Source: Nocardia farcinica (GTDB taxonomy: Bacteria; Actinomycetota; Actinomycetes; Mycobacteriales; Mycobacteriaceae). From it: a stretch of 64,000 nt of DNA. Every line of letters starts with the position of its first letter. Within the stretch, counting starts at the first letter, position 1. This document shows, piece by piece, positions 1-64,000 of this stretch. Under the pieces are notes generated by a model that saw only the letters and a program-made list of their open reading frames with translations, made no database searches and had not been told where the DNA came from. The stretch is taken from the NCBI RefSeq assembly GCF_001182745.1, contig NZ_LN868939.1, positions 434,001 to 498,000 of the forward strand, given 5' to 3'. Both the position numbers and the translations under genes were made by a program.

Positions 1-1
1 G

Positions 2-1099
<1,098 letters not shown>

Positions 1100-1109
1100 T
1101 CGAACGAAC

Positions 1110-1147
1110 ACGGCCGGGCCCCACCGCGTTACGGGGCCCGGCCGTTT
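1110..1147 (+). terminator. Intrinsic-type terminator after leuA
   Basis: A perfect 13-bp stem (arms 1110-1122 and 1133-1145, ACGGCCGGGCCCC against GGGGCCCGGCCGT) with a 10-base loop starts 11 bases after the leuA stop. It is followed by only a short T tract, as is usual for high-GC actinomycete terminators. Confidence 0.85.
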
Positions 1148-1270
1148 CGTGTCCCGTGGGCCGGGGGGTGCGTGCGGGCAGGCCGGGCCACGAGCGGATC
1201 GCGGTCGCCCGCGGAAATCAGCAGGTGGGGCGGTGCCGGGCACGCCCTGCGCGCCCCCGGGACCACCTGC

Positions 1271-1334
1271 TAGCGTTGGTTTTGCACGCAAGCGCCGAGC
1301 TCTCTGCTCGATATCCCGAGCAGATGGGGGAACT
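1271..1334 (+). promoter_or_regulatory. Candidate promoter and leader hairpin of the ParA-like gene
   Basis: A TAGCGT -10-like hexamer at 1271-1276 would give a leader of about 50 bases. The leader holds a 7-bp perfect hairpin, CTGCTCG at 1304-1310 and CGAGCAG at 1317-1323. It ends three bases before the G-rich ribosome site (GGGGG, 1326-1330) of the gene starting at 1335. The hairpin could mask the ribosome site or be an operator. This is inference from sequence alone. Confidence 0.4.
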
Positions 1335-2966
1335 GTGACAAACAACGACCACAATCCGACCTCTCCGCCGTGGCTGCAGAGTCATCCGGTGGATACGGCC
1401 GAACCCTCCGCATCGTCGAAGGCGCAGGACGAGCACGATCCCACCGACACCGCCGCCGAGCCGGGTGAGCAGGCCGAATCCGCCACCGCCGCACGCACAC
1501 CCGAGGCCGGTGAGCCCGCGCCCGAGCCGGCTGCGGCCGGCTTCGCGCCACCCGGTTTCGGTCCCGAGGGTGCCGGGCCCGCGCCCGATCAGTTCGCCCC
1601 GTACGGCTCCGGCCAGTTCGCGCAGGCGGGCGCGCCGCACCCGGGCGGTTTCGCGCCGCCGCCACCACCGCAGCCCGGCCCGCCGAGCGCTCCCTACAGC
1701 GAATACCGCCAGGAGATCGGTCCGGACGGCATGGTCCGCCGGGTTCCCCAGGACGGCGCGGAAGGCGTTGGCCCGCAATCGTCCACGGGTGAGCAGCCGA
1801 GCTACAGCTGGGCCCCTCCGCCGCCGCCCACGGCGCCGATGCCGCCGCAGCAGCCGCCGATGTACCAGCAGCCCGGTGGCGCACCGGATCCCGGCCAGCC
1901 GTGGCCGGGTGGGCCGCAGCAGTACGGCCAGCCACCCCAGCAGTTCGGGCAGCCCCAGCCGCAGTTCGGGCAGCCGCCACAGCCGCAGTACGGTCAGCCG
2001 CAGATGCCGCCCGGGCATTCGGTCAACGACCTGAATCTGCTCAAGCGGGCCAGGCGCGCACCGCGCAGCGGCTGGCGCCGGGCCGTGCACAAGGCCTCCG
2101 GCGGCATCATCAATCCCGGTGAGTCCGCGGCCGACATCGTCTATCGCGACCTGGTCGAGCGCGTCAATCAGCCGGTGCGCGGTGATTACCGGATCGCGAT
2201 CCTCTCGCTCAAGGGCGGCGTCGGCAAGACCACCACGACCGTCGGTCTCGGCTCCACCTTCGCCTCGCTGCGCGGCGACCGCGTCATCGCCATCGACGCC
2301 AATCCCGACCTGGGCACCCTCGCCCACCGGGTGCCCCGCCAGACCCGGTCGACGGTGCGCAACCTGCTCGAAGACCAGCACATCTCCCGGTACTCCGACG
2401 TGCGCGCGCACACCTCGCAGGCACCGAGCCGACTGGAAGTGCTTGCTTCCGAACAGGATCCGGCGGTGTCGGAGGCGTTCAGCGAGGCCGATTACCGCAA
2501 GGCGATCGGCATCCTGCAGTCGTTCTACAACATCATCCTCACCGACTGCGGCACCGGCCTGATGCACTCGGCGATGGCAGGCGTGCTCGACATGGCCAGC
2601 TCGCTGGTGCTGGTCACCTCGCCCGCCATCGACGGCGCGCGCAGCGCCTCGGCCACCCTGGACTGGCTCGAGCACCACGGCTACGGCAAGCTGGTCGAGC
2701 GAACCGTGGTGGTGGTCAACGCGTCCCGGCGCGGCGCGTCCACGGTCGACCTGGATCAGCTGCGCAAGCTGTTCCTCGATCGCACCCGCGCGGTGCAGGT
2801 CGTGCCGTTCGACGACCACCTGGCCGAGGGCGCCGAGATCGACCTGGAACTGGTGAGCAAACCGACCCGGCGGGCCCTGCTCGAGCTGGCCGCGATGGTC
2901 GCCGACGATTTCGGCTACGTCGGTGCGCAGCAGTATCAGCAGCCCGGCCCGATGGACCGGCGCTGA
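1335..2966 (+). CDS. EspI-like MinD/ParA-family ATPase with long Pro/Gln-rich N-terminus
   Basis: A 543-residue protein. Residues about 1-240 are low-complexity, rich in Pro, Gln, Gly and Ala, with repeated QFGQPQPQ/QYGQP-type units. A basic stretch (LKRARRAPRSGWRRAVH) then leads into a deviant Walker A P-loop (LKGGVGKTTTT, near residue 290) and a ParA/MinD fold with DANPDLGTLA and LTDCGTGL. This architecture matches mycobacterial EspI (Rv3876) and related type VII secretion ATPases, but no ESX genes are adjacent. The GTG start at 1335 is chosen for the G-rich ribosome site just upstream; an earlier in-frame start would run back over leuA. It may be a cell-pole or secretion accessory ATPase; its partner is unknown. 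Confidence 0.8.
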   Translation: MTNNDHNPTSPPWLQSHPVDTAEPSASSKAQDEHDPTDTAAEPGEQAESATAARTPEAGEPAPEPAAAGFAPPGFGPEGAGPAPDQFAPYGSGQFAQAGAPHPGGFAPPPPPQPGPPSAPYSEYRQEIGPDGMVRRVPQDGAEGVGPQSSTGEQPSYSWAPPPPPTAPMPPQQPPMYQQPGGAPDPGQPWPGGPQQYGQPPQQFGQPQPQFGQPPQPQYGQPQMPPGHSVNDLNLLKRARRAPRSGWRRAVHKASGGIINPGESAADIVYRDLVERVNQPVRGDYRIAILSLKGGVGKTTTTVGLGSTFASLRGDRVIAIDANPDLGTLAHRVPRQTRSTVRNLLEDQHISRYSDVRAHTSQAPSRLEVLASEQDPAVSEAFSEADYRKAIGILQSFYNIILTDCGTGLMHSAMAGVLDMASSLVLVTSPAIDGARSASATLDWLEHHGYGKLVERTVVVVNASRRGASTVDLDQLRKLFLDRTRAVQVVPFDDHLAEGAEIDLELVSKPTRRALLELAAMVADDFGYVGAQQYQQPGPMDRR

Positions 2967-2969
2967 GGC

Positions 2970-3881
2970 TCATTCGGCCGTGATGCGCCGCGCCGCCTCG
3001 GCGAAGGCGGCCAGCACGGTCGCCACCGCCGGGCGGCGCTCGGCGCGCGGCCTGGTGACCAGGTCGTAACTGCGCGCCGCGCGCACGCCGGACAGCCGGA
3101 GCACCACCACCTCGGGGTGGGTCACGGCGAAGCGCGGCATCAGCGCCACCCCGTAACCGGCCGCGACCAGCGCCTCGATGGCACGGAAGTCGTTGAGGCG
3201 CTGAGCGATCCGTGGCTGCACCCCGGTGACGGTCGCGATCGACTCGAGCACGTCGTCGACGGGGAAGCCGCCGCGCACGCTCAGCCAGCTCTCCTCGGCG
3301 AGTTCGGCGGGGGCGACGGCGCGCTGCCTGGCCAGCCGGTGCCCGGGCGGGACCACGACGTCGATGGGTTCGCGCATCAGGAAGCGGGTGCTCACGCGCG
3401 GCCCGGCGAGCGGTCCGGAGCGTTCGTCGCGGTGGGTCAGCACGATGTCGTAGTCGGCCAGCAGCGGCGGCACCGCGCTCGGCGGCACGTCCTCGTCGCG
3501 GGCGACCACGTCGATCTCGCTGTCGGCCAGCGCGGGCAGCACCAGCGGCAGCAGCAGCGCGGCGCCGGAGGGGAACAACGCCACCCGCACCCGCCCGCGC
3601 GGGGATTCGCGGTAGTGCGCCATTTCCGCGGCGGCCCGGTCCATCGCGGCCAGCACCTCGTCGGCGCGCACGACCAGCGCCTGCCCGGCATCGGTGAGCC
3701 GGATGCGGCGGCCGTCGGGCTCCAGCAGCGGCACCCCGGCCTCCTTGGCGAGCACCTTGAGCTGCTGGGAGACGGCCGAGGGCGTCATGGACAGCGCGGC
3801 GGCGGTGGCGGCGATGGTGCCGCGGTCGGCGAAGGCGCGCAGCACCCGCAGGCGATCCAGGGACATCGACGGCCCCGCCAT
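2970..3881 (-). CDS. LysR-family transcriptional regulator
   Basis: About 303 residues. The N-terminal winged helix-turn-helix reads LDRLRVLRAFADRGTIAATA followed by LSMTPSAVSQQLK. After it comes the periplasmic-binding-protein-like effector domain typical of the family. The start at 3881 is chosen because a GAGG ribosome site lies six bases upstream; 3866 (MSLDRL) is also possible. It is divergent from the EamA transporter, with about 80 bases between them. That is the usual arrangement for a LysR protein controlling its neighbouring exporter gene. The ligand cannot be inferred. Confidence 0.9.
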   Translation of the reverse strand: MAGPSMSLDRLRVLRAFADRGTIAATAAALSMTPSAVSQQLKVLAKEAGVPLLEPDGRRIRLTDAGQALVVRADEVLAAMDRAAAEMAHYRESPRGRVRVALFPSGAALLLPLVLPALADSEIDVVARDEDVPPSAVPPLLADYDIVLTHRDERSGPLAGPRVSTRFLMREPIDVVVPPGHRLARQRAVAPAELAEESWLSVRGGFPVDDVLESIATVTGVQPRIAQRLNDFRAIEALVAAGYGVALMPRFAVTHPEVVVLRLSGVRAARSYDLVTRPRAERRPAVATVLAAFAEAARRITAE

Positions 3882-3963
3882 CGCACACCTCACAATCGTG
3901 TAGAGCAACTACAATATCAGTCCATATTTATTCGATTGTGCTGATGATTGCCACGGCTCGACG

Positions 3964-5022
3964 ATGGGACGCGTGACCTTCCGCGACCGCCTGCTCGGCC
4001 TCACCGTCGTCCTGCTCTGGGGCCTGAACTTCCTGGCCATCCGCGCCGGGCTCGACCACTTCCCGCCGCTGTTCTTCGCGGCCCTGCGCTTCGTCGTGCC
4101 GGCGGTGCCGGTGCTGCTGTTCGTGCCGAGACCCCGGGTGCCGCTGCGCTGGCTGCTGCTCTACGGCACCGGTTTCGGCGTCCTGCAATTCGCCTTCCTG
4201 TTCACCGCCATGCGCGAAGGCATGCCGACCGGGCTGGCCTCGCTGGTCTTGCAGTCCTCGGCGCCGTTCACCGTGGTGCTGGGTGCGCTGCTGCTGCGGG
4301 AGCGGCTCGCGCCGCGGCAACTGCTCGGTCTGGCGATCGCCACCGGGGGCATCACCGTCATCGGCGCGGACCGGCTGGAGCAGGCCGCGCTGCTGCCGCT
4401 GCTGCTGACCCTGGCCGCCGGACTCGGCTGGGCCTTCGGCAACATCGGCTCCCGGCTCGCGGTGGCGTCCGGGCCGGGCGTCGACCCGCTGCACCTGACC
4501 CTGTGGATGACCGTGGTCCCGCCGATCCCGCTGTTCGCGCTCTCGGCGCTCACCGAAGGACCCGGCGCGGGAGTGCGGGCGCTGGCCGAGCTCGCGAGCC
4601 CGACCGGCCCGGCCGCACTGGCCGGTCTGGCCTACATCGTGGTGCTCGGCACCGTCGCCGGATCGGGGCTGTGGACCTACCTGATGAGCCGCTACCCGGC
4701 CGGCGCCGTCGCGCCCCTGTCGCTGCTGGTGCCCGTGGTGGGGATCGCGGCGGCCTGGCTGGTGCTCGACGAAACCCCGAGCGGCACCGAGCTGGCCGGC
4801 GCGGTGGTGGTGATCGCGGGCGCCTTCCTCACCACCGTCGGCGGGCGCGGTACCGCCTCGACCCCGGCCGGGATCGACGAAGCGCCGCGCAGTGTGCCCG
4901 GTCGCGGTAGTGTCCCCGACGATGCGCGGCGCGCGGGCGACGTTCCCGCAACCGGCGTCTGCGCGTCGGGAACCGCGGCGGGGTCGGCTGGGAATGCCCC
5001 GGGTGTGATCCCTACAGTGTGA
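3964..5022 (+). CDS. EamA/DMT-superfamily transporter
   Basis: A 352-residue inner-membrane protein with two tandem EamA repeats of five hydrophobic segments each. The first begins LLGLTVVLLWGLNFLAIRAG, and the second lies around the segment PLSLLVPVVGIAAAWLVLDE. Members export amino acids or other metabolites. The substrate here is unknown. The last ~55 residues, after the final membrane segment, are polar and low complexity (GTASTPAG onward). This makes the protein longer than the usual ~300 residues; the tail may be a non-conserved extension. It is divergent from the LysR gene and probably under its control. Confidence 0.88.
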   Translation: MGRVTFRDRLLGLTVVLLWGLNFLAIRAGLDHFPPLFFAALRFVVPAVPVLLFVPRPRVPLRWLLLYGTGFGVLQFAFLFTAMREGMPTGLASLVLQSSAPFTVVLGALLLRERLAPRQLLGLAIATGGITVIGADRLEQAALLPLLLTLAAGLGWAFGNIGSRLAVASGPGVDPLHLTLWMTVVPPIPLFALSALTEGPGAGVRALAELASPTGPAALAGLAYIVVLGTVAGSGLWTYLMSRYPAGAVAPLSLLVPVVGIAAAWLVLDETPSGTELAGAVVVIAGAFLTTVGGRGTASTPAGIDEAPRSVPGRGSVPDDARRAGDVPATGVCASGTAAGSAGNAPGVIPTV

Positions 5023-5066
5023 GCACGGTGCAGGTTGGTTCGGCGAGGCTAGGCAGCAGAGTGCGG

Positions 5067-6824
5067 ATGGCAGATCAGCGGTGGGCCGTTTCCCGGCGGA
5101 CGATGCTTCGCGGAGCGGTTGCGGTGGGGGCGATGACGGCGGGCGCCGCCTGGGGCGCCGGACCCGCGCTCGCGGCGCCGGCCGGCAAGCGCGTCGCGGT
5201 GCTCGGCGGCGGCGTCGCCGGTCTCACCGCAGCCCACGAACTGGCCGAACGCGGATTCGAGGTCACCGTCTACGAACGCAGGGCGCTCGGCGGCAAGGCC
5301 CGCAGCATCCCGGTGCCCGGCACCGCCGCGGGCGGACGGCCCGAACTGCCCGGCGAACACGGCTTCCGCTTCTTTCCCGGCTTCTACCAGCACATTCCCG
5401 ACACCATGCGGCGAATCCCGTTCGGCGCCAACCCGGATGGGGTGTGGAACAACCTGGTCGCGGTGCCGGAAGCGCGGTTCGCCCGCCGCGACGGCGACGA
5501 TTTCCGGGTCGGCCTCGACCTCACCGCGCCGCCGGACCCGTCCGCGCCCGGATTCGCCGAAACCCTCGGCGCGGCACTGGCCACCGCGCTGAAGGTCAGC
5601 GCCGCCGAGGGCCTGTTCTTCGCCAACCGGCTGATGGTGTTCAACACCAGTTGCGACGCACGGCGATTCGGTCAGTGGGAGCACATGGCGTGGCTGGACT
5701 TCGTGCGCGGGCACGAGCGCTCGCACGAGTTCCGCACGCTGCTCTCGCGCACCCTCACCAGCATCATGGTCGCCGCCAAGGACAGCCTCGCCAGCGTCCG
5801 CACCATCGGCAACATGGGTGAACAGTTCCTCGGCAATCCGCTGGGGATCGGCAACGACGGTGCGCTGGACCGGGTGCTCAACGGCCCGACCAATCTGGCC
5901 TGGATCGACCCGTGGACCCAGCGGCTGCGGGCGCTGGGGGTGCGGTTCGCGCTGGGCAGCGAGGTACGCGGGCTCGAGGTGCGCGACCGGCGCGTCACGG
6001 GCGCGCGCATCGTCGACGAGACCGGCGCCGCGCGCACCGTCGAGGCCGATCATTTCGTGGTCGCGCTGGCCGCCGAGCAGGCGCGGGCGCTGTGGTCGCC
6101 CGAGGTACTCGCGGTGCGCCCGGAACTGGAGGGCATGCACCGGCTGGTGGTCGACTGGATGACCGGCATCCAGTTCTACCTGCGCCGCACCACCGACATC
6201 TCCCCCGGCCACACCGCCTACATCGATTCGCCGTGGTCGCTGACCTCGATCGGCCAGAACCACCTGTGGGCGCGCAAGCTCACCGAGTTCGGCGACGGCA
6301 GCGTGCAGGACTGCCTCTCGGTGGACATCTCCGACTGGCACACCCCCGGCATCCTCTACGGCAAACCGGCGATGGAGTGCACCCACGAGGAGATCGCCCG
6401 CGAGGTCTGGGCGCAGCTGCGCGCCCACCTCAACGACCGGGAGGAATTGCTGCGCGATGCCGACCTGCACTCCTGGTTCCTCGACCCGGCGATCGTCTGG
6501 CAGGCCGACACCGGGCGCAACACCAACGCCGACCCGCTGCTGATCAACACCGCGGGCTCGTGGGAGCTGCGCCCGGAACCGCACGGTGATCTGGAAAACC
6601 TGTACTTGGCAGGCGATTACGTGCGCACCAACGTGGATCTGGCCACCATGGAGGGCGCCAACGAATCGGCCCGCGCCGCGGTGAACACCCTGCTCGACGT
6701 CACCGGCTCCGACGCGCCCCGCTGCCGGATGTACACCCTGCACCGGGCCGCGGAACTCGAGCCGCTGCGCCGCATCGACGAAGACCGGTACCGGGCGGGC
6801 CTGCCCAACGCCCTCGACGTCTGA
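5067..6824 (+). CDS. Tat-exported FAD-dependent amine-oxidase/phytoene-desaturase-like protein
   Basis: About 585 residues from the ATG at 5067. A GTG at 5019, overlapping the EamA stop, is an alternative. The N-terminus has a twin-arginine signal (SRRTMLRGAVAVGAM, then Ala-rich to ALAAPA), so the folded flavoprotein is predicted to be exported. The mature part opens with a Rossmann FAD site (VAVLGGGVAGLTAAHELAER, then the Glu of VYERR). It closes with the family's C-terminal FAD motif (NLYLAGDYVRTNVDLATMEG). This pattern fits the phytoene desaturase / hydroxysqualene dehydroxylase / amine oxidase superfamily. The substrate is unknown. No carotenoid or hopanoid genes are adjacent. Confidence 0.85.
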   Translation: MADQRWAVSRRTMLRGAVAVGAMTAGAAWGAGPALAAPAGKRVAVLGGGVAGLTAAHELAERGFEVTVYERRALGGKARSIPVPGTAAGGRPELPGEHGFRFFPGFYQHIPDTMRRIPFGANPDGVWNNLVAVPEARFARRDGDDFRVGLDLTAPPDPSAPGFAETLGAALATALKVSAAEGLFFANRLMVFNTSCDARRFGQWEHMAWLDFVRGHERSHEFRTLLSRTLTSIMVAAKDSLASVRTIGNMGEQFLGNPLGIGNDGALDRVLNGPTNLAWIDPWTQRLRALGVRFALGSEVRGLEVRDRRVTGARIVDETGAARTVEADHFVVALAAEQARALWSPEVLAVRPELEGMHRLVVDWMTGIQFYLRRTTDISPGHTAYIDSPWSLTSIGQNHLWARKLTEFGDGSVQDCLSVDISDWHTPGILYGKPAMECTHEEIAREVWAQLRAHLNDREELLRDADLHSWFLDPAIVWQADTGRNTNADPLLINTAGSWELRPEPHGDLENLYLAGDYVRTNVDLATMEGANESARAAVNTLLDVTGSDAPRCRMYTLHRAAELEPLRRIDEDRYRAGLPNALDV

Positions 6825-6863
6825 CCCGTGGTGCGCCGCCGCGCGCGGTGCTTCAATCGGACG

Positions 6864-7493
6864 GTGACGAGCACCGAGATCACCGACCCGGCCGACCTGC
6901 GCGCACTGCTCGGCGAGGTGTCGCCCCGCGTGGCGAACAAGGACCGTACCGCGCTGCACCCCCGCGATCGCGAATGGATCGCCACCTCTCCGTTCCTGGT
7001 GATGAGCACCTGCGACGCCGAGGGCCGCTGCGATGCCTCCCCCAAGGGCGACCCGGCGGGCTTCGTGCACGTGCTCGACGACCACACCCTGGCCATCCCC
7101 GAGCGCCCCGGCAACCGCCGCGCCGACGGCTACCGCAACATCCTGTCCAATCCGCACGTCGGCCTGCTGTTCCTCATCCCGGGTCGGCCGGAGACGCTGC
7201 GCATCAACGGCCGGGCCCGGCTGGTGCGTGACGCTCCTTACTTCGATGCGATGGTGGTGCGCGGACACCGGCCCGTCCTGGCGGTCGAAGTCGCCATCGA
7301 ACAGATCTTCTTCCACTGCGCCAAGGCCTTCCTGCGCAGCCACCTGTGGCAGCCCGACCAGTGGCCCGAAGACCGCCTGCCGAGTGCGGCGTGCCTGGTC
7401 AAAGAGGTGCAGAGCGGGGTGACCGAGACGCTGGCCGAGCTGGAGGAGTACTACAGCCCGGCCAACTACGAGCGCAAGCTCTACCAGTCCTGA
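6864..7493 (+). CDS. FMN-dependent PPOX-type flavoprotein (MSMEG_1061-like)
   Basis: About 209 residues with the split-barrel flavin-binding fold of the pyridoxamine-phosphate-oxidase family. Characteristic stretches are SPFLVMSTCDAEGRCDASPKGD, which I recognise from the MSMEG_1061-type subfamily (cited here only in part), then RPGNRRADGYRNI and HVGLLFLIPG. Such proteins bind FMN or F420; the substrate is unknown. GTG 6864 is preferred over GTG 6828 because homologues begin shortly before the TDPADLRALLGE helix. A TTCAAT element six bases upstream would suit a leaderless transcript. It follows the exported flavoprotein by 39 bases and could be co-transcribed, though no functional link is evident. 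Confidence 0.83.
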   Translation: MTSTEITDPADLRALLGEVSPRVANKDRTALHPRDREWIATSPFLVMSTCDAEGRCDASPKGDPAGFVHVLDDHTLAIPERPGNRRADGYRNILSNPHVGLLFLIPGRPETLRINGRARLVRDAPYFDAMVVRGHRPVLAVEVAIEQIFFHCAKAFLRSHLWQPDQWPEDRLPSAACLVKEVQSGVTETLAELEEYYSPANYERKLYQS

Positions 7494-7544
7494 GCCGACC
7501 GCACGAGCGCGCACCCGCCGCGCGCCCGATGCGCCGATCGCACA

Positions 7545-7550
7545 TACACT
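7545..7550 (+). promoter_or_regulatory. -10 element for leaderless murT transcript
   Basis: TACACT (TANNNT type) lies seven bases before the GTG start of murT, with no ribosome site between. The spacing puts transcription start at the GTG itself. Confidence 0.5.
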
Positions 7551-7557
7551 CGCCTGC

Positions 7558-8796
7558 GTGGCGGACTTTTCGATACGCGGGCGGATCGCCCTGCGGGCCG
7601 CGGCGGCCGCGTCGTGGGCGTCGCGGCGCGCGGGCCGCGGCAACGGTTCGATGATCGGCGGCCTGATCGCGCTGAAGATCGACCCGACGATCATGACGCA
7701 GCTCGGCCGCGGGCGGCGGACCGTGCTGATCACCGGAACCAACGGCAAATCGACCACCACCAGGATGACCACGGCCGCGCTCGGCACGCTCGGCGCGGTC
7801 GCCACCCAGGCCGACGGCGCCAACATGGACGCGGGCATCGTCGCGGCACTCAGCAGGCACCCCGGTGTGGCGCTGGCCGCGATCGAGGTGGACGAACTGC
7901 ACCTGCCGCACGTCAGCGACGCGCTCGAGCCGGCGGCGGTGGTGCTGCTCAATCTCAGCCGCGACCAGCTCGACCGGGTCGGCGAGATCAACATGATCGA
8001 GCGCAGGCTGCGCGCCGGGCTGGCCAAGCATCCCGACACCGTCGTCGTCGCCAACTGCGACGACGTGCTGATGACCTCGATCACCTACGACCACCCGAAT
8101 GTGGTGTGGGTGGCCGCGGGCAGCGGCTGGGCGATGGACGCCACCAGTTGCCCGCGCAGCGGCGAGCCGATCGTCTGGGAGGGCACGCACTGGCGCAGCA
8201 CCGGTGCCGATTTCGAACGGCCGCAGCCGGATTGGTGGCTGGAGGGCGAGGAACTGGTCGGCCCGGACGGCACCCGTTACCCGCTGCATCTGGCGCTGCC
8301 CGGCCGGGCCAACCGGGGCAACGCGGCGCAGGCGGTCGCGGCGGCGGTCGCGCTGGGCGCCGAGCCCGCCAAGGCGGTGGTCGCCACCGGCACCGTGCGC
8401 GAGATCGCCGGACGCTACAAGACCGTGCAGGTCGGGCCGCATTCGGCGCGGCTGCTGCTGGCGAAGAACCCGGCGGGCTGGCAGGAGGCGCTGTCGATGA
8501 TCGACCATTCCGCCTCGGGTCTGGTGATCGCGGTGAACGGGCAGGTCCCCGACGGCGAGGATCTGTCCTGGCTGTGGGACGTGCGGTTCGAGCATTTCGA
8601 GGACGTGCAGGTGGTGGCCGCGGGCGAGCGCGCCACCGACCTGGCGGTGCGGCTCACCTACGCGGGCGTGGCGCACACCACCGTGCCGGATCCGTTGCGC
8701 GCCATCGCCTCCTGCCCGCCCGGGCAGGTGGAGGTGCTGGCCAACTACACCGCCTTCCGTGACCTCAACCGCGATCTGGAGGCACGGCGGGCATGA
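7558..8796 (+). CDS. murT: Lipid II isoglutaminyl synthase, ligase subunit MurT
   Basis: A 412-residue Mur-ligase-like enzyme. With GatD it amidates the alpha-carboxyl of D-Glu in lipid II, using ATP and glutamine-derived ammonia, on the cytoplasmic face of the membrane. The P-loop GTNGKSTTT is at residues 60-68, and the C-terminal DUF1727 part contacts GatD. The zinc ribbon usually formed by four cysteines in the middle domain looks degenerate. Near residue 198 the sequence reads SCPRSGEP and, after HWR, STGADF, so only one of four expected cysteines remains. The GTG start overlaps nothing upstream; the stop overlaps gatD by four bases (ATGA), indicating coupled translation. It corresponds to M. 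tuberculosis Rv3712. Confidence 0.95.
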   Translation: MADFSIRGRIALRAAAAASWASRRAGRGNGSMIGGLIALKIDPTIMTQLGRGRRTVLITGTNGKSTTTRMTTAALGTLGAVATQADGANMDAGIVAALSRHPGVALAAIEVDELHLPHVSDALEPAAVVLLNLSRDQLDRVGEINMIERRLRAGLAKHPDTVVVANCDDVLMTSITYDHPNVVWVAAGSGWAMDATSCPRSGEPIVWEGTHWRSTGADFERPQPDWWLEGEELVGPDGTRYPLHLALPGRANRGNAAQAVAAAVALGAEPAKAVVATGTVREIAGRYKTVQVGPHSARLLLAKNPAGWQEALSMIDHSASGLVIAVNGQVPDGEDLSWLWDVRFEHFEDVQVVAAGERATDLAVRLTYAGVAHTTVPDPLRAIASCPPGQVEVLANYTAFRDLNRDLEARRA

Positions 8797-9521
8797 CGCG
8801 GGAACGGACGATGGGCGAGTCGACGGTACGGATCGGGCTGGTGCTGCCCGACGTGATGGGCACCTACGGCGACGGCGGCAACGCGCTGGTGCTGCGGCAG
8901 CGGCTGCGCATGCGCGGGTACGACGCCGAGATCGTGGAGATCAACCTCACCGACCCGGTGCCCGAGACGCTGGACATCTACACCCTCGGCGGTGCCGAGG
9001 ATTCGGCACAGCGGCTGGCCACCCGGCACCTGTGCCGCTACCCCGGCCTGCAGCAGGCCGCCGCGAAAGGCGCGCCGGTGCTCGCCATCTGCGCGGCCAT
9101 CCAGGTGCTCGGCAACTGGTACGAGACCTCCTCCGGCGAGCGTGTGGAGGGCGTCGGCCTGATCGACGTGACCACCGCCCCCCAGGACAAGCGCGCCATC
9201 GGCGAGGTCGTCACCGCCCCCACCGTGCCCGGCCTCACCGAACCGCTCACCGGTTTCGAGAACCACCGCGGCGGAACCACTCTCGGCCCGGACGCCACCG
9301 GCCTGGCGCGGGTCACCCGCGGGGTCGGCAACGGTGTCGGCGACGGCCGCGAGGGCGTGGTACAGGGCTCGGTCATCGGCACCTACATGCACGGCCCCGC
9401 GCTGGCGCGCAACCCCGAACTCGCCGACCTGCTGCTGTGCCGCGCCCTCGGCGTCGACTCCCTGCCGCCGCTCGACCTGCCCGAAGTGACGCAACTGCGG
9501 CGCGAGCGGCTGCGCGCCTGA
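8793..9521 (+). CDS. gatD: Lipid II isoglutaminyl synthase, glutaminase subunit GatD
   Basis: A 242-residue class-I-like glutamine amidotransferase of the CobB/CobQ type. It supplies ammonia to MurT for peptidoglycan stem amidation. The nucleophile is the Cys (about residue 100) of LAICAAIQVLG; the usual GGY after the Cys is replaced by AAI. The catalytic His is in TYMHGPALARNP (about residue 200). GFENHRGGT is the conserved substrate loop. ATGA overlap with murT shows an operon. An ATG at 8811 is an alternative start. It corresponds to Rv3713. The 234 bases after the gene contain no convincing gene. Confidence 0.95.
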   Translation: MTRERTMGESTVRIGLVLPDVMGTYGDGGNALVLRQRLRMRGYDAEIVEINLTDPVPETLDIYTLGGAEDSAQRLATRHLCRYPGLQQAAAKGAPVLAICAAIQVLGNWYETSSGERVEGVGLIDVTTAPQDKRAIGEVVTAPTVPGLTEPLTGFENHRGGTTLGPDATGLARVTRGVGNGVGDGREGVVQGSVIGTYMHGPALARNPELADLLLCRALGVDSLPPLDLPEVTQLRRERLRA

Positions 9522-9755
9522 CTCACCGGGCCGGCAGGCCCACCGCCCCAGTCGACGGCACCACGGATCGGCCGTCACCGGCGTCAGGCCCGCGCCGCGC
9601 GCCGCGGTCTCCGTCCACACCGTCCGCGTCGGGCCGGGTGTCGGTGGGCCGTGGTGTGATGGGATCCGCCCGGAGGGAACGACACGCCAACGGCGTCCCC
9701 CCATCCGGGTAAGCACGGTGTAAGACCGAATCATCGACGCTCGTCAGGAGGGCAT

Positions 9756-9959
9756 ATGCGCACACCGGGCTGCCGGTCCTGCGACACCGCGGTGGATCAC
9801 TGCCACGGCACGCTGATCGTGCACGTGAGCCGGGTCGAGGAGTGCACCGAGCCGGACTGCTTCGACCTCGACCACGCGCGGCACACCTTCGTCGTCGACT
9901 GCGGCGACATCGCGGGCGGCTGCGCCTGCGCGGCCACCGAAGTCCGGCGCACCGCCTGA
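9756..9959 (+). CDS. Small Cys/His-rich protein, probably metal-binding
   Basis: A 67-residue protein with a textbook ribosome site (AGGAGG six bases before ATG). It has nine cysteines, arranged CRSC, HCHGT, ECTEPDC, then CGD and CAC, plus several histidines. This spacing suggests one or two structural zinc or Fe-S sites. I recall similar short proteins in mycobacteria but no assigned function. Its TGA stop is the first TGA of the hairpin repeat that follows. It stands alone between gatD and an unrelated hypothetical. Confidence 0.75.
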   Translation: MRTPGCRSCDTAVDHCHGTLIVHVSRVEECTEPDCFDLDHARHTFVVDCGDIAGGCACAATEVRRTA

Positions 9960-10040
9960 GCGGGTCAGCGGCCGGAGGCGGCAGCGAAGCGTCACCACGC
10001 AGGCGGTGGCGAAGCGTCACCACGCAGGCCGCGGCGGAGC
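9957..10040 (+). repeat. Stop-codon hairpin repeat, array A
   Basis: This copy starts with the TGA stop of the upstream gene and reads TGAGCGGGTCAGCGGCCGGA, then the conserved core ending GTCACCACGCA. A 25-base part (GGCGGYRGCGAAGCGTCACC then ACGCA) is repeated in tandem at about 9977 and 10002. The right arm is degenerate (GGCCGCGGCGG). It shares its sequence with arrays at 21243, 37840 and 43944. Confidence 0.9.
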
Positions 10041-10068
10041 ACCACCCGCCCGCCCGTAGGCTGGCCTG

Positions 10069-10716
10069 GTGAACTACGACCACGTGCTGCTGCCCTCGGG
10101 GGCCGCGACGACGCTGTCCGAGGTCGACGCCTACCTGACGGCGCAGCGGGGCCTGCCGCAGTCGGCGGCGGTGGCGGCGATGGCCGGGCAGATCAACGAA
10201 CGCAACGCGGCGCTGCCGGAGGAGGATGCCTTCCTCGCCGACAACGCCGAGGTGGGCGGCGGCCCCACCGGCGACGTGCTGCACGTGGCCTGCCCGTACG
10301 ACGCGATCGGCCACGTGCGGGCGCTGCTGTTCGAACTCGCCACCCCGCGCGGCTACGCCGTCTACGATCCGCAGCTGGCCTGGCTGCTCGATCCCGCGGG
10401 CCACGTCCCGGTGACGGTCACCCACGGCGGCGCGGGCGAGTTCCCGTACCTCACCCAAGCCCTTGTCCGGCAGTGGGTCCCGGAACTGGCCGACCCCAAT
10501 CCGTATCTCATCGTGGAGCGGGCGCCGCACCACTACATCCAGACCTATCGGGGCGGGGCCGAGGAGTTCACCGTCGAGTACCGCGACGGCGGCCCGGACC
10601 GCCATTTCGGCATCACCCTCACCACCCCGGCCGAGGTGTCGGCCCTGATCTGGTCGTGGACCAGCGGCGACCACGCGGCGGTGGCGGCGCAGCCCTGGGC
10701 ACGGGTCGAGTTCTGA
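10069..10716 (+). CDS. Conserved hypothetical protein
   Basis: A 215-residue soluble protein without signal or membrane segments. I cannot assign a family. The N-terminal half (MNYDHVLLPSGAATTLSEVD; CPYDAIGHVRALLFELATPR; YDPQLAWLLD) looks like an alpha/beta domain. The C-terminal half (PNPYLIVERAPHHYIQTY; EFTVEYRDGGPDRHFGITL) looks like a beta-rich domain. The second part is reminiscent of small immunity-type or SUKH-like folds, but this is only an impression. A TAGGCT element six bases before the GTG start suggests a leaderless transcript beginning inside the upstream repeat region. Confidence 0.75.
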   Translation: MNYDHVLLPSGAATTLSEVDAYLTAQRGLPQSAAVAAMAGQINERNAALPEEDAFLADNAEVGGGPTGDVLHVACPYDAIGHVRALLFELATPRGYAVYDPQLAWLLDPAGHVPVTVTHGGAGEFPYLTQALVRQWVPELADPNPYLIVERAPHHYIQTYRGGAEEFTVEYRDGGPDRHFGITLTTPAEVSALIWSWTSGDHAAVAAQPWARVEF

Positions 10717-10810
10717 GCTGGGCGGTCCCCGCACACCCGGTCGGCGTATCGGACGGATTCCTGGGTACTGCGATGCCAGGACAGTGCCGGTGCGAACGGA
10801 AGGTGTCGAC

Positions 10811-11580
10811 ATGGCCCCGGAGTCCCGCTCCGCACCCGTGACCGGAACGATCGCAGATGCGGTGCAAGCTCAACCCGCCGTGGATCAACTCGTCGCTGCC
10901 TCCGCGCGGATGTCGGGGTTCTTCCTGACCGCGGCACGGCGGGCACGGCGCTGAAACTGATCACCTCGCTGGCGACGGAGATGGTGGCGCCCACGTCGGG
11001 CGCCGGGATCAGCATGCTGGACGGCAGCGGCGCGCGGATGACCGCGGCCGCGACCGGTGAGGTCGTCGAGGAGGCCGACAGTCTGCAATACCAACTCGGC
11101 GCGGGCCCGTGCCTGACCGCGTGGGCCGACCGGGTGGTGGTGCGCGTCGACGACTTCGGGACCGATCAGCGCTGGCCGGAGTGGTCGCGGCGGGCGGCGC
11201 GGCTGGGTTTGGCGTCGTCGCTGAGCGCACCGCTGGTGGCGGGTACGCAGGCCCTGGGCGCGATCAAGATCTACGGTGCGCGGCCCGGCATCTGCGGGCA
11301 GCGCGAGGAACATCTGCTGTCGATGTTCTCCTCCCAGGCCGCCATGCTGCTGGCGCACATGCGCGCGGCCGACGACGCCGAACGTGTCAGCGGGCTGATC
11401 GCCGAGAGCCTGCGGGGGCGGGACGTGATCAATCTGGCCAAGGGCATCATCATGGCCAGGGACCGGGTCGACGAACGGGGTGCCTTCCTGATCCTGGCGA
11501 GTACCGCCCGCAACCAGAACGTCCCGGTGCGGCGGGTCGCGGAACGGGTGGCGATGTCGACCGTGCCCCGTCGACGGTGA
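10811..11580 (+). pseudogene. GAF-ANTAR regulator with apparent frameshift
   Basis: The gene needs two frames. From ATG 10811 the first frame encodes an N-terminus ending ARMSGFFLT and then stops at 10952-10954. The following frame carries GTAGTALKLITSLATEM, the GAF domain (GISMLDGSGARMTAA onward) and the ANTAR RNA-binding domain (VINLAKGIIMARDRVDERG). MSG-FLT followed by TALxLITSLA is normally continuous in this family, so one base appears to be missing around 10930-10936. The intact protein would have about 256 residues. ANTAR proteins bind paired hexaloop hairpins in mRNA. If not a sequencing error, only an internal start (ATG 10981) could make the truncated GAF-ANTAR part. The RsbU-type phosphatase follows 15 bases downstream. 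Confidence 0.75.
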
Positions 11581-11595
11581 CCGGAGACCACGTCG

Positions 11596-13080
11596 ATGAC
11601 CGACCGGCCAGCCCACGACGCCGCGGACCGCGCCCGTGAGCAGCGGCACAGCCTCGTGCTCGCCTTGAAAGGCGCCCAGCTGAGCATGGAGGAGCTCTGG
11701 CTGGAGTATTTCGCGCTGAGCGGCACGCTCGGCTTCCCGCAGATCAACGCCTACGTGCGCGGTGGCGACAGCCTGCCCGCGCTCGATCGCGACATTCTCG
11801 CCCAGGTCGTCAACGAACACCTGGACCGGCGGTCGCGCACCAAACGCGCCACCTACAGCCGGACCCTGCGCGAGTCCGAGCCCACCGGTGGTCCGTTGTC
11901 GGCACTGGTCGAGCTTCTCGAGGGCGCCCACGGGGCGCCGCCCGAGCGACTGCCCGCCCTCGCCGCCGCCGCGGGCCGGGCACTGGGCGTGCACATCGAG
12001 ATGTACTTGATCGATTACGGCCAGCGGCGATTGCTCCGCGCCGACGAGCCGGGCGGGGATTCCGGATACGACATCGACACCACCCTGCCGGGCCGGGCCT
12101 TCCGTTTCGTGCAGACCCTACCGTCCTACGCGCCGGACCTCCCGCGGCTGTGGATGCCGCTGCTGGACGGCAACGAGCGGGTCGGGGTGCTCGACATCCA
12201 GGTCGCCGACCCCGAGGATCTGGCCGACCCGCGGCTGCGAGCGCAATGCGGGTGGGTGTCGAAGCTGATCGGTCACCTCGTCTCGGTGATGACGGGATAC
12301 GGAGACGGTCTGGAGCGGGTCCGGTTGCGCGCGGTCCGCAGCCCCAACGCCGAGCTGATCTGGTCGATGCTGCCGCCGTTGACCGCGGTGGTGGACGGCT
12401 TCGTGATCGCCGGCGTGGTGGAGCCCAGGCACGACCTCAACGGTGACGCCTTCGACTACGCGCTGTCCGGCACCACCGCGCAACTGATCGTGCTGGACGC
12501 GGTGGGTCATGACGCCCAGAGCGGCCTGATCGCGGCCACCGCGCTGGCCGCCTACCGCAGCGTCCGCCGCGCGGGCCACGGCCTGTTCGAGCAGGCGCGC
12601 GTCATCGATGAGGCGATCGCCACCCAGTTCGGCAACAGCAAGTTCGCCACCGCCGTGCTCGCCGAGCTGGACCTGGGCACCGGGCGGTTGCGCTACATCA
12701 ACGCCGGGCACCCGGAGCCGATGATCATGCGCGGCGGCAAGATGGTCAAACCGCTGCCGGGTGGGCGCCGAATGCCGCTCGGCCTGGGCAGCGGCGATCT
12801 CACCGTCGGTGAGGAGGTGCTGCAACCGCAGGACTGGCTGCTGCTCTACACCGACGGCATCACCGAGGCCCGTGATCCGGATGGCGCCTTCTTCGGCGAG
12901 ACCCGCCTGTTCGACTTCCTGCGGCGCGAGGCGGCGTCGGGCCACCCGCCGCCGGAGACCGCCCGCCGGCTCATCAATGCCGTCCTCACCCACCAGCGCG
13001 GCACCCTCCAGGACGACGCCACCGTCCTGCTCGCCCGCTGGACCGTCCCGGCGGTCGCCGATCCGGTTTCCCGGCGCTGA
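11596..13080 (+). CDS. PP2C/SpoIIE-family serine phosphatase (RsbU-like)
   Basis: A 494-residue cytoplasmic protein. The N-terminal ~100 residues are helical (MEELWLEYFALSGTLG) and unassigned. A GAF-like sensor (about 110-230) follows, then the SpoIIE/PP2C catalytic domain (about 250-490). Metal-site motifs are DLNGDAFDYAL, LDAVGHDAQSGLIAAT, INAGHPEPM, LLLYTDGITEARD and the C-terminal LQDDATVLL. Such phosphatases dephosphorylate anti-sigma-factor antagonists. No antagonist or anti-sigma gene is adjacent. The position right after the GAF-ANTAR gene suggests one signalling operon. Confidence 0.9.
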   Translation: MTDRPAHDAADRAREQRHSLVLALKGAQLSMEELWLEYFALSGTLGFPQINAYVRGGDSLPALDRDILAQVVNEHLDRRSRTKRATYSRTLRESEPTGGPLSALVELLEGAHGAPPERLPALAAAAGRALGVHIEMYLIDYGQRRLLRADEPGGDSGYDIDTTLPGRAFRFVQTLPSYAPDLPRLWMPLLDGNERVGVLDIQVADPEDLADPRLRAQCGWVSKLIGHLVSVMTGYGDGLERVRLRAVRSPNAELIWSMLPPLTAVVDGFVIAGVVEPRHDLNGDAFDYALSGTTAQLIVLDAVGHDAQSGLIAATALAAYRSVRRAGHGLFEQARVIDEAIATQFGNSKFATAVLAELDLGTGRLRYINAGHPEPMIMRGGKMVKPLPGGRRMPLGLGSGDLTVGEEVLQPQDWLLLYTDGITEARDPDGAFFGETRLFDFLRREAASGHPPPETARRLINAVLTHQRGTLQDDATVLLARWTVPAVADPVSRR

Positions 13081-13170
13081 TTCCGGCTACGCGCCGGACA
13101 TGCCCGATATCGCGTCACCCGTGCCCACCGCCCGACCGACCACCGTTCGCGCACAGCCGGGCGGCGTTCG

Positions 13171-14796
13171 ATGACGACGGCCGCGCGCCTGCGCCGGATC
13201 GCCGAACAGACCTTCGGATTGCCCCACCTCTACGACGAGCAACTGCGCGCCATGGAGCTGGTGCTGGCCGGGCACGACGTGCTGGCCGTGCTGCCCAGCG
13301 GCGGTGGCAAGTCCGCGATCTACCAGGTGCCCGCGCTGCTGCTGGACGGGCCGACGGTGGTGGTGTCGCCGCTGATCGCGTTGCAGCACGACCAGATGGA
13401 GGGCATCGAGGAGACCGATGCGCCACCCGCCGTGGCGCTGAACTCGGCCCAGCGCGGCCGGGCGCGACGCGAGGCGTGGGCGGCGCTGCGCCGCGGCGAC
13501 GCCCGCTATGTGTTCCTCTCCCCCGAACAGCTGGCCAAGCCGGAGGTCGTCGACGCACTCGCCGACCTCGGTGTCGCCCTGTTCGCGGTGGACGAGGCGC
13601 ACTGTATCTCGGCCTGGGGCCACGACTTCCGGCCCGATTACCTGCGGTTGGGCGAGGTGCGCGAGCGCCTGGGCGGCCCGCGGGTGATCGCGTTGACCGC
13701 GACCGCGGCGGCCCCGGTGCGCCGCGACATCGTCGAGCGGCTTGGCATGCGCGACCACCGGGAGGTGGTCACCTCCTTCGACCGGCCGAACCTGTTTCTG
13801 GCCGCGCACCGGTTCACCTCCGAGGCCGACAAGCACGCGGCCGCGCTCGCCCGCGTGGGTGAGCTGGCCGCCGAGAACCGGTGCGGCCTGGTGTACACCG
13901 CCAGCCGCAGCGGCGCCGACCGGTTCGCCCGCGACCTGGCCGGCACCGGCGTCCGTACCGCCCGCTACCACGCGGGCATGAAGGCAGCCGACCGCGAGCG
14001 GGTGCATCAGGACTTCCTCGCCGACACCGTCGACGTGGTGGTGGCCACCTCGGCCTTCGGCATGGGGATCGACAAGCCCGGCGTCCGGTTCGTCGTGCAC
14101 GCCTCGGTGCCGGATTCGCTGGACTCCTACTACCAGCAGATCGGGCGGGCCGGACGCGACGGCGAACCGGCACGCGCCGAGTTGTACTACCGCCCCGAGG
14201 ATTTGAGCTTGCAGCGGTTCCTCACCACCAACAAGCCGCCCGCCGACACGCTGGAGGCGGTCGCGCGCGCCCTCGCGCGCCACCCCCTGCCGCCGCGCCG
14301 ACTGGCCGAGGCGGTCGACGCACCGCCCGCCCGCCGCACCCGGGCGATCAACCTGCTCGAACAGATCGGCGCGCTCACCACCACCGCCGACGGACGGCTC
14401 GGCTTCACGACCGACCTCACCCCCGACGAGGCCGCCGACCAGGCCCACCGGGCGGCCGACGCGCACGAAACCCTGATCCGCTCACGACTGGACATGCTGC
14501 GCGGCTACGCCGAGACCACCGACTGCCGCCGCCGCTTCCTGCTCGAGTACTTCGGGGAACGGCTGCCGCAGCGGTGCGGCAACTGCGACACCTGTGCGGC
14601 CGGCACGGCCGAGCGACGTACCGGCGAGGCCGCCGACTTCCCGACCGATGCCAGGGTCACGCACCCGGAATGGGGTGCGGGCGTGGTCCTTTCGGCACAC
14701 GAGGACCACCTGACCGTGCTGTTCGACGACTACGGCTACAAGACGCTGTCGCTGACGCAGGTGCGCGAGCGCGACCTGCTGACCCGCATCGACTGA
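13171..14796 (+). CDS. recQ: RecQ-family ATP-dependent DNA helicase
   Basis: A 541-residue SF2 helicase. Walker A is LPSGGGKSAIYQ (near residue 45), the DEAH box is VDEAHCISAWGHDFRPDY (near 141), motif III TATAAAPVRRDI and motif VI QQIGRAGRDGEPA. The zinc-binding RQC-type module is present (CRRRFLLEYFGE then RCGNCDTC, near 453-476). There is no HRDC domain. Instead the last ~45 residues (VTHPEWGAGVVLSAHEDHLT onward to the LSLTQV strand) resemble the small barrel at the C-terminus of PcrA/UvrD helicases. It unwinds DNA during recombination and replication repair and lies convergent with recR. Confidence 0.93.
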   Translation: MTTAARLRRIAEQTFGLPHLYDEQLRAMELVLAGHDVLAVLPSGGGKSAIYQVPALLLDGPTVVVSPLIALQHDQMEGIEETDAPPAVALNSAQRGRARREAWAALRRGDARYVFLSPEQLAKPEVVDALADLGVALFAVDEAHCISAWGHDFRPDYLRLGEVRERLGGPRVIALTATAAAPVRRDIVERLGMRDHREVVTSFDRPNLFLAAHRFTSEADKHAAALARVGELAAENRCGLVYTASRSGADRFARDLAGTGVRTARYHAGMKAADRERVHQDFLADTVDVVVATSAFGMGIDKPGVRFVVHASVPDSLDSYYQQIGRAGRDGEPARAELYYRPEDLSLQRFLTTNKPPADTLEAVARALARHPLPPRRLAEAVDAPPARRTRAINLLEQIGALTTTADGRLGFTTDLTPDEAADQAHRAADAHETLIRSRLDMLRGYAETTDCRRRFLLEYFGERLPQRCGNCDTCAAGTAERRTGEAADFPTDARVTHPEWGAGVVLSAHEDHLTVLFDDYGYKTLSLTQVRERDLLTRID

Positions 14797-14805
14797 GCAC
14801 TCCGG

Positions 14806-14893
14806 CCCACGGGGCAACACCCGCCCACAGCACAGCGCCCGCCCACGGCACAACGCCGCCCACGGTGCAGCGCCCGCCTACGGTGCGGTGCCG
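14806..14893. repeat. Five degenerate ~18-base tandem repeats between recQ and recR
   Basis: Units begin at 14806, 14824, 14842, 14859 and 14877 and follow the pattern CCCACGGNRCARCGCCCG (third and fifth units are 17 bases). They fill almost the whole gap between the converging recQ and recR stops. The function is unknown; it could be slippage-expanded terminator sequence. Confidence 0.8.
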
Positions 14894-14912
14894 ACCGGCA
14901 ACACCGCGCCGA

Positions 14913-15521
14913 CTAGAGCGCGCGACGTCCGGACAGCGCGCGGCCGAGCGTCAGTTCGTCGGCGAACTCCAGGTCACCGCCCATCGGCAAGCCCGACGCC
15001 AGCCGGGTCACGGTCAGCCCCGGGAAATCGCGCAACATGCGCACCAGGTAGGTCGCCGTCGCCTCGCCCTCGGTGTTGGGGTCGGTGGCGATGATGACCT
15101 CGGCGACGTCGACCCCGTCGTCCTGATTGCCGATGCGCGCCAGCAACTCCCGGATGCGCAGCTGATCGGGGCCGACACCGCTGAGCGGGTCGAGCGCGCC
15201 GCCGAGCACGTGATAGCGGCCGCGGAACTCGCGCGTCCGCTCGATGGCCTGGACGTCCTTCGGCTCTTCGACGACGCAGATCATGGTCCGGTCGCGGCGC
15301 GGGTCGGCGCAGATGCGGCACAGCTCGCCGTCGGAGACGGTGCCGCACACCACGCAGAACTGCACCCCGTCACGGACCTTCTGCAATGCCGCCTGCAACC
15401 GGTCGATCTCCGGTGGCTCGACCTGCAACAGGTGGAAGGCGATGCGCTGCGCGCTCTTGGGACCGACGCCGGGCAGCTTGCCCAACTCGTCGATCAGATC
15501 CTGTACCGGCCCTTCGTACAA
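14913..15521 (-). CDS. recR: Recombination mediator protein RecR
   Basis: A 202-residue protein of normal family length. It has an N-terminal helix-hairpin-helix ([20 protein letters not shown]), a four-cysteine zinc finger ([16 protein letters not shown]) and a Toprim domain ([27 protein letters not shown]). With RecF/RecO it loads RecA on gapped DNA. The start is TTG at 15521, since the [15 protein letters not shown]-terminus is conserved in the family. It lies 15 bases after the ybaB stop, so the two form the classical ybaB-recR operon. Confidence 0.97.
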
Positions 15522-15536
15522 CCGCGGCGTCCTCGC

Positions 15537-15869
15537 TCAGAAACCGGGCAGGCCCGGCATCGAACCGCCGCCCGCGAGCGGGCCGAGGCGCTCGGCGGCC
15601 AACTGCTGGGCCCGGGCCATCGCGTCGTTGATCGCGCCGATGACCAGATCCTGCAGGCCCTCCACGTCCTCGGGGTCGACGACCTTCGGGTCGATGGTCA
15701 GCGCCTGCACCTCACCGGTGGCCTTGATGGTGGCCTTCACCAGCCCACCACCGGCCTGGCCCTCGACCTCGGTGGCGGCGATCTCGGCCTGCGCCTGCAT
15801 CACCGCTTCCTGCATCTGCTGGGCCTGGGCGAGCAACTGCTGCATGTCGAACTGACCACCGGGCTGCAC
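15537..15869 (-). CDS. YbaB/EbfC-family nucleoid-associated protein
   Basis: A 110-residue protein. It has an N-terminal coiled helix rich in Gln ([20 protein letters not shown]), a beta region ([20 protein letters not shown]) and a C-terminal helix ([20 protein letters not shown]). The fold forms tweezer-like dimers that bind DNA. GTG start at 15869. It corresponds to Rv3716c and precedes recR as in most bacteria. Confidence 0.94.
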
Positions 15870-15998
15870 GGCACGTCCTCTCTGGCGGGATTGTCACGGT
15901 TCAGCGTAGTCGCCGCCGAACCCCGTTTGTGGCGCACCCGTGCGGGCATACGCTCGGAACCGGGTCGGGACCCGGTGCGGTGAATTCTGGAGACAGCA

Positions 15999-16577
15999 AT
16001 GAGCGCTAACCGACTTCTCTTCCGTGGCGTGCTCGCCCTCGCGCTGAGCCTGCCCGCCCTGTTCCTCGGCGCCGCGAACGCCGCCGCCGACGCCGATGTC
16101 CGTACCGTCGCCGCCGACTACGGCGGCGGTTGTGTGTTGTACCCGGACAACAAGGCGGCGACCCTGGATTCGCTGCGTCTGCGCTGCTCGCCGGAACAGC
16201 AGGACGCCATCTTCCGGGACGCGCCCGCGGGCGCGGTGCCGATGGGTGTCACCAACGGTTGGGTGGTCCGCCCGGTCTATGTGCAGGGGATCGCGCCCGC
16301 CTTCTGGGTCGGCAAGACCTTCTACACCGGGCCCGACGGCGGCTTCCTGATGAACCGGGTGACCGGCGCGGGCCTGGAGGCCTGGCGCGCCGACGTCTAC
16401 CGGGCACCGTCGCTGATGGACGGCGAAGAAGCGTGGGCGCTGAACTACAACCCCTCGCCGACCCCGCCGCTCTACGACGAGATCCGCGAGGTCACCCCCG
16501 GTGTGTGGCTCGGGTACTCGTGGTGGCGGGGCTTCTTCCAGACCACGCTGCTGCTGACCTTCGCGCTGGCGAACTGA
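15999..16577 (+). CDS. Secreted hypothetical protein
   Basis: A 192-residue protein with a Sec signal peptide (RLLFRGVLALALSLPALFLG, cleavage after NAAA near residue 31). The mature part has two cysteines (GGGCVLYPD and LRLRCSPEQ) that could form a disulfide, and is rich in aromatic residues. Its last segment (FFQTTLLLTFALAN) is hydrophobic. I do not recognise a family. It is divergent from ybaB-recR with 129 bases between. Confidence 0.75.
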   Translation: MSANRLLFRGVLALALSLPALFLGAANAAADADVRTVAADYGGGCVLYPDNKAATLDSLRLRCSPEQQDAIFRDAPAGAVPMGVTNGWVVRPVYVQGIAPAFWVGKTFYTGPDGGFLMNRVTGAGLEAWRADVYRAPSLMDGEEAWALNYNPSPTPPLYDEIREVTPGVWLGYSWWRGFFQTTLLLTFALAN

Positions 16578-16597
16578 GCCCGGGGCAGCGCGGCGGC

Positions 16598-16628
16598 TTG
16601 ACTCTCCCCGTGCTGGAGGGTGTTCGCT
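16598..16628 (+). promoter_or_regulatory. MerR-type promoter/operator with 19-bp spacer
   Basis: TTGACT at 16598-16603 and TTCGCT at 16623-16628 are separated by 19 bases. The spacer carries an imperfect dyad (CTCCCC-GTGCT-GGAGGG). A long spacer containing a dyad is the hallmark of MerR-regulated promoters. The start codon of the MerR gene lies seven bases after the -10, so the transcript would be leaderless and autoregulated. Confidence 0.5.
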
Positions 16629-16635
16629 GGTCCCC

Positions 16636-17451
16636 ATGACAGCGACCGTCACCATCGGTGAGTTCGCCCGGCTCTCGCACCTGAGCGTGAAGACGCTGCG
16701 GTACTACCACGACATCGGCCTGCTCGCCCCCGCCGAGGTCGACCGGGACACCGGCTACCGCCGCTACGGCACCGACCAGGTGGACCGGGCGCACCTGATC
16801 CGCAGGCTCCGCGAGCTCGACATGCCGCTGCCGGAGATCCGCGCCGTGCTCGCCGCCCCCGACACCGCCGCCCGCGACGCCACCCTGCGCGCCCACCTGG
16901 CCAGGATGGAAGCCGAACTGCGGCGCACCGCCCAGGTGGTGGCCTCGCTGCGGGCGCTGCTGACCCCCGCCGACCCGTTGCCCGTCGAGTACCGCGAGCT
17001 GCCCGCGGTCCGGGCGCTGGCGCTGCGGGAGGTGGTGAGCAAGGACGACATCGACCTGTGGTGCGCCGCGGCCTTCCCGCGCCTGTACGCGGCGCTCGCG
17101 GGCGTCGGCGTCGCCCCGGCCGGGCCGGCCGGCGCCACCTACGCGCTGGAGTTCTTCGCCGAGGACGCCGGCGAGGTGACCGCGTTCGTGCCGATCACCC
17201 CGGCGCTCGCGCTCGACCCGCCGCACGGGCTGACGATGCTCGACCTGCCCGCCCGCCACGTCGCGATCGCGGTGCACCGCGGCCCGTTCGAGGACTTCGA
17301 CCGCACCTACGGCGCGCTCGGCAGCCACGTGGCCGAACACGACCGGGCACTGCCCGAGCCGGTCCGCGAGGTCTACCTCGTCGGCCCCGGCGACACCCCC
17401 GACCCCGAGAACTACCGCACCGAGGTCTGCTGGCCCGTCAGCAGGTCGTGA
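16636..17451 (+). CDS. MerR-family regulator with GyrI-like effector domain
   Basis: A 271-residue regulator. The MerR helix-turn-helix occupies residues about 4-75 (IGEFARLSHLSVKTLRYYHD; DTGYRRYGTDQVDR). A coiled-coil dimerisation helix follows (about 80-115), then a C-terminal GyrI/Rob-like domain that binds small hydrophobic drugs or metabolites (MLDLPARHVAIAVHRGPFED). This matches BmrR/TipA-like multidrug sensors. The VOC gene starts 27 bases downstream and is probably in the same operon. Confidence 0.9.
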   Translation: MTATVTIGEFARLSHLSVKTLRYYHDIGLLAPAEVDRDTGYRRYGTDQVDRAHLIRRLRELDMPLPEIRAVLAAPDTAARDATLRAHLARMEAELRRTAQVVASLRALLTPADPLPVEYRELPAVRALALREVVSKDDIDLWCAAAFPRLYAALAGVGVAPAGPAGATYALEFFAEDAGEVTAFVPITPALALDPPHGLTMLDLPARHVAIAVHRGPFEDFDRTYGALGSHVAEHDRALPEPVREVYLVGPGDTPDPENYRTEVCWPVSRS

Positions 17452-17478
17452 ACCCGACCCACCACCGAGGAGAAACCC

Positions 17479-17826
17479 ATGTCGCTGTCCATCGCCGCCG
17501 TCACCTTCGACTGCACCGACGCCGCGAAGCTGGCCGGATTCTGGAGCGAATTGCTCGACCGCCCGGTCGATCCCGAGGCCAACCAGTACTTCGCCTCGAT
17601 CGGGCGCGGCTCCGGCGGCCAGGCGCTGATGTTCATCCAGGTGCCCGACCGGACGCCCGGCAAGAACGTCATCCATCTCGACCTGCACGCCGACGACCGG
17701 CAGGCCCAGGTCGACCGGGCGCTGGCGCTGGGCGCCGAGCACCGCGGTGAATTCGACGAATACGGCGTCCGGTGGACGACCCTGGCCGACCCCGAAGGCA
17801 ACCTCTTCGACATCGCCGCCGAATAG
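17479..17826 (+). CDS. VOC (glyoxalase/bleomycin-resistance-like) protein
   Basis: A 115-residue protein with the paired beta-alpha-beta-beta-beta VOC fold: N-terminal AAVTFDCTDAAKLAGFWSEL and C-terminal WTTLADPEGNLFDIAAE. The metal ligands of true glyoxalases are not obvious. A ribosome site (GAGGAGAAA) precedes the ATG. Co-transcription with the drug-sensing MerR gene suggests a detoxification or sequestration role, by inference only. Confidence 0.85.
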   Translation: MSLSIAAVTFDCTDAAKLAGFWSELLDRPVDPEANQYFASIGRGSGGQALMFIQVPDRTPGKNVIHLDLHADDRQAQVDRALALGAEHRGEFDEYGVRWTTLADPEGNLFDIAAE

Positions 17827-17843
17827 CCGCCGCGGGTGGGCGC

Positions 17844-18278
17844 TCAGCCCAGTTCGCGCTTCAGGTTCTCCAGCACCTCGGCCTGGATCTTCTTCAGGCC
17901 GAGCGGGGCGAAGATGCCCTCGAAGATGCCCGACACCCCGCCCGCGCCCTGCCAGGCGGTGCGCAGCGTGACCCGTGCGCCCGCGCCCTCCGGCGTGACG
18001 GTCCAGGTGTTGACCAGGGAGGAGTTGGCGTCGCGCTCGGTCACGATGGAATCGGAGACCGAGACGACCGCCCGCACGTTGCGTGCGCGCTTCTGGGTGG
18101 CCTGCAGCGTCCATTCGGCCACGGTGCCCGCGCCCTTGCCGCCCTCGACGACCTTGTAGTCGCGGTAGTGCGCGGAGAGGATGCGCGGGCGCACCGTCTC
18201 GTAGTCCGCGATGGCCTCGAGCGCGCGCTTCGGATCGGCCGCAACGGTGATCGAACTGCTGGCGCTGACCTGTCCCAC
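17844..18278 (-). CDS. SRPBCC (START-like) hydrophobic-ligand-binding protein
   Basis: A 144-residue protein of the polyketide-cyclase/START-like superfamily. It has the helix-grip pattern: SSSITVAADPKRALEAIADY, then beta strands, then a long C-terminal helix GLKKIQAEVLENLKRELG. The GTG start at 18278 is fixed by an AAGGAG ribosome site seven bases upstream. M. tuberculosis Rv3718c occupies the same place, beside the Rv3719/Rv3720 oxidase and cyclopropane-synthase homologues. A lipid-binding role is plausible but unproven. Confidence 0.87.
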   Translation of the reverse strand: MGQVSASSSITVAADPKRALEAIADYETVRPRILSAHYRDYKVVEGGKGAGTVAEWTLQATQKRARNVRAVVSVSDSIVTERDANSSLVNTWTVTPEGAGARVTLRTAWQGAGGVSGIFEGIFAPLGLKKIQAEVLENLKRELG

Positions 18279-18456
18279 AATGAGCTCCTTGTCCGGGTGC
18301 GATGTCTCGACGACACCAATCCTGCCCTGCCGCACGGCAGAACGGGACCTCACCCTCGCACTGTCGCCGTGACCACCGGGTATTCCCGATGCAACATCTC
18401 CGTGACATTTCTCCCCGGCCGGGTACCTCGTGGTGGCCCGCCCGCGACGGGAGTAC

Positions 18457-18462
18457 TAGCGT
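18457..18462 (+). promoter_or_regulatory. -10 element for leaderless oxidase-cfa operon
   Basis: TAGCGT lies six bases before the GTG start at 18469 with no ribosome site between, the pattern expected for leaderless transcription. Confidence 0.45.
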
Positions 18463-18468
18463 CGAGGG

Positions 18469-19926
18469 GTGGCAGTGAGTCTGGGGAAGGCCGGTCACAC
18501 TCCGGCCGCACGCGAATCAGGGTATGCCGCGCATCGAGCGGGTGTGGACCGCCTTCTGGCGAGTTACCACGCCATCCCGCCCGAGGCCACCGTGCGCCTG
18601 GCGAAGAAGACCTCCAACCTGTTCCGGGCCAGGGCCGCGAACCCGGCGCCCGGACTGGACGTCTCCGGCCTGACGCGGGTCATCGCCGTGGACCCGGAGG
18701 CACGCACCGCCGACGTGGCGGGCATGACCACCTACGAGGATCTGGTCGCGACCACCCTCCCCTACGGGCTGGCGCCGCTGGTGGTGCCGCAACTCAAGAC
18801 CATCACCCTGGGTGGCGCGGTGACCGGGCTCGGCATCGAGTCCACCTCCTTCCGCAACGGCCTGCCGCACGAGTCCGTGCTGGAGATGGACGTGCTCACC
18901 GGCGCGGGCGAGATCCTCACCGTGACACCGGACGGCGAGCACGCCGACCTGTTCCGCGGCTTCCCGAACTCCTACGGCACCCTCGGCTACACCGTCCGGC
19001 TGAAGATCGAACTGGAGCCGGTGCCGCGCTACGTGGCGCTGCGGCACGTGCGCTTCCACGACCTGCGCGAGCTCGAGGCCGCCATCGCCGCCGTCGTCGA
19101 GGACCGCAGCTACGACGGCGAGCGCGTCGACTACCTCGACGGCGTGGTGTTCACCGCCACCGAGAGCTACCTGACCCTGGGCAGGCAGACCGACGAACCG
19201 GGCCCGGTCAGCGACTACACCGGGATGGACATCTACTACCGCTCCATCCAGCACGACTCGCCGCACCCGAAACGGGACCGGCTGACCGTCCACGACTACC
19301 TGTGGCGCTGGGACACCGACTGGTTCTGGTGCTCGCGCGCCTTCGGCACCCAGAACCCGAAGATCCGCCGGTTCTGGCCGAAGCGGTACCGGCGCAGCAG
19401 CTTCTACTGGAAGCTGGTCGCGCTCGACCACAAGTACCACATCGGCGACAAGATCGAGGCGCGCAAGGGCAACCCCCCGCGCGAGCGGGTGGTGCAGGAC
19501 ATCGAGGTGCCGGTGGAGCGCACCGCCGACTTCGTGTCGTGGTTCCTGCGTGAGATCCCGATCGAGCCGATCTGGCTGTGCCCGTTGCGGCTGCGCGCCG
19601 AGGGTCCGGCAGTGTCCGGCGCGGGGGCGGCCGGCACGCGAGCCTGGCCCCTGTACCCGCTCGAGCGCGACCGCACCTACGTGAACGTCGGATTCTGGTC
19701 GGCGGTACCCACCGTCCCCGGCCAACCCGAGGGCGCGGCCAACCGCGCGATCGAACGCACCGTGACCGAGTTCGACGGGCACAAATCGCTGTACTCGGAT
19801 TCGTATTACGACAAGGATGAGTTCGCGGCACTGTACGGCGGCGACAGCTACACCGAACTGAAGAAACGCTACGACCCGGACCAGCGCCTGCTGGATTTGT
19901 ATTCGAAGGCGGTGCAACGCAAATGA
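18469..19926 (+). CDS. FAD-binding oxidoreductase of methyl-branched fatty acid synthesis (TmsA/BfaA-like)
   Basis: A 485-residue DHCR24/Diminuto-like flavoprotein. The PCMH-type FAD domain spans about 30-220. It has LTLGG-type glycines (KTITLGGAVTGLGIESTSFR), VLEMDVLTGAGEILTVTPD and FPNSYGTLGYTVRLKIE. The C-terminal half is the substrate cap, ending KKRYDPDQRLLDLYSKAV. By its pairing with a cyclopropane-synthase homologue, it is the expected reductase of 10-methylene to 10-methyl (tuberculostearic-type) acyl chains. That assignment follows my recollection of the tmsA/bfaA genes and Rv3719/MSMEG_6283-type homologues. The stop overlaps the next gene by four bases. Confidence 0.85.
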   Translation: MAVSLGKAGHTPAARESGYAAHRAGVDRLLASYHAIPPEATVRLAKKTSNLFRARAANPAPGLDVSGLTRVIAVDPEARTADVAGMTTYEDLVATTLPYGLAPLVVPQLKTITLGGAVTGLGIESTSFRNGLPHESVLEMDVLTGAGEILTVTPDGEHADLFRGFPNSYGTLGYTVRLKIELEPVPRYVALRHVRFHDLRELEAAIAAVVEDRSYDGERVDYLDGVVFTATESYLTLGRQTDEPGPVSDYTGMDIYYRSIQHDSPHPKRDRLTVHDYLWRWDTDWFWCSRAFGTQNPKIRRFWPKRYRRSSFYWKLVALDHKYHIGDKIEARKGNPPRERVVQDIEVPVERTADFVSWFLREIPIEPIWLCPLRLRAEGPAVSGAGAAGTRAWPLYPLERDRTYVNVGFWSAVPTVPGQPEGAANRAIERTVTEFDGHKSLYSDSYYDKDEFAALYGGDSYTELKKRYDPDQRLLDLYSKAVQRK

Positions 19927-21239
19927 CGACATTCAAGGACCGTTCCGACGTCTTCGCGGATCTCGGTACCAAGCTCAGCATTGCCGAGATCTTCGAGACC
20001 CTGATCGACGGCGAGGTCCCGATCCGGCTGACCGCCTACGACGGCAGCTCGACCGGACCCGCCGATTCGCGGTATTCCCTCGACATCCGCACCCCGCGCG
20101 GCATCAACTACCTGGCGACCGCGCCGGGCGACCTCGGTATGGCGCGCGCCTACATCTCCGGCGACATGACCGCGGGCGGGGTCCACCCGGGCGACCCGTA
20201 CGAGGCGCTGAAGGCCCTGCAGAACATGAAGTTCCGGCGGCCCTCGGCGCTGGCGCTGGTGACCATCGCCCGCTCGCTGGGCTGGGAGCGGCTCAAGCCG
20301 GTCGCGCCGCCGCCGCAGGAGACCCTGCCGCGCTGGCGCCGCATCGCCTTCGAGGGCCTGCGGCACACCAAGGGCCGCGACGCCGAGGCGATCCACCACC
20401 ACTACGACGTCTCGAACACCTTCTACGAGTACGTGCTCGGCCCCTCGATGACCTACACCTGCGCGGTCTACGGCGACGAGAACTGGACCCTGGAGCAGGC
20501 GCAGGAGAACAAGTACCGGCTGATCTTCGACAAGCTGCGGCTGAAGGAAGGCGACCGGCTGCTCGACATCGGCTGCGGCTGGGGCGGCATGGTGCGCTAT
20601 GCCGCCCGGCGTGGAGTGCGCGTGATCGGCGCGACGCTGTCGGCCGAGCAGGCCGACTGGGCGCAGAAGAAGATCGCCGAGGAGGGCCTGGGCGACCTGG
20701 CCGAGGTGCGCCACTGCGACTACCGCGACGTGCCGGAGACCGATTTCGACGCGGTGTCCTCGATCGGGCTCACCGAACACATCGGCGTGCACAACTACCC
20801 GTTCTACTTCGGCTACATCAAGAGCAAGCTGCGCGACGGCGGCCTGTTCCTCAACCACTGCATCACCCGCCCGGACAACACCCGCAGCACCAAGGCCGGT
20901 GACTTCATCGACCGCTACGTCTTCCCCGACGGCGAACTGATCGGTTCCGGGCGCATCATCTCCGACATCCAGAACGTCGGACTCGAGGTGCTGCACGAGG
21001 AGAACCTGCGCGAGCACTACGCGCTCACGCTGCACGAATGGTGCAAGAACCTGGTCGCCAACTGGGACGCCTGCGTCGCCGAGGTCGGCGAGGGCACCGC
21101 CAAGGTGTGGGGCCTGTACATGGCCGGTTCGCGGCTGGGCTTCCAGCGCAATGTCGTGCAGCTGCACCAGGTACTCGGCGTCAAGCTGCCCGCCGACGGC
21201 GACTGGACGGTGCCGCTGCGCCCCTGGTGGAAGCCCTAG
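19923..21239 (+). CDS. cfa: SAM-dependent cyclopropane-fatty-acid-synthase-family methyltransferase (TmsB/BfaB-like)
   Basis: A 438-residue CFA-synthase-family enzyme. An N-terminal lipid-binding region (about 1-140) precedes the methyltransferase fold. The SAM site is LLDIGCGWGGMVRYAARRG; family motifs include HHHYDVSNTFYEYVLGPSMT and SSIGLTEHIG. It transfers a methyl group to the double bond of oleoyl chains in phospholipids. Paired with the upstream flavoprotein it should yield 10-methylstearic acid, a marker lipid of Nocardia and mycobacteria. The ATGA overlap with the upstream gene shows an operon. It corresponds to Rv3720. Its downstream gap to pknK is filled by hairpin repeats. Confidence 0.93.
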   Translation: MTTFKDRSDVFADLGTKLSIAEIFETLIDGEVPIRLTAYDGSSTGPADSRYSLDIRTPRGINYLATAPGDLGMARAYISGDMTAGGVHPGDPYEALKALQNMKFRRPSALALVTIARSLGWERLKPVAPPPQETLPRWRRIAFEGLRHTKGRDAEAIHHHYDVSNTFYEYVLGPSMTYTCAVYGDENWTLEQAQENKYRLIFDKLRLKEGDRLLDIGCGWGGMVRYAARRGVRVIGATLSAEQADWAQKKIAEEGLGDLAEVRHCDYRDVPETDFDAVSSIGLTEHIGVHNYPFYFGYIKSKLRDGGLFLNHCITRPDNTRSTKAGDFIDRYVFPDGELIGSGRIISDIQNVGLEVLHEENLREHYALTLHEWCKNLVANWDACVAEVGEGTAKVWGLYMAGSRLGFQRNVVQLHQVLGVKLPADGDWTVPLRPWWKP

Positions 21240-21242
21240 CGA

Positions 21243-21430
21243 AAGGCGCTACCGCCGCCGGCCGCTGACCCGTTCAGCCGTGCCTGATTTCGGCTGAGCG
21301 GGGCGGCCTGCGTGGTGACGCTGCGCTACCGCCTCCGGCCGCTGACCCGCTCAGCTGTGCCTGATTTCGGCTGAGCGGGGCGGCCTGCGTGGTGACGCTG
21401 CGCTACCGCCTCCGGCCGCTGACCCGCTCA
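21243..21430 (-). repeat. Stop-codon hairpin repeat, array B (2.5 units of 77 bases)
   Basis: Read on the minus strand, the array starts with the TGA stop of the pknK-like gene (21428-21430) and has units repeating every 77 bases (for example CGTGGTGACG at 21311 and 21388). The third unit, nearest cfa, is truncated and diverged. Each unit pairs GCTGAGCGGG plus GCGGCC with GGCCGC plus CCCGCTCAGC around a conserved core. It fills the whole gap between converging cfa and pknK. Confidence 0.93.
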
Positions 21431-24400
21431 GCCGAGCACCTCGTCGAGGAAGTGGGTGGGGAGTCGCGTCTCATCCGCGTTCTCGGGGCTCAGGTGCAGT
21501 TCACCGCGGAGTACCCGCAGGATCGCGACCACGCGGGGTCCGGCGTCGAGCAGCGGCCGTGGCCAGCCCAGCCGCGCGCACACCTGGGCGGCGGGCACGA
21601 GCATGGCCGTGGCCTCCCCCACCCAGCCCGACGCGGCCAGGGTCTCGGCCAGCAGCAGCGCGGTGTCGAGTTCGGCGCGCGGGCGACCCTGCTCGGTGGT
21701 GCGCCCGTAGAGCGCGCGGGCTCGCCGCACCGGCGCGTCGTCGGTGTGCGAGGGGCGCGCGGCCAGCATCGCGCGCACGGCCGCGGTCTCCTCGGCCTCG
21801 GCGATCAGCGCCGCCACCCCGGTGGCCCGGCGCAGGCCGGGCCCCGGCCCGCTCTCGGTCGCGGGCTCCACCGGAAGTCCGAGGCGCAGCCGTTCGGCGC
21901 GCACGTGCGCGGCGAGGCGGGGCAGCTCGTACTCGCGGGCGATGCGCTCGCCCTCCTCGAGCCGCGCCGCCGCCGTCGCGAGATCACCGCGCACGGCCTT
22001 GACCCGCGCGCCGGTCACGAAGGTCGCCAGCAGGAAGTCGACGGTGCCGACCCTGGTCACCAGCTGGTGGCTCTCGTCGAGCAACCGGTCCGCGGTGGCG
22101 AGATCACCCGCCCGGTACGTCAACTCGCCCAGCATCGCCGAGGCCACCCGCACGCCGTGGGAACGCGGACCCGCCCGGCTGTGCGCGACCTCCCACGCCC
22201 GCTCGAAATAATCGTTCGCCCCGGGGATGTCGAGCTGTTCGTAGGCGGCCGCGCCCTGCGCGCACAATCCGAACACCGTCCCCAGCGGATCCTTGGACTT
22301 CTCGTGATAGGGCTGGGCCCACTCCTGGATCTGCCGCGCACCGTCGAAGTCGAACGTGCACAACCGCACGTAGGAGACCACGTTCGCCGCGGTGGAGACG
22401 GTCCAGGCGGGCAGGTCGTCGGGATTGTCCAGGCAGTCGGCCACCTGGTCGAGCACGCCGTCGGTCTGATCGCGGGTGACCGCGTCGGCCGCCGCGAGCA
22501 CCGCGGCCTCGCAGCGTTGCCGGTTCGTCTCGTCCTCGCCGCTGCCGCCGGGCAGCATGTTGGTGAGCTTGCCGAGGGCGCTGCGGGCCGCGCCGGACTG
22601 CTGCAGGTTGACATTCGCCCTGGCCACCGCCATCAGCAACTTGGAGCGCGAGGTCACCTGCTGCACCGGCAGTTTCGAGACGGTGCCGAGCAGCGTGGCC
22701 AGCCGGGAGCCGTCGATGAGGTCCATGCCGCCGCCCTCGACGAGATCCAGCGCCAGCTTGAGATCGGTGGCGGCGAGCGCGTGGTCCACCGACTTGCGCA
22801 GGAACTGGTGCTCGGCGTACCAGCGGGACGCCTTGCGGTGCAGCGCCCGCAGCTGCGCCGCGTCGGTGCGCTCGAGCCGGGCGCGCAGGTGCTCGGCGAA
22901 CAACGGCTGCATCCGGTACCACTCGGGGTCGTGTTCGATGCGGCGCAGGAACAGCTCGCGCTGCTCGGCCTGCGCCAGCAGCAGCTCGGCCTCACTGTCC
23001 TCGGACAACGCCGCCGCCAGCGAGGCGTTGACCCGCTCGGTCACCGAGATCGCGGTGAGGAAGTCGAGCATCCGCGGTTCGAGCGTGTCCAGGACGTTCT
23101 CGGCCAGATACTCGCGAATACCGTGGCCGCCTTCGGGCAGCGCGGAGATCAGCCGCTGCGGGTCGGGGTTGCCGCGCAACGCCAGGCTGACCAGCTGCAC
23201 CGCGGCCGGCCAGCCGTCGGTCACCCGGTGGATCTGCTCGACCTGCTTGTCGGTGAGCTCGAAGCCGTTGCGTTCCACCAGGATCTGCCCGGTCTCGGCG
23301 CGGGTCAGCCGCAGCTGCGCCGAACCGATCTCCACCAGCTCGTCGTGCACCCGCATCGAGTTCACCGGCAGCCCGGACTGGTCCCGGCTGGTCACCACGA
23401 ACCGCAGGTGATGGCAGCCGTTGTCCAGCAGCGCCGCCATCGCGCGGTGGGCGCCGGGATCGGTGATGCGATGCCAGTCCTCGATCACCACCACGATCGT
23501 CTCCCCGCCCGCGTGCACCTCGTCGATCAGCGTGCTGATCACGAAGGCCACCGCGTCGGCGGGGCGTTCCTCGAGCGCCTGGTCCAGACCCGCGCCGATG
23601 GCCGGCCGCACCCGGTGGATGGCCTGCAGCAGGTGCGCCAGGAACCACACCTCGTTGTCGTCGTCGTGGTCCAGCCCGATCCAGGCCACCGGGACACCCT
23701 GGTCGGTCAGCTCGGCCCGCCACTGCGCGGCGACGGTGCTCTTGCCGAACCCCGCGGGCGCGTGGATCAACGCCAACCTGCGCCGCCCGCCCGCCCGCAG
23801 CACCTCCAGCAGGCGCGGGCGCGGCACCGGCGCCCTGGCCGGCGTCGGTGGCCGGAACTTGGTGGCCGCGGTCGGCGGCGGGGTGGTGCTGGTGGCGCCC
23901 GGCGGATGTTGGGAGACGTTCGGCCGCAGCGTCAACGGCCAGCTGCGCCGCGCCGTCACCGACGGCCTGGCCCGGGTGGAGAACTGGGTCCGGATCGAGG
24001 GATGGGGTTCGGTCGCCCGTACCTCGCCCAGGTCGTCGAGCAGCACCGCGGTATCCAGCAACGCCATCTCGTCGGGCAGCTGCCCGAGGGCGCGCTGGGC
24101 CGCGCGCAGCATCTCCCCGAACTCGAACGCCGACTCCGGCCGCTGCTGCGGATCCGGCGACATGGCCCGCTCGATCGCCTCGGCCACCGGCGCCGGAATG
24201 TCCTGCTCACGCAGGTCGGGCACCGGCTGGGTGGTGATCCGCAGGAACTGCGCCACCACCTTCTCCCCGGCCTGCCGCTCGAACGCGGCGTGCCCGGTGA
24301 GCAGCGCGAACAGCGTCGCGCCCAGCCCGTAGACGTCCGAGCGCACGGTCGGTTCCTCGCCCTTGAGCACCTCGGGCGCGGTGAAGGCGGGCGAGCCGGT

Positions 24401-25057
24401 GATCATGCTGCTCGAGGTGCGGAAACCGCCCGGGATACGCGCGATCCCGAAATCGGTGAGCTGCGGTTCGCCGTAACTGCTGAGCAGCACGTTGCCCGGT
24501 TTGACGTCGCGGTGCAGGATCTGCGCGCGGTGCGCGCTCTCGATGGCCCCCGCCAGCTTCACCCCGACGCGCAGCGTGTCGGCCCAACCCAGCGGACCCT
24601 GCTCGTGGATGAGTTGTTCGAGCGAACCGTGCGTGCAGTAGGGCATCACGATGAACGGCAACCCGCTGGCGGTGACATCGACCTGCAGGATGTCGACGAT
24701 GTTCGGGTGGCCGGAGAGCCTGCCCATCGCCTGCTCCTCGCGCAGGAACCGCTCGCGGCTCTCGGCGTCCATGTCCGGTGGGAGCACCTTGACCGCGACG
24801 ACGCGCTCCAGTGCGGTCTGCAGGCACCGATACACCACGCCGAAACCACCGCGGCCGATCTCCACCGCACCGGACAGTCCGGCAGCCTCGAGTTCGTCGG
24901 CGATACCGATCGGTTCGTTGCGCTGGGTCGGTTCGTTGTGCCTGCCCGCGGGCGCGGCGTCGGCGCGACCGGCATCGGCCTCCCGGTCGCTCGAATCGTC
25001 CTGGGCGGCTTCGGGTTCGGAACCTGCCGAACGCGACTGACGCTTCACCTTGACCAC
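21428..25057 (-). CDS. pknK: PknK-like serine/threonine kinase fused to MalT/STAND-type ATPase
   Basis: A 1209-residue cytoplasmic signalling protein. Residues 1-50 are charged and disordered. A complete kinase domain follows (about 50-320): glycine loop EIGRGGFGVVYR, catalytic HRDVKPGNVLL, DFGIARI, and APEVLKGEEP. After a Pro/Thr-rich linker comes a STAND NTPase with Walker A HAPAGFGKSTVAAQW (near 437) and VVIEDWHRI. The remainder is helical TPR-like repeats. No LuxR-type helix-turn-helix is visible at the C-terminus (LPTHFLDEVLG end), unlike typical MalT/LAL regulators. It resembles mycobacterial PknK. Its stop codon is supplied by the repeat array. Confidence 0.88.
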   Translation of the reverse strand: MVKVKRQSRSAGSEPEAAQDDSSDREADAGRADAAPAGRHNEPTQRNEPIGIADELEAAGLSGAVEIGRGGFGVVYRCLQTALERVVAVKVLPPDMDAESRERFLREEQAMGRLSGHPNIVDILQVDVTASGLPFIVMPYCTHGSLEQLIHEQGPLGWADTLRVGVKLAGAIESAHRAQILHRDVKPGNVLLSSYGEPQLTDFGIARIPGGFRTSSSMITGSPAFTAPEVLKGEEPTVRSDVYGLGATLFALLTGHAAFERQAGEKVVAQFLRITTQPVPDLREQDIPAPVAEAIERAMSPDPQQRPESAFEFGEMLRAAQRALGQLPDEMALLDTAVLLDDLGEVRATEPHPSIRTQFSTRARPSVTARRSWPLTLRPNVSQHPPGATSTTPPPTAATKFRPPTPARAPVPRPRLLEVLRAGGRRRLALIHAPAGFGKSTVAAQWRAELTDQGVPVAWIGLDHDDDNEVWFLAHLLQAIHRVRPAIGAGLDQALEERPADAVAFVISTLIDEVHAGGETIVVVIEDWHRITDPGAHRAMAALLDNGCHHLRFVVTSRDQSGLPVNSMRVHDELVEIGSAQLRLTRAETGQILVERNGFELTDKQVEQIHRVTDGWPAAVQLVSLALRGNPDPQRLISALPEGGHGIREYLAENVLDTLEPRMLDFLTAISVTERVNASLAAALSEDSEAELLLAQAEQRELFLRRIEHDPEWYRMQPLFAEHLRARLERTDAAQLRALHRKASRWYAEHQFLRKSVDHALAATDLKLALDLVEGGGMDLIDGSRLATLLGTVSKLPVQQVTSRSKLLMAVARANVNLQQSGAARSALGKLTNMLPGGSGEDETNRQRCEAAVLAAADAVTRDQTDGVLDQVADCLDNPDDLPAWTVSTAANVVSYVRLCTFDFDGARQIQEWAQPYHEKSKDPLGTVFGLCAQGAAAYEQLDIPGANDYFERAWEVAHSRAGPRSHGVRVASAMLGELTYRAGDLATADRLLDESHQLVTRVGTVDFLLATFVTGARVKAVRGDLATAAARLEEGERIAREYELPRLAAHVRAERLRLGLPVEPATESGPGPGLRRATGVAALIAEAEETAAVRAMLAARPSHTDDAPVRRARALYGRTTEQGRPRAELDTALLLAETLAASGWVGEATAMLVPAAQVCARLGWPRPLLDAGPRVVAILRVLRGELHLSPENADETRLPTHFLDEVLG

Positions 25058-25188
25058 CTCGTGCCGACGACGTCGGACCCGGGGCAGCCGCCGCGAGCCC
25101 GAATTGCCTGCGCATCTCCAACGTAGCGCGGCAGGGTCGCGGTTTGGTGGAGTTCCACACGCGGGTCGCGCGCCGCCGGAGACAGCGA

Positions 25189-25221
25189 AGAGCCCGCCAC
25201 CGGAACACGGTGACGGGCTCT
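25189..25221 (-). terminator. Terminator hairpin after fadB
   Basis: Arms AGAGCCCGCCACC (25189-25201) and GGTGACGGGCTCT (25209-25221) pair with one mismatch around a seven-base loop. It lies about 20 bases beyond the fadB stop and before the pknK-like gene, separating the two transcripts. Confidence 0.75.
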
Positions 25222-25241
25222 GTGCCTACCGGCGCGGCGAC

Positions 25242-27392
25242 CTACTTACGCAGCGACGCGGGCACCTGGAAGCGCTGGCCGTACTTCTCGGCCAGCTCGT
25301 CCGCGCGGGCCACGAAGGCCTCCTGGCCGCCCGGGTAGCCGACGATGAACTGGTGCACACCACCGGTCCAGGCCGGGAAGCCGATGCCGAAGATCGAGCC
25401 GATGTTGGCGTCGGCGGTGGTCTCCAGCACACCCTCGTCGAAGCACTTCTGGGTCTCGATCGCCTCCGCGAACAGCATGCGGTCGATCAGATCCTGCAAC
25501 GGCACGTCGAAACCGGCGGTGGTCTTGAAGTGCTCGCGCAGGCCCTGCCACAGGCCGAGGCGCTTGCCGTTCTCGTCGTACTCGTAGAAGCCGGCCTTCT
25601 CCAGGCGGCCCGGACGACCCTCGCCGACCATCCACTCGATGACGTCGATGGCCGGGTGCCGCTCGGTGCCCAGCTTGGTGTCGCCCGCCTTGATCGCTTC
25701 CTCGGTCTCCTTGGCGATCTTGAGCATGAGCTTCATGTTGAGCTCGTCGGACAGCTGCAGCGGCGGCGCCGGGTAGCCCGCCTGCGAACCGGCCTGCTCG
25801 ATGGTCGCGGGCTCGATGCCCTCGCCCAGCATGGCGATCGCCTCGTTGACGAAGGTGCCGATCACGCGCGAGGTGAAGAAGCCACGGCTGTCGTTGACGA
25901 CGATCGGGGTCTTCTTGATGGCGAGGGTGTAGTCGTACACCCGGGCCAGCGCCTCGTCGGAGGTCTTCTCACCCTTGATGATCTCCACCAGCGGCATCTT
26001 GTCGACCGGCGAGAAGAAGTGGATGCCGATGAAGTCCTCCTGGCGCTTCACGCCGGTCGCCAGACCGGTGATCGGCAGGGTGGAGGTGTTGGAGCCCAGC
26101 AGGGCGTCGGGGGTGACGATGTCCTCGATCTCCTGGAACACCTTGTGCTTGAGCTCGGTGTTCTCGAAGACGGCCTCGATGACGAAGTCGACACCGGCGA
26201 AGTCGGCCGCGTCCGCGGTCGGCTTGATCCGGTCCAGCAGCGCCTTGGACTTCTCCTCGGTGGTCTTGCCACGGGAGAGGGCCTTGGCCTCGATCTTCTC
26301 CGAGTAGCCCTTGCCGCGCTCGGCCGCCTCCAGCGAGACGTCCTTGAGCACGACCTCGTAGCCGGCCTTGGCCGAGACGTAGGCGATGCCCGCGCCCATC
26401 ATGCCCGCGCCGAGCACGCCGACCTTCTTGATTTCCCGCTTGGGCACGTCCTTGGGACGCGAACCGCCGTTGTTGATCGCCTGCAGGTCGAAGAAGAACG
26501 CCTGGATCATGTTCTTCGCGACCGGGCCGGTGAGCAGGTGCACGAAGTAGCGCGACTCGATCAGCGACGCGTTGTCGATGTCGACCTGCGAACCCTCCAC
26601 CGCGGCCGCCATGATGGCGCGCGGGGCGGGCATGTTGGCGCCCTTGAGCTGCTTGCGCAGGTTGGCCGGGAAGGCGGGCAGGTTGGCCGCGAAGCCGGGG
26701 CTGGCGGGGGTGCCGCCGGGGATCTTGAAGCCCTTCTTGTCCCACGGCTGCACACCGGCGTCGGGGTTGGCCTTGATCCACGCCTTGGCGGCGGGCACCA
26801 GCTCCTCGATCGAGCCGACCAGCTCGTCGACCAGGCCGATCTCCTTGGCCTTGGCCGGCTTGTTGCGCTGGCCCTGCAGCAGCACCTGCATGAGGGCGTT
26901 CTGCAGGCCGAGCATGCGCACGGTGCGGATGATGCCGCCACCGGCGGGCAGCAGGCCGAGGGTCACCTCGGGCAGGCCGATCTGCGAGCCCGGCACGTCC
27001 GCGGCGATGCGGTGGTGGGTCGCCAGCGCGATCTCCAGGCCGCCGCCCAGCGCGGCGCCGTTGATGGCGGCCACGACCGGCTTGCCGAGCTGCTCGAGCC
27101 GGCGCAGCGCCGACTTGATCTCGGTCAGCTCGGCCATCAGCGCCTGCGCGTCGTCCGGGCCGACCTTCATCATGTTCTTCAGGTCGCCACCGGCGAAGAA
27201 GGTCTTCTTCGCCGAGGTCAGCACGACACCGGTGATGTCGTCCTTCTCGGCCTCCAGCCGGTCGACGGTCGCCGTCATCGACTTCTTGTACAGCTCGTTC
27301 ATCGTGTTGGCGCCCTGGTTCGGGTCGTCCATCGTCAGTACGACGATGCCGTCCGAATCCTTCTCCCAACCGATCATGTTGGTTTCGCTCAC
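25242..27392 (-). CDS. fadB: Fatty acid oxidation complex alpha subunit (enoyl-CoA hydratase / 3-hydroxyacyl-CoA dehydrogenase)
   Basis: A 716-residue bifunctional enzyme. The hydratase domain is N-terminal (oxyanion motif FFAGGDLKNMM and GAALGGGLEIALATHHRIA). The NAD-binding dehydrogenase domain starts near residue 327 (KVGVLGAGMMGAGIAYVSAK), with HFFSPVDKMPLVEII and DSRGFFTSRV. It performs the second and third steps of beta-oxidation and pairs with the thiolase FadA as in the M. tuberculosis trifunctional complex (Rv0860/Rv0859). The GTG start has an AAGGAG site nine bases upstream. It lies 39 bases after fadA in one operon. Confidence 0.96.
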   Translation of the reverse strand: MSETNMIGWEKDSDGIVVLTMDDPNQGANTMNELYKKSMTATVDRLEAEKDDITGVVLTSAKKTFFAGGDLKNMMKVGPDDAQALMAELTEIKSALRRLEQLGKPVVAAINGAALGGGLEIALATHHRIAADVPGSQIGLPEVTLGLLPAGGGIIRTVRMLGLQNALMQVLLQGQRNKPAKAKEIGLVDELVGSIEELVPAAKAWIKANPDAGVQPWDKKGFKIPGGTPASPGFAANLPAFPANLRKQLKGANMPAPRAIMAAAVEGSQVDIDNASLIESRYFVHLLTGPVAKNMIQAFFFDLQAINNGGSRPKDVPKREIKKVGVLGAGMMGAGIAYVSAKAGYEVVLKDVSLEAAERGKGYSEKIEAKALSRGKTTEEKSKALLDRIKPTADAADFAGVDFVIEAVFENTELKHKVFQEIEDIVTPDALLGSNTSTLPITGLATGVKRQEDFIGIHFFSPVDKMPLVEIIKGEKTSDEALARVYDYTLAIKKTPIVVNDSRGFFTSRVIGTFVNEAIAMLGEGIEPATIEQAGSQAGYPAPPLQLSDELNMKLMLKIAKETEEAIKAGDTKLGTERHPAIDVIEWMVGEGRPGRLEKAGFYEYDENGKRLGLWQGLREHFKTTAGFDVPLQDLIDRMLFAEAIETQKCFDEGVLETTADANIGSIFGIGFPAWTGGVHQFIVGYPGGQEAFVARADELAEKYGQRFQVPASLRK

Positions 27393-27431
27393 AGCTGTGT
27401 GTCTCCTTGTTGAATCAGTGACCGGTGGGGA

Positions 27432-28646
27432 TCAGACCCGCTCGATGATGGTGGCCACGCCCATGCCGCCGCCGATGCACAGGGTGATCAGCGCGTAGCG
27501 GCCGTTGCGACGCTCCAGCTCGTCGACCATGGTGCCGGTGATCATGGCGCCGGTGGCGCCCAGCGGGTGGCCCATCGCGATGGCGCCACCGTTGACGTTC
27601 AGCTTCTCGTCCGGGATGTTCAGGTCCTTCTGGAACTTGAGCACCACGGAGGCGAACGCCTCGTTGATCTCGACCAGGTCGATGTCGTCCAGCGTCAGGC
27701 CCGCCTTGGCGAGCACCTTCTTGGCGGCCGGCGTGGGGCCGGTCAGCATGATGGTGGAGTCGGCGCCACTGGTGGCGGTCGCGACGACGCGGGCGCGCGG
27801 GGTCAGGCCGGAGGCCTTGCCCGCCTCTTCCGAGCCGACCAGCACCAGCGCGGCGCCGTCGACGATGCCCGAGCTGTTGCCGCCGTGGTGGACGTGGTTG
27901 ATCTTCTCCACGAAGTGGTACTTCTGCAGCGCCACCGCGTCGAAGCCGCCCATCTCACCGATCATGGCGAAGGAGGGCTGCAGCTTGGCCAGGTCCTCGA
28001 GGGTGGTGCCGGGCCGCATGTGCTCGTCGCGGTCCAGCACGACCAGGCCGTTCTGATCCTTGACCGGAACGATCGACTTGGCGAAGTAGCCGCCGGTGGT
28101 GGCCTTGGCGGCCAGCTCCTGCGAGCGCACCGCGTAGGCGTCGACGTCCTCGCGGCTGAAGCCCTCGATGGTGGCGATCAGGTCGGCGGAGACACCCTGC
28201 GGCACGAAGTAGGTGTCGTAGTTGGTGGCCGGGTCCAGCGCCCAGGCGCCACCGTCGGAGCCCATCGGCACGCGGGACATGGACTCGACACCACCGGCGA
28301 TGACGAGGTCGTCGAAGCCGGAGCGCACCTTCTGGGCGGCGAGGTTGACCGCTTCCAGACCCGAGGCGCAGAAGCGGTTCAGCTGGAAACCGCCCACGGT
28401 GTCGGGCAGGCCGGCGACGGTGACGGCGGTGCGCGCGATGTCGGCGCCCTGGTCACCCACCGGCGCGACCACACCGAGGATCACGTCCGAGATCCGGTCC
28501 TCGTCGAGGTTGGGGAAGCGGCTGCGCAGCTCCTGGATCAGACCAACAGTCAGATCGATCGGCTTGACCGAGTGCAGCGAACCGTTCTTCTTGCCGCGGC
28601 CGCGCGGAGTGCGGATGGCCTCGTAAATGTAGGCCTCTGTGGTCAT
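27432..28646 (-). CDS. fadA: Acetyl-CoA acyltransferase (thiolase), beta subunit
   Basis: A 404-residue thiolase. The nucleophilic Cys is in [12 protein letters not shown] (near residue 92). The active-site His is in [16 protein letters not shown], and the second Cys is in [11 protein letters not shown]. It releases acetyl-CoA in the last step of beta-oxidation, working with FadB encoded directly downstream. ATG 28646 is preceded by AAGGAAGG. The 257-base gap back to dnaX holds a candidate promoter. Confidence 0.97.
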
Positions 28647-28877
28647 ATCGGAGTGTTTCCTTCCTTAAGGTGCGCCCGCGCCGCGGTGTGCGGCACCGAC
28701 GCGGATCACCTCGCCGACCGGCCGTGCGACCGACCGTCCTGACGCTGTACAAATCTCGGCACGCCACGATAGACGCTCGCTCTGGCCGCCCGCGCGTCTG
28801 GGCATACCATAGAACCTCGTCGTATCGGAGCTCGCGGCCACCCGTTCATACTAGCGCCGGTGTGCGAACTCCGGTTA

Positions 28878-28907
28878 ACTTAACGACGTCGAGGCGGTGG
28901 TTGTCAA
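28878..28907 (-). promoter_or_regulatory. Candidate fadA-fadB promoter
   Basis: On the minus strand TTGACA (28907-28902) and TTAAGT (28883-28878) are 18 bases apart. The -35 overlaps the last codons of dnaX. The predicted leader before fadA is about 225 bases. A GTTAACTTAAC near-palindrome covers the -10 and could be an operator. Confidence 0.5.
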
Positions 28908-31315
28908 CCGTCCAGCCGTGTGGCACCGAGCTCAGCGCGGAGCAATTCCAGGGCGACCTCGTCGGGGTCACGCCGGTCCTCCGGGGCGACCGGCCGGGCC
29001 GCCTCGGCCAGCATCTCCTGCTCCTCCTCGGCGGTGAGCGGACCGGGCACCGCCGCGGGTGGATAGCCGCCGTCGGCGCCGTCGGTCTGCACCGGATCGG
29101 GCGGCGGATAGTCCCCCGGCCCTGGATCGTCGGGTAGGTCGGGGTAGTCGGGCGGGGGAATATCGTCGTCACCGCTTGGCGCGGAGCGCTTCGCCCGGCC
29201 CGCGGCCTCCGCCGCCGCGCCGCCGGCCTGGCTGGGTCGGGAGAACCGCGCGGCACCCTGACCACGCACCTGTCCCCCGCGGTTCGCGGGTGCACCGCCC
29301 GCCTTGCCCCGGTTCGCCGCGGGTGCGGGCTTCACCGCCGCACCGCTCTCCCAGCGAATCTCGTGATCGTGTCCGAGCACCGCCCGCACCGCCGCGCGGA
29401 CCGCGTCGATGTTGCGCGGCTCGGACAACCGTCCGGCCAGCACCGGCGACGGATGAGCGAACACGATCGCCGACCCCTCGATGCGCGCCACCGAAGCGCC
29501 GGAGAGCATCGCCTGCATCGTCGCGCTGTACTCGCGCACCTTCGCGCGGATGTCGGCCCACGCCCCTTCGACGGCACGCAGCAGGTCGTCGTCCCGGGGT
29601 GTCGCGGCCGGTTCGGAGGGCCGATCGGCCGGCGGAACCTCTTGTGCCTCATGGATTTCCGGAGCCGGATCGGCAGCCCCGCGCGGCTGGGCGGGTATTG
29701 TCCGGCCCGCCTCGGGGCCGGCTGCCCGGCTGTCGCCGTCACCGGCCGCACGGGGGCCGGTGACATCCGGCGGCGGGTCGGCGGCCGGACCGTTGGCCGG
29801 CGGCGCATCGGCGGTCGCGGGTGCGCGGGCCGCCTCCGGGCGAACCGCGCGCGCATCGCCGGTGATGTCCGGCGACGGCTCGTCGACGGCTCGCCGCTGC
29901 TCGTCGGCCGGGCCTGCCGTGGTGCCAGGACCACCGCCGTCGACCGCGGCCTCCGGTTGCCCGGACTCCCCGGTTCCGGCACTCGCCGGTGGATTCGGCT
30001 CGGCATCGCCCGGCCGCCGCTCGTCGTCTTTGGCCTTGCTCTGCTTCAATGCCGCGAGCGCCTCGGCACCGCGCCGGCGCGGCGGCTCGTTGCCGGGGCG
30101 CGGGACCGCGGGGCCGGCCTCCCCGCTCGGATCGGGGGCCGTGGGCGGGGTGAACACACCGCCCGCCATGCCGCGCTCGAGACGTTCCAGTCGCTGCAAG
30201 GTCGCGGATTCGGCGTCGGAGACGGCGGGCAGCAACATCCGCGCGCACACGACCTCGAGCAGCAGGCGGGGCGCGGTGGCGCCGCGCATCTCGCCCAGCC
30301 CCTCGTGCAGCAGTTCGGCATAGCGGGTCAGGGTGGCCGGGCCGATCCGCTCGGCCTGCTCGCGCATCCGGTCGAGCACGTCCTCGGGGCCGGCGACCAG
30401 GCCGCGTTCCACCGCGTCGGGCACCGCGCGCAGCAGGATGAGATCACGGAAGCGCTCGAGCAGGTCGACGGCGAAGCGGCGCGGATCGTGCCCGGCCTCC
30501 ATCACCCGATCCACCGTGCCGAACAGGGCGGCGCCGTCGTCGTCGGCCAGCGCCTGCACCGCGTCGTCGATCAGCGCGACGTCGGTGACGCCGAGCAACG
30601 CCACCGCGCGGTGATAGGTGACGCCCTTTGGTCCCGCGCCCGCCAGCAGCTGGTCGAGCACGCTGAGGCTGTCGCGCGGCGAACCGCCACCGGCACGGAT
30701 GACCAGCGGATACACCGCCTCCTCGACGGTGACGTGCTCCTGCTCGCAGATGCGCCCGAGCAGTCCGCGCATGGTGGCGGGCGGCAGCAACCGGAACGGA
30801 TAGTGATGCGTCCGCGAGCGGATCGTCGGCAGCACCTTGTCGGGCTCGGTGGTGGCGAAGATGAAGATCAGGTGCGCGGGCGGCTCCTCCACGATCTTCA
30901 GCAGTGCGTTGAAGCCCGCGGTGGTCACCATGTGCGCCTCGTCGACGATGAACACCCGGTAGCGGGATTCGGCGGGCGCGTAGAAGGCCCGGTCGCGCAG
31001 CTCGCGGGTGTCGTCGACGCCGCCGTGGCTCGCGGCGTCGAGTTCGATGACGTCCAGGTTGCCCGGCCCGCCCGGCGCCAGTGCCACACAGGACGCGCAC
31101 ACCCCGCACGGCGTCGAGGTGGGGCCCTGCTCGCAGTTCAGCGAGCGCGCGAGGATCCGCGCCGAGGACGTCTTGCCGCAGCCGCGCGGACCCGAGAACA
31201 GGTACGCGTGGTTGATGCGGCCGGTGTCGAGTGCGGTGCTGAGCGGTTCGGTGACGTGTTCCTGCCCCACCACCTCAGCGAAGGTTGCCGGTCGGTACTT
31301 CCGGTACAGAGCCAC
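28904..31315 (-). CDS. dnaX: DNA polymerase III subunits gamma and tau
   Basis: An 803-residue clamp-loader ATPase. The N-terminal AAA+ core has the P-loop SGPRGCGKTSSARILARSL, a zinc module (CEQGPTSTPCGVCASC), Walker B VFIVDEAHMV and sensor IFATTEPDKV. Domain III ends near residue 370. A long Pro/Ala/Asp-rich linker (about 380-590) follows. A tau-like C-terminal domain (near 600-690, AVEGAWADIRAKVREYSATM) and a second acidic low-complexity tail come next. GTG start. I saw no clear slippery sequence for a separate gamma form. It corresponds to Rv3721c. Confidence 0.96.
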   Translation of the reverse strand: MALYRKYRPATFAEVVGQEHVTEPLSTALDTGRINHAYLFSGPRGCGKTSSARILARSLNCEQGPTSTPCGVCASCVALAPGGPGNLDVIELDAASHGGVDDTRELRDRAFYAPAESRYRVFIVDEAHMVTTAGFNALLKIVEEPPAHLIFIFATTEPDKVLPTIRSRTHHYPFRLLPPATMRGLLGRICEQEHVTVEEAVYPLVIRAGGGSPRDSLSVLDQLLAGAGPKGVTYHRAVALLGVTDVALIDDAVQALADDDGAALFGTVDRVMEAGHDPRRFAVDLLERFRDLILLRAVPDAVERGLVAGPEDVLDRMREQAERIGPATLTRYAELLHEGLGEMRGATAPRLLLEVVCARMLLPAVSDAESATLQRLERLERGMAGGVFTPPTAPDPSGEAGPAVPRPGNEPPRRRGAEALAALKQSKAKDDERRPGDAEPNPPASAGTGESGQPEAAVDGGGPGTTAGPADEQRRAVDEPSPDITGDARAVRPEAARAPATADAPPANGPAADPPPDVTGPRAAGDGDSRAAGPEAGRTIPAQPRGAADPAPEIHEAQEVPPADRPSEPAATPRDDDLLRAVEGAWADIRAKVREYSATMQAMLSGASVARIEGSAIVFAHPSPVLAGRLSEPRNIDAVRAAVRAVLGHDHEIRWESGAAVKPAPAANRGKAGGAPANRGGQVRGQGAARFSRPSQAGGAAAEAAGRAKRSAPSGDDDIPPPDYPDLPDDPGPGDYPPPDPVQTDGADGGYPPAAVPGPLTAEEEQEMLAEAARPVAPEDRRDPDEVALELLRAELGATRLDG

Positions 31316-31365
31316 AGCCCGAGACTACTGCCGGGCACCGACGTGCCCCGGGGGGAGCCGGTGGT

Positions 31366-32544
31366 TCAGCCGACCGCCGCGGCCGGCGCGCTGAAGGTGT
31401 TGCACTGCGCGGTGCGATTGTGCTCGACGCCGAGCTCGAACCACGCGCCGCTGTTGTCGGGGCTGCCGTGGTCGGGTGAGTCGGTCGGCCCGTCACCGCG
31501 ACCGCCGGCGTCGCGGACGGCCAGACCGATCTGGGCGGTGGTGAGCGCGCCGCCGTCCTGCGCCGAGCCGAGGTACATGCCGTCGAAGCACTGCGCCTGC
31601 AATTCGATCCGGCGGGAGAGTTCGAGCCCGCGTTCGCTACGCGTGCCCGCGTCGACCCGCTCGCTGTTGGCCTTGCGCAGGATCCCCGACATCGCCTGCA
31701 CGTGGTGGCCGTACTCGTGCGCGAACACCGACAGGTAGATGACCCAGTTGTCCTTGAACAGGTCGGTCTGCAGCTGGCTGATCGGCATGTAGATGGTCTT
31801 GTTCGCCGGGCAGTAGAAGGCGGCGAAATTGGTCGTGCTGCCGGTGCACGGCGTGGAGATGCCCGCCGTGGTGGCGCTGACGTTGAGCGCGGGCGGGGTG
31901 AACGGCAGGTTCACCTGTGCCAGCACCGGCTGCCACGCGTCCTCGAGGCAGGCCGCGGCGCTTTCGAAGAACCGGCGCGCGGTGTCGACCTGGGTGCCCC
32001 ACGGCGCGTAGTCGCAGTCGGCGGGCAGCAGGGTGGCGTCGGGGTCGGTGAGCAGCGGGTTGGTGGCCGTCTCGGAGACGCCCGGCGAGCCGTCGGGGGT
32101 GTAGGTGAAGCTCGGGTCGGGGCCGGTGGCGCGATGCTCGGGGCCGTCGAAGCGGATCGCGGCGCGCACCAGTCCGCCGACGATCACCACCGCCACCACC
32201 AGCAGTAGCGCCAACACGCGCCCGCCGCCGCGTTTGCGCGGAGGCATCGGCGCGCGCCCGGGCGGGCCGTAGGGCATGGGCGGCGGCATCGGCGGCCGAT
32301 ACGCCTGCGGCGGGCCGTAACCCGGTGCGGCGGAGTAGGCGTGCGGCCCCGCATAGCCGCGGGGGGCCGGATATCCTTGCGGCGCAGCGTATCCCGGGGG
32401 CGGTCCGTACCCGGGGCGCTGGCCGTGGCGGGGCGGCGGCGTGGGACGCGGCCCGTATCCCGGGCGGCCACCCTGGTTCGGGGGCGGTGGTACGGGGTGC
32501 CCGCCGGGTGGCACCGGTCCGTAGCCGTACGGTGGTTGGGTCAC
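31366..32544 (-). CDS. Neutral zinc metallopeptidase (YpfJ/KPN_02809-like), membrane-anchored
   Basis: A 392-residue protein. The N-terminal ~110 residues are Pro/Gly/Tyr-rich with PGYGPP-type repeats. One transmembrane helix follows (VLALLLVVAVVIVGGLVRAA), then an extracytoplasmic domain. The zinc motif HEYGHH lies in SVFAHEYGHHVQAMSG (near residue 275). The segment FYCPANKTIYMPISQLQ is also typical of the family. GTG 32544 (VTQPPYGYG) is chosen for the GGGGGA just upstream; the frame is open 18 codons further. It is divergent from the DUF2207 gene with 74 bases between. The biological substrate of this family is unknown. Confidence 0.88.
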   Translation of the reverse strand: MTQPPYGYGPVPPGGHPVPPPPNQGGRPGYGPRPTPPPRHGQRPGYGPPPGYAAPQGYPAPRGYAGPHAYSAAPGYGPPQAYRPPMPPPMPYGPPGRAPMPPRKRGGGRVLALLLVVAVVIVGGLVRAAIRFDGPEHRATGPDPSFTYTPDGSPGVSETATNPLLTDPDATLLPADCDYAPWGTQVDTARRFFESAAACLEDAWQPVLAQVNLPFTPPALNVSATTAGISTPCTGSTTNFAAFYCPANKTIYMPISQLQTDLFKDNWVIYLSVFAHEYGHHVQAMSGILRKANSERVDAGTRSERGLELSRRIELQAQCFDGMYLGSAQDGGALTTAQIGLAVRDAGGRGDGPTDSPDHGSPDNSGAWFELGVEHNRTAQCNTFSAPAAAVG

Positions 32545-32618
32545 TCCCCCGTACCCCCTCGTCTCATGTCGCCGACAGCCGCTGACGAAGGATAGCAACC
32601 TGTCTAGAGTAGGCAGCC

Positions 32619-34235
32619 GTGCTTACTTTTCGGGGGGCCGCCGCGAGCGCGCTGCTTCTCGCCGCCGCGGCGAGCGTGGCCGCAGCTCCGGTCGCCCAGG
32701 CCCAGCCCGCGCCCGCGGGCGTGGTGATCACCGCCGATCTGGTCCTCGATCGCGAGGGCGTGCTGCGGGTGGAGGAGACGGTGTCGGTGCCCGAGGGCGC
32801 CGAGTTCCGGATGTCGCTGCCGTTGCGGTTGCAGGTCGAGCCCGACGTGGAACGCCGGTTCCGGGTCACCGATGTGGAGACCGGCGGCGTCGGCAGCGCG
32901 ACCACCGCCGACGACCGGTTCACCCTGGTCGCGCCGCCGGGTGAATCCACCTTCCGCTACGCCGTGCACAACACCGTCGGCGACGCCCCGAGCAGCCAGG
33001 TGTTCCACTGGCTCGGCGTGGTGGACACCGACATCGCCGCGATCAGCGCCGCGCTGGTGGCCCCCAGTTACGAACTGGCGATCGTCGATTGCACGCTCGG
33101 CCCGCCCGGCAACACCCGCCCGTGCGCCGACGTCCGCACCGAGGCGATCGGGGTGCTGCATCTCGAACAGACCGATCTGCGCAAGGGTGACGCGATCGAC
33201 CTCACCGTGCAACTGCCGCCGGGTACCGTCCCCGCCAACGCCGACGTGATCGACCACAGCGGCCCCGGCCCGTTCTCGCTCAGCGGTCCGGTGCTCGCCG
33301 CGTTCGGCGCACTGCTGGCACTGCTGGCGGGCCTGGCCGCGCTGGTGTGGCGGGCCCGGCGCGACAACGCCGCGGCGACAACCGGTTCCGAGGTGTTCGA
33401 TCCGCTGGCGCGGGAGGACGGCCAGGTGCGGTTCACCGCGCCCGACGGCGTGCTGCCCGGCGAGGCCGGGTTGCTGCTCGACGAGCATGTCGACCCGGTC
33501 GACATCGCCGCCACCGTGGTGGATCTGGCGGTGCGGCGCTATCTGTGGGTGACGCAGATCGCCGAGAACGACTGGCGCATCACCCGCGTCAACGCCCCCG
33601 ACGACCAGCTGCGCGACTTCGAGAAGGCGGTGTACACCGCGCTGCTGCCGGACGGGGTGGACGCGGTGACGATGGGCGAACTGCGCGGGCGCGTCCAGGC
33701 CGGGCCGGTGCGCGCGGCGATGATCGCCGACGCCGTCGCGCGCGGCGCCTTCGTGGATCGCTCCCGCCCCGGCCCGGCGGTCTGGCTCGGCGGCGCGCTC
33801 GTGGTGGCCGGCCTGGCCGCCACCGTGGGGCTCGCGGTGACCGCCGGCTACGCGCTGGTCGGCGTCGCGATCCTGCTCGCGGGCGTGGCGCTGGTGCTGC
33901 TGCCGAAGTACCTGCCGTCGCGGACCGCGGCGGGCAGCAGGATCGCCGGCCGCGTGCGCGCCCTCCAACGCGGGCTGGACGCGACCCGCCCCGAGCAGAT
34001 CCCGCCCACCGACCAGGAGACGGTGTTCTCCCGCGCCCTGCCCTACACCGTGGTCGGCGGCCGGGCCGACAACTGGGTGCGCGCCTTCCGCCAGCTGAAC
34101 CCCGCCGCCGACGCCCAGCCCGGCCTCTACTGGTTCGGCGGTTACGAACGCGATCGCGACCTGCACCGCTTCGCCGCGCACTTCCCGTACTTCATCACCG
34201 CCCTGGAGGGGCTCTTCAGCGAGACGAGTCACTGA
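32619..34235 (+). CDS. DUF2207-domain membrane protein
   Basis: A 538-residue protein. It has a signal peptide (SALLLAAAASVAAAPVAQAQ) and an extracytoplasmic DUF2207 beta domain (about 35-215; ITADLVLDREGVLRVEETVS). A transmembrane helix follows (LAAFGALLALLAGLAALVW), then a cytoplasmic segment and two further helices (VWLGGALVVAGLAATVGLAV and YALVGVAILLAGVALVLL). The C-terminal soluble tail contains DNWVRAFRQLNP. The function of the family is unknown; it is common in actinomycete envelopes. A TAGAGT element eight bases before the GTG start suggests a leaderless transcript. Confidence 0.87.
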   Translation: MLTFRGAAASALLLAAAASVAAAPVAQAQPAPAGVVITADLVLDREGVLRVEETVSVPEGAEFRMSLPLRLQVEPDVERRFRVTDVETGGVGSATTADDRFTLVAPPGESTFRYAVHNTVGDAPSSQVFHWLGVVDTDIAAISAALVAPSYELAIVDCTLGPPGNTRPCADVRTEAIGVLHLEQTDLRKGDAIDLTVQLPPGTVPANADVIDHSGPGPFSLSGPVLAAFGALLALLAGLAALVWRARRDNAAATTGSEVFDPLAREDGQVRFTAPDGVLPGEAGLLLDEHVDPVDIAATVVDLAVRRYLWVTQIAENDWRITRVNAPDDQLRDFEKAVYTALLPDGVDAVTMGELRGRVQAGPVRAAMIADAVARGAFVDRSRPGPAVWLGGALVVAGLAATVGLAVTAGYALVGVAILLAGVALVLLPKYLPSRTAAGSRIAGRVRALQRGLDATRPEQIPPTDQETVFSRALPYTVVGGRADNWVRAFRQLNPAADAQPGLYWFGGYERDRDLHRFAAHFPYFITALEGLFSETSH

Positions 34236-34257
34236 GTACGCGGCGGGCCCGCCCGGC

Positions 34258-35526
34258 TCAGTCGACCGCGAGCCGCCGCATCGCCGCGAGCGGGTCGGCG
34301 TAGAGGGTGCTCAGCGAGGCGACCACGGCCGCGAATTCCTGTACCTTCCCGCCGAATCCGCTGATCCTGATGTCGGTCGGCGGCAGCGCCGAGGCACTGC
34401 GGAACGCCTTGGCGACGTGCGCGACGCCGGGCCGGTAGCCGGTGAACGCCTGCCCGCCCAGGATCACCCGGTCCGGGTTGAGCATGTCGCTGACCAGCGC
34501 GACGGCGTTGCCGAGGATCGTGGCCCGCTCGACCAGCAGTTCGTGCGCGGCCGCCGAACCCTCCGCGGCGGCACGGTGCAGGTCGGCGATGGTGGAGCCG
34601 CCGGTGCCGTTGTGGGCCGGGATGATGCCCCGTCCGACGGCGCGGGCCACCAGCGCCCGGTCGCCGACGGTGGCCTCGAGGCAGCCCGTCCGGCCGCACG
34701 CGCACACCACGTCCGAACCGGTGGGCAGATGCGCGATCGAGCCGGGGCCGTTGCTCGGGGTGTGCACGCGGCCGTCGAGAGTGACCGCCACACCGGCGGT
34801 TTCGCGGACGTAGAAGAACAGGCCCGCGCCGCGCTCGTGCGCCCGGTCCGGCTGCGGCGTGGGCAGCAGCAGTTCGGAGGCCGCCATCGCTTCGACGTGC
34901 GGGGCGACCGAGATCGGCAGTTCCAGCACCTCGGCCAGCACCGCGCCGAGCTGCGCGCCCTGCCAGCCAAGCGCCGGATGGTCGACGCTGCCGCTCACTG
35001 GGTCGACGCGCCCGCCGATGGCCACGCCCGCCCACAGCGCGCGACGGCGATGCCAGCGGCGCAGAAAGGCTTTGGCGCTGCGCGCGATGGTGGTGGTGGC
35101 GAAGTCCTGGCCGGTCTGCGGCGTGGCGATGGCCAGACCGCCGATGATGCGGCCACGCAGGTCGGCGGCCACGATCTTGGTGGCGGCCGCGCCGATGTGG
35201 ATGCCGAGGGTGAGGTAGCTGTCGTGGTCGACCTCGAAGGGCACCCGCGGCCGGCCGACGGCGCCGGGGGTGGTGAGGTCGGGGCGCTCGCGCAGCAGCC
35301 CGGCCGCGAGCAGCGCCGAGACCTGGCGGTTCACCGTCGCGATGCTGAGTCCCGTTGTGCGCGCGGCGTTGTCGCGGGAGACCGGTCCGCCGGTCGCGGC
35401 GCGCAGCACGGCCGCCGCCGGGTTGTCGCTGATGCGCAGTTCGGGCGGGAGGACGGGGCGGGGAGTGCGGACGCGCGCCGGGGCGACCCGCGCGACGGAA
35501 CGTTCCAGGGTGGGAATGGACATCAC
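34258..35526 (-). CDS. ROK-family transcriptional repressor
   Basis: A 422-residue protein. An N-terminal winged helix (about 35-90; VSRDNAARTTGLSIATVNRQ) precedes the ROK sugar-kinase-like domain. The ROK zinc motif CACGRTGCLEATVG is present, and the second half has DRVILGGQAFTG. Such NagC/Mlc-like repressors sense sugars. The catalytic ATP-binding DxGxT-type motif is not obvious, which fits a pure regulator. GTG 35526 or ATG 35523 follow an AAGGAA site. Three direct repeats lie 60-120 bases upstream, a likely own operator. No sugar-uptake genes are adjacent. Confidence 0.9.
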   Translation of the reverse strand: MMSIPTLERSVARVAPARVRTPRPVLPPELRISDNPAAAVLRAATGGPVSRDNAARTTGLSIATVNRQVSALLAAGLLRERPDLTTPGAVGRPRVPFEVDHDSYLTLGIHIGAAATKIVAADLRGRIIGGLAIATPQTGQDFATTTIARSAKAFLRRWHRRRALWAGVAIGGRVDPVSGSVDHPALGWQGAQLGAVLAEVLELPISVAPHVEAMAASELLLPTPQPDRAHERGAGLFFYVRETAGVAVTLDGRVHTPSNGPGSIAHLPTGSDVVCACGRTGCLEATVGDRALVARAVGRGIIPAHNGTGGSTIADLHRAAAEGSAAAHELLVERATILGNAVALVSDMLNPDRVILGGQAFTGYRPGVAHVAKAFRSASALPPTDIRISGFGGKVQEFAAVVASLSTLYADPLAAMRRLAVD

Positions 35527-35588
35527 GAGTTCCTTGCTGAGGACCCGCCGGAGACGGGCCGTGCCTACACGTTCGGCGACGGTGGCGC

Positions 35589-35646
35589 GTGAGCGAGGAT
35601 CGAGACCGGAGTGTGGATCGAGACCGGTGAGCGAAGATCGAGACTC
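35589..35646 (-). repeat. Triple GATCGAGAC direct repeat upstream of the ROK gene
   Basis: Three units (35589-35608, 35609-35626, 35627-35646) share GTGAGCGARGATCGAGACCG on the + strand with 18-20 base spacing, about two DNA turns. They sit in the promoter side of the ROK gene and are a candidate operator. In the rest of the 374-base gap (35527-35900) I see only the terminator of the next gene. Confidence 0.7.
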
Positions 35647-35848
35647 AGCGCCGACGACGGGAACAACACAGTTCCCGCGTCAGCGGCAGCCGCAGGCCCA
35701 GCGCGGCGGTCACGTAGGTGACCCGCGTGGCACTCGGACGGCTGGAAGACATAAAGGAAAGGTAACACCGGCGACGGCGGCGTACCAAGCTTTCCGCCAC
35801 CCGGGGTGCGCCAGGCCACAGATCGCCGTCAACAGCCCTGAACACACG

Positions 35849-35891
35849 AACCGGCCCCGCCCGACGCGAAACGCGTTGAGCGGGGCCGGTT
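35849..35891 (-). terminator. Terminator of the secreted glycine-zipper gene
   Basis: A perfect 12-bp stem (AACCGGCCCCGC at 35849-35860 against GCGGGGCCGGTT at 35880-35891) with a 19-base loop that itself contains a small palindrome. It lies 9 bases beyond the stop of the gene ending at 35901. Confidence 0.85.
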
Positions 35892-35900
35892 TACCGATGG

Positions 35901-36617
35901 CTACTTGGCCGGCGCGGGGGCGTTGAACGGCTGGTTGATGGTGGTGAAGTACTGGATCGCCGCGGCGATCGCCACCGGGGCGGTCACCAGCAACTGGCCC
36001 GCGACGGTACCGAGCGCGCCGACGGCGATGATGCCGCCGAGGCAGCCGATGGCCGCGGCCGGGATGAACGGACCGAACAGGCCGACGATGGTCGCCGAGG
36101 CCACGGTCGCACCCGCGATGCCGCCGAGCACGCAACCCACCGCCGCGCCGCCCAGGCCACCGACCAGGGTGCCGATCGTGGCGCCCATGCTGATCGTGTT
36201 GGTGAGCCGGGTCCAGGCCGCGACCTCGCGGTCGTACTCGCTCTTCCACGGCGCCTTGTCCTCGAACGGCAGGGCGACCGGCTTGTAGACGGCGTGCTCG
36301 CGGTCGAACTGCGGGGTCAGGGTGGCGGTGCGACCGCTGATGTCGGCGGCGATCGGGAATTCGAAATCATCGATCCGGAACCGCAGCGGGGTGCCCGCGA
36401 GCACGGTGCCGTCGGACGCCTTGATCTTGAAGACCTCGTCCTCGACGACCAGCGACCCCGCGTCGGTGGTGATGATCGACTGGGTGTCGGTCGACTGCGC
36501 CGTGAAGTTCACCGCCTCCGGCGCGGGGGCCTCGGGCGCGGCGCCCGCGGTGCCCGCGGCCACCCCGGTCGCGATGGACACCAACGCCGCGATCACGGCG
36601 AGCTTGCTTTTACTCAT
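35901..36617 (-). CDS. Secreted hypothetical protein with glycine-zipper C-terminus
   Basis: A 238-residue protein. It has a signal peptide (KLAVIAALVSIATGVAAGTA, cleaved near AGAAPEAP). A beta-rich region follows (about 35-125). The C-terminal ~110 residues are hydrophobic and dominated by glycine-zipper-like segments (GATIGTLVGGLGGAAVGCVL; AAAIGCLGGIIAVGALGTVA). Such segments insert in or oligomerise on membranes. I recall similar nocardial proteins without assigned function. It ends with a strong hairpin and is transcribed alone. Confidence 0.78.
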   Translation of the reverse strand: MSKSKLAVIAALVSIATGVAAGTAGAAPEAPAPEAVNFTAQSTDTQSIITTDAGSLVVEDEVFKIKASDGTVLAGTPLRFRIDDFEFPIAADISGRTATLTPQFDREHAVYKPVALPFEDKAPWKSEYDREVAAWTRLTNTISMGATIGTLVGGLGGAAVGCVLGGIAGATVASATIVGLFGPFIPAAAIGCLGGIIAVGALGTVAGQLLVTAPVAIAAAIQYFTTINQPFNAPAPAK

Positions 36618-36727
36618 CAGTGCTGCAATCCCTCATCCGGTGGAGCTGTTCGAGCCGCAAGCATCGAGCAATTGCCCCACCACCGACGAGGGAAAAACGC
36701 AGCGAGATTTCAACGCACCGCCGGGCT

Positions 36728-37309
36728 TCAGCCCGCGGTGGCCTTCGCCTGCGCCTTCATCTGCTTCTTGAACGCGCGCACCTCGAGCAACGACTGGCCG
36801 TCGGTGATGTCGGCGGCGGACCGCCGCGAATTCGGCTCGGCATAATCGCCCGCGGCCTTTTCCCAGCCCTTCGGCCGCACGCCGAGTTGCTTGCCGAGCA
36901 GCGCGAGGAAGATGCGCGCCTTCTGTTTTCCGTAGCCGGGCAGGTCCTCGAGCCTGCGCAGTACGGTGGCGCCGTCCGGGTCGCCCTCGCTCCAGATCCG
37001 GGTGGTGTCGCCGTCATAGTGTTCGAGCACGTAACGCGCCAGATCCTGGGTGCGCCGAGCCATCGACCGGCCGTACCGGTGAATGGCGGGCGGCGTGGCG
37101 CACAACTCCTCGAATTCCTGCGGATCGGCCTCGGCGATGCGGCGGATGTCGAAGCCGTCCATTCGCTCGGCGATCTTGCGCGGCCCGCGGAAGGCGTGTT
37201 CGAGCGGATATTGCTGATCCAGCAGCATCCCGGTGAGGAGCGCGAACGGATCCTCCGACAGCAATTTGTCCGCCTCGGGTTCCTGGGCGAGACACAACGT
37301 CACGGTCAC
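36728..37309 (-). CDS. HhH-GPD-type base-excision DNA glycosylase-like protein
   Basis: A 193-residue protein of the actinobacterial HhH-GPD subgroup. It has helical bundle residues (LLTGMLLDQQYPLEHAFRGP) and the hairpin LRRLEDLPGYGKQKARIFLA. The catalytic Asp expected after the hairpin is probably the one in AAGDYAEP. The GTG start has AAAGGA upstream. It likely excises damaged bases; its lesion specificity is unknown. Confidence 0.88.
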   Translation of the reverse strand: MTVTLCLAQEPEADKLLSEDPFALLTGMLLDQQYPLEHAFRGPRKIAERMDGFDIRRIAEADPQEFEELCATPPAIHRYGRSMARRTQDLARYVLEHYDGDTTRIWSEGDPDGATVLRRLEDLPGYGKQKARIFLALLGKQLGVRPKGWEKAAGDYAEPNSRRSAADITDGQSLLEVRAFKKQMKAQAKATAG

Positions 37310-37389
37310 ATGCGGTCCTTTCCCGGTAGCCGGTGGTTTCCTGCCTCGATCATCCCACCGTGTCAGGAGGGCGCGGTAGGTTCGCCACC

Positions 37390-37842
37390 ATGGCTGTGAA
37401 CTGGACCCTGACTGTGGACAGTCGCGATGCGCCGGTGCTCGCCGATTTCTGGGCGGCGGCCCTCGGCTACCAGGTGGAGGACCCGAGCCCGCTCATCGAG
37501 CAGTTGCTCGCGGCCGGGCATCTCCCGCCGGACCAGGTGGCCGAGCACCGCGGCGGCAAGATCTTCCGCGGGTACGCCGCGATCCGGCACCCCGACGACC
37601 CGTTCGACCCGGTCAGCGGTATCGGGCGGGGCCGCCGCCTGCTCTTCCAGGACGTGCCCGAGCACAAGTCGGTCAAGAACCGCATGCACCCGGACCTCGA
37701 CGCCGGACCGGAGGGCCGGGACGCGATGGTCGAGCGCCTGGAAGGGCTCGGCGCCGAACGCGTGCGCGAGGTCGACATGGGCCCCGCCGGCCACTGGTGG
37801 GTCATGCAAGACCCGGAGGGCAACGAGTTCTGCGTCGCCTGA
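37390..37842 (+). CDS. VOC-family glyoxalase-like protein
   Basis: A 150-residue VOC protein. N-terminal NWTLTVDSRDAPVLADFWAA; C-terminal GHWWVMQDPEGNEFCVA, typical of the 'DxEGNEFCV' actinobacterial subgroup. The substrate is unknown. TAGGTT at 37377-37382 lies seven bases before ATG 37390, suggesting a leaderless transcript. Its TGA stop is the first base triplet of repeat array C. Confidence 0.87.
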   Translation: MAVNWTLTVDSRDAPVLADFWAAALGYQVEDPSPLIEQLLAAGHLPPDQVAEHRGGKIFRGYAAIRHPDDPFDPVSGIGRGRRLLFQDVPEHKSVKNRMHPDLDAGPEGRDAMVERLEGLGAERVREVDMGPAGHWWVMQDPEGNEFCVA

Positions 37843-37970
37843 GCGGGTCAGCGCCCGGAGGCGGTAGCGCAGCGTCACCACGCAGGGCGCCCCGCTCAGG
37901 CACAAACAAACACAGCCTGAGCGGGTCAGCGCCCGGAGGCGGCAGCGCAGCGTCACCACGCAGGGCGCCC
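37840..37970 (+). repeat. Stop-codon hairpin repeat, array C (two units, 78-base period)
   Basis: The array begins with the TGA stop of the VOC gene. Unit 1 pairs CCTGAGCGGG plus GCGCCC with GGGCGC plus CCCGCTCAGG, leaving a TCA bulge. Unit 2 starts at 37916 after a linker (CACAAACAAACACAG) and loses its right arm next to the phosphatase gene stop. It lies between two converging genes. Confidence 0.93.
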
Positions 37971-37971
37971 C

Positions 37972-38889
37972 CTACCCGACCAGTGCGCTCCGCAGTGCGT
38001 CCAGTGTCGCGGTGTCGAGTCCGAGTCCGGCGGTGAGGAATTCGTCCATCGAGCCGTAGGACCGGCGCACCTGGTCGAAGGCCGCGTCGAGGAACTCCCG
38101 CTGCACCCCGAGGATCGGCTCCCACAGTTCGGGGTCCTCGACGAGGCCCTGGGCCACGAGGTTGTCCAGCAGTGCCTTGTTGCCCGCGGCCAGGTTGGCG
38201 TTGGAGGCCAGGAAGTCCTGGTAGATCTGGCCGTCGGGCACGCCGAGCACGGAGAACAGGATCGCGGTCATCCAGCCGGTGCGGTCCTTGCCGGCGGTGC
38301 AGTGGTAGAGCACGGCCCCCGGGGCGCCCGCGATGTCGCGCAGCGCCGCGGCGAATTGCCCGCGGGCGGACGCGTCGGTGACCAGCCAGCGGTAGTAGTC
38401 GCTCATGTACTGCACGCCCTTGCCGTCGCCGAGTGCCTCGCGCTGGGCCTGCGGTCCGCCCGCGATCAGCCGCGACATCAGCACGTAGAGGTCGTTGTTC
38501 GCGTCGTAGACCGGGTACTCGGTGCGGCGGATGGCGACCGGCAGCTTGTCGGGCGCCTGCGCCACCTCGGTCGGGCTGCGGAAATCGATCACCTGCTGCA
38601 CGCCGAGGTCGACCAGCCGCTGCTGCTCGGCGCCGTCGAGCTTGGCCAGTGCGTCGGCGCGGTAGACGACGCCGAAGCGCACCTTGCCGCCCCCGCGCAC
38701 CGGATAGCCGCCGATGTCGCGGGCGTTGGGCGCGTGCGCCAGGTCGAGCGGGCGCTGGTCGCGGCCCGGCGCCTCCAGCATCGGCGCGAGCGGGCCGGCC
38801 TGGGCGGGTGCGGTGAGGGTGGGCAGAACTCCGACGAGGGCGACCGCGGACACCGCGACCACACCCCGCGCCACATGCGGGAATTTCAC
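37972..38889 (-). CDS. Secreted tyrosine phosphatase (MptpB/IphP-like)
   Basis: A 305-residue protein. It has a signal peptide (ARGVVAVSAVALVGVLPTL, cleaved near AQA). The mature enzyme has the family's N-terminal NARDIGGYPVRGG and the phosphatase loop HCTAGKDRTGW (CX5R). It is related to mycobacterial PtpB and can be expected to act on phosphotyrosine or phosphoinositides outside the cell. GTG 38889 is chosen for the AAGGAAG site six bases upstream and because the signal peptide begins right after it. It converges with the VOC gene across repeat array C. Confidence 0.9.
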   Translation of the reverse strand: MKFPHVARGVVAVSAVALVGVLPTLTAPAQAGPLAPMLEAPGRDQRPLDLAHAPNARDIGGYPVRGGGKVRFGVVYRADALAKLDGAEQQRLVDLGVQQVIDFRSPTEVAQAPDKLPVAIRRTEYPVYDANNDLYVLMSRLIAGGPQAQREALGDGKGVQYMSDYYRWLVTDASARGQFAAALRDIAGAPGAVLYHCTAGKDRTGWMTAILFSVLGVPDGQIYQDFLASNANLAAGNKALLDNLVAQGLVEDPELWEPILGVQREFLDAAFDQVRRSYGSMDEFLTAGLGLDTATLDALRSALVG

Positions 38890-39048
38890 GGGAGCTTCCT
38901 TTCGATCGTGAGCCGATTCGGCTCGCGTGCTCCGGGACGGTAGAGACATCGGGCCGGGCCGCGCTGCCCGTCCTTCCCGGTCACCGGGAGGTGACCGGGC
39001 TCACAGGTCGGCGTCGCGACATACCGGTGTGCCGCGTAGGCTCTGGCC

Positions 39049-39897
39049 ATGTCTTCGACGACGGCGACACCCATGGACGGACACGTGCGCATGGACAGTT
39101 ACGGATTGCGCCCGGATCGCTTCGACAGCGCGGGCCAGGATCAGTTGGTCGACGTTCGCGATCTGCAGGCGGCCCTGCCCGGCATCCAGCGGCTACGCAC
39201 CTGGGCCCACCAGGCGCTGGCCGTGCGACCCGGCGAACGCGCCGTGGACATCGGCTCGGGCACGGGCTCGGAGGTCTTCGCCTTCGCCCGGGCGGTCGGG
39301 CCCACCGGTGAGGCCGTCGGCGTCGAGCCAGATCCGAATCTGCTCGCCGCGGCCGAGCGCCGGGCCGGCGAGCAGGGCGTGTCCGCGAAGTTCCACTCCG
39401 GCGACGCCTACGGAATCCCGTTCGGCGCCGACTATTTCGACGCGGTGCTGTCCGAGCGCGTCTTCCAGCATCTCACCGCCCCGGCGCGTGCCGCGAGCGA
39501 GATCGCGCGGGTGCTGCGCCCGGGCGGTCGCACCGTGGTGATGGACGTCGACTGGGACACCGCGATCATCCACCCGGGTGACCGCCGGGTGGTTCGTCAG
39601 GTGGTCGAGACGCTGATCTCGGCGACCACCAATCCGCTGTCCGGCCGCAGGTTGCCCGGCCTGCTCACCCAGGCGGGGCTGGTCATCGACGAGATCGGCT
39701 CGCACGCGCTGATCCAGGACCGCGCGGTGGGCCCCGGCTCGCTGGTCGACCGCATCTCGGCGATGGCGGTTGCGCGCGGGGCGATCAGCGAGAAGGAACG
39801 CGACGAGCTGCTGGCCGGTCTCGAGCGCGGCGCGCGCACCGGCGACATCCACCTGTCGGTGACGATGTTCGCGGTGCTCGCCCACAAGCCGAGCTGA
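39049..39897 (+). CDS. Class I SAM-dependent methyltransferase
   Basis: A 282-residue methyltransferase of the UbiE/COQ5-like group. The SAM site is AVDIGSGTGSEVFAFARAVG. An acidic strand end (EAVGVEPD) follows, then the motif DAVLSERVFQHL and a post-motif RVLRPGGRTVVMD. The substrate is unknown. TAGGCT six bases before the ATG points to a leaderless transcript. The SRPBCC gene follows at 13 bases, so the two may act together on a polyketide-like or lipid substrate. Confidence 0.88.
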   Translation: MSSTTATPMDGHVRMDSYGLRPDRFDSAGQDQLVDVRDLQAALPGIQRLRTWAHQALAVRPGERAVDIGSGTGSEVFAFARAVGPTGEAVGVEPDPNLLAAAERRAGEQGVSAKFHSGDAYGIPFGADYFDAVLSERVFQHLTAPARAASEIARVLRPGGRTVVMDVDWDTAIIHPGDRRVVRQVVETLISATTNPLSGRRLPGLLTQAGLVIDEIGSHALIQDRAVGPGSLVDRISAMAVARGAISEKERDELLAGLERGARTGDIHLSVTMFAVLAHKPS

Positions 39898-39910
39898 GCG
39901 GGGCGCGGCG

Positions 39911-40348
39911 ATGCGGGTCGACGTGCGCACCGAGATCGTCATCGATCGGCCGCCGTCGACCGTGGCCGCCTTCGCCGCCGATCCCACGAACGTGCCCCGC
40001 TGGTATGCCAACATCCACGAGGTGCGCTGGGTGAGCGAACCGCCGCTGCGCACCGGCTCGCAGCTGGAGTTCGCCGCGCAGTTCCTGGGCAGACGACTGG
40101 TCTACACCTACGAGGTGACCGAATACGTGCCCGGCAGCCTGCTGGTGATGCGGACCGCGCGCGGCCCGTTCCCGATGGAGACCAGCTACACCTGGGAGCC
40201 GACCGCGGCGGGCACCCGCATGACGCTGCGCAACCGGGGCGAGCCCGCGGGGTTCAGCCGCGTGCTCGCCCCGGTGCTGGAGTCGGCGGTGCGCCGGGCC
40301 AACCGCGCCGACCTCGCGCGATTGAAAGCCGAGCTGGAAGCCGAGTAG
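39911..40348 (+). CDS. SRPBCC-family protein
   Basis: A 145-residue START-like protein. It has EIVIDRPPSTVAAFAADPTN and WYANIHEVRWVSEPPLRTGS, then the strands YTWEPTAAGTRMTLRNRGEP and a C-terminal basic helix. It forms a hydrophobic pocket; the ligand is unknown. It is probably co-transcribed with the methyltransferase. It ends six bases before the converging aminotransferase gene, with no terminator visible. Confidence 0.85.
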   Translation: MRVDVRTEIVIDRPPSTVAAFAADPTNVPRWYANIHEVRWVSEPPLRTGSQLEFAAQFLGRRLVYTYEVTEYVPGSLLVMRTARGPFPMETSYTWEPTAAGTRMTLRNRGEPAGFSRVLAPVLESAVRRANRADLARLKAELEAE

Positions 40349-40353
40349 TCGGC

Positions 40354-41727
<1,374 letters not shown>

Positions 41728-41865
41728 TTACCCGGACCCGGTGCCGAAGTGGGGGGTGTTCTTCGCGGGGATTCGGCCGTGACGCCCGCCCACAGCCCCG
41801 GATTCTGCACGGGAGCCGGAGCCGGTCGACGGGGCGCCCCGAGGGGCCGAGCGGCCTCGAATTAA

Positions 41866-41953
41866 GGGGACCCCGCGCACCCGGCAGAGCCCGTTGACCC
41901 TTGCTGCCTTCCGGCCCTGGGGGAGTTCACAGGATGCGCGCCGCGCGGGATCC
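41866..41953 (-). ncRNA. ffs: Small signal recognition particle RNA (4.5S type)
   Basis: On the minus strand the apical SRP helix reads CAGGGCCGGAAGGCAGCAAG, with the Ffh-binding GGAAGGCAGCA loop. Complementary ends close the hairpin: GATCCCGCGC at the 5' side against GCGCGGGGTC at the 3' side. A TACACT -10 element (41966-41961) lies seven bases before the predicted 5' end at about 41953. Ends are accurate to a few bases. Confidence 0.93.
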
Positions 41954-42024
41954 GTCGGCCAGTGTAGCGGGTCGCGGCGCCGCCCGCCGCCACCCCCTCC
42001 CCCACCCCGTCGGCCGGGGGCGGT

Positions 42025-42055
42025 TTGGTGTCCACCCCGCCCGACCCGCTATGCT
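42025..42055 (+). promoter_or_regulatory. tRNA-Ser promoter
   Basis: TTGGTG (42025-42030) and TATGCT (42050-42055) are 19 bases apart and place transcription start at the first base of the tRNA. Confidence 0.5.
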
Positions 42056-42062
42056 GCTCCAC

Positions 42063-42149
42063 GGAGGATTCGCCTAGTGGCCTATGGCGCTCGCCTGGAA
42101 CGCGGGTTGGGTTAACGCCCTCAGGGGTTCAAATCCCCTATCCTCCGCC
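42063..42149 (+). tRNA. tRNA-Ser(GGA), CCA encoded
   Basis: Acceptor GGAGGAT pairs with ATCCTCC, followed by discriminator G and encoded CCA. The anticodon loop CTGGAAC gives anticodon GGA, read on a CTCGC/GCGGG stem. A long variable arm (TTGGGTTAACGCCCTCA) marks it as a class II serine tRNA. The T arm is GGGGTTCAAATCCCC. Confidence 0.97.
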
Positions 42150-42207
42150 ACGAAGAGGCCCGGTTCGGTGCGGTATGCGCTGGACCGGGCCTTTTCCGTC
42201 TCGGCGA

Positions 42208-43140
42208 TCAGATGCCCGGCCGGTGCTCACGCCGGCGGCGGTCGGCGGTCCACAGCGGCTGGAGCATGTGCCAGTCGGCCGGGTGGGCGGCGATCCCGGC
42301 GGCGAAGTGGTCGGCCAGCGCCTGCGTGGTCGGCTGCACGCCGCCGCCGGTGTCCAGGGGTGCGCCGACCGAGAATCCCCAGCCGTCGGGGGTGAACCAG
42401 CAGTGCACCGGCAACAGCGGAGCGCCGGTATCGATTGCCAGCCGGGCCGGGCCTGCGGGCATCCGGGCGGGTTCGCCGAAGAAGGAGACCGGCACGCCGG
42501 TGGCGGTCAGGTCGCGTTCACCGAGCAGGCCGACGACCCTGCCCTGCCGCAGCCGTGCGGCGAGCTGCTCGAACGGTGCGGTCGCGCCGCCGGTGAGCGG
42601 AATGATCTCGAACCCCAGCCGCTCGCGGAACCGGACGAAGCGCCGGAACAGCGATTCCGGCGCCAGCCGCTCGGCCACCACGGTGGGCGTGCCCACCCGT
42701 TGCACCAGCCACACCCCGGCCAGGTCCCAGTTGCCGCTGTGCGGCAGGGCCAGGATCACTCCGCGCCCGCCCGCCACCGCGTCGTGGATGTGGTCCAGAC
42801 CGGTGGCGGAGTTCTCGATCCGCTCGGCCAGGCGAACCGGGTCCATCGACGGCAGCCGGAACGCCTCGCACCAGTACCGCGCGTAGGAGCGCAGGCTCGC
42901 CCGCACGAGGTCGTCGGGTACCCGGTCCGGCGTGACGGCCAGCACCCGCGCGAGGTTGCGCCGCAACTGCGCCGGGCCGCCGTCGCGCGCCGCCCGGTCG
43001 GCCGCCGCCAGGAACAGCCACATCGCCCACCGTTCGGGCAGTGCGCGCACCAGTCGCCAGCCCGCGGCATAGGCGAGATCCCACCCGCGGGCGGCGGCGG
43101 TGTGCGCGGGTCCGTTTTCGGGCTGGTGTTGTCGCGTCAT
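42208..43140 (-). CDS. PatA-like lysophospholipid (phosphatidylinositol mannoside) acyltransferase
   Basis: A 310-residue LpxL/HtrB-family acyltransferase. The catalytic HX4D motif is LPHSGNWDLAGVWLVQR. Other motifs shared with mycobacterial PatA (Rv2611c) are GLLGERDLTATGVPVSFFGE, RMPAGPARLAIDTGAPLLPV and AAHPADWHMLQPLWTADR. PatA acylates phosphatidylinositol mannosides at the inner membrane. The usual patA sits with pgsA and pimA. This copy is alone behind tRNA-Ser, so it may be a paralogue with a different glycolipid acceptor. Confidence 0.88.
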   Translation of the reverse strand: MTRQHQPENGPAHTAAARGWDLAYAAGWRLVRALPERWAMWLFLAAADRAARDGGPAQLRRNLARVLAVTPDRVPDDLVRASLRSYARYWCEAFRLPSMDPVRLAERIENSATGLDHIHDAVAGGRGVILALPHSGNWDLAGVWLVQRVGTPTVVAERLAPESLFRRFVRFRERLGFEIIPLTGGATAPFEQLAARLRQGRVVGLLGERDLTATGVPVSFFGEPARMPAGPARLAIDTGAPLLPVHCWFTPDGWGFSVGAPLDTGGGVQPTTQALADHFAAGIAAHPADWHMLQPLWTADRRRREHRPGI

Positions 43141-43298
43141 GCCGACGCTCCTGACCGGGGTCGCGGGCAGCCCATCGGCGGGCCACTGGCAGCCTACTCC
43201 CGACAGGTGTTGCCGCGCCGTGGGTCCGGCCGGGCGAATCGACCGCGAACACGCATGCCGGGGAGACGCGGGCCACAGGTCGGTGCGATGATGCCCGG

Positions 43299-43946
43299 GT
43301 GACTCAGTGGCTTCCTGTTCTCAGTTCGCTGATCGTGGCCGGTGCGGCGCTGATCGGCTTCGCGGTGAACAACCGGACCAATCGGCGGGCGATCGAGGCG
43401 GCGGACGAGCGGCACCGGGAGACGCTCGAGGAGGCACGGCGCGGAATGGAGTTGGCGCACACCGCCGGTGAACGGCGCGAGCACGACAAGTGGCGGCACG
43501 AGGCGGTGGTGGCCGCGGTGTCGTCGGTGCTGGAGACCTCGAATTCGGTTCGGCAGCAACTGTGGTCGTGCCACCGCTGGGAAGTCGACGACAACTTCGA
43601 GCTGGAGCGGGTCGGCGCCGACATCCACGAGGCGCTGTGGGGTTGCAACGGCACCATCAACCGGTTGCGGCTGCTGGCCTCGCCGAAGATCCCGAACCAG
43701 TGCGAGGATCTGCTGAGCACCCTCGGCGCGGCCCGCAACATCACCCTGCAATATCTCAAACTGCAACTGGACGACGAGGCCACCAGCGAGGAGTTCACCG
43801 AGATCAACTCGTTGTGGGAGAAGGCGATTCGCAAGGCGATCGAGCAGGAGCGCGCCGTCGTCAACGCCACCCGCGCCGAGCTGGGCATCGAACGACTCGA
43901 GGACGTCGCCAAGCCGGCGCGTCAGCCGGTGCTCGACACCGCCTGA
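43299..43946 (+). CDS. Membrane-anchored coiled-coil hypothetical protein
   Basis: A 215-residue protein. One N-terminal transmembrane helix (VLSSLIVAGAALIGFAVNN) is followed by a long charged helix (RAIEAADERHRETLEEARRG) and a helical body (KLQLDDEATSEEFTEINSLW). I do not recognise a family. The topology suggests a membrane-tethered coiled coil facing the cytoplasm. Its TGA stop opens repeat array D. It is flanked by an unrelated acyltransferase gene and the WS/DGAT-like gene. Confidence 0.72.
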   Translation: MTQWLPVLSSLIVAGAALIGFAVNNRTNRRAIEAADERHRETLEEARRGMELAHTAGERREHDKWRHEAVVAAVSSVLETSNSVRQQLWSCHRWEVDDNFELERVGADIHEALWGCNGTINRLRLLASPKIPNQCEDLLSTLGAARNITLQYLKLQLDDEATSEEFTEINSLWEKAIRKAIEQERAVVNATRAELGIERLEDVAKPARQPVLDTA

Positions 43947-44075
43947 GCGGTCAGCGGCCGGAGGCGGCAGCGAAGCGTCACCACGCAGGCCGCCCGCTCA
44001 GGCGACATCGGACCCCGCCTGAGCGGTCAGCGGCCGAAGGCGGAAGCGGAGCGTCACCACGCAGGCCGCCGCTCA
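43944..44075 (+). repeat. Stop-codon hairpin repeat, array D (two units, 76-base period)
   Basis: The array starts with the TGA stop of the + strand gene (43944-43946). It ends with TCA at 44073-44075, which is the TGA stop of the converging minus-strand gene, so both genes take their stops from its arms. Unit starts CCTGAGCGG lie 76 bases apart. Stem: CCTGAGCGG plus GCGGCC against GGCCGC plus CCGCTCAGG. Confidence 0.94.
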
Positions 44076-45515
44076 CCGCAGCGCGGCGACCACCTCGGTG
44101 ACCGCGGCACGGAGGTGTGCGGCGTATCCGTCGGGGTCGCCGACGGCGGCGGGGTCGGCATGGATCGACACCGTGACGGTCTCGCCGAGCCCGTGCACGC
44201 CGTGGGTCAGGTGCATCACCGAGCCGATGGCGGGGAAGCCCGCGGTGAACCGGACCGGACCGCCGAAATGCAGGTCGGCGGGGCCGCGGTCGACGCTGGA
44301 GACGACGGTGTGGCCGGCGATGCTGTCCGGCACCAGGTCCAGCGGCCAGCGCCGCACGTCGCGGTGGAGGAAGACGGCGGGCGTGACGGCCGTGACCAGG
44401 TCCTGCGCCGAGGTCAGCGGATGGCCGGCCCGTTCGCGGCCCGCCCGCAGTGCGGCGGCGATCCGGTCGGCACGGGCGGACAGCTCCGGTTCGTCGACGG
44501 CCAGGTCGATCGAGAGGTTGCGGTAGTTGTTGCGCGGCAGCCGTTTTCCGTTCCGCGCCGACCCCATCGGCACCTGCGCCCCCAGCCGCTCGACCGGGTG
44601 GCCCTGCGCCGCCAGGTATTCCGACAGCGCCACCGAGACCGCCGTCAGCACCACGACGGTCACCGTCCGTCCCGGCACCCGCAACTCCGCCGCCGCGAAA
44701 ACCAGCATGCGCACCGCGTGGGCGGTGGGTACGGCCGCGGGATTGAGCGGGTTCGGCGCGAAGCCGGGCGTGGGCGGCGGGACGGCACCCGCGGCGGTGG
44801 ACTCCGCGAGTGCCCGCTGCGCCCGAAAGGCGCGGTAGCCACGAAACACGGTGCGGACGATGTGCACGGGCAGCAGGAGGGCGCCGAGAACGGCAGGCAC
44901 GACGTCGCCGGCCCACGGTGCCGGAGCAGCGGGCGACGACGCCGCTCCCCCGGAAGCGCCAGGGCGGTCGGCCTGCGCCGCACCGGGATGACCCTCGCGC
45001 CACCGCGCTCCCGCCGCCGCGTCCTCCCCGGCCCCGAACAATTCCCGTGCGATGGCGGCCGCGCGCCGCCCGTCGGCCAGCGCGTGCGAGATCTGGAGCA
45101 CCACGACGGTCGCCGTCTCGCCGTCCGGGGCCGGTCCCGGCGCCCCGCCGACCCCGCGGAACAGGTGCACCCGCCACGGTCGCTCGGCGGCGTCGACGCC
45201 GGTGCCGAGCAGTTCCCCCACGGCCGACTCCAGCCCCGGCCAGTCGGCGACCCCGCGATGCTCGACGATCTGCGAGTCGAGCACGGCGCAGGGCACCCAC
45301 GCGGGATAGTTCAGATCGCCCGGCACCTCGCGCAGCCGGACGGCCAGATCGGGAATCCGCCGGGCGCGGGTGAGCAGCGCGGCCCGCAGCTCGGCGGTGG
45401 GACGGCCCCGGTCGGCGAAGCTGTAGAGCAGGAACAGATCGTTGCGGCTGCGGCGCGACAACCAGAACATGATCGCGTCCTGCGGTGCCACTCGATTCAC
45501 GGCCGCCTGGTTCAC
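44073..45515 (-). CDS. WS/DGAT-family O-acyltransferase-like protein
   Basis: A 480-residue protein of the bacterial wax ester synthase / diacylglycerol acyltransferase superfamily. The N-terminus NRVAPQDAIMFWLSRRSRND is typical. The catalytic HHXXXDG motif appears as SHALADG (in LQISHALADGRRAAAI), so the second His and the DG are kept but the first His is Ser. The C-terminal DUF1298 domain reads VPDSIAGHTVVSSVDRGPA onward. A hydrophobic segment (VVPAVLGALLLPVHIV) lies between. It may make triacylglycerol or wax esters; activity is uncertain. The stop is provided by array D. Confidence 0.83.
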   Translation of the reverse strand: MNQAAVNRVAPQDAIMFWLSRRSRNDLFLLYSFADRGRPTAELRAALLTRARRIPDLAVRLREVPGDLNYPAWVPCAVLDSQIVEHRGVADWPGLESAVGELLGTGVDAAERPWRVHLFRGVGGAPGPAPDGETATVVVLQISHALADGRRAAAIARELFGAGEDAAAGARWREGHPGAAQADRPGASGGAASSPAAPAPWAGDVVPAVLGALLLPVHIVRTVFRGYRAFRAQRALAESTAAGAVPPPTPGFAPNPLNPAAVPTAHAVRMLVFAAAELRVPGRTVTVVVLTAVSVALSEYLAAQGHPVERLGAQVPMGSARNGKRLPRNNYRNLSIDLAVDEPELSARADRIAAALRAGRERAGHPLTSAQDLVTAVTPAVFLHRDVRRWPLDLVPDSIAGHTVVSSVDRGPADLHFGGPVRFTAGFPAIGSVMHLTHGVHGLGETVTVSIHADPAAVGDPDGYAAHLRAAVTEVVAALR

Positions 45516-45550
45516 GCCCGCGACCCTATCGGTCCCCGGACACGCGACGA

Positions 45551-45577
45551 CCCCGAGTCCGTGTCGACGACTCGGGG
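45551..45577 (-). terminator. Terminator hairpin after the DUF397 gene
   Basis: Perfect 9-bp stem CCCCGAGTC (45551-45559) / GACTCGGGG (45569-45577) with a 9-base loop, about 30 bases past the DUF397 stop. Confidence 0.65.
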
Positions 45578-45608
45578 CCGGTTGCTGCTGTCGGGGGCGA
45601 GCCGGCGC

Positions 45609-45818
45609 TCAGCCGCGCCGGAACTCGCCTGCGGAAACCCCGCTCACGAATGCGTCCCATTCGCCCGGTGTGAATGCCAGCACCGGACCGTTTCCGTTGT
45701 CCTTGGTGTCGCGGACCGCTACGTTGCCGTCGTCGAGAAATGCCACTTCCACGCAGTTCCCGTCGGGGCCGCTGAATGAACTCTTACGCCACACAGCGCC
45801 CGTCACATCAACCTCCAC
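45609..45818 (-). CDS. DUF397-domain protein without a neighbouring XRE partner
   Basis: A 69-residue protein with the DUF397 pattern WRKSSFSGPDGNCVEVAF, then VAVRDTKDNGNGPVLAFTPG and EWDAFVSGV. DUF397 proteins usually lie just downstream of an XRE/DUF5753 regulator, in pairs that control Streptomyces-type development. No helix-turn-helix gene is found upstream here. The GTG at 45818 follows an AGGAG site; the GTG at 45806 follows GGAGG and is an equal alternative. Confidence 0.88.
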   Translation of the reverse strand: MEVDVTGAVWRKSSFSGPDGNCVEVAFLDDGNVAVRDTKDNGNGPVLAFTPGEWDAFVSGVSAGEFRRG

Positions 45819-46232
45819 GGCACTAGCTCCTTTGCTGCGTCGAGAACGAGATATTGCTTCCCGGATCGTGCTGACTGGCACCGGAATCCGGCAACGAACG
45901 CCGAATCTCGTGGTGCGCCTGGTGGTAGCGCGCATCTCTCCCGTGCGTTGTCAACGCCATCGGGTTCGAGGTGAGAACACCTGGCGGGGTGGCCCCCGCG
46001 CGGTAGACACTAGCAGCTCGAACGGAAGGTTGCCCGGCTCTTGCCAATTCACCGCGCGAGTTTGCCAAGCTTGCGAATCCGCCGGTTTGCGGAATCATTG
46101 CGGCGGGTAAAGAAGCGGGCGCGGAATCGGCGGAGCGCCCGCCGGGCGCGGTGTCGTGATTGTTCCGTGATCGATGCGCACGGCCGTCGGCCCCGCCACC
46201 GCCTCGCGCGTCCGGGGCGCGCGACGTGGATC
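45819..46232. other. 414-base gap without a recognisable gene
   Basis: No frame here shows a helix-turn-helix or other known domain. The only notable sequence is a cluster of TTGCCAA/TTGCGAA-like motifs at about 46040-46105 (TTGCCAAT, TTTGCCAAGCTTGCGAAT, TTTGCGGAAT). It could be a regulator-binding region between the divergent DUF397 and DUF309 genes. Confidence 0.4.
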
Positions 46233-46751
46233 ATGGACGTCATGGTCGAACGTCCACGCGACGAGGCAGGTCGCGCGCGGAATCCCCGCCCCCGCGACCG
46301 CCTCGGACGCCCGCTCCCGCTCGGCAGCACAGGTGTGCCGCGAATTCCGGACGATCTGGAACTCCCACCCGAGCAATCGCTGTCCTACGCGCAGCAACTT
46401 CTCGATGACGGATTGGCGTTCAACGCGCACGAAGTCCTGGAGGCCGCGTGGAAGAACGGGCCGTTCGCCGAGAAGATGCTGTGGCAGGGTCTCGCGCAGT
46501 ACGCGGTGGGTATCACGCATATCCAGCGCGGCAATGCCAAGGGCGCGCGCACGCTGCTCACCCGCGCGATCGGGCGGCTGGAGGCGTATCTGCGGGGAGA
46601 TAGCTCGCAGCCACCGCGCGCGGACTACCCCTACGGTGTGGACGGCCGCGGGCTGATCGAGCACGGCCGCGCGCTGCTGGCCGCACTGGACGCGGGCACC
46701 GAGATCACCGCCGCCGACCTGGCGCCCCGGCTGTGTACCTACCATGGCTGA
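46233..46751 (+). CDS. DUF309-domain protein
   Basis: A 172-residue all-helical protein. The DUF309 helices include AQQLLDDGLAFNAHEVLEAA and EKMLWQGLAQYAVGITHIQR; the conserved HE of FNAHEVLE is characteristic. ATG 46233 or ATG 46242 could be the start. The function is unknown. Its end overlaps the gluQRS start by eight bases, so the two are translationally coupled, a hint of shared expression only. Confidence 0.85.
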   Translation: MDVMVERPRDEAGRARNPRPRDRLGRPLPLGSTGVPRIPDDLELPPEQSLSYAQQLLDDGLAFNAHEVLEAAWKNGPFAEKMLWQGLAQYAVGITHIQRGNAKGARTLLTRAIGRLEAYLRGDSSQPPRADYPYGVDGRGLIEHGRALLAALDAGTEITAADLAPRLCTYHG

Positions 46752-47679
46752 TGTGCAGGCACCCACGATCGGCGGCGCGGGCCGCTACGCGCCGAGCCCG
46801 TCCGGCGACCTGCACCTGGGCAATCTGCGCACCGCGCTGCTGGCCTGGCTGTTCGCCCGCGCCAGCGGCAGGCGCTTCCTGTTGCGGGTGGAGGATCTGG
46901 ACCGGGTGCGGCCCGGCGCCCAGCAACGTCAGCTCGCCGACCTGCGGGCCATCGGCCTGGACTGGGACGGCCCGGTGGTCTGCCAGTCCCAGCGGCGCAC
47001 CCGGTACGAGGCGGCGATCACGCGTTTGCGCGAGGCCGGACTGGCCTACGAGTGCTACTGCACCCGCCGCGAGATCCAGCAGGCCGCGACCGCGCCGCAC
47101 GGCCCGCTGGGCGCCTACCCCGGCACCTGCCGCGACCTGAGCGACGCCGAACGCGCCGAACGCCGCGCCCAGGGGCGGCCCGCGGCGCTGCGATTGCGGG
47201 CCGAGCGCACCGATTTCGAGATCGTCGACCAGCTGCACGGCCGCTACCGCGGCCCCGTGGACGACGTGGTGTTGCGCCGCGGCGACGGCCTTCCGGCCTA
47301 CAACCTGGCGGTGGTCGTGGACGACGCCGCGCAGGGCGTCGACCAGGTGGTGCGCGGCGACGACCTGTTGCCCTCCACGCCGCGCCAGGCCTACCTGGCC
47401 ACCCTGCTCGGGCTTCCGGTCCCCGCCTACGCCCATGTTCCGTTGGTGCTCAACAAGGATGGGCAACGGCTGGCCAAGCGCGACGGCGCGGTCACCCTGG
47501 CCGATCAGCAACGCGCGGGGAAATCGCCGGAGCAGGTGCTGGCCCTGCTGACCGATTCGCTCGGGCTGCCGCCGCGCCCGCCGCGGGAGCTGCTCGCCGA
47601 TTTCGATCCGGCCCGTTTACCCCGTGAGCCCTGGATACTCACCGACAACGGGTTGTTGCAACCGAGCGAATGTCCGTAA
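46744..47679 (+). CDS. gluQRS: Glutamyl-Q tRNA(Asp) synthetase
   Basis: A 311-residue truncated glutamyl-tRNA synthetase lacking the anticodon-binding domain. The HIGH-like motif is in RYAPSPSGDLHLGNLRTAL; the zinc site is ECYCTRREI with PGTCRDLS; the KMSKS equivalent is RLAKRDGAVT. It attaches glutamate to the queuosine at position 34 of tRNA-Asp. It therefore implies that the organism makes or salvages queuosine. A YhhQ-type transporter and tgt lie 1.4-2.2 kb downstream. It overlaps the DUF309 gene by eight bases. Confidence 0.95.
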   Translation: MADVQAPTIGGAGRYAPSPSGDLHLGNLRTALLAWLFARASGRRFLLRVEDLDRVRPGAQQRQLADLRAIGLDWDGPVVCQSQRRTRYEAAITRLREAGLAYECYCTRREIQQAATAPHGPLGAYPGTCRDLSDAERAERRAQGRPAALRLRAERTDFEIVDQLHGRYRGPVDDVVLRRGDGLPAYNLAVVVDDAAQGVDQVVRGDDLLPSTPRQAYLATLLGLPVPAYAHVPLVLNKDGQRLAKRDGAVTLADQQRAGKSPEQVLALLTDSLGLPPRPPRELLADFDPARLPREPWILTDNGLLQPSECP

Positions 47680-47737
47680 CGTACGAGTTCGACCGATCAC
47701 TGATCATCCGATCGACGACGAGGACGAGGACGAAGCT

Positions 47738-48439
47738 ATGACGAGCGGTGGGTACGACCCCAACCAGAACCCGCAGGGCGGGCAGCCGTACGGCCAGCCG
47801 TACCCACAGGGCGGGCAACCGTACGGGCAACAGCCCTTCGGCAAGGACCCCTACGGACAGCAACCGCCTCAGTACGGCCAGCAGCCCCAGTACGGCGAGC
47901 AGCCGCCCTACGGCCAGCAGCCCCAGTACGGCGAACAGCAGCCGTACCCGCAGAACCCGTACGGGCAGCAGGCCTACGGCGGATACGGCGACCCCGGCCT
48001 CGGCGGTGCCCAGCCCGGTGACCTCGGCAGCCGCATCGGCGCCCGCGTCATCGACCACATCATCGTCTCGATCCCGGCGCTGATCTTCTCGTTCGTGTTC
48101 GCCAACAGCTCGACCGGGATCGGCACCCAGCTCGTCGTCTCGGCGCTGCTGGCGTTCGTGCCGATCGGCTACTTCGTGCTGATGGAGACCACGCAGGGCT
48201 TCACGCTGGGCAAGAAGCTGCTGGGCCTGCGGGTGCTCGCCCCGGGCGGCGCGCCCAAGATCGACCCGGCGACCTCGTTCAAGCGCAACCTGTACGTGAT
48301 CACCAACCTCATCCCGTGTGTGGGCTGGCTGGTCTCGATCGGTCTGGCGATCTACATCATGATCACCATCGAGCAGGACCCGAACAAGCAGGGCTGGCAC
48401 GACAAGTTCGCCGGCGGCACGCAGGTCGTCAAGGGCTGA
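47738..48439 (+). CDS. RDD-family membrane protein with Gln/Tyr/Pro-rich N-terminus
   Basis: A 233-residue protein. The first ~90 residues are repeats of the QQPQYGQQP type. The RDD domain follows (LGSRIGARVIDHIIVSIPAL), then further membrane segments (LVVSALLAFVPIGYFVLMET and LIPCVGWLVSIGLAIYIMIT). GFTLGKKLLGLRVL is the conserved inter-helix loop. The ATG at 47738 is chosen since the repeats begin there; the frame is open upstream into gluQRS. The function of RDD proteins is mostly unknown; some affect ion transport. A strong terminator follows. Confidence 0.88.
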   Translation: MTSGGYDPNQNPQGGQPYGQPYPQGGQPYGQQPFGKDPYGQQPPQYGQQPQYGEQPPYGQQPQYGEQQPYPQNPYGQQAYGGYGDPGLGGAQPGDLGSRIGARVIDHIIVSIPALIFSFVFANSSTGIGTQLVVSALLAFVPIGYFVLMETTQGFTLGKKLLGLRVLAPGGAPKIDPATSFKRNLYVITNLIPCVGWLVSIGLAIYIMITIEQDPNKQGWHDKFAGGTQVVKG

Positions 48440-48456
48440 ATCCCAGGATGACGACA

Positions 48457-48485
48457 GGGGCGCTCCCGCTCGGGAGCGCCCCTTT
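48457..48485 (+). terminator. Intrinsic terminator after the RDD gene
   Basis: Perfect 11-bp stem GGGGCGCTCCC (48457-48467) / GGGAGCGCCCC (48472-48482), GCTC loop, followed by TTT. It lies between converging genes and may serve both. Confidence 0.92.
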
Positions 48486-48502
48486 CCGCGTCTGCGGCGG
48501 AC

Positions 48503-49039
48503 CTACATTCCGGCCGAGAAACCGATCGCGATGTTGAGCACCCAGTACACGATGCCGAGGACCGCACCCGCCGCGCCGACCCAGATTCCCGCCTGCGCCA
48601 TGCCCTTGCCGTTGTAGTCACCGGAGGTCTTCATCTGGTTCATGGCGACGACGCCCAGCACCAGGCCGACGATGCTCGGCACGATGAAGCAGCACGAGGC
48701 GACCCCGGCGATGGAGACGATCATCGAGGCCAGCGCCATGCCGTTGAGCCCGCCCGACGGTGGCGCGCCGTACGGCTGGTAGCCGCCCGCCTGCGGGTAA
48801 CCGTATCCCGGTTGCTGCGGGTACGACGGCCCCGACGACTGCGGGTACTGCGGCTGCGGCGGCTGGTACTGCGGCGGCTGGTATTGCGGCGGCTGCTGGG
48901 GGTACTGGGGAGCCGAGGGGTACCCCGACGGTCCGGAGGTCGGGTACTGCGGGACGGAGCTGGAGGCGCCGGAGTCCGGCGATACGCCCTCGCCGCCGTA
49001 CTGCTTCCACCACTCGTCGGAATCGCCGGGATTCGTCAT
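48503..49039 (-). CDS. DUF4190-type small membrane protein with Pro/Tyr/Gln-rich N-terminus
   Basis: A 178-residue protein. The N-terminal ~95 residues are YQPPQYQPPQPQYPQ-type repeats. Two hydrophobic helices follow (MALASMIVSIAGVASCCFIV and IWVGAAGAVLGIVYWVLNIA) with the DUF4190 pattern VLGVVAMNQMKTSG. The function is unknown. Its repeat-rich head resembles that of the neighbouring RDD protein, with which it converges. ATG 49039 is preferred over 49060. Confidence 0.83.
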   Translation of the reverse strand: MTNPGDSDEWWKQYGGEGVSPDSGASSSVPQYPTSGPSGYPSAPQYPQQPPQYQPPQYQPPQPQYPQSSGPSYPQQPGYGYPQAGGYQPYGAPPSGGLNGMALASMIVSIAGVASCCFIVPSIVGLVLGVVAMNQMKTSGDYNGKGMAQAGIWVGAAGAVLGIVYWVLNIAIGFSAGM

Positions 49040-49077
49040 GGACAACAGCGTATTCCACACCTGCGAGGATGGGGCCC

Positions 49078-49851
49078 GTGAGTCATTCCAACAGAACCGA
49101 AGAGTACGAGGGGTCTGGGCGCCCCGCGTCCGACCAAGTGGCGTTCGCCCAGGTGGCGCGGGGGTACTACCCGCTGATCGTCGCGCTGTTCACCGCGACG
49201 CTGATCATCTCCAACATCTGCGCGACCAAGGGCGTCGAGTTCTTCGGTGACCGCTCGGTCACCCTCGGCCCGTTGCAGATCCTGCCGATCGTGACCGACG
49301 GCGCGTTCTTCCTCTTCCCGCTGGCATACGTCCTCGGCGACGTGCTCAGCGAGGTGTACGGATTCCGTGCCACCCGCCGGGCGATCTACTACGGCTTCGG
49401 CGCGCTGCTGCTGACGGTGCTCTGTTTCGCCGTCGCCCTCGAGCTGCCCGCGGCCGGTTTCTACGAGAACCAGGAGGCGCTGCGCAGCGTCATCGGCCCG
49501 GTGCCCCGGCTCGTGATCGCCGGGCTGGCAGGCTATTTCGTCGGCCAGATGCTCAATTCCGCGACCCTGGTACTGATCAAGGAACGGACCAAGGAAAAGC
49601 ACCTGTGGGCCCGGCTGATCGGTTCCACCGTCGTCGGGGAATTCGCCGACACCCTCATCTTCTGCTCGATCGCCGCCGGTGCCATCGGCATCGAGACCTG
49701 GGAGCAGTTCGTCAACTACGTCGTGGTCGGCTTCCTGTGGAAGACGCTGTGCGAGGTGCTGGTCATGCCGGTCACCTATCGCGTCATCGGCCTGCTGAAG
49801 AAGCACGAACCGACCTACGCCCCGATCGCGGGCGATCCACTGCGCAGCTGA
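49078..49851 (+). CDS. Queuosine precursor transporter (YhhQ/QPTR family)
   Basis: A 257-residue membrane protein of the VUT_1/DUF165 family with about six helices. Conserved stretches are LIISNICATKGVEFFG, YVLGDVLSEVYGFRATRRAI and SNATLV-like NSATLVLIKERTKEKHLWAR. The C-terminal half has IGSTVVGEFADTLIFCSIAA. The family imports preQ0, preQ1 or queuine/queuosine. It is convergent with tgt, 18 bases apart. GTG 49078 has a GAGG-rich ribosome site; ATG 49069 is possible. With tgt and gluQRS nearby it points to salvage of queuosine precursors. Confidence 0.92.
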   Translation: MSHSNRTEEYEGSGRPASDQVAFAQVARGYYPLIVALFTATLIISNICATKGVEFFGDRSVTLGPLQILPIVTDGAFFLFPLAYVLGDVLSEVYGFRATRRAIYYGFGALLLTVLCFAVALELPAAGFYENQEALRSVIGPVPRLVIAGLAGYFVGQMLNSATLVLIKERTKEKHLWARLIGSTVVGEFADTLIFCSIAAGAIGIETWEQFVNYVVVGFLWKTLCEVLVMPVTYRVIGLLKKHEPTYAPIAGDPLRS

Positions 49852-49869
49852 GCCGCGCGGCGGGGCGGG

Positions 49870-51180
<1,311 letters not shown>

Positions 51181-53100
51181 TCACGCCTCCGCGGCGGCCG
51201 CGGCGAACTGGGCGTTGTAGAGCCGGTAGTAGGCGCCGCGCTCCTCGAGCAGCCGCTGATGGGTGCCGTGCTCGACGATCCGGCCCGCCTCCATGACGAC
51301 GATCAGGTCGGCGTCGCGGATGGTGGACAGGCGATGGGCGATGACGAAGCTGGTCCGGTCCCGCCGCAGCGCCGCCGTGGCCTGCTGCACCAGCAGTTCG
51401 GTGCGGGTGTCCACCGAGCTGGTCGCCTCGTCCAGGATCAGGATCGACGGCTTGGCCAGGAACGCGCGTGCGATGGTGATGAGCTGCTTCTCGCCCGCGC
51501 TGACGCCGGAGCCCTCCTCGTCGATCATGGTGTCGTAGCCGTCGGGCAGCGCGTGCACGAACCGGTCGACGTAGGCCGCGCGGGCGGCGGCGAGGATCTC
51601 CTCCTCGCTCGCGTTCGGATTGCCGTAGGCGATGTTCTCCCGGATGGTGCCGCGGAACAGCCAAGTGTCCTGCAACACCATGCCGATGCGGGAACGCAGC
51701 GCGTCGCGGCTCATCCGGGTGATGTCGACCCCGTCGATGGTGATGGTGCCCGCGTCGAGTTCGTAGAACCGCATCAGCAGGTTGACCAGTGTGGTCTTGC
51801 CCGCACCGGTGGGCCCGACGATCGCGACCACGTGCCCCGGCTCGGCGACCAGGGACAGCCGCTCGATGACCGGCTTGTCCGGCTCGTACCGGAACGAGAC
51901 CGCCTCGAACTCCACCCGGCCCCGGTCCAGCGGCCGCACATCGGGCAGCTGCGGGTCCGGCGACTGCTCCTCGGCGTCGAGGATCTCGAAGATCCGCTCG
52001 GCCGAGGCCACCCCGGATTGCAGCAGGTTCACCATCGTGCCGATCTGGGTCAGCGGCTGGCTGAACTGGCGCGAGTACTGGATGAAGGCCTGCACCTCAC
52101 CCAGCGAGAGCTGCCCCGTCGCCACCCGCAGGCCGCCGACCAGCGCGACGAGCACGAAGTTGACGTTCCCGAGGAACATGATCGAGGGCATGATCAGGCC
52201 GGAGATGAACTGCGCCTTGAAGCTGGACTCGTAGAGCTTGTCGTTGCGCTGGTCGAACTCCTCGCCCACCTCGCGGTTGCGGCCGAACGCGGTGATCACC
52301 TCGTGGCCGGTGTAGGCCTCCTCCACCTGCGCGTTCACCAGGCCGGTGTACTTCCACTGGTTGACGAAGTGCGGCTTGGAGCGCTTGGCGATCTGCGCGG
52401 TGACGACGATCGCGGCGGGCACGGTGAGCAGGGCGATCACCGCGAGCAGCGGCGAGATCCAGAACATCATGATCAGGATGCCCAGCACCGAGAACACCGA
52501 CATCAGCAGCTGGCTCATGGTCTGCTGCAGGCTCTGCGAGACGTTGTCGACGTCGTTGGTCACCCGGCTGAGCACGTCGCCGCGCGGCTGGGAGTCGAAG
52601 TAGCGCAACGGCAGCCGGTGGATCTTGTCCTCGATGTCGCTGCGCAGCCGCTTGACCGTGCGGTTGATGACGATGTTGAGCAGGTAGGCCTGCAACCAGC
52701 TGAACAGCGCCGCGGCCAGGTAGAGCGCGAGCACCACCAACAGCACCCGGCCGACCGCGGTGAAATCGACGCCGACGCCGGGCACCACGTTCATGGCGCT
52801 GAGCATGTCGGCCAGGGTGTCGTTGCCGGAGTCGCGCAGCCGCTCGACGGCCTCCTCCTTGGACAGCCCGCGCATCTGCTCGAGGTTCTTGCCGACCACA
52901 CCGTCGAAGACGATGTTGGTGGCCTTGCCGAGCAGATACGGCCCGAGGGTGTTCAGCACGACCGAGACGATCGCCAGCACCACGATGCACCAGACGTAGA
53001 ACCGCTCGGGTGCGAGCCGGGCCAGCAGCCGCTTCAGCGACGGCTTGAACGACTTGGGCTTGGCGTCGGGCGCGCCCGGCACCGGTCCACCCGGCCTCAT
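51181..53100 (-). CDS. ABC exporter half-transporter, catalytic-Glu subunit
   Basis: A 639-residue type IV ABC exporter half: six membrane helices (first YVWCIVVLAIVSVVLNTLGP) and a C-terminal ATPase. Walker A is IVGPTGAGKTTLVNL and Walker B SILILDEATSSVD with the catalytic Glu. The signature is SAGEKQ rather than SGGQ. It pairs with the upstream half-transporter, whose Walker B lacks the Glu, so together they form a heterodimer with one degenerate site. It is similar to M. tuberculosis Rv1272c/Rv1273c. The substrate is unknown, perhaps drug or lipid. The four-base overlap with the partner gene shows coupling. Confidence 0.93.
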   Translation of the reverse strand: MRPGGPVPGAPDAKPKSFKPSLKRLLARLAPERFYVWCIVVLAIVSVVLNTLGPYLLGKATNIVFDGVVGKNLEQMRGLSKEEAVERLRDSGNDTLADMLSAMNVVPGVGVDFTAVGRVLLVVLALYLAAALFSWLQAYLLNIVINRTVKRLRSDIEDKIHRLPLRYFDSQPRGDVLSRVTNDVDNVSQSLQQTMSQLLMSVFSVLGILIMMFWISPLLAVIALLTVPAAIVVTAQIAKRSKPHFVNQWKYTGLVNAQVEEAYTGHEVITAFGRNREVGEEFDQRNDKLYESSFKAQFISGLIMPSIMFLGNVNFVLVALVGGLRVATGQLSLGEVQAFIQYSRQFSQPLTQIGTMVNLLQSGVASAERIFEILDAEEQSPDPQLPDVRPLDRGRVEFEAVSFRYEPDKPVIERLSLVAEPGHVVAIVGPTGAGKTTLVNLLMRFYELDAGTITIDGVDITRMSRDALRSRIGMVLQDTWLFRGTIRENIAYGNPNASEEEILAAARAAYVDRFVHALPDGYDTMIDEEGSGVSAGEKQLITIARAFLAKPSILILDEATSSVDTRTELLVQQATAALRRDRTSFVIAHRLSTIRDADLIVVMEAGRIVEHGTHQRLLEERGAYYRLYNAQFAAAAAEA

Positions 53101-54833
53101 CGGACCTCCTCCTGCGCGCTGAGCTGCGACGCCACGATCTCCTGGTATTCGGCGCAGTCGCGCAGCAGCTGCTCGTGCGTGCCGATGCCCGCCATCTCAC
53201 CGTCCTCGAGCACGATGATCTGGTCGGCGTCGCGGATGGTCGACACCCGCTGGGCGACGATGATCACCGAGGCGTCCCTGGTCTCGGGGCGCAGCGCCTC
53301 GCGCAGCCTGGCGTCGGTGGCGACGTCGAGCGCGGAGAACGAGTCGTCGAACAGGTACACCCGCGGCCTGCGCACCAGGGCGCGGGCGATGGCCAGGCGC
53401 TGGCGTTGCCCACCGGACACCGTGGTGCCGCCCTGCGCCACCGGCGTCTCGAGTCCCTGCGGCATGTCCCGCACGAAGTCGGCGGCCTGGGCGATCTCGA
53501 GCGCGCGCCACAGTTCCTCGTCGGTGGCGTCCGGTCGGCCGTAGCGCAGGTTGCTCGCCACCGTCCCGGAGAACAGGTACGCCTTCTGCGGCACCAGGCC
53601 GATCTGCTCGCGCAGCAGTTCCATGTCCAGCTCGCGCACGTCGGTGCCGCCCACGTACACCGCACCGGCGGTGACGTCGATCAGTCGCGGGATCAGGTTG
53701 AGCAGCGTGGTCTTGCCCGCGCCGGTGGAGCCGACGATCGCGGTGGTGGTGCCCGGCTCGACGGTGAAGCGGATCCCGCGCAGCACCGGCTTCTCGGCGC
53801 CGGGGAAGGCGAACTCGGCCGCGGCGAACTCCACCCGGCCGGGGTCACCGGCGAACGGCTTCGGGAATTCCGGCGGCACCACCGAGGACTCGGTGGTGAG
53901 CACGGCGCCGATCCGGTCCGCCGACACCGCCGCGCGCGGGGCCATCATGGCCAGGAACGAGGCCATCATGACCGCCATCAGGATCTGCATGATGTAGGAC
54001 AGCATCGCGGTGAGCGAGCCGATCTGCAGTTCGCCGTCGTCGATCAGGTGCCCGCCGAACCAGATCACCGCCACCGTGGTGACGTTGCTGATCAGCATGA
54101 CCACCGGGAACATCAGCGCCATCAGCCTGCCCACCCGCAGCGAGGCCTCGGTGAGATCGGTGTTCGCCAGGCCGAACCGCCAGGTCTCCTGCCGTTCCCG
54201 CACGAAGGCGCGGACCACCCTGATGCCGGTGATCTGCTCGCGCAGCACCCGGTTCACCACGTCGATGCGGGCCTGCATCTCCCGGAAGCCGGGCACCAGC
54301 CTGGCCACCACCAGACCCATCGCCAACGCCAGCGCGGGCACCGCGATGAGCAGCAGCCAGGACAGTTTCAAGTCCTCGCGCAGCGCCATGATGATGCCGC
54401 CCACGCACATGATCGGCGCCATCACCAGCACCGTCACCGACATCACCACCAGCAGCTGCACCTGCTGCACGTCGTTGGTGTTGCGGGTGATCAGCGAGGG
54501 CGCGCCGAACAGGCCGACCTCGCGGGCGGAGAAGGTGCCCACCCGGTGCACCAGCGCGGCGCGCAGGTCGCGGCCGGCGCTCATCGCCGCCTGGGCGCCG
54601 AGGAACACCGACGAGGCCGACGCCACGATCTGCACCGCGGTCACCGCCAGCATCCACAGGCCGGTGTGCCAGATGTAGTCGATGTCGCCCTTGGTGACGC
54701 CGTTGTCGATGAGATCGGCGTTCAGGCTCGGCAGGTAGAGCATGGCGATGACCGAAACCAGCTGGAGCGCAACGACCCCCGCCAGCTGCGCGCGGTACGG
54801 GGACAGATACGTCCTGAGCAGTCTGATCAACAT
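53097..54833 (-). CDS. ABC exporter half-transporter, degenerate Walker B subunit
   Basis: A 578-residue ABC exporter half. The membrane domain starts IRLLRTYLSPYRAQLAGVVA; ATPase Walker A is IVGSTGAGKTTLLNL and the signature is canonical VSGGQRQRLA. Walker B reads VYLFDDSFSALD, with Ser in place of the catalytic Glu. Together with the SAGEK signature of the partner this makes the composite site that uses its own Walker motifs inactive, as in asymmetric heterodimeric exporters. ATG 54833. It follows the Rrf2 regulator gene by 75 bases on the same strand. Confidence 0.93.
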   Translation of the reverse strand: MLIRLLRTYLSPYRAQLAGVVALQLVSVIAMLYLPSLNADLIDNGVTKGDIDYIWHTGLWMLAVTAVQIVASASSVFLGAQAAMSAGRDLRAALVHRVGTFSAREVGLFGAPSLITRNTNDVQQVQLLVVMSVTVLVMAPIMCVGGIIMALREDLKLSWLLLIAVPALALAMGLVVARLVPGFREMQARIDVVNRVLREQITGIRVVRAFVRERQETWRFGLANTDLTEASLRVGRLMALMFPVVMLISNVTTVAVIWFGGHLIDDGELQIGSLTAMLSYIMQILMAVMMASFLAMMAPRAAVSADRIGAVLTTESSVVPPEFPKPFAGDPGRVEFAAAEFAFPGAEKPVLRGIRFTVEPGTTTAIVGSTGAGKTTLLNLIPRLIDVTAGAVYVGGTDVRELDMELLREQIGLVPQKAYLFSGTVASNLRYGRPDATDEELWRALEIAQAADFVRDMPQGLETPVAQGGTTVSGGQRQRLAIARALVRRPRVYLFDDSFSALDVATDARLREALRPETRDASVIIVAQRVSTIRDADQIIVLEDGEMAGIGTHEQLLRDCAEYQEIVASQLSAQEEVR

Positions 54834-54908
54834 GATGTGAGGCAGGCTACCGGCAATGTGAAGCGCTCGCCTGCAGGTTTCGCGCTGGGCGAGATCGGCG
54901 TCGCCGGA

Positions 54909-55439
54909 TCAGCGCCGGGCCCAGGCACCGGGGTCGGCGGTGAGCGCGTCGACGAATTCGGGCAGCCGGTCGGCGGCGATCTGCTCGATCGAGACGTTCT
55001 CGAGCACCGCGCGGATGTTGACCCGCAGCGCGATCCACACCCGCTGCAACGGCTCGGCCATCCCCTCGTACCGCACATCCTCGGGGCGCTGCCCGCGCAC
55101 CGAGGCCAGCGGGCCCTCGATGGCGCGGATGACGTCGGCGACCGAGATCTGCGCGGCCGGACGGGCCAGCCGGTAGCCGCCGTCGGGGCCGCGCCTGCTG
55201 GTCACCAGCTCGGCGCGGCGCAGGTCGGAGAGCACCGTCTCGAGCACCTTGGGCGGGATCTGCTGCGCGGCGGCGATGGTCTCGGCCTTGACCTTCGCCG
55301 GTGCCGCCACCCCGGCATCGGGCCGCACTCCCGGATCGGCGACACACCCCGCCGTCGCCGGGGTGATCTCGGCGGGCGTCAACCGGGCGATCTCGAGCAA
55401 CGTCCGCACCGCGTAGTCGACCTTCGCGGTGATGTGCAC
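54909..55439 (-). CDS. Rrf2-family transcriptional regulator lacking Fe-S cysteines
   Basis: A 176-residue Rrf2/IscR-like regulator. It begins MHITAKVDYAVRTLLEIARL. An Ala/Pro-rich insert of about 25 residues precedes the recognition region (PPKVLETVLSDLRRAELVTS then RRGPDGGYRLARPA). The three-cysteine cluster of IscR/NsrR is missing; only one Cys, in the insert, is present. So it is probably not an Fe-S sensor of the usual kind. GTG 55439 has AGGAG upstream. Perfect tandem repeats just upstream are a candidate operator. It lies first before the ABC exporter genes and probably controls them. Confidence 0.88.
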   Translation of the reverse strand: MHITAKVDYAVRTLLEIARLTPAEITPATAGCVADPGVRPDAGVAAPAKVKAETIAAAQQIPPKVLETVLSDLRRAELVTSRRGPDGGYRLARPAAQISVADVIRAIEGPLASVRGQRPEDVRYEGMAEPLQRVWIALRVNIRAVLENVSIEQIAADRLPEFVDALTADPGAWARR

Positions 55440-55452
55440 GGCAGGCTCCTGA

Positions 55453-55503
55453 GGTGTTGCGTATCGGCGGGTGTTGCGTATCGGCGGTGTCGGGCTATCG
55501 GCG
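55453..55503 (-). promoter_or_regulatory. Tandem 17-base repeats upstream of rrf2 (candidate operator)
   Basis: On the minus strand CGCCGATACGCAACACC occurs twice, exactly head to tail (55486-55470 and 55469-55453). A third, diverged copy CGCCGATAGCCCGACAC lies at 55503-55487. The last copy ends 14 bases before the GTG start, next to the ribosome site, so binding would block the transcript or its translation. Confidence 0.65.
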
Positions 55504-55535
55504 AACTGTCGCGGACCGGCGGCGACCCGACGAAT

Positions 55536-56129
55536 CTAACCGGTCGCGCCCGCCGCGAGCACCGCGGTGGCCGCGTCCAACAGCGTCGCCTCGAGCAGCT
55601 CGTCGGAGACGCCGGGCACGAACTCCTCCGACAGCAGCGCCACACCCAGCACCTCGAGCGCCGCGCTGGCGCGCACCCGGTTCTCGTCGGTGGGTCGGGG
55701 CCCGGCCAGCCACTCCGCGAGCAGCCGGTTGGCGTTCATCACATCCGGGTAGCGGTCGGCCATCGCGTTGAAGATGGCGGCGGTGTCGCGCACGCACAGC
55801 GTGCCCGCGTCGCGATGCCGGATCATGCCGCGCAGGTAGTCGCCGAGCACCCGGCGGACGTTGGCCGGATCGTGCGGCACGGCTTCGAGACCGTCCACCA
55901 CCGAGCGCAGGTGATCGACGATCGGGTCGACGATCGCCAGCAGCAGGTCGAGCTTGGACGGGTAGTGATAGTAGAGCGAGGCCTTTGTGATCCCTACCGC
56001 ATCCGCGACCTCGCGCAGACTGGTCTGCTCGAACCCCTTGCTGGTGAACAAGCGCACCGCGGCGTCGCGAATTGCCATTTTCGTGCCGCTACCTGCGATG
56101 ACGCTCTCAGGTGCGTGTGGTTGGGCCAT
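55536..56129 (-). CDS. TetR-family regulator of the adjacent MmpL genes
   Basis: A 197-residue TetR protein. The helix-turn-helix spans about 17-63 (IRDAAVRLFTSKGFEQTSLR; ITKASLYYHYPSKLDLLLAI). The ligand domain has the TetR_C pattern RHRDAGTLCVRDTAAIFN. It is divergent from the first MmpL gene with 204 bases between. A 24-base palindrome in that gap is a strong operator candidate. It probably represses both itself and mmpL, responding to an exported lipid or drug. Confidence 0.92.
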   Translation of the reverse strand: MAQPHAPESVIAGSGTKMAIRDAAVRLFTSKGFEQTSLREVADAVGITKASLYYHYPSKLDLLLAIVDPIVDHLRSVVDGLEAVPHDPANVRRVLGDYLRGMIRHRDAGTLCVRDTAAIFNAMADRYPDVMNANRLLAEWLAGPRPTDENRVRASAALEVLGVALLSEEFVPGVSDELLEATLLDAATAVLAAGATG

Positions 56130-56211
56130 AGGACGATCCTCTCACCCCGGCGGCGCGGTGTTGTCACCGTCACCAAAACTGAGGTTGTTCCTCCGCTTAG
56201 TCGCCGGTTAG

Positions 56212-56235
56212 TCTACCTACCGCACGGTAGGCAGA
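56212..56235. promoter_or_regulatory. 24-base palindromic TetR operator candidate
   Basis: TCTACCTACCG and CGGTAGGCAGA are inverted repeats (10 of 11 positions match) around a CA centre. The inner arms CCTACCG/CGGTAGG are perfect. It lies between the divergent TetR and MmpL genes, about 100 bases before mmpL. Confidence 0.75.
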
Positions 56236-56333
56236 AAGCGGAAGTGGAGGCGGGGACGAGCAGGCACCCCCGCAAGTGCTGTCTACAGGGCCACGATCCA
56301 GCACGTCCCAGTCATCGCTAGGAGAAACCCCTC

Positions 56334-58628
56334 GTGTCCGTCTATCTGTACAGATTCGGAAAGTTCGCTTTCCGCCGGAAATGGATAGTGCTTCCCGCCT
56401 GGCTCGTCCTGCTGGTCGTGGTCAGCGGCCTCGGCGCGCAGCTGGGCAAGCCGATGAGCAACGACTTCAGCATGCCGTCACTGCCGTCGGAACGCGCCAA
56501 CGAGATTCTCGACAAGCATTTCCCCGGCGCCTCCGAGGCCTTCCAGCTCGACGCCGTCACCGGCACCTACGTCATCGCCGCCCCCGAGGGCCAGCAGCTG
56601 ACCGACCCGGCCAACCGGGACGCCGTCAAAGCCCTCGTCGGACAGCTCGATCAGCTCGACATCGTCGACCACAGCAAGCCGGTCACCGATCCGATCACGG
56701 CCGCCGAAGCGATGGGCTGCCTGGCGAATCCCGACCCGGCCACCTGCAGTGGCGCGCCGCTGAACGTGCTCAGCGCCGACGACCCGAACTCCGTCGCGGT
56801 GATCAGCGTCCCCTTCACCATCCCCGGCTTCGCCGACATCACCGACGAGGACCGGCAGAAGGCGACCGCCGTGGCCGACGCGGCCCGTGCGGCCGGCCTG
56901 ACCGTGGAGATGAGCGGTTCGATCGCCCAGGAGAACGTGCAGCCCGGCGGCAAGTCCGAGATGATCGGCATGATCGTGGCGCTGTTCGTGATGATCATCG
57001 GCTTCGGCGCCGTGGTGGCCGCCTTCGTGCCGATCATCACCGCACTGGTCGGTGTCGGCGCGGCGAGCTCGGTGGTGATGCTCGGCACCTCGGTCATCGA
57101 GATTCCCAGCTTCACCAGCTTCCTCACCCTGATGATCGGCATCGCGCTGTCCATCGACTACGCGCTGTTCATCGTCTCCCGCTACAAACACGAACTCGCC
57201 GTGCAGGATTCACCCGAGGAAGCCGCGGGCATCGCGCTCGGCACCGCGGGTTCGGCCGTCGTGTTCGCCGGTCTCACCGTCATCATCGCGCTGGCCGGGC
57301 TGAGCATCGTCGGCGTCCAGTTCCTCACCTTCATGGGCCTCGGTGGCGCCATCGCCGCCGCGTTCGCGGTGATCACCGCCGTCACCCTGATGCCTGCACT
57401 GCTGGGTGCGTTCGGCCGGTTCCTGTTCAAGCCCAAGCTCCCGCTGGTGGCCAAGCACGATCCCGAGGACGACAGCGTCGTCACCAACGGCATGCGCTTC
57501 GGCAAGCTCATCGGCAAGGCGCCCTGGGTGGCGCTGGTGCTCAGCGTGGTCGCGCTCGGCGCGCTGGCCGCGCCCGCGCTCAACCTGAACCTCGGCCTGC
57601 CCGGCGAGGACAGCATGCCGCCGGAGACCACCGTCCGTAAGGCCTACGAGCTGCGCACCGAAGGCTTCGGCGAGGGCAGCAACGGCGTGCTCAACATCGT
57701 CGCCGATCTGAGCGCGGTGCCCGCCGAGCAGCGCCAGGAGGCGGTGAACGCACTGCGCGACCGCCTCGCCTCCTACCCGGAGATGGACTACGTCACCGCA
57801 CCGCAGTTCAGTCAGGACGGCGCGGGTGTGATGCTCGACGGTGTGCCGAAGGCCGGCCCGAACAACCAGGCCACCAAGGATCTGGTGCGCGAGGCCCGCG
57901 ACGCCGAAAGCGAGCTGAAGGACCGGTACGGCATGGAATACGGCGTCACCGGCGCCACCGCCATCTACGCCGACATCGACCACGTGCTGCTCAGCAAGAT
58001 CGCCCCCTACCTGGCGATCGTGGCGGGCGCGGCCTTCCTGCTGCTGATCCTGGTGTTCCGCTCGATCCTGGTGCCGCTCACCGCCGCACTCGGCTTCCTG
58101 CTGTCGATGGCGGCCACCTTCGGCGCGACCGTGCTGATCTTCCAGGAGGGCGCGCTCGGCCTGATCGAGGATCCGCATCCGCTGGTGAGCTTCCTGCCCA
58201 TCATGCTGATCGGCTTGGTGTTCGGCCTGGCGATGGATTACCAGGTGTTCCTGGTGACCCGCATGCGCGAGGAGTTCGTGCACGGCAAGTCACCGAAGGA
58301 GGCGGTGGTCTCCGGCTACCACCACGGCGCCCGCGTGGTGACCGCCGCGGCGATCATCATGATCTCGGTGTTCGCCTCCTTCATCCTCGAATCCGACGTC
58401 ACCGTGAAGTCGTTCGGCTTCGCGCTCGCCGCGGGCGTGCTGTTCGACGCTTTCGTGGTGCGCATGGTGGTGATCCCCTCGCTGCTGGTCATCATGGGCA
58501 AGTGGTCGTGGTGGATCCCGAAGTGGCTCGACCGCGTGCTGCCGGACATCGACGTGGAGGGCACCAAGCTGCGTGCCATCCAGAACGGTTCCGCCGAGCA
58601 GCCCAAGGAGCCGGTCGGCGTCGCCTGA
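56334..58628 (+). CDS. MMPL/RND-family membrane transporter, copy 1
   Basis: A 764-residue RND-type transporter with two repeats of six helices. The first helix is KWIVLPAWLVLLVVVSGLG. Proton-relay type segments are SIDYALFIVSRYKHELAVQD (first half) and GLAMDYQVFLVTRMREEFVH (second half). The two large extracytoplasmic loops follow helix 1 (about 40-200) and helix 7 (about 420-580). GTG 56334 has AGGAGA upstream. It exports lipids, siderophores or drugs; the substrate is unknown. A near-identical second copy lies downstream, and a TetR gene with a palindromic operator lies upstream. Confidence 0.93.
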   Translation: MSVYLYRFGKFAFRRKWIVLPAWLVLLVVVSGLGAQLGKPMSNDFSMPSLPSERANEILDKHFPGASEAFQLDAVTGTYVIAAPEGQQLTDPANRDAVKALVGQLDQLDIVDHSKPVTDPITAAEAMGCLANPDPATCSGAPLNVLSADDPNSVAVISVPFTIPGFADITDEDRQKATAVADAARAAGLTVEMSGSIAQENVQPGGKSEMIGMIVALFVMIIGFGAVVAAFVPIITALVGVGAASSVVMLGTSVIEIPSFTSFLTLMIGIALSIDYALFIVSRYKHELAVQDSPEEAAGIALGTAGSAVVFAGLTVIIALAGLSIVGVQFLTFMGLGGAIAAAFAVITAVTLMPALLGAFGRFLFKPKLPLVAKHDPEDDSVVTNGMRFGKLIGKAPWVALVLSVVALGALAAPALNLNLGLPGEDSMPPETTVRKAYELRTEGFGEGSNGVLNIVADLSAVPAEQRQEAVNALRDRLASYPEMDYVTAPQFSQDGAGVMLDGVPKAGPNNQATKDLVREARDAESELKDRYGMEYGVTGATAIYADIDHVLLSKIAPYLAIVAGAAFLLLILVFRSILVPLTAALGFLLSMAATFGATVLIFQEGALGLIEDPHPLVSFLPIMLIGLVFGLAMDYQVFLVTRMREEFVHGKSPKEAVVSGYHHGARVVTAAAIIMISVFASFILESDVTVKSFGFALAAGVLFDAFVVRMVVIPSLLVIMGKWSWWIPKWLDRVLPDIDVEGTKLRAIQNGSAEQPKEPVGVA

Positions 58629-58641
58629 CCGCTCGACACAC

Positions 58642-58674
58642 GCGGCCCCGCATCCGGTCCGGATGCGGGGCCGC
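58642..58674 (+). terminator. Terminator after first MmpL gene
   Basis: GCGGCCCCGCATCC pairs perfectly with GGATGCGGGGCCGC around a five-base loop, 13 bases after the stop. The second MmpL gene therefore probably has its own promoter in the 166 bases that follow. Confidence 0.85.
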
Positions 58675-58840
58675 TGTCGTTCCCGGCCCGGAAATCCTTG
58701 ATCTTTGCGCCCGGCACCGCGCAGACTCGACGGTGTTCGACTCTTCAGATCGGAAATGGTGTTCGTCGACGCGGATGCGGTGACCGCCCGCACGGACATC
58801 GTCCGAGCCGGCTCCACCCGATGACCGTGAGGAGAACGCT

Positions 58841-61132
58841 GTGTCGGTGTTTCTGTACCGGTGGGGGAAGTTCGCCTTCCGCCGCAAGTGGATCGTGTTG
58901 CCGGTCTGGCTGGCGCTTTTCCTGATCCTGGGCGGTCTCGGCGCCCAGCTGCGGGAGCCGATGACCGACGACTTCTCCCTGCCGAACCTGCCCTCCGAGC
59001 GGGCGACGGAGATCCTCGACAAGCACTTCCCCGGTATGTCGGAGGCGTTCGCCTTCGACGCGGTCACCGGCACCTACGTCATCGGCGCGCCCGAAGGCCA
59101 GCGGCTCACCGACCCGGCCAATCGCGAGGCGATCACGGCCATGATCGGCAGGCTGGAGCAGCTCGACATCGTCGATCACGCCGAGCCGATCGTCGATCCG
59201 ATCACCGCCACCGAGCAGATGGGTTGCCTGATCCCCGATCCGGATCCGGCCGAGTGCGGCAGCGCACCGCTGAACGTGCTCAATCAGACCGCGCCCGCGA
59301 CCGTCGCCTACTTCAGCGTGCCGTTCACCATCGCCGAATTCGCCGACATCACCGCGCAGGACCGCGCGGCCGCCTACGGCGTGGCCGATGCCGCCCGACA
59401 GGCCGGGCTCACAGTGGAGATGAGCGGGTCGATCGCGATCGAGGAGGGCGGGCCCAGCGGCAAGGCCGAAATGATCGGCATGGCCGTGGCTTTCGTGGTG
59501 ATGATCGTGGCGTTCGGCGCCATCGTGGCCGCGTTCGTGCCGATCGTCACCGCCGTCGTCGGGCTCGGCGCGGCCACCTCGTTGATCTTCCTGGGCACCT
59601 CGGTGGTCTCGATCCCGACCTTCACCACCTTCCTGGCCTCGATGATCGGCATCGCGCTGTCCATCGACTACGCGCTGTTCATCGTCTCCCGCTACAAACA
59701 CGAACTCGCCGTGCAGGATTCACCCGAGGAAGCCGCGGGCACCGCGTTGGGCACCGCGGGCTCGGCGGTGGTGTTCGCCGGTCTCACCGTCATCATCGCG
59801 CTGGCCGGCCTGAGCATCGTCGGCGTGCGGTTCCTCACCTTCATGGGTCTCGGCGGCGCGGTGGCCGCGGCGTTCGCGGTGCTCGTCGCCCTGACCCTGA
59901 TGCCCGCGCTGCTCGGCGCGCTCGGCCGGTTCCTGTTCACGCCCAAGCTGCCGTTGGTCGCCCAGCACGATCCCGAGGACGACACCGTCGTCACCAACGG
60001 CATGCGGGTGGCCAAGCTCATCGGCCGCGCGCCCGCACTGACCCTGCTGCTGAGCGTGGTCGTGCTCGGCCTGCTCGCCGCGCCCGCGGTGAACCTCGAC
60101 CTCGGCCTGCCCGGCGAGGACTCGATGGCCAAGACCACCACCGTGCGCAAGGCCTACGAGCTGCGCACCGCCGGATTCGGCGAAGGCAGCAACGGCGTGC
60201 TGCAGGTGGCCGTCGACCTCAGCGGGGTACCCGAGGACCGGCGCGCCGAGGCGTTGACCGCGCTGCGCGACAAGCTCGCCTCCTACCCGGACATGGACTA
60301 CGTCAGCCGGCCCACGCCCAGCGCCGACGGCCAGGGCGCGCTCATCAACGGCGTGCCGACCGCGGGCCCGAACGACCAGCGCACCAAGGACCTGGTGCGC
60401 GACGCCCGCGCCGACGAGGCCGCGCTGAACGAGGAGTTCGGCATGGCGTACGGCGTCACCGGCACCACCGCGATCTACGCCGACATCGACCACGTGCTGC
60501 TCGGCAAGATCGTGCCCTACATGGCCATCGTCGCGGGTGCCGCGTTCGTGCTGCTGATCCTCGTGTTCCGCTCGATCCTGGTACCACTGACCGGCGCGCT
60601 CGGCTTCCTGCTGTCGATGGCGGCCACCTTCGGCGCCACCGTGCTGATCTTCCAGGAAGGCCGGTTCGGGCTCATCGACGACCCGCACCCGATCGTCAGC
60701 TTCCTGCCCATCATGCTGATCGGCCTGGTCTTCGGCCTGGCGATGGACTACCAGGTGTTCCTGGTGACCCGCATCCGCGAAGAATACGTGCACGGTGCCG
60801 AACCACGCACCGCCATGATCAACGGCTACCACCACGGCGCCCGCGTCGTCACCGCCGCCGCGGTCATCATGATCTCGGTGTTCGGCTCGTTCCTGCTGGA
60901 AACCGACGCGACCGCCAAGTCGATGGGCTTCGCACTCGCCGCGGGCGTGCTGCTCGACGCCTTCTTCGTGCGCATGCTGCTGATCCCCACGCTGCTCGCA
61001 CTCCTCGGCGACAAGGCCTGGTGGATGCCCAGGTGGCTGGACCGGATCGTGCCCGACATCGACGTCGAAGGGGCGAAACTGCACGCCCTGCGCGCCCCCG
61101 CCGCCGACAAGGAACGCGCGCCCGTGAGCTGA
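58841..61132 (+). CDS. MMPL/RND-family membrane transporter, copy 2 (tandem paralogue)
   Basis: A 763-residue paralogue of the upstream transporter, alike from start (FLYRWGKFAFRRKWIVLPVW) to end. It keeps both DY-containing relay segments (SIDYALFIVSRYKHELAVQD; GLAMDYQVFLVTRIREEYVH). A 100-base stretch (59641-59740) is identical in DNA to 57131-57230 of copy 1. That includes all third codon positions, while flanking regions differ clearly. GTG 58841 follows GAGGAGA. The pair may export different substrates or form heteromers; no evidence decides this. Confidence 0.93.
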   Translation: MSVFLYRWGKFAFRRKWIVLPVWLALFLILGGLGAQLREPMTDDFSLPNLPSERATEILDKHFPGMSEAFAFDAVTGTYVIGAPEGQRLTDPANREAITAMIGRLEQLDIVDHAEPIVDPITATEQMGCLIPDPDPAECGSAPLNVLNQTAPATVAYFSVPFTIAEFADITAQDRAAAYGVADAARQAGLTVEMSGSIAIEEGGPSGKAEMIGMAVAFVVMIVAFGAIVAAFVPIVTAVVGLGAATSLIFLGTSVVSIPTFTTFLASMIGIALSIDYALFIVSRYKHELAVQDSPEEAAGTALGTAGSAVVFAGLTVIIALAGLSIVGVRFLTFMGLGGAVAAAFAVLVALTLMPALLGALGRFLFTPKLPLVAQHDPEDDTVVTNGMRVAKLIGRAPALTLLLSVVVLGLLAAPAVNLDLGLPGEDSMAKTTTVRKAYELRTAGFGEGSNGVLQVAVDLSGVPEDRRAEALTALRDKLASYPDMDYVSRPTPSADGQGALINGVPTAGPNDQRTKDLVRDARADEAALNEEFGMAYGVTGTTAIYADIDHVLLGKIVPYMAIVAGAAFVLLILVFRSILVPLTGALGFLLSMAATFGATVLIFQEGRFGLIDDPHPIVSFLPIMLIGLVFGLAMDYQVFLVTRIREEYVHGAEPRTAMINGYHHGARVVTAAAVIMISVFGSFLLETDATAKSMGFALAAGVLLDAFFVRMLLIPTLLALLGDKAWWMPRWLDRIVPDIDVEGAKLHALRAPAADKERAPVS

Positions 61133-61150
61133 CCCGCGCCGCACCGCGAC

Positions 61151-61185
61151 ACGGCCCCGGCGGAATCACTCCACCGGGGCCGTTT
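61151..61185 (+). terminator. Terminator after second MmpL gene
   Basis: ACGGCCCCGG (61151-61160) pairs with CCGGGGCCGT and is followed by TTT. The gene on the other strand ends about 30 bases further on. Confidence 0.88.
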
Positions 61186-61216
61186 CCGTACGTTCCGCGG
61201 GCACACCCGCCGGAGA

Positions 61217-61417
61217 CTACGGACTGGGCTGCGGCACGTTGCAATCCTCGACCTTCGGGTTCACGCCCATGTAGTTGAGCGGCCCCGCGATCGTGGTGAC
61301 CACAATCGTCCCGAACCCGGCACAATTGACCGGTCCACTGTCGAAGTAGTCGCGCTGCACGCACGCCACCACCCCGATCAACAACCAGATCAGAACAATC
61401 GCACTTCCAATTCTCAT
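61217..61417 (-). CDS. Small membrane or secreted protein with conserved NCAGFGTI and GPLNYMGVNPKV motifs
   Basis: A 66-residue protein. One N-terminal hydrophobic helix (IGSAIVLIWLLIGVVACVQR) is followed by DYFDSGPVNCAGFGTIVVTT and AGPLNYMGVNPKVEDCNVPQ. I recall many near-identical short proteins in Nocardia and mycobacteria, so it is a real conserved family despite its size; the function is unknown. ATG 61417 is preferred; ATG 61432 is possible. It converges with the second MmpL gene. Confidence 0.8.
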   Translation of the reverse strand: MRIGSAIVLIWLLIGVVACVQRDYFDSGPVNCAGFGTIVVTTIAGPLNYMGVNPKVEDCNVPQPSP

Positions 61418-61594
61418 GTGACTCTCGCGCATCGTTCCCACGCGGACGGCTCGGCGGCGCATTCGGCACCACATCCCTTCCCGCTTCCGACCACCGATGG
61501 AATACCCCCTCCTTCCCGATTCACCCGAGAAGTTCCAAATGCGAGGTCCATGGCACCGGGCCCCCGCGCCACACAGCACGGTGGATCGCCTGCT

Positions 61595-61756
61595 GGCCTG
61601 GACGAGCAGGTCACGGCCACTGGCGCGGAGGTGGTGCTACTGCCCTCGTCGGCACATGTGGACGTCGTAACCCTCGATCGCGTGCTGGCAGTAGCCGACG
61701 TGGAGTGCGCGGCGCCCCGCGTGTCGTTCGCGCGGTGGTCGGCCCTCGGCCAGGCC
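61595..61756. other. Apparently inverted 162-base segment bounded by 12-base inverted repeats
   Basis: GGCCTGGACGAG (61595-61606, + strand) and GGCCTGGCCGAG (minus strand, 61756-61745) are inverted repeats with one mismatch. The + strand between them encodes QVTATGAEVVLLPSSAHVDV and then TLDRVLAVADVECAAPRVSF-ARW. This reads as the missing second half of the protein begun on the minus strand at 61879. Both repeats encode GL(A/D)E in the same phase. Inverting the segment on paper joins the halves in frame. The restored frame then shows no stop before the next gene, so the original 3' end is not explained. Confidence 0.6.
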
Positions 61757-61879
61757 CGATACCGACGGGTGATCAGGTCGATACAGCTCGTATCCCAGCC
61801 GGCGCGCCAAGCGACGGACCTGCGCCAGGTCCCATTCCGGTGTCGGCGACAGCGGGTCGATCCAGGCGAATGCGAACAT
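61637..61879 (-). pseudogene. N-terminal half of a small nocardial protein, tail replaced by inverted DNA
   Basis: From ATG 61879, with a strong GAGGAGGGG ribosome site just upstream, the frame encodes MFAFAWIDPLSPTPEWDLAQ, then VRRLARRLGYELYRPDHPSV and SGLAE. After GLAE (at 61745) it enters the inverted segment, and the next ~35 residues (GRPPRERHAGRRALHVG onward) look non-native before a stop at 61637. The head resembles short actinomycete proteins of about 95 residues that I cannot name. It lies upstream of, and divergent from, the XRE/TPR regulator. Whether the present 80-residue form is functional is unknown. Confidence 0.6.
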
Positions 61880-62092
61880 GCCCCTCCTCGTGTCCATGGC
61901 CGAGGCGCCGCCAACGGGACGGTCACAACAACCGGGTAGCGGGCGCTCGGGTCACAGCCTCACGCCGGTGCTGACCAGGCAGAAGTGGCATGAGGGTGGC
62001 ATGGCATGCGTTTGCACGAAGCTAGTGGCACCGGTGGTGGCATTCAGCGGTCCGGCAAGCGCTCCGGCCGGTCGGGGTGGCAGGCTGAATAC

Positions 62093-63268
62093 ATGTCTGC
62101 GGACACGGGGAGGCTGATCCGCCAACTGCGGGTGGCCAAGGGCTGGAGCCAGGGTCGACTCGCGAGCGAACTGTCGAAGTTGTCCGGCTGCACCATGACT
62201 CGCGAGTACATCTCGCGCCATTGGGAGTCCGGGAAGACGGAGCCGTCCGCATTCTGGCTACGCCATATCGCGGCGGCCTTGGATTGCCCGCAGGAACTGC
62301 TGGAGGCCGACGTGAACCGCCGCCGATTTCTCTCCCACCTGGCCGCCACGTCCATCGCTCCCGCTGTGGCTTCCGATCTCCTGTCCCAAGGCTTTTCGAC
62401 ACGCCTGCACGCCGGCGGGCCGACGGTCGAGGAATGGGAAGCCACCCTCGCCCGCTACGGAACCGACTACATGAGCCAGGGCGCCGCCACCATCCAGCAG
62501 CGATTGGCCGCGGATCTGGTTGTGTTGCAACAGCAGCTGGACAGTCCACGAATGTGGGCGATCGCGGCGCGATTGATGACCCTGTTCGCCAAGACCTACC
62601 CCGGCAGCGACGGAAACAAGGCGATCGCGTGGTACCGAATGGCGGCCGAGGCCGCCGACCGTTCGGAGGACATCGACATCCGGGTGTGGGTGCGCGGCCG
62701 CGCCGCGATCGCGCTCGGTTACGAGGGCGCCGCGTTACCGGTCGCCCACACCTTCGCCGACCAAGCTCTCGCCATCTCCGAGCGGAGCAGCCTCGGGCGG
62801 CTGAACTCGCTGTGGGGGAAAGCCCACGCCGCCGTGCTGGAGGGCGATGTGCGCACGGCTCGCGAGCTGGTCGACGAGGGCCGCCGCGAGTTCGACCGGT
62901 CGTACTCGGAGGAACAGACGTCCGACTACGCGGTCCCGTGGTGGCGGGTGAACGTCTTCCTGTCGCTGTTGGCGGCCCGGCTCGGTGACGAGAAGCTCGC
63001 CGTCCAAGCCCAGGAGGACGCCCGTGCCGAACTCCCCGCGCAGCTGCCGCGCTTCGCCACCCACCTGGCGATGCACCGCGGGCTGATGCTGGTCCGCGCG
63101 GGCGATCGGCAGCAGGGCGTCGCGCTGGCCCGCGCCGCCCTCGACGCGCTTCCCCCGGAAAAGCACTCACTCACCCTGCGGATGCTCATGTCCGAGATAG
63201 CCGGGGTCGGAAATCCGGGATCGGCCCAGAGGTTTACGACCGACCCGCGCCTTGATAGGACAACCTGA
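62093..63268 (+). CDS. XRE-family regulator with TPR-like sensor domain
   Basis: A 391-residue protein. The N-terminal helix-turn-helix spans about 5-70 (LIRQLRVAKGWSQGRLASEL; TMTREYISRHWESGKTEPSA). Helical TPR-like repeats form the remaining ~300 residues (IAARLMTLFAKTYPGSDGNK; AALGYEG-type AAIALGYEGAALPVAHTFAD). This is the actinomycete NsdA/BldD-neighbour style of regulator. ATG 62093 is chosen since the DNA-binding domain starts there. Its TGA overlaps the ATG of a 35-residue frame, which in turn overlaps the next gene: a three-gene coupled operon. Confidence 0.85.
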   Translation: MSADTGRLIRQLRVAKGWSQGRLASELSKLSGCTMTREYISRHWESGKTEPSAFWLRHIAAALDCPQELLEADVNRRRFLSHLAATSIAPAVASDLLSQGFSTRLHAGGPTVEEWEATLARYGTDYMSQGAATIQQRLAADLVVLQQQLDSPRMWAIAARLMTLFAKTYPGSDGNKAIAWYRMAAEAADRSEDIDIRVWVRGRAAIALGYEGAALPVAHTFADQALAISERSSLGRLNSLWGKAHAAVLEGDVRTARELVDEGRREFDRSYSEEQTSDYAVPWWRVNVFLSLLAARLGDEKLAVQAQEDARAELPAQLPRFATHLAMHRGLMLVRAGDRQQGVALARAALDALPPEKHSLTLRMLMSEIAGVGNPGSAQRFTTDPRLDRTT

Positions 63269-63375
63269 TGCGCTTCACCACACGCACCACCGGGCTTCTG
63301 GCGGCACCACCGCCGATCCTCGTCCGCGCCGCCGCGCGGATGCACCGCGCCGGCACGCAGGCCCGCAATGCCTAG
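63268..63375 (+). CDS. Tiny translationally coupled frame (35 residues)
   Basis: ATG at 63268 shares its A with the TGA of the XRE gene (TGATG). The TAG at 63373-63375 overlaps the ATG (63368) of the following gene in another frame. The product is basic and Ala-rich (MRFTTRTTGLLAAPPPILVR...). It may be a leader that couples translation rather than a functional protein. Confidence 0.4.
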   Translation: MRFTTRTTGLLAAPPPILVRAAARMHRAGTQARNA

Positions 63376-63577
63376 GCAGGGTCCGCGGCGGACGATGATC
63401 GGCGTGCGGCTCACGGACGAGCAGATCGAGCAACTGGACTGGCGCGCCAACTCGGAGGGCCTGGTGACGAAGGCGGGCGAACCGAACCGCTCCGAGCTCA
63501 TCCGGATCATGATCGCCTACGCCGAGCAGAACATGCCCGCAGACTGGCGGCCGGAGGGGTGGCGCTACGTCGGCTGA
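63368..63577 (+). CDS. Small ribbon-helix-helix-like protein
   Basis: A 69-residue protein. A predicted beta strand (MIGVRLTDEQIEQLDWRANS) is followed by two helices (NRSELIRIMIAYAEQNM), the layout of ribbon-helix-helix DNA-binding or MobC-like proteins. It ends with an aromatic tail (WRPEGWRYVG). It is translationally coupled to the upstream frame and probably acts with the XRE regulator. It converges with the next gene, six bases away. Confidence 0.75.
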   Translation: MPRQGPRRTMIGVRLTDEQIEQLDWRANSEGLVTKAGEPNRSELIRIMIAYAEQNMPADWRPEGWRYVG

Positions 63578-63582
63578 CCGGG

Positions 63583-64000
63583 TTACGCGGTGACGCCGAG
63601 TTGGTTCGCCAGAGCCCGCGCCTCACGCTCGACGAGCCGCCCGCCGTGGGTGACGAGGGCGGCGGCGAGGTTGCGGCCGATGGGGTGGCAGCTGGTCGAT
63701 TCCTCCGAAACCGCGGTCGCGGTGCGCAGGGCACCCAGCGTGCCTATCCAGTCGCGGCGCTGTTCGTAGGCACGTGCGAGCTCGAGCCACAGCCGGGCGC
63801 GGCGGTCCACGCTGGGCACGGCGTCGGGGTCGACCGATGATGCGGCGTCGAGCGCCGAGCCCGCGCGGCGGAGATCGACGTGGACCGAGACCGCGGTGAA
63901 TTCGGCGTTCGCGGTACCGAACAGCGTCCACGGGTGCGCGGTTCCGTTCGGCAGCGCGCGAGCCATCCCCATCGCCTGATCGATGCCGCGCAGCGCGTCA
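63583..64000 (-). CDS. C-terminal part of a second XRE/TPR-type regulator, cut by the window end
   Basis: The frame is open to base 64000, so the N-terminus lies outside. The visible ~138 residues are helical. They include LRGIDQAMGMARALPNGTAH, WTLFGTANAEFTAVSVHVDL and RRARLWLELARAYEQRRDWI, ending EREARALANQLGVTA. This is the tail shared by many actinomycete XRE regulators with TPR-like sensor domains. Its convergence with the XRE-RHH operon suggests a regulatory island here. Confidence 0.75.
   Translation of the reverse strand, partial: DALRGIDQAMGMARALPNGTAHPWTLFGTANAEFTAVSVHVDLRRAGSALDAASSVDPDAVPSVDRRARLWLELARAYEQRRDWIGTLGALRTATAVSEESTSCHPIGRNLAAALVTHGGRLVEREARALANQLGVTA

Follow-up and report, generated by a model that had tools for sequence, protein, structure and literature searches.

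How a gene comes to lie with its two halves on opposite strands is the question raised by a locus in the 64,000-nucleotide stretch of Nocardia farcinica DNA that was analyzed here as a whole (the window). The halves belong to a Nocardia small-protein family of ~97 residues, of which this genome carries about ten whole or broken copies, and they are arranged at the locus as follows.

61745..61879, minus strand: head, the first 45 residues of a gene of the small-protein family, with its ATG at 61879 and a DNA profile match at 61745-61887.
61595..61756, plus strand: tail, from GLxE to ..FARWSALG of the family, with a profile match at 61595-61755.
61637..61879, minus strand: the chimeric open frame that now continues the head, composed of the family head and residues without family likeness.

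The head reads MFAF...SGLAE on the minus strand, from the ATG to 61745, downstream of GAGGAGGGGC, and carries the family sequence WIDP.SPTPEWD..QVRRLARRLGY, while the tail reads GLDEQVTATG...SFARWSALGQA on the plus strand and carries the family sequence GLxEQV..VVLLPSSAHVD..TLDR..A.ADVECAAPR.SF.RW. As the strands are opposite, the two are not in one continuous frame. A DNA profile composed of 26 continuous family genes with their upstream and downstream flanks was run on 61300-62200 and matched the tail on the plus strand (61595-61755, columns 218-378, E 1.8e-38) and the head on the minus strand (61887-61745, columns 86-229, E 2.9e-31). The two parts of the profile complement each other, and the stretch they share is exactly 12 columns long (218-229). 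Judged by these matches, the pairing of head and tail on opposite strands is not due to chance. A preliminary description had proposed a convincing minus-strand head from 61879, a convincing plus-strand tail, and their origin as two halves of one protein; the family matches and profile scores bear out the first two, and the third agrees with halves that are of the same protein type and are joined in continuous homologues. The chimeric frame, for its part, would probably not give a functional protein.

Intact homologues of ~95 residues joining head to tail, for which the preliminary description had proposed a search, are present both in the same genome and in the genus. Within the genome, at E 1e-5 or better and with the target counted each time, the head and the tail have nine matches apiece, and seven other places carry both halves on one strand. 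In five copies the end of the head match and the start of the tail match adjoin to the base on one strand.

C2:499085-499348: continuous copy with head and tail adjoining, only 3.2 kb from the target.
C2:1128058-1128324: copy with head and tail adjoining.
C1:2070890-2071156: copy with head and tail adjoining.
C2:1775745-1776008: copy with head and tail adjoining.
C1:2163584-2163835: copy with head and tail adjoining, frame-shifted near its end.

A head without a tail is found at C2:1777365 and a tail without a head at C1:2157895. The genus survey covered 148 genomes, and for each of the 48 head matches reaching E 1e-9 or better a partner was sought among the 45 tail matches listed. This gave 41 heads with a tail on the same strand (some of these pairs not whole, with gaps between head and tail), six heads without a listed tail, and one with its tail on the opposite strand, which is the target. 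Five of the six are complete head-plus-tail frames (L075, L076, L077, L079 and L080), and the sixth, L006 from the target's own genome, is truncated; a same-strand tail is present for 46 of the 48 heads, and the opposite strand is seen only in the target. A scan of 172 loci gave 115 heads with a same-strand tail, some overlapping one another, and seven opposite cases, all of them overlapping views of the target, with no second case. Its three lone heads were two views of L006 and one head cut by the locus edge, and its three lone tails were L012, L048 and L117. Broken copies were observed as a truncated head (L006:1501-1620, which is C2:1777365-1777484), a lone tail (L012:1501-1644), and a head end with a tail fragment (L048:15771-15926), and their break points differ from that of the target. 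No family name was obtained from Pfam and NCBIfam at E up to 0.1 for both halves and one continuous copy, nor a match from PHROGs at E up to 0.01 for both halves and another copy. PDB sequences gave nothing convincing for the small protein (best of 3 hits, E 0.27), and phage and plasmid collections searched by protein, and plasmids by DNA, gave no match that names it.

The target resembles the family in the sequence of both halves and in the start region but differs in having its halves on opposite strands, its gene end missing and no membrane-protein partner in view. Continuous copies commonly end in ..GGVRR and a stop, and their usual downstream partner is a tiny membrane protein with a WPSDY-type motif at its end, present in at least 18 of the 26 relatives by a simple pattern that overlooks variants; the partner gene is apparently absent from L004 and L071. 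At the target, no profile match beyond column 378 with a score of 5 or more was found on either strand of 61300-62200, and the WPSDY-type pattern was not found in any of the six frames of 61201-61600, where the absence of the partner says little since 8 of the 26 relatives also lack it by pattern. Left of the segment, the minus frame meets no stop over 125 codons and continues into the lipoprotein gene ending at 61217, as anticipated by the preliminary description, in which the restored frame continued without a stop toward the next gene. Because the family gene end was not found and the frame runs into the lipoprotein gene, a flip is predicted to yield no normal gene. The proposal that flipping 162 bases fuses the halves thus survives in part: continuous relatives do join them, but with the end missing the normal gene is not restored.

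The segment is bounded by two short arms.

61595..61606, plus strand: left arm, GGCCTGGACGAG, family codons GLDE, part of the tail.
61745..61756, minus strand: right arm, GGCCTGGCCGAG, family codons GLAE, part of the head.

The arms pair at all but one of their positions (11 of 12, 92%) and are separated by 138 nt, so that both the 12-base inverted repeats at the junctions and the identical phase of GL(A/D)E on the two strands had been read correctly. The columns shared by the two profile matches (218-229) coincide exactly with the 12-nt arm, so that each arm is a copy of the GLxE codons, and the repeat as such is unremarkable: four family codons are present twice. It is 11th of the 23 inverted pairs listed in 1.5 kb. 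None of the 26 continuous genes has such an inverted match to its GLxE codons, the agreement being 2-7 of 12 at the aligned place and never above 8 of 12 across the end region. The inner 6 nt of the right arm (CTCGGC on the plus strand) also agree with the codons for LG that the family has close to its gene end, a 6-nt microhomology that is exact at those codons in 5 of the 26 genes; the outer half, CAGGCC, is not family-like at the gene end, with at most 3 of 6 positions agreeing in any of the 26. As the continuous genes lack the repeat and CAGGCC is not family-like, the repeat is a probable product of the event and not its pre-existing cause, and it was probably created by the rearrangement itself. 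Folding of the segment as single-stranded DNA is ordinary (z -1.43).

The surroundings comprise an island and a conserved neighbor.

61547..64000: left part of an island of ~4 kb that extends to about C2:499502, beyond the window, and has no syntenic counterpart in five relatives.
62093..63268, plus strand: divergent regulator, with HTH_31 above the cut-off and an NsdA-like TPR part below the model cut-off.
61217..61414, minus strand: small lipoprotein-like gene, a conserved neighbor outside the island, with no family match over the cut-off.

The island (C2:495547-499502) carries two HTH/small-protein cassettes where relatives have other DNA. Besides the HTH regulator at 62093-63268 and the continuous copy of the small gene (C2:499085), it holds a second HTH regulator and a ribbon-helix-helix gene. 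The interval from the lipoprotein gene to DNA matching about C2:499502 measures 0.7-15.7 kb in five relatives (L048, L049, L050, L053 and L054), and no match to the regulator was found between the island flanks in any of them. Where the left-hand match stops varies among the relatives, from 61486 to 61546. Because the flanking matches in the five relatives stop on either side, the target is placed at the left end of the island. G099 has 15.7 kb of other genes at this place, including a family fragment (head end and most of a tail), and from the island cassettes together with this fragment in a different insert, duplication, insertion and decay of these cassettes seem to be common. The best relatives of the regulator in other species are 82-85% identical; as a route to an orthologous gene they led to a flanking family member at 3 of 19 other loci, from a more distant subfamily, and two of those three loci have short flanks. 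The second regulator (L047:3584-4807, minus strand), beside the continuous copy, matches PHROG 5823, a phage transcriptional regulator family, over nearly its full length (E 9.6e-81).

Some further sequences near the locus were observed. About 90 nt at and upstream of the lipoprotein gene start on the minus strand (61402-61489) are 76-94% identical in many Nocardia genomes and are mostly kept without the DNA further out, which suggests a candidate conserved leader or promoter; Rfam gave no match at the gathering score in 58000-64000. The DNA separating the broken gene from the HTH regulator has several GTGGCA boxes (61986-62046), a possible operator, and similar boxes were seen upstream of the six regulator relatives inspected (L114-L118 and L120). 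Two very alike genes stand in tandem at 56334-58628 and 58841-61132, a pair present also in L053 and L054, and their products presumably act in MMPL-type transport.

A fixed inversion is the simplest reading of the locus, and we consider it somewhat better than an even chance that the locus arose by a microinversion, recent, now fixed and probably of replication type, in a decayed, non-functional spare copy of the family gene. The 3' end of the minus-strand gene would have been lost inside the inserted island, probably through joining to the remnant of a convergent copy, a step that would have cost both genes their ends, and the tail half would then have been inverted by one local rearrangement at short stretches of microhomology, with template switching or break repair during replication as the likeliest route. 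Such a rearrangement would leave GLxE codons on both sides and so the 11/12 inverted repeat. The origin of both halves in the same gene, the order of events, template switching, fixation and loss of function are all steps that we infer. By comparison with 46 of the 48 genus copies, the tail is inverted relative to the head, a picture that a history without inversion likewise predicts. Both halves are free of stops and frameshifts, and third codon positions account for 66% of the tail's differences from 18 continuous genes (60% within that set of tails), from which the break looks recent compared with family divergence. The corresponding value for the head is 50% (62% among those heads), and the head may be slightly more relaxed than the tail.

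Published microinversions offer a partial parallel. In the passages drawn on from a study of yeast, template switching between short inverted repeats can equalize the arms and invert the spacer in coding genes, in nine of ten spacer inversions the arms had been perfect beforehand, and switching favors short spacers, with substitutions of 2-5 bp (PMC8604942). For human-chimpanzee microinversions, microhomology-mediated break-induced replication with flanking repeats of 3-75 nt is proposed in the corresponding passages of PMC8755829. On the inversion reading, the target is like these cases, as described there, in being a short in-place inversion with imperfect inverted repeats, which is possible in coding DNA and in which the event can make the arms match (PMC8604942, PMC8755829). 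It differs in the segment, which is ~138-162 nt here where the yeast substitutions span 2-5 bp and the human-chimpanzee cases 17-33 nt (PMC8604942, PMC8755829), in having additionally lost a gene end, and in that the comparison is with relatives and not with a direct ancestor. Since the published inverted segments are much shorter, template switching is a mechanism that we infer for the target.

The alternative that survives best does without any inversion: two or three copies, convergent or in tandem, would have stood here, and the tail of a plus-strand copy would have been joined to the head of a minus-strand copy by deletions at microhomologies, namely CTCGGC at the right junction and TGGnCGA or GGCC at the left. 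We regard this history as possible but rather unlikely. Two copies are expected to bring the GLxE 12 nt in both halves, as is seen, and among 325 pairs of continuous genes, 60 agree at 11/12 or better over these 12 nt. The island has another continuous copy, broken copies are known at L006, L012 and L048, and the differences of the head look more relaxed than those of the tail (50% versus 66% at codon position 3). Adjoining the tail there is, moreover, a further candidate remnant.

61577..61598, plus strand: probable third piece of the family, matching codons T(V/L)DRLLA from the middle of a tail, with 20 of 22 bases as in the paralogue C2:1775745-1776008.

This fragment is the best non-self genome match of 61530-61610 (E 0.0375), and only 4 of 1478 control 59-mers from the window score as high against the family on either strand. 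It is nearer to the paralogue (19/21) than to the target's own tail (16/21) and does not extend further leftward, where 1153 of 2000 controls are as good. The fragment thus probably belongs to the family and, if real, would mean that another plus-orientation copy was formerly here; it equally allows joining of a convergent copy followed by tail inversion, and deletions without inversion. Likeness of the DNA directly left of the tail arm to the head (plus strand) or the gene end (minus strand) was rejected, 28% and 24% of random 18-mers, respectively, being equally good.

The kinship between head and tail was compared by rank correlation. For protein the target gives 0.40, against 0.44 (sd 0.19) for true pairs and 0.32 (sd 0.22) for mismatched ones, and for DNA it gives 0.29, against 0.46 (sd 0.21) and 0.33 (sd 0.23). 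When 27 tails are ranked for the target's own head, its own tail comes 16th on protein and 19th on DNA, where true tails average 9.4 and 8.8. The test leans mildly toward two source genes, most visibly on DNA, with halves of only about 45 codons each. What speaks against a history without inversion is that one copy must have been truncated at its 5' side and a second one at its 3' side, both at one and the same codon, and that up to three copies are required; L006, L012 and L048 break elsewhere.

An assembly or sequencing error at a paralogue site appears very unlikely: the family is multi-copy, but the genome's own paralogues, whose heads are 61-71% and whose tails are 44-84% identical to those of the target, are too different for collapse, and the contig is 2.66 Mb long.

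Inversions inside genes have reportedly been described by Chanin et al. 2024. An active intragenic inverton, in which a recombinase would flip 61595-61756 and so toggle the protein, is a shade less credible here than an assembly error. In the part of the literature drawn on, invertons have repeats of 10-40 nt that are bound by an invertase, a range that includes the 12-nt arms (PMC11892184). The target shares with the invertons described there an intragenic segment flanked by inverted repeats and in-phase codons at the arms, GLxE agreeing in phase on both strands (PMC11892184). It differs from them in that no integrase or resolvase match is near, the repeat is not conserved, being absent from the 26 continuous relatives, and a flip would supply neither the family's gene end nor a normal gene; no second case was found in the 172 loci. 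Arm length and phase are the only inverton properties that could be shown for it. The preliminary description had looked to site-specific recombinases in the genome for support, and matches do exist (4 to the resolvase family PF00239 and 17 to the integrase family PF00589), but none lies in the window or, for the two types searched, within 120 kb of the locus, the nearest on the contig being ~121 kb away for PF00589 (C2:374570-374989) and ~489 kb away for PF00239, though a recombinase may act from a distance. Of the two options it had left standing, a fixed inversion or a phase-variable switch, the former is retained as the simplest reading, and the latter lacks a conserved repeat, a gene end and a nearby PF00589 or PF00239 match. 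Least probable of all is a Nocardia intragenic inversion switch whose arms are the gene's own codons and which would turn a regulator-linked small protein on and off, or fuse it to the lipoprotein when flipped.

The cassette to which the broken gene belongs, an HTH regulator with a ~97-residue protein and often a tiny membrane protein, is much duplicated in Nocardia and unnamed in the family libraries tried. Within it, the locus offers a clear example of a short rearrangement that splits a bacterial gene into opposite-strand halves, and it illustrates that a 12-nt inverted repeat can be the by-product of such an event and not a recombination site. Cases of this kind could mislead inverton searches based solely on repeats.
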